From Holophagales bacterium (GTDB lineage Bacteria; Acidobacteriota; Holophagae; Holophagales; Holophagaceae): a stretch of DNA of 12,006 bases. The notes below the pieces were generated by a model, which was given only the letters and a program-made list of their open reading frames with translations, ran no database searches and was not told the DNA's origin. Both the position numbers and the translations under genes were made by a program. This document shows positions 1 to 12,006 of the stretch, one piece after another. Within the stretch, counting starts at the first letter, position 1. Each line of letters starts with the position of its first letter. The DNA lies in NCBI GenBank assembly GCA_031283145.1, contig JAITCJ010000174.1:1-12006 (forward strand). The letters are read 5' to 3'.

Positions 1-82
1 TACATTTATGACAATTAGTACACTTGTCCCTGTCCACATCAATTATTTTTGGCAGTGATGTTGTTGTGACTGATTGCGACAT
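1..82 (-). CDS. Ferredoxin-type [4Fe-4S] protein, N-terminal fragment (cut by window edge)
   Basis: Only the first 27 codons lie in the window; the gene runs leftwards out of it. The start ATG is at 82-80, preceded on the minus strand by a GGAG ribosome-binding site (92-89) six bases away. The translation starts MSQSVTTTSLPK and ends in DKCTNCHKC, that is C-x2-C-x2-C at residues 21, 24 and 27. This is the first half of a [4Fe-4S] ferredoxin cluster motif. In known families an N-terminal cluster like this begins ferredoxins, some [FeFe]-hydrogenase-related sensor proteins and other electron-transfer proteins; which of these it is cannot be told from 27 residues. The reading as a real gene rests on the good RBS plus the cysteine motif. 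The miniature element at 118-257 sits just upstream of its start. Confidence 0.6.
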   Translation of the reverse strand, partial: MSQSVTTTSLPKIIDVDRDKCTNCHKC

Positions 83-117
83 TTGAAACTCCAAACTCTA
101 TTTTAACATGATTGAGG

Positions 118-257
118 TATAGTCAATTAACCTTAAAAGCAACACGACCCACGCTTGAAGCAGTCAAAATATTTTCTGTAAAACAGCTTCTGGGAAAGCA
201 CCCTTCAATTAAACTGAAAAACAGAGCGCAGCTTGTTTTTAAGTTTGATTGACTATA
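118..257. mobile_element. 140-bp miniature inverted-repeat element (MITE-like), copy E
   Basis: The left end reads TATAGTCAATTAACCTTAAA and the right end, read on the minus strand, reads TATAGTCAATCAAACTTAAA, so the two ends are imperfect terminal inverted repeats of about 20 bases. There is no coding capacity between them. The ends resemble those of the elements at 5629, 8329 and 9200 (TATAGYCAWTCAACTTTAAA), but the interior is different. TA at both borders fits insertion at a TA dinucleotide, as for IS630/Tc1-mariner-type transposition, though that assignment is inference. The outward TTGACT at 126-121 could serve as a -35 for the leftward ferredoxin-like gene, with TAAAAT about 15 bases further on; this is weak. 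Confidence 0.65.
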
Positions 258-437
258 AATAATATTAGAAACTTATATAATTAGGCATCATACCAAATCA
301 CATTGCTGTTGTGCAAAAGCGGTAGCGCAACATGCCGCAAACAGCCGCATTAGCGCGAGCATTTGTAGCATTGGCAATGGGACTGGTATCACAATGCTTT
401 GCCCACAGTTAAGCAAGTATTTCAAGCGAAAATTGCT
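258..437. other. Non-coding gap with no recognised gene
   Basis: This stretch lies between the miniature element and the 3' end of the minus-strand gene. It has no convincing open frame on either strand. A short inverted repeat, TGTTGTGC (307-314) with GCGCAACA (325-332), could form a hairpin with one wobble pair. GCATTG (369-374) and CAATGC (391-396) form another weak pair. The string GCGGTAGCGCA around 319-329 recalls ACGGTAGCGCAGACG inside the later miniature elements, so this may be a decayed element, but the match is too short to call. Confidence 0.35.
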
Positions 438-1496
438 CTAGCGCGGCTGCTTGCCGCTCGCTATTCCCAAAGGAGAATATTTTATGGTAATGCCAAAATT
501 TATATCTTTATATCTATCTCCAATACCCACATAAATACCGGGACTCCATATGCTTTTGCCAAATATCGCTCCGGGATGAATATTCAGACGGAGCGCCAGA
601 TTATCTGTTCCATTCAAGATCAATGAAGCAAGCAGACTATTATCTCTATCCCAAAAGATGCCCCCGGACAATCTCATCTCCGCCGGTTTGGCTTCTAACA
701 TTGCTGTGCCGATCCCCCAAGAGATACTGTCCGCGCCGCTTGAGCGGTGGGAAAGCCCAAACAGGTTAGTCATACCAAAAAATACAAATGGCTTTACACG
801 CTCTGACTTAAACATGTTCGGACGAACAATAAAATTTTCACCCGCATTTATAATGCGGCCTCTTTTGCCATAGTTTCGTTCCAAATCAGGGGCGTACATA
901 GGTTGATAACCCCAAGACTGAAGTTGCAGTGTGTCGGCGGCAAACCGCGCAAAGGGTTCCCAGGCAAACAACAGTATCCCGGCGGGTCTGAACAAATAAA
1001 CGTCAGCAATCTCGTCATCGTGCCAAGTTGATTTTTTTTCCACAACTTCTTGAAACAACTCCGCCGCCGTAATAACGACAAAGGCCGATAGCCTTGGGAG
1101 TGGAAAGCCGTGACTTTCAAACCATTCGGCGTTTTTCAGCCATGTCATACCTCCGCCCAACAGATGCAGTGAGTAATTGGGTATCCAGTCGTTTTCCGTA
1201 AAGCGATAGGGAAAAACCTGACGATTGACAAAGGCGGACCAACCGCCCTCCATTTGAATGGCGGCGTGCGGATGACCTAGGTTCCATCGAACCTCTTTCC
1301 AGCGGTTGCTTAAATTCTCATCGTCAAAACTCTTTGGAATTTGCAGCGTGTCCAGCGTGTAATTTAAGAATGAGTAGATGGGATTGAACTGGGATTCTGA
1401 CCCGTAAGACTGACACTTATAGAACAGATGTTGGGTTTGGGCACATAAAGCAACACTCAGCGATGAAAAAATCATTAAAGTTGACAGTTTATACAT
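438..1496 (-). CDS. Exported protein of unknown function, possible outer-membrane barrel
   Basis: The product is 352 residues and I do not recognise the family. Residues 1-19 look like a signal peptide: Lys at position 3, a hydrophobic core, then ALCA before QTQ as a cleavage site. VALC lacks the small residue expected before a lipobox cysteine, so a lipoprotein is less likely. The middle (about 85-185) has hydrophobic, Trp-rich, helix-like stretches, including an ELFQEVVEKK...HDDEIADV segment. The C-terminal third (about 225-345) alternates hydrophobic and polar residues with many Gly and aromatic positions (VFFGMTNLFGL, GGIFWDRD, PGIYVGIGDR, INFGITIKYSPL), as in outer-membrane beta-strands. 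It is transcribed away from the S9 peptidase gene. No clear Shine-Dalgarno precedes ATG 1496; GATAAT at 1529-1524 is a possible -10. Envelope location is an inference from composition. Confidence 0.75.
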   Translation of the reverse strand: MYKLSTLMIFSSLSVALCAQTQHLFYKCQSYGSESQFNPIYSFLNYTLDTLQIPKSFDDENLSNRWKEVRWNLGHPHAAIQMEGGWSAFVNRQVFPYRFTENDWIPNYSLHLLGGGMTWLKNAEWFESHGFPLPRLSAFVVITAAELFQEVVEKKSTWHDDEIADVYLFRPAGILLFAWEPFARFAADTLQLQSWGYQPMYAPDLERNYGKRGRIINAGENFIVRPNMFKSERVKPFVFFGMTNLFGLSHRSSGADSISWGIGTAMLEAKPAEMRLSGGIFWDRDNSLLASLILNGTDNLALRLNIHPGAIFGKSIWSPGIYVGIGDRYKDINFGITIKYSPLGIASGKQPR

Positions 1497-1841
1497 GGAT
1501 TTGCATTATTTGAGTAGCGTTTGATTATCAAGGACAGAGCAATTTGGCAATTCGGCTTTTTGAAGCAACACATTAAAAGCTCATTGATAATGTGCTGAAT
1601 AATAATTGAAGTTCCTTCCAGCGCCACTTAATTGTACGCGTGAAATCCAACAAGTCAAACATGAAATACTATAAAATAGAGTCAGTCGCAAAACTCTGGT
1701 TTCGCGACTTCAACGGAGTTGATAGGTTGCGCCTGAATAGTGCCGGACGCGACACTGGAGCGGACAGCACTATTACGGTCTCATACAGAAACAAGTTTTT
1801 GCAATTACCTCAATGGTCAATTAATTAGGGAGGATTATTCT
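1497..1841. promoter_or_regulatory. Divergent intergenic region between the OM-like protein and S9 peptidase genes
   Basis: About 345 bases separate two divergently transcribed genes, so promoters for both should lie here. On the minus strand GATAAT (1529-1524) with TTGCCA (1550-1545) is a candidate promoter with a short 15-base spacer. I could not pick a convincing plus-strand promoter. The region also carries the first copy of a hairpin-forming repeat (1685-1740). Short open frames crossing it have no coding signs and overlap the repeat. Confidence 0.4.
1685..1740 (+). repeat. 56-bp dispersed hairpin repeat, copy 1
   Basis: The repeat begins with an imperfect palindrome, GTCGCAAAAC...GTTTCGCGAC (1685-1708), followed by TTCAACGGAGTTGATAGG and GCCTGAATAG. 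By hand alignment it matches 5543-5598 at about 46 of 56 positions. Differences inside the arms largely keep the hairpin, as expected if structure is maintained. It lies about 100 bases upstream of the S9 peptidase start and so may be in that gene's 5' leader. It could be a REP-like repeat or a small mobile element; no function is evident. Confidence 0.6.
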
Positions 1842-3911
1842 ATGTTCAGCCCCGCGAGAATTTCCGGACTGCTTTTCGCGCTATTTATTGCCAGTGTTCC
1901 GTGTTTTTCTCAAGGCAAGAGAGCGGTTGTCATTGAAGACCTGTACCGCTTAAAAGGAATATCAGGATTAAATCTCAGCTCCGACGGAACAAAAATGCTG
2001 TTGCAGGTTTCAACGCAAGACCTCAAGGCGTCAAAACGAAATTCAAACATTTGGCTTTTGAACACAACCAACGGTGAGTGCAGGCAGATGACTCATTCTG
2101 ACAAATCCAATTTCTCCGCCTTTTGGTCCAAAGATGGGAATTTAATCTATTTCAACTCTAACAGAGAAGCGGGATTGCAATTATGGTCTATCAACGCAAA
2201 CGGCGGGGATGCAAGGCGCCTTACATCTTTCGCGCCCGGAGTGAACTCTCCGAAACTCTTGCCCTCAGGTAATCAAGTTATATTTACAGCTTCGGTTTTT
2301 CCGGAAGCCGGATCTGATGGCGCAAGAAATACAGAACTGCTTAACAAGTTAGAAACAGGCCCGGTACAGGCTCACTTGGCGGAGAGTCTGCTGGAGAGAC
2401 ACTGGGATTCCTGGCGCGGCTTTCAATACACACACCTGTTCCGCGCCTCTTTTGACGGCGGTGTTGAAGCTGTTACATCAGGCAAAAACGATTTTCCGGC
2501 ATATGGTCAAAGTTTCGATGTCAGCCCGGATGGTAAGGAAATTTGCGTGGTTACAAACATAGACGCGGTTACGGCAATATCTACAAACCAGGATCTTTTC
2601 TTGATTGATATGGATGGAGATCGCAAGCCGCGCCAGATCACATTTAATAAAGCCTTTGATGGTGATCCCATATATAGTCCGGACGGGCGGTGGATTGCTT
2701 ACAGACTCCAAAAACGTCCGGGCGCTGAGAGCGATAAATTCAGGCTCGCTGTTTTGGATCGTCAGACCATGGAAGAGCGAGTTCTCACGGAGTCTATAGA
2801 CAACTGGGTTGAAAATCCACGCTGGGCGGCTGATTCCAAATCAATTTACTTCACAATTCATGAGAAAAGCCGTACTCCCATATGTCGCGTTGAATTGGCC
2901 ACAGGCAAGATTTCACGGGTTTTGGAGGGTAAAGCCATCAGAGAGTACGTGGTCAGCCCGGACCAAAAAACAATATTCTTCACATCTACAACCGTTGGTC
3001 AACCAGTTGAACTCTACGCTTTTGACGCAGCCTCAAAGTCCATTAAACAGATGACCACCTTTAACAGCGCGGTTGCGAACGAAGTAGATTTTCGGCCCGC
3101 AGAAGAAATTTGGGTCAAAGGCGCCGACGACAAAGATATTCATGTGTTTATAGTCAAACCACATGGCTTTGACCCAAAAAAGAAGTATCCGCTTATTATG
3201 AATGTGCATGGCGGCCCGCAAATGGAGTGGACAGACAGTTTTAGGGGCGACTGGCAAGTTTATCCCGGCTCTGGTTACGTGGTCGCTTTTCCCAACCCGC
3301 ATGGTTCCACCGGTTATGGCCAGGCATTCACTGACGCCATCAGCGGCGATTGGAATGGAAGGGTGATGACAGACATTTTGAATGTGGCCGATCACTTGTC
3401 CAAGCTGTCGTATGTTGACGCGGAGCGCATGGGGGCTATGGGGTGGAGCTGGGGCGGATATGCCATGATGTGGCTGGAAGGGCAAAAAACGCCTTTTAAA
3501 GCCCTGGCCGCAATGATGGGTGTTTATGATCTGCGCTCCATGCACGGGACTACTGAGGAATTATGGTTCCCTCACGAGGATATTCCAGGTACGCCTTGGG
3601 ATAACTCAAAAGCGTATGAAGAAAAAACTCCATCTAATTACGTGAGGAATTATAAAACTCCATGTCTGGTCATAACCGGAGAGCGCGACTATCGTGTCCC
3701 CTACACACAAAGCCTTCAATTTTTCACTAATCTTCAATTGATGAAAGTTCCCAGCCGATTGATAGTGTTCAAAAACGATGGTCACTGGCCGGATGACCTT
3801 AAATCCATGCCTGTTTATTACAACTCTCATTTGGAGTGGTTCCATCAGTGGCTTGGCGGCGGGAAAGCCCCCTGGAAAACGGAGGACATGATCAAAAACC
3901 AGGTTTTTTAA
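1842..3911 (+). CDS. Exported S9-family (prolyl oligopeptidase / dipeptidyl aminopeptidase-like) serine peptidase
   Basis: The product is 689 residues and hydrolyses peptides, probably in the periplasm or at the cell surface. ATG 1842 is chosen because AGGGAGGA (1827-1834) lies eight bases before it and because it gives a signal peptide (MFSPARISGLLFALFIASVP, then CFSQ). An in-frame ATG at 1740 would add 34 residues encoded by intergenic repeat DNA. Residues about 30-420 hold beta-propeller blades of WD40/TolB type (SSDGTKMLL, SKDGNLIYF, SPDGRWIAY, SPDQKTIFF). The C-terminal alpha/beta-hydrolase domain (about 430-675) has HGGP (456-459, oxyanion region), the nucleophile motif GWSWGG with Ser536, Asp616 in GERDYRVP and His648 in NDGHWP. 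The triad is complete and the length is normal for the S9C-like/DPP group. Exact substrate preference cannot be read. The chemotaxis receptor gene begins 62 bases downstream. Confidence 0.93.
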   Translation: MFSPARISGLLFALFIASVPCFSQGKRAVVIEDLYRLKGISGLNLSSDGTKMLLQVSTQDLKASKRNSNIWLLNTTNGECRQMTHSDKSNFSAFWSKDGNLIYFNSNREAGLQLWSINANGGDARRLTSFAPGVNSPKLLPSGNQVIFTASVFPEAGSDGARNTELLNKLETGPVQAHLAESLLERHWDSWRGFQYTHLFRASFDGGVEAVTSGKNDFPAYGQSFDVSPDGKEICVVTNIDAVTAISTNQDLFLIDMDGDRKPRQITFNKAFDGDPIYSPDGRWIAYRLQKRPGAESDKFRLAVLDRQTMEERVLTESIDNWVENPRWAADSKSIYFTIHEKSRTPICRVELATGKISRVLEGKAIREYVVSPDQKTIFFTSTTVGQPVELYAFDAASKSIKQMTTFNSAVANEVDFRPAEEIWVKGADDKDIHVFIVKPHGFDPKKKYPLIMNVHGGPQMEWTDSFRGDWQVYPGSGYVVAFPNPHGSTGYGQAFTDAISGDWNGRVMTDILNVADHLSKLSYVDAERMGAMGWSWGGYAMMWLEGQKTPFKALAAMMGVYDLRSMHGTTEELWFPHEDIPGTPWDNSKAYEEKTPSNYVRNYKTPCLVITGERDYRVPYTQSLQFFTNLQLMKVPSRLIVFKNDGHWPDDLKSMPVYYNSHLEWFHQWLGGGKAPWKTEDMIKNQVF

Positions 3912-3973
3912 AAAAACAGCATTTTATCAAAAAGAGTGTACAATCATAAATTGTTAAGCATCGGAGGCTTTAC

Positions 3974-5452
3974 ATGAACTGGTACTCAAAACTCAAAATC
4001 AAATCCAAGCTCATGCTTGAATGCGCAATCCTGACCATGTTCACAATCTTGGTCAGCGTCATCGGCTTATTTTCCATCAATAGGATGAGCAACGCCGACA
4101 ATATTTTGTACGATGTAGGCGTTAATGACCTCTATATGACGGGTAATATGAGTGAAGAAGCGGTAATAATGCGCTCCACCATACGCGACCTGCTCATGAG
4201 TACGGAGCAGCCCGACAAATTGAGGTTCAAAGGTTCTCTTGATAATAGCAAGGCTGGCCTGAGAAAGGACACTGGGGACTTGTTGGAAAAATCCAAAGGC
4301 GACCCAAAAACGAAAGATGTGATCAACAATGTTTCGTCCTCAATGGAAGAATACTTTAAATTCGTTGATGGCATCATTGATCTCGCTTTAGCAAACAGGA
4401 ACGCCGACGCGATTCAGTACATGAAGACCACGGCATTGCCGGCCAACAACAAATTCAGGAAATCTCTGGATGAAATGAAAGACTACATGCTTGACACCGC
4501 CAAGACGCAGTTTGGCAAAAACAAATCAACCGTGACCGCTTCCAATACAACGATGATAATCTGCGCGGTAGCCGCCATTCTGTTAGCCATTATCCTGGGT
4601 TCTCTTATCGCGAATATGATAGTGAAGCAACTGAGAATGGTGCTGTCCAGCGTGAATGAAAGCGTCGAAGGTGTGTCGAGCGGCTCCTTACAGTTATCGG
4701 CATCGGCGGAACAGATGTCTGAGACGACGCACGAAATTGCCCGCAGCGCCGACATACAGAAGAACAGCGCTGAGAAAATGGCGGCGGCCATGACCGAGCT
4801 TTCGGCTTCTATAGACGAAGTGAGCCGTGACAGCCATAACAGCCTCGAACAGCTTGACACCGCGATGGACGCCACACAGCAGGGGAACAACGCAGGGAAG
4901 TCCACTAAGGAGGCAATGAGCGGTATCACCCATACCACAACCAGAATATCCCAGGCGGTCGGCGTAATTCAGGAAATAGCGAACCAGACAAACCTCCTTT
5001 CGCTCAACGCGGCAATAGAAGCGGCAAAGGCTGGGGAGCAGGGCAAGGGTTTTGCGGTCGTCGCCGAAGAGGTTCGGAAGTTGGCTGAGCGTAGCGGGAC
5101 GTCGGCAAAAGAGATAACTCAACACAACATTGAGGCGCTGGAATCCATCCAGCGCGGCGAAAGCATGGTGAACGCCACTGTGGAGCTGCTGGGTAAGATA
5201 AGGGAGAATCTGGACCACTTCTCCGCTGATACGAAAGCTTCGGTAGTCGCGTCTGCGGAGCAGTCGAGGGCCGGCGCGGAAGTGGCCAAGCAGGTGGACT
5301 CAAGCGTGCACGAGGCAACGTCAATTGCCTCGGCGGCGACCGAAATGTCCAGCACGACCAGCGAGGTCGCGCGTACGGCAGCGGAGCTGGCCGACCTTGC
5401 AACCAATCTGAAAAACCTGGTAACAAGGGTTCAGATTGACTTGGGAGTATAA
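3974..5452 (+). CDS. Methyl-accepting chemotaxis protein with 4-helix-bundle sensor, HAMP not evident
   Basis: The product is a 492-residue transmembrane receptor that would control a CheA-CheW array. Start ATG 3974 has GGAGG (3963-3967) six bases upstream. Transmembrane helices lie at about 14-35 and 193-217, with a helical periplasmic sensor between them (4HB_MCP type: [32 protein letters not shown]). The cytoplasmic part is a long coiled coil with the canonical hairpin tip at about 330-375 ([20 protein letters not shown], then [17 protein letters not shown]). After TM2 the chain passes through [20 protein letters not shown] almost directly into the Ser/Ala/Gln-rich methylation helix. A normal HAMP domain of about 50 residues with two helices does not fit; at most a half-HAMP is present. 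No C-terminal CheR-binding pentapeptide is seen. The ligand is unknown. Confidence 0.95.
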
Positions 5453-5479
5453 AAGATAGGTGACATAGTCGCAAACCAG

Positions 5480-5523
5480 CGCCGAAATGGAGCGGGTACC
5501 TGCGTAACGTGTCGGCGGTTTTT
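5480..5523 (+). terminator. Candidate rho-independent terminator after the chemotaxis receptor gene
   Basis: CGCCGA (5480-5485) pairs with TCGGCG (5512-5517), and GTTTTT follows at 5518-5523. The 26-base interior contains the palindromic core GGGTACC flanked by GC and GC, which could extend the stem. It lies 28 bases past the receptor stop codon in the right orientation. The six-pair outer stem and long interior make it less certain than a compact hairpin. A second small hairpin, CTCAGT-caa-ACTGAG (5525-5539), follows without a T-run. Confidence 0.5.
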
Positions 5524-5542
5524 CCTCAGTCAAACTGAGCTG

Positions 5543-5598
5543 GTTGCAAAACCCCGGTTTTGCGACTTAAACGGAGTTGATGGGCTGTGCCTGAGTAT
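5543..5598 (+). repeat. 56-bp dispersed hairpin repeat, copy 2
   Basis: GTTGCAAAAC-cccg-GTTTTGCGAC (5543-5566) is a near-perfect 10-base stem with one wobble, followed by TTAAACGGAGTTGATGGG and GCCTGAGTAT. It is the partner of 1685-1740 in the same orientation, about 82% identical by eye. The copy abuts a TATAGCAGTTCAAC inverted-repeat end beginning at 5596. Confidence 0.6.
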
Positions 5599-5632
5599 AG
5601 CAGTTCAACTTTTTGTTATAATTCCTACTATA
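5596..5632. repeat. Decayed short inverted-repeat element starting TATAGCAGTTCAACT
   Basis: The first 15 bases equal the left arm of the perfect palindrome at 8227-8262. The stretch ends in CTACTATA, where the intact version has CTGCTATA, so this looks like a diverged copy whose right arm has mostly decayed. Its final TATA is shared with the left end of the element beginning at 5629. Confidence 0.4.
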
Positions 5633-5788
5633 GCCATTCAACTTTAAAATCATCCTATTTATCCAAGTGGAGGCACGAAGTGCCAGGGTTGCGCTATAGT
5701 GAAGTGAGCCGCCGACAGGCGGTGAGTGGAACGGTAGCGCAGACGAAAGCCACAGGGCAACGTACCGTTTTAAAGTTGTTTCACTATA
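5629..5788 (+). mobile_element. 160-bp MITE-like element, copy A
   Basis: The left end is TATAGCCATTCAACTTTAAA; the right end read on the minus strand is TATAGTGAAACAACTTTAAA. The two ends share TATAG and CAACTTTAAA with variable bases between them. The interior contains CCGCC-gaca-GGCGG and the block GTGAGTGGAACGGTAGCGCA, both shared with the elements at 8329 and, inverted, at 9200. An open frame crosses the element but has no RBS and reads into neighbouring repeats. The element has no transposase, so movement would depend on one supplied in trans. Confidence 0.75.
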
Positions 5789-5949
5789 ACGCGGTCAGTC
5801 GCTGTAAGTTACTATGCCGCCTCGCGGCGCCAAATCCAACGGCGATTTGCCTTCATTCCTGTCGGTGGCGCACGTAACGAAAACGCAGCCTTGAAACGAA
5901 GTGCTTCCCGCTTGGATAAACAGTATGATTTTAAAGTTGACTGGCTATA
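5785..5949 (-). mobile_element. MITE-like element, copy D, diverged or chimeric, inverted against copy A
   Basis: Read on the minus strand from 5949, the copy begins TATAGCCAGTCAACTTTAAA. It continues with blocks shared with copy B, such as GCACTTCGTTTCAAGGCTGC and TTCGTTACG. Beyond about 5865 it departs from the other copies and ends near 5789 without the TATAGTGAAACAACTT end. It shares the TATA at the right border of copy A, so A and D form a tail-to-tail inverted pair. A truncated copy completed by unrelated DNA, or a nested insertion, would both explain this. Confidence 0.55.
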
Positions 5950-6085
5950 CCTCAAGCTGACTTGGTATAAGGCGGTTCATTCAAGCTGACAGAGGGGTTC
6001 TGGCTAGACCAGATGACAGTGCCATTGCAACAATCATAGAAATTTCCAGCGCAAAACGTGATGCTTTGAAACTATACTATTTGGT
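5950..6085 (+). promoter_or_regulatory. Leader region of the SpoIID-domain gene with a -10 close to the start codon
   Basis: TATACT (6073-6078) ends seven bases before ATG 6086, so a transcript from it would begin at or next to the start codon. No Shine-Dalgarno sequence precedes that ATG, which fits a leaderless mRNA. No good -35 is present at the usual distance. Upstream are two direct copies of TCAAGCTGAC (5952-5961 and 5981-5990) and a small palindrome TCTGG-ctaga-CCAGA near 5998-6013. The direct repeats, 29 bases apart, could be a protein-binding site; that is inference. Confidence 0.4.
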
Positions 6086-8215
6086 ATGACTACATTACAG
6101 CGATTTATTCTTGCGTCTTGTTTGATTTTTATCAATTCAGCCCTTGACGCCCAGAGAAACCCCAACATCCGCGTTGGACTCAGCTTTGACGCGACAGAAC
6201 ACGTAGTCAGCATGGAGGGCGGGGGGACCATTTGTACAAGGTTGGGAAAGCCATTGATCAAACTCCGCGGCGGCGAGAGCCTGAGAATCTGGCTGGATAC
6301 AAGAGGGGAAGTATCTTCAACTGATGAATATCGAGTTCAAATCGGACCGCCGCTTTTAAAGCAAGAAGCGGACGCTTTAATTCAGAAGTTTAAATTGATA
6401 GGAGAAGCGCCTGACAGTGTGAAAACGCATGATGGCGACACCTGGCGTATTTTGCTGGGATCATTTGCTGGCGTGGATGACGCCGACACTCTTTTGCAAA
6501 AACTGAGCGCCGGCGGTTTTGATGAACTTTGGGTAACATCAGAAAAGAAGGCCGTGAATGCCAAAAAGAGCAAAGGCGGACTATATGGGATTACGGAGAG
6601 GTACGAACGTATAGCCCTGCCGTCAGATGGCGTGTTGTTAAGACCAAACCTGGAAACTTCAAAAATAGAAACCAAAGGCAGCTACCGAGGCAAAATAGAA
6701 ATCTATCCCAATGCCCAAAACCGCTTGAGCGTGATTAACACATTGGACATGGAATCATATCTTCGCGGCGTGGTTCCAAAGGAGATGAGTTCATGGGCTT
6801 TCCCTTCATTAGAAGGCCTTAAAGCTCAGGCGGTCGCCGCAAGAACCTACGCCTACGCAAACTTGGGGAAGCGTTCTAAAAATGGTTTTGATTTGCTTGA
6901 TACTCCGCTGGATCAAGTTTATGGCGGCAAAGATGGTGAGCAAAATCTGACAGATCGCGCCGTAGAAGAAACCAGAGGACTTATAGCCACTATGAATGGA
7001 AGGCCAATTCAGGCGCTGTTTATGGCCACAGGCGGCGGAGCGACTGTTGACAACACACATGTATTTGGCGACGGTCACTCGTACTTGAGAGGCGTATCAA
7101 ACTACCCCGAAAAACCCCAAACCATTTCATTCAAAGGTATCCAGGCTCCATCTGACGATCAATCATGGCTCTCATTGAATATAGCGCGTCTGGCGGCGGA
7201 AGGGCTGCTGCCTGCGGATCAGCTGAGCGCTATCAGGATGTTTGCCGATTGCAAACCAAATGATTTAAGGCAATATTTAACATTTCTCACCAAACGGTTC
7301 AGACTGCCGGCTCCGGCCCCCCCGCCTCAGGAAGGAGTCCAGATGTATATCTGGATGGCAAGAAGCCTTAGATTTGACAAAGTTATTGATGGTATTGAGC
7401 GCCCCCTCGACGCGGCGTATTTCCTGCAAGATGTAAAATTACCATCTCAGGATCGTATTTTGGCTGGATTTTTAACCAGACTGGGCATTGTGTCGCCTTC
7501 GCAATGGAGAGCGCAAAAAGTGACTAATATGAACGCTCTGCAAATTTTGGCAAAATTTTGGGCGGAACTTGAGCCAATGGATTTGCGGGAAGGGACGCTG
7601 TTACGTGATGGTCAAGTAAGGCCAAAAGGACAAGGTCCCGGTCAATTTAAGACTGGTGTCCCGCTTATTACTCTTGAGGAATATCCGGGAGGCTACCTGC
7701 GTATGGTCAGTGGTATCAGCGTTCAGGTAGGGGATGTAATCAAGTGGCTTAATCAGGATGGCGACACACGCCTTTTGGTCAGACGTCTGGACCCCGACGG
7801 AGCCAGTTACGACCGCTACAACCCGACCGCGCATTGGAAAGTCGAGATGACTGAATCTGAACTCGCCTCAGCCCTGCGGCGCAGAAGCGCTGTCAGGAGT
7901 CTTAAAGGTATTGAATTAAAACACAACGAAAACGGAAGGGTGATTGAAATGATAGTTAAAGATCATACCGGCAATTCTCACAGATTTACCGGTATGAGGA
8001 TTCGGGACGCGCTGGGCCTGAAAGATAATGTTTTCAGATACATTACTATTGGCGAATCACCCAATCGCAAATTTATTTTCTACGGACGAGGCTGGGGTCA
8101 TGGCGTAGGTATGGATCAAACAGGCGCTTATGGTATGGCGCTGGAGGGCTTTAGCTTTGATCAAATTTTGAAACACTATTATAAAGGCATAGCGATTCAG
8201 GCTATTGTCAATTAG
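6086..8215 (+). CDS. SPOR and SpoIID/LytB-domain protein (amidase-enhancer or lytic transglycosylase-like)
   Basis: The product is 709 residues, probably a periplasmic protein acting on peptidoglycan. A signal peptide covers residues 1-22 (RFILASCLIFINSALDAQ). A SPOR-like repeat at about 82-152 (YRVQIGPP...WRILLGSFAGVDDADTLLQKL) would bind denuded glycan strands. The first SpoIID half at about 200-345 contains LDMESYLRGVVPKEMSSW with the conserved Glu233, then LKAQAVAARTYAYA and VYGGKDGE. The second half ends with GRGWGHGVGMDQTGAYGMA (667-685). About 440 residues separate these hallmarks, roughly twice the spacing in classical SpoIID, because of an inserted region (about 350-580) that may hold SLH- or SH3-like modules. 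A stop codon at 6059-6061 excludes an upstream start. In a non-sporulating Gram-negative, a role in cell-wall remodelling is likely; a sporulation role is not implied. Confidence 0.92.
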   Translation: MTTLQRFILASCLIFINSALDAQRNPNIRVGLSFDATEHVVSMEGGGTICTRLGKPLIKLRGGESLRIWLDTRGEVSSTDEYRVQIGPPLLKQEADALIQKFKLIGEAPDSVKTHDGDTWRILLGSFAGVDDADTLLQKLSAGGFDELWVTSEKKAVNAKKSKGGLYGITERYERIALPSDGVLLRPNLETSKIETKGSYRGKIEIYPNAQNRLSVINTLDMESYLRGVVPKEMSSWAFPSLEGLKAQAVAARTYAYANLGKRSKNGFDLLDTPLDQVYGGKDGEQNLTDRAVEETRGLIATMNGRPIQALFMATGGGATVDNTHVFGDGHSYLRGVSNYPEKPQTISFKGIQAPSDDQSWLSLNIARLAAEGLLPADQLSAIRMFADCKPNDLRQYLTFLTKRFRLPAPAPPPQEGVQMYIWMARSLRFDKVIDGIERPLDAAYFLQDVKLPSQDRILAGFLTRLGIVSPSQWRAQKVTNMNALQILAKFWAELEPMDLREGTLLRDGQVRPKGQGPGQFKTGVPLITLEEYPGGYLRMVSGISVQVGDVIKWLNQDGDTRLLVRRLDPDGASYDRYNPTAHWKVEMTESELASALRRRSAVRSLKGIELKHNENGRVIEMIVKDHTGNSHRFTGMRIRDALGLKDNVFRYITIGESPNRKFIFYGRGWGHGVGMDQTGAYGMALEGFSFDQILKHYYKGIAIQAIVN

Positions 8216-8226
8216 AGTATTGTTAA

Positions 8227-8262
8227 TATAGCAGTTCAACTACAAAAAGTTGAACTGCTATA
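8227..8262. repeat. Perfect 15-base inverted repeat after the SpoIID-domain gene
   Basis: TATAGCAGTTCAACT (8227-8241), loop ACAAAA, then AGTTGAACTGCTATA (8248-8262). It lies 12 bases past the SpoIID-gene stop and would form a stable hairpin in the transcript, but no T-run follows on either strand, so it is not a textbook terminator. It resembles an internally deleted MITE consisting only of the two terminal repeats. A decayed relative is at 5596. Confidence 0.7.
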
Positions 8263-8270
8263 GTAGTCGC

Positions 8271-8315
8271 GTATTGCTTGTGGGTGGCCTTTGCCCGCCG
8301 TTATGCAAGCAATAC
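8271..8315. repeat. Hairpin with 10-base arms GTATTGCTTG / CAAGCAATAC
   Basis: The outer arms at 8271-8280 and 8306-8315 are perfectly complementary. The loop contains GGGTGGC and GCCCGCC, which can add partial pairing. It sits between the 36-bp palindrome and the element at 8329, in a non-coding gap. No gene association or function can be read from it. Confidence 0.5.
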
Positions 8316-8328
8316 AAGCAAATTGCTA

Positions 8329-8490
8329 TATAGCCAATCAACTTTTAAAGTGTCCTGTCAATCCAAGTTGGAGGCACTTCGTTTCAAGGCTGCGCCTTCG
8401 TTACGCGAACCGCTGACAGGCGGTGAGTGGAACGGTAGCGCAGACGAAAGCCACAGGGCAACGTACTGTTTTTAAAGTTGTTTCACTATA
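8329..8490 (+). mobile_element. 162-bp MITE-like element, copy B
   Basis: The left end is TATAGCCAATCAACTTTTAA; the right end read on the minus strand is TATAGTGAAACAACTTTAAA. The right 80 bases (from GGCGGTGAGTGGAACGGTAG onward) are nearly identical to copy A. It ends 32 bases before the aat start codon, and its terminal CACTATAGTC contains a TATAGT that could act as a -10 for aat. It is in mirror orientation to copy C, which lies on the other side of aat. Confidence 0.75.
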
Positions 8491-8522
8491 GTCCCAAATG
8501 AAACACTCTCAGAAATATTATC

Positions 8523-9218
8523 ATGCCTGTTTATTTACTTTCCAGCAGCACTGTTTTTCCCGATCCGGAAGAAGCTGAACCAAACGGACTTTTGGCTGTT
8601 GGCGGCGACCTGAGTGTCAAGCGCCTTGTTCAGGCATATGCTCACGGTATTTTTCCGTGGTTTGGTCTGGGGGAGCCTGTATTGTGGTGGTCGCCGCCGG
8701 AGCGCGCGGTCTTTTTACCCGAACAGGAACATTTTTCAAAGCGGACAATGAGGGCGCTAAAGCGAATCCCATTTGAAATACGTATGGACACCGCATTTAA
8801 ACAAGTGATTAATTGCTGCTCGGAAGCACCGCGCAAAGGGCAGGAAGGCACATGGATAACACATGAAATGATAAAGGCTTACACAGACCTTCACCACGCC
8901 GGATACGCCCATTCGATAGAGACTTACTTAGACAATCGTTTAATTGGTGGTTTATATGGTATTTCTCTCGGCTCGGCCTTTTTTGGCGAGAGCATGTTCA
9001 ACCTGGTGGATTACGCCTCCAGAGCGGCCTTTGCCGCACTTTGTGAAAAAGTGTGGAATTGGGGCTTCCACTTTATTGATGGGCAGTTGCCGAATGAAAA
9101 TCTGAATTCACTCGGCGCGAAAACAATGCCTCGCCGCGTTTTTCTGGAACGTCTGGAGTCGGCTTTAAAAAATCCAACCAAGCAGGGAAGCTGGACATGT
9201 ATAGTGAAACAATTTTAA
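8523..9218 (+). CDS. aat: Leucyl/phenylalanyl-tRNA-protein transferase
   Basis: The 231-residue product transfers Leu or Phe from aminoacyl-tRNA to proteins with N-terminal Arg or Lys, marking them for ClpS/ClpAP degradation in the cytoplasm (N-end rule). Family hallmarks are visible: FPDPEEAEPNGLLAVGGDLS (12-31), the AYAHGIFPWF motif, LWWSPPERAVF, TWITHEMIKAY, GLYGISLGSAFFGESMF and FIDGQLPNENLNSLGAKTMP near the C-terminus. The length is typical. The start is the first ATG in frame; a clear Shine-Dalgarno is missing, with only weak AGAAAT upstream. The stop codon (9216-9218) and the last five residues (IVKQF) lie inside the terminal repeat of the miniature element at 9200, so the original 3' end has been replaced. 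The catalytic core is unaffected. Confidence 0.96.
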   Translation: MPVYLLSSSTVFPDPEEAEPNGLLAVGGDLSVKRLVQAYAHGIFPWFGLGEPVLWWSPPERAVFLPEQEHFSKRTMRALKRIPFEIRMDTAFKQVINCCSEAPRKGQEGTWITHEMIKAYTDLHHAGYAHSIETYLDNRLIGGLYGISLGSAFFGESMFNLVDYASRAAFAALCEKVWNWGFHFIDGQLPNENLNSLGAKTMPRRVFLERLESALKNPTKQGSWTCIVKQF

Positions 9219-9360
9219 AACGGTACGTTACCCTGTGGCTTTCGTCTGCGCTACCGTTCCGCTTACCGCCTGACGGCGGCTCACTTCACTACAGCGCAGC
9301 CTTGGCACTTCATGCCTCCCATTTGGATAAACAGGATGATTTTAAAGTTGAATGGCTATA
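9200..9360 (-). mobile_element. 161-bp MITE-like element, copy C, inserted at the end of aat
   Basis: The left border is TATAGTGAAACAATTTTAAA and the right border, read on the minus strand, is TATAGCCATTCAACTTTAAA. It is an inverted copy of the elements at 5629 and 8329, sharing GGCTTTCGTCTGCGCTACCG and CCGCC/GGCGG blocks. Its left terminal repeat encodes the end of aat. Its right end lies 26 bases before the DUF2520 gene, so any promoter or terminator between these two genes is inside or beside the element. Confidence 0.75.
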
Positions 9361-9386
9361 TTTGAATTTCCCGCCATCATAAACCT

Positions 9387-10199
9387 ATGACGCCTCATTT
9401 CACCATTCTTGGTCGCGGCAAAGCCGGACGCGCGCTGGCGAGCGCGTTGAGCGGGGCAGCCGCACTTGAAACTCATGAATCAAACCCTGAAGGACCTGTT
9501 TTACTCGCTATTCCTGATAGCGCCATAGAAAAATACGCTGCCAAATTTGCGGGCAGATGCGTTCACATGAGCGGTTCGCTCCACATTGGGGGTGTGCCGT
9601 CGCTACATCCGCTGACTAGTTTTGATGGCTCTGCCAGAGATTGGAGCGGTATTCCGCTGGCGGTTACAGGTATGCCGCCAAATGTAATCCTGGATGCTTT
9701 TATCTCCCTGGGCTTTATCCCCTTTAATTTACCTCCAAATCTGAAGCCGCTCTACCATGCCTGCGCGGTCATGGCCTCAGGACACGCCGCTACACTTTGG
9801 GCGGCAGCGGAATCAATTCTGGCTTCATCAGGAATAGCCCTTCCTGGTCGCGGCCTCATCGGGTTAGCTGAATCAACGCTTGAAAAGCTCAAGCAGCGCG
9901 GCAAGGGCGGTATCACAGGCCCCTTTGTAAGAGGGGACAGCGATACAATCCAAAGAGACCGCCAAGTCCTCCCCGAACAATGGCGCGATTTGTTTGTTGA
10001 GTTGGGCGAGATGACGGATCGGGAAATAAAAGAAAAAAAGGCTCCGGTTAAGGAGCCTAAAAACCCTTTACGGGAAGGTTGCCCGTATGAGGGGCAGAGC
10101 CTACAGACACAAGAAATGAGTCTTTACTGTGACACACAACAAGCGCCTGCTCAAGTACACTCATGTATAATATCAGGGAAAAAATGGAACGCAAGATGA
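9387..10199 (+). CDS. Rossmann-like domain and DUF2520 protein with an antisense-tracrRNA C-terminal tail
   Basis: The product is 270 residues, cytoplasmic, of the DUF2520 group: an NAD(P)-binding-like N-terminal fold joined to a helical dimerisation domain, distantly related to F420-dependent NADP oxidoreductases and 6-phosphogluconate-dehydrogenase-like proteins. The nucleotide-binding loop is ILGRGKAGRAL (Gly9, Gly11, Gly14). LLAIPDSAI, SLHPLTSF (72-79) and ITGPFVRGDSDTIQRD (176-191) are typical family signatures. No reaction is established for the group. From about residue 214 the chain is low-complexity and charged, and is encoded by DNA antisense to the tracrRNA and its terminator, so the last ~55 residues are probably not ancestral. 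Its TGA overlaps an in-frame cas9 ATG (10196) as ATGA. No Shine-Dalgarno precedes ATG 9387. Confidence 0.85.
   Translation: MTPHFTILGRGKAGRALASALSGAAALETHESNPEGPVLLAIPDSAIEKYAAKFAGRCVHMSGSLHIGGVPSLHPLTSFDGSARDWSGIPLAVTGMPPNVILDAFISLGFIPFNLPPNLKPLYHACAVMASGHAATLWAAAESILASSGIALPGRGLIGLAESTLEKLKQRGKGGITGPFVRGDSDTIQRDRQVLPEQWRDLFVELGEMTDREIKEKKAPVKEPKNPLREGCPYEGQSLQTQEMSLYCDTQQAPAQVHSCIISGKKWNAR
10027..10058 (-). terminator. Intrinsic terminator of the tracrRNA
   Basis: On the minus strand AGGCTCC-ttaacc-GGAGCCT (10058-10039) forms a perfect seven-pair stem with a six-base loop and is followed by TTTTTTCTTTTA. On the plus strand the same stem is followed by AAAAACCC, so it terminates leftward transcription only. 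It lies inside the plus-strand DUF2520 frame. Confidence 0.85.
10033..10160 (-). ncRNA. tracrRNA of the type II CRISPR-Cas system
   Basis: Read on the minus strand, this region has the order expected of a type II-C tracrRNA. The anti-repeat candidate comes first (about 10160-10126, ending GTGTGTCACAGT). AAAGAC follows, then an imperfect stem AGACTCA...TGTGTCT (10123-10105) and GGCTCTGCCCC (10101-10091), whose TGCCC pairs with GGGCA (10084-10080). A further possible stem is AACCTT/AAGGGTT (10080-10062), and the RNA ends in an intrinsic terminator. The AAAGA...CTCTG...terminator layout recalls Campylobacter jejuni tracrRNA, and GCTCTGCCCC occurs, from memory, in Neisseria meningitidis tracrRNA. 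It is adjacent to and divergent from cas9. The 5' end is estimated from a promoter at 10194-10167 and is uncertain by several bases. The repeat it should pair with lies outside the window. Confidence 0.8.
10166..10194 (-). promoter_or_regulatory. tracrRNA promoter, overlapping a plus-strand TATAAT for cas9
   Basis: On the minus strand TTGCGT (10194-10189), a 16-base spacer and TATTAT (10172-10167) make a reasonable sigma-70-type promoter, with a predicted start near 10160. On the plus strand TATAAT occupies 10166-10171, practically the same bases, and could drive cas9 from about 10178, though without a good -35. RNA polymerase could not occupy both at once. The promoter DNA also encodes the first residues of Cas9. 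Confidence 0.5.
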
Positions 10200-12006
10200 A
10201 AAATGAAACCCCCTATCCTGGTCAAATCGCTTATAAAGTGGGGCTGGATCTCGGAAGCGCTTCCATTGGCTTGTGTGTAATTCAGTATGTCTGGGACGAA
10301 AACGTCCAAGAATGGAAGCCAAATGGGATTGAAGGGCTTGGCGTAAGGATATTTACCGCCGGAACAGAGGGGGACATTGAAAAGGGGCGCGATGAGAGTC
10401 GAGGCGTACAGCGAAGAATGGCAAGAGGGGCAAGGCGCAATCTTGCAAGACGATCTGGACGGATGCACGACTTATTTTTGAAACTGGTCAGTGCTGGGCT
10501 ACTGCCAACGCCGCTGGACCTGCACAAAGGTCCTTTGGCTCCAATTATTGACAGTACCCTGAAAGAATTAGACTTGGAGCTAATCAGAATGGGCGGGGAT
10601 TCGTCAAGGTTGCCTTATTATTTAAGGGCAAAAGCCTTAGATCGGCAATTAACGCCATATGAATTGGGGCGCACTCTCTATCACTTGGCCCAGCGAAGGG
10701 GATTTAAAAGCAATAAAAGAGCCGATGCAAGGACAGACGCTGAAGAGCGCGGCAAGGTCAAGGATGGTATTCGCTTACAGCGGGAAAAACTGGAAGTAAA
10801 AGGAGCGAGGACAATCGGCGAGATGCTGAGCAAAGAAGACCCTGAAACAGATCGTATTCGAGCCAGATACAACGCCAGGGACATGATTGAACACGAGTTC
10901 AATACTATTTGGGAAAGACAGAATAAATACCACCCGAACCTTTTGACGGAAAAATTGAAAGGGGACATACACGAGCGCATTTTTTACCAGCGCCAGCTAA
11001 AACCAGTGGATCATTTAGTCGGCTATTGCAGTTTGGAGCCGGGAAGATGGGTCAATGTAAAGCGATGGAAGAGAAGGGATGGCAGGAAATTGGATGAGCC
11101 TAAGCCAATGCGGGTTTGCAAAGCGCCGCACCGCTTGGCTCTGGCAGACCCACTGGCTCAACGCGTGAGATTGTTGCAGCGATTGAACGACCTGAAAATA
11201 AACCATGTTGATGGTACAGTAAGTGATTTATCCCCAGAGCAAAGAGCTTGGTTGTTGGAGAACTTGCAAGATGGCGACATTACATTTAGAGAAATCCAAA
11301 GGCAATTAGGTTTGAGCAGACAGGACAAGCTCAACCTTGATAGTGGCCAAAAGGCTTTGGTTGGCAACCGTACGGCAGGCAAAATGAGGGCTGTGCTTGG
11401 GGCAGTTTGGGATTCATATTCAGAATCAGATAAGACCAAATTGGTACATCAAGTAATAAAGGCTCAAAACATTGATGAATTAATGACAAAGTTGGAAAAA
11501 GAATGGAACCTGGAAAAAAATGTGGCGTCCAAAGTGGCCGATACTGACCTTGAAGATGGTTATTTATCCTTTAGCCGCACAGCGTGTGAAAAGTTGTTGC
11601 CAGGTTTAGAAGCCGGACAGAGCCTGAACACTATCAGAGAAGAAATATATGGCGCGTCCAAACCGCAGGAGCCGTTGAATGAACTGCCTATCGTCGCTGA
11701 GGCTTTCCCGGACCTGAGAAATCCAGTTGTCAGCCGGGTTTTAACAGAACTCCGCAAAGTGATCAAGGCCATCATCAGAAAATGGGGGCTACCCCAATCG
11801 TTCACTTTGGAACTGGCAAGGGAGCTTAAAAACAGCCGCGAAACACGCAAAATCATAACAAAGAATATTGAAGAACGCGCTGGTGAACGCGAAAAAGCCA
11901 AGAGAGCGTTGATTGACAGTGGGCTTGTGCCAAATCCGAAAGCGCGGGATATAGAAAAGTACTTACTTTGGGAGGAATGCGGCGGCCCGCTGGCTATCTG
12001 TCCTTA
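10184..12006 (+). CDS. cas9: Type II-C-like Cas9 endonuclease, N-terminal ~607 residues (3' end outside window)
   Basis: This is an RNA-guided double-strand DNA nuclease of a type II CRISPR system, open to the window end. RuvC-I is YKVGLDLGSASIGLCVI with Asp22. The Arg-rich bridge helix is at about 72-95 (RGVQRRMARGARRNLARRSG). The recognition lobe includes QRRGFKSNKR and FYQRQLKPVDHLVGYCSLEP, typical of compact Cas9s. RuvC-II is SFTLELARELKNS with Glu543, and the HNH domain begins at about 590 (EKYLLWEEC...AICP); its His is outside. The spacing suggests a full length of about 1,100 residues, an estimate consistent with II-C. ATG 10184 is preferred because AGGGA (10175-10179) precedes it; ATG 10163 (longer) and ATG 10196 (ATGA overlap with the upstream stop) are alternatives. 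RuvC-I has Leu-Cys where many Cas9s have Trp-Ala. cas1 and cas2 are not in view. Confidence 0.95.
   Translation, partial: MERKMKNETPYPGQIAYKVGLDLGSASIGLCVIQYVWDENVQEWKPNGIEGLGVRIFTAGTEGDIEKGRDESRGVQRRMARGARRNLARRSGRMHDLFLKLVSAGLLPTPLDLHKGPLAPIIDSTLKELDLELIRMGGDSSRLPYYLRAKALDRQLTPYELGRTLYHLAQRRGFKSNKRADARTDAEERGKVKDGIRLQREKLEVKGARTIGEMLSKEDPETDRIRARYNARDMIEHEFNTIWERQNKYHPNLLTEKLKGDIHERIFYQRQLKPVDHLVGYCSLEPGRWVNVKRWKRRDGRKLDEPKPMRVCKAPHRLALADPLAQRVRLLQRLNDLKINHVDGTVSDLSPEQRAWLLENLQDGDITFREIQRQLGLSRQDKLNLDSGQKALVGNRTAGKMRAVLGAVWDSYSESDKTKLVHQVIKAQNIDELMTKLEKEWNLEKNVASKVADTDLEDGYLSFSRTACEKLLPGLEAGQSLNTIREEIYGASKPQEPLNELPIVAEAFPDLRNPVVSRVLTELRKVIKAIIRKWGLPQSFTLELARELKNSRETRKIITKNIEERAGEREKAKRALIDSGLVPNPKARDIEKYLLWEECGGPLAICP

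Follow-up and report, generated by a model that had tools for sequence, protein, structure and literature searches.

Minus strand 10161-10027 of the window (the whole 12,006-base stretch of DNA analyzed here) is very likely the tracrRNA gene of the CRISPR-Cas9 system next to it, which is predicted to be of type II-C. Judged from the sequence and its relatives, we give this reading a probability of about 0.95. Transcription is predicted to start beside the cas9 start, run away from cas9, and stop at an intrinsic terminator (Table 1). By analogy with the known pathway, the 36-nt anti-repeat would form a duplex with the repeat portion of the pre-crRNA, and this duplex would be either cut by RNase III or loaded uncut. 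The hairpins that follow the anti-repeat would dock in Cas9, and crRNA:tracrRNA would then guide cleavage. The locus comes immediately after the last conserved codons of a DUF2520 gene, and in the window the frame of that gene continues through the tracrRNA DNA to the cas9 start. This is very likely a tracrRNA locus with the usual placement, in an ordinary system; the overlap with the DUF2520 frame is slightly unusual and is not conserved in the sister species G002.

Table 1. Coordinates of the predicted tracrRNA, its parts, and the flanking genes in the window
Feature	Position	Strand	Basis or detail
Predicted tracrRNA transcript, about 135 nt	10027..10161	-	Anti-repeat pairing, fold, terminator, identity with G002
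Anti-repeat, full 36 nt	10126..10161	-	Duplex with G002 repeat
Hairpin directly after anti-repeat	10105..10123	-	Consensus of four close loci
Second stem, AGG..UGCCC/GGGCA..CCU	10076..10102	-	Consensus fold, four loci
Intrinsic terminator	10029..10058	-	Stem 10058-10039 plus U-tract
Candidate promoter	10167..10194	-	-35 TTGCGT (10194-10189), 16 nt, -10 TATTAT (10172-10167)
DUF2520 ORF, 270 codons	9387..10199	+	Frame uninterrupted throughout; Pfam DUF2520 match, residues 100-208
cas9, 5' part	10196..12006	+	TIGR01865, E 9.6e-101, model positions 1-574 of 1070

The locus in the window and in a sister species

The window makes up a complete contig in a 1.32 Mb assembly of 207 contigs that is 64.3% complete, and cas9 is cut by the contig end, with its 5' part alone present. 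A PF18541 search for cas9 in the same genome gave no match, because the contig stops before that domain; control genomes gave none either. The likely cas9 start, ATG 10196, was chosen via alignment to G002 and overlaps the DUF2520 stop codon (TGA, 10197-10199).

G002 belongs to the same genus, and its locus lies on a 39 kb contig in the order DUF2520, tracrRNA, cas9 (1072 aa), cas1, cas2, and array, with about 50 nt between cas2 and the array and at least 32 repeats before the contig ends. Profile matches identified Cas9 (HNH_4 and RuvC_III), Cas1, and Cas2 and no fourth cas gene; cas9, cas1, and cas2 are the gene content of type II-C. The crRNA sense of the repeat in this array (L046, 1-2120) is opposite to the cas genes, and the repeat ends in TACAAT. 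A -10 element embedded in the repeat is known from Neisseria, and the G002 repeat end resembles it. The genes upstream of DUF2520, read by eye from the ORF lists, are the same in G002 and the window; a profile match confirmed aat alone, in the window. On either side of aat lie related repeats of about 90-160 bp in inverted orientation (8320-8476 and 9213-9369), and copies also occur near 5.7 kb (5620-5788 and 5858-5949). A 71-nt piece of these has 41 matches in the 1.32 Mb assembly, which points to a dispersed element present in many copies, perhaps a miniature transposon or a REP-like family.

Anti-repeat, fold, and candidate promoter

Pairing in the window was measured with the G002 repeat as a stand-in, the window's own repeat being absent from the assembly. 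When the 36-nt G002 repeat was scanned against the window, minus strand 10126-10161 scored 70.5, compared with 34.0 for the next-best site and 31.0-36.5 for five shuffled repeats. The corresponding values in the G002 locus itself were 67.0 for repeat and anti-repeat, 31.0 for the next site, and 31.0-33.5 for shuffles. The duplex of the window anti-repeat with the G002 repeat, at -57.0 kcal/mol, was the best among 13 distinct repeats. A preliminary description had guessed the anti-repeat to be 10160-10126, which is right to within a base (10161-10126). Its call of a functional tracrRNA holds as a prediction, since the repeats of related loci pair with exactly the minus strand of 10126-10161. 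The pairing check that it proposed came out positive with the stand-in repeat (70.5 versus 34.0), but no array was found in the 1.32 Mb, 64.3% complete assembly: a pattern from the repeat-like end, allowing up to three mismatches, had the site itself as its sole match in the genome. A better anti-repeat elsewhere had been named beforehand as a finding that would count against the call, and none was found in the window or in the 12 kb of G002.

The predicted fold of 10027-10165 on the minus strand has an energy of -47.2 kcal/mol, whereas 200 dinucleotide shuffles had a mean of -33.7 (z = -3.98; one of the 200 was equally good). A consensus structure was derived from four close loci (the window, G002, G031, and G065), and 98.8% of its cells are paired. 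Four pairs are altered on both sides, against 1.5 in shuffles, and 7 of 500 shuffles reached four; this test, we stress, gives modest support, because the structure was derived from the alignment also used to test it and the four sequences amount to two pairs of relatives. Within the hairpin directly after the anti-repeat, which we take to be nexus-like by position, one pair varies on both sides across the four loci (A-U, G-U, G-C), and the innermost pair is absent in the window. The pairs of the second stem are invariant in the four loci and offer neither support nor objection. Three stem pairs of the terminator are altered on both sides in G031. A weaker terminator-like stem was seen on the minus strand at 10087-10069, so that two such stems were found, compared with 0.7 ± 1.0 in shuffles; a scan of the plus strand from 9900 to 10400, which detects intrinsic terminators only, found none. 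The stems, the U-tract, and the open plus-strand frame are thus where the preliminary description had placed them, as judged by the fold, the terminator scan, and the ORF. The Rfam search that it suggested did not return a tracrRNA: the window had no match at or above the gathering cut-off (release 15), and none of six weaker matches in 9900-10400 was a tracrRNA.

Sixteen loci were searched for a -35/-10 pair oriented toward the anti-repeat and separated from it by about 4-7 nt, counted from the end of the -10. At 14 of them, a match this good occurred in no more than 5% of 600 windows drawn at random from the locus itself (3.8% for the window of this study); the exceptions were L003 (9.8%) and L089 (6.2%). 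When the comparison was made more stringent, with 600 shuffles of the 60 nt in question, the figure stayed at or below 5% in nine loci and exceeded it in seven, including the window (6.3%). A TTGA-type -35 at 16-17 spacing recurs in distant loci, whereas the TTGCGT of the window is a poor -35. Taken alone, the match to the candidate promoter in the window is weak; similar spacing recurs in the putative promoters of relatives. In the window, TATAAT on the plus strand and TATTAT on the minus strand overlap, offset by one base. A symmetric -10 shared by the tracrRNA and cas9 was considered and rejected: 50% of shuffles that kept the minus-strand hexamer were equally good, and none of the 16 loci fell below 12%.

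Among genomes of the class, 4 of 93 have a Cas9 relative, as do 14 of 396 across the phylum (the genome of the window is in both counts); relatives also turned up at 12 loci of genome_contigs. Twenty-five loci were examined, L001 and L047 being the same records as L091 and L092 and counted once; 20 of these have an array, and L002, L009, L011, L085, and L090, in which no array was found, were left out of the pairing. A minus-strand anti-repeat lies upstream of cas9 in 15 of the 20 array-bearing relatives, which, together with the promoter match on that strand, bears out the claim that the tracrRNA is upstream of and divergent from cas9. In 14 of the 15, the top match and the approximate start of cas9 are 34-222 nt apart. 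At the remaining locus, L084, it is 427 nt from cas9, with a second site 55 nt away; the two anti-repeat-like sites are at about 6512 and 6884 in cas9 orientation. The repeat of the same locus was the best of the 13 partners in eight of 15 loci and second or third in seven, a test that has little power within clades because the repeats are nearly identical there. Between clades, it was clear for L003, L005, and L012; the anti-repeat score of L003 is marginal (48.0, with shuffled repeats reaching 46.5). The scan gave no anti-repeat above noise in five array-bearing relatives (L004, L006, L007, L008, and L010), all members of a single distant group. Three are titled Elusimicrobiales, and two are uncultured bacteria with nearly the same repeat and an equally distant Cas9 (24-25% identity). 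The tracrRNA of these five may be shorter or lie elsewhere.

The DUF2520 frame and alternative readings

The plus strand of the element is part of an open frame, and the conservation could in principle be that of the C-terminal coding part of DUF2520, with the RNA stems incidental. The frame is open across the entire tracrRNA DNA. A tail in the same frame, 63% identical over 80% of residues 206-270, is also seen in the metagenomic DUF2520 protein P0001, though without the final seven residues of the window frame. With the window and P0001, the extension is present in at least two lineages. However, P0001 was retrieved by a search with the tail and is no unbiased sample, and frames open over 136 nt are common here (6 of 45, in 6 of 15 loci; L091, whose contig starts inside the tracrRNA, was left out). 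The DUF2520 frame ended at residue 209-218 in all 25 other full-length family loci examined (L043-L045, whose contigs end inside the gene, were left out), which indicates that the overlapped frame is mostly read-through and not a conserved gene end. The conserved part spans about 9387-10016, and what follows residue ~210 is read-through of the tracrRNA locus. Among the best 120 of the 573 nearest DUF2520 proteins, none had a tail beyond the terminator; one of the 120, P0015, has a short tail like that of G002. The pattern of substitution points the same way. When the window is compared with G002, identity in the coding part is 66.6% (419/629), with mismatches of 48/36/126 by codon position, whereas the tracrRNA part is 85.9% identical at the nucleotide level (116/135), with mismatches of 7/4/8 and two one-base indels; the overlapped stretch thus changes like an RNA and not like a protein. 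We regard the coding explanation as highly improbable. The preliminary description had the RNA lying opposite the 3' end of a protein gene, which needs amending: the open frame stands, but the conserved DUF2520 gene ends before the RNA.

In G002, the DUF2520 frame has 221 residues, its TAA stop falling within the terminator stem. A difference of 8 nt immediately ahead of the terminator shifts the phase of the window frame relative to G002, and the frame then reaches 10199. The native stop appears to have been lost in the window, and the overlap of frame and tracrRNA is likely lineage-specific. Translational coupling of DUF2520 and cas9 through the TGA over the ATG (10196-10199) was also considered; it is not conserved, the G002 frame ending about 140 nt before cas9. 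At L003, a 251-codon plus-strand ORF (9161-9916) with no Pfam match spans the tracrRNA DNA too and may be spurious.

The plus strand of 10126-10161 is a degenerate copy of the CRISPR repeat, repeat-like over the full 36 nt, which would also fit a stray ectopic repeat, a scaRNA, or a natural single guide in place of a tracrRNA. Yet the repeat has no second partner site that scores above the range of its shuffles, the strand of the anti-repeat is also the one with the terminator and hairpins, and 15 of 20 loci share the arrangement. Furthermore, pairing between the anti-repeat and the 300 nt upstream of it on the tracrRNA strand does not exceed that of shuffles: the best duplex was -25.6 kcal/mol in the window (111 of 200 shuffles as low) and -28.3 kcal/mol in G002 (15 of 200). 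A single-guide form like the long tracrRNA tracr-L is therefore not supported, and we consider any of these readings extremely unlikely. A further idea concerns the DUF2520 message, which, if it ran unterminated through the tracrRNA locus into cas9, might act as a sponge or a noncanonical crRNA that ties Cas9 loading to the cas9 message. Such a read-through RNA, if made, would carry the exact complement of the tracrRNA, pseudo-repeat included. The idea draws on Campylobacter, in which mRNAs pairing with tracrRNA can serve as noncanonical crRNAs (PMC8224270). Because the start of the pseudo-repeat closely resembles that of the array repeat, a guide derived from the pseudo-repeat would probably spare its own locus. 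If read-through RNA does pair with the tracrRNA, Cas9 loading could depend on cas9 transcription, but we think this improbable.

Comparison with known systems

The tracrRNA reading adds a well-supported predicted tracrRNA for a Cas9 clade of Acidobacteriota relatives, where Rfam misses the one in the window. It also carries a caution that gene callers may extend proteins through structured RNA: the last 50-60 residues of the DUF2520 frame are tracrRNA DNA. The divergent type II-C arrangement itself is already in print. In Bordetella pseudohinzii, a tracrRNA equipped with promoter and terminator lies upstream of cas9 and diverges from it (PMC4624362); the accessible part of that report does not mention an overlap with a neighboring frame, which the window has. 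A search of open-licence PMC literature found no report of a tracrRNA inside the frame of a neighboring non-cas gene. Streptococcus pyogenes likewise has its tracrRNA locus with the cas genes, and there, in a type II-A system, tracr-L serves as a natural single guide and represses the cas promoter (PMC11417352); in contrast, no repeat mimic was found upstream of the window anti-repeat. The CRISPRCas_38 tracrRNA model, type II-C and mostly from Bacteroidetes, is typically placed up to 100 bases upstream of cas9 and overlapped a predicted coding region in 50 of 599 positions (PMC9067536). That overlap is with the cas9 start, for which its authors give occasional misassignment of cas9 starts as a likely explanation, whereas the tracrRNA of the window overlaps the frame of the upstream gene. 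The CRISPR1 locus of Riemerella anatipestifer has cas9, cas1, and cas2 and, as in the window, an anti-repeat upstream of cas9; its anti-repeat is 16 nt (PMC5006608), whereas that of the window is repeat-like over the full 36 nt.
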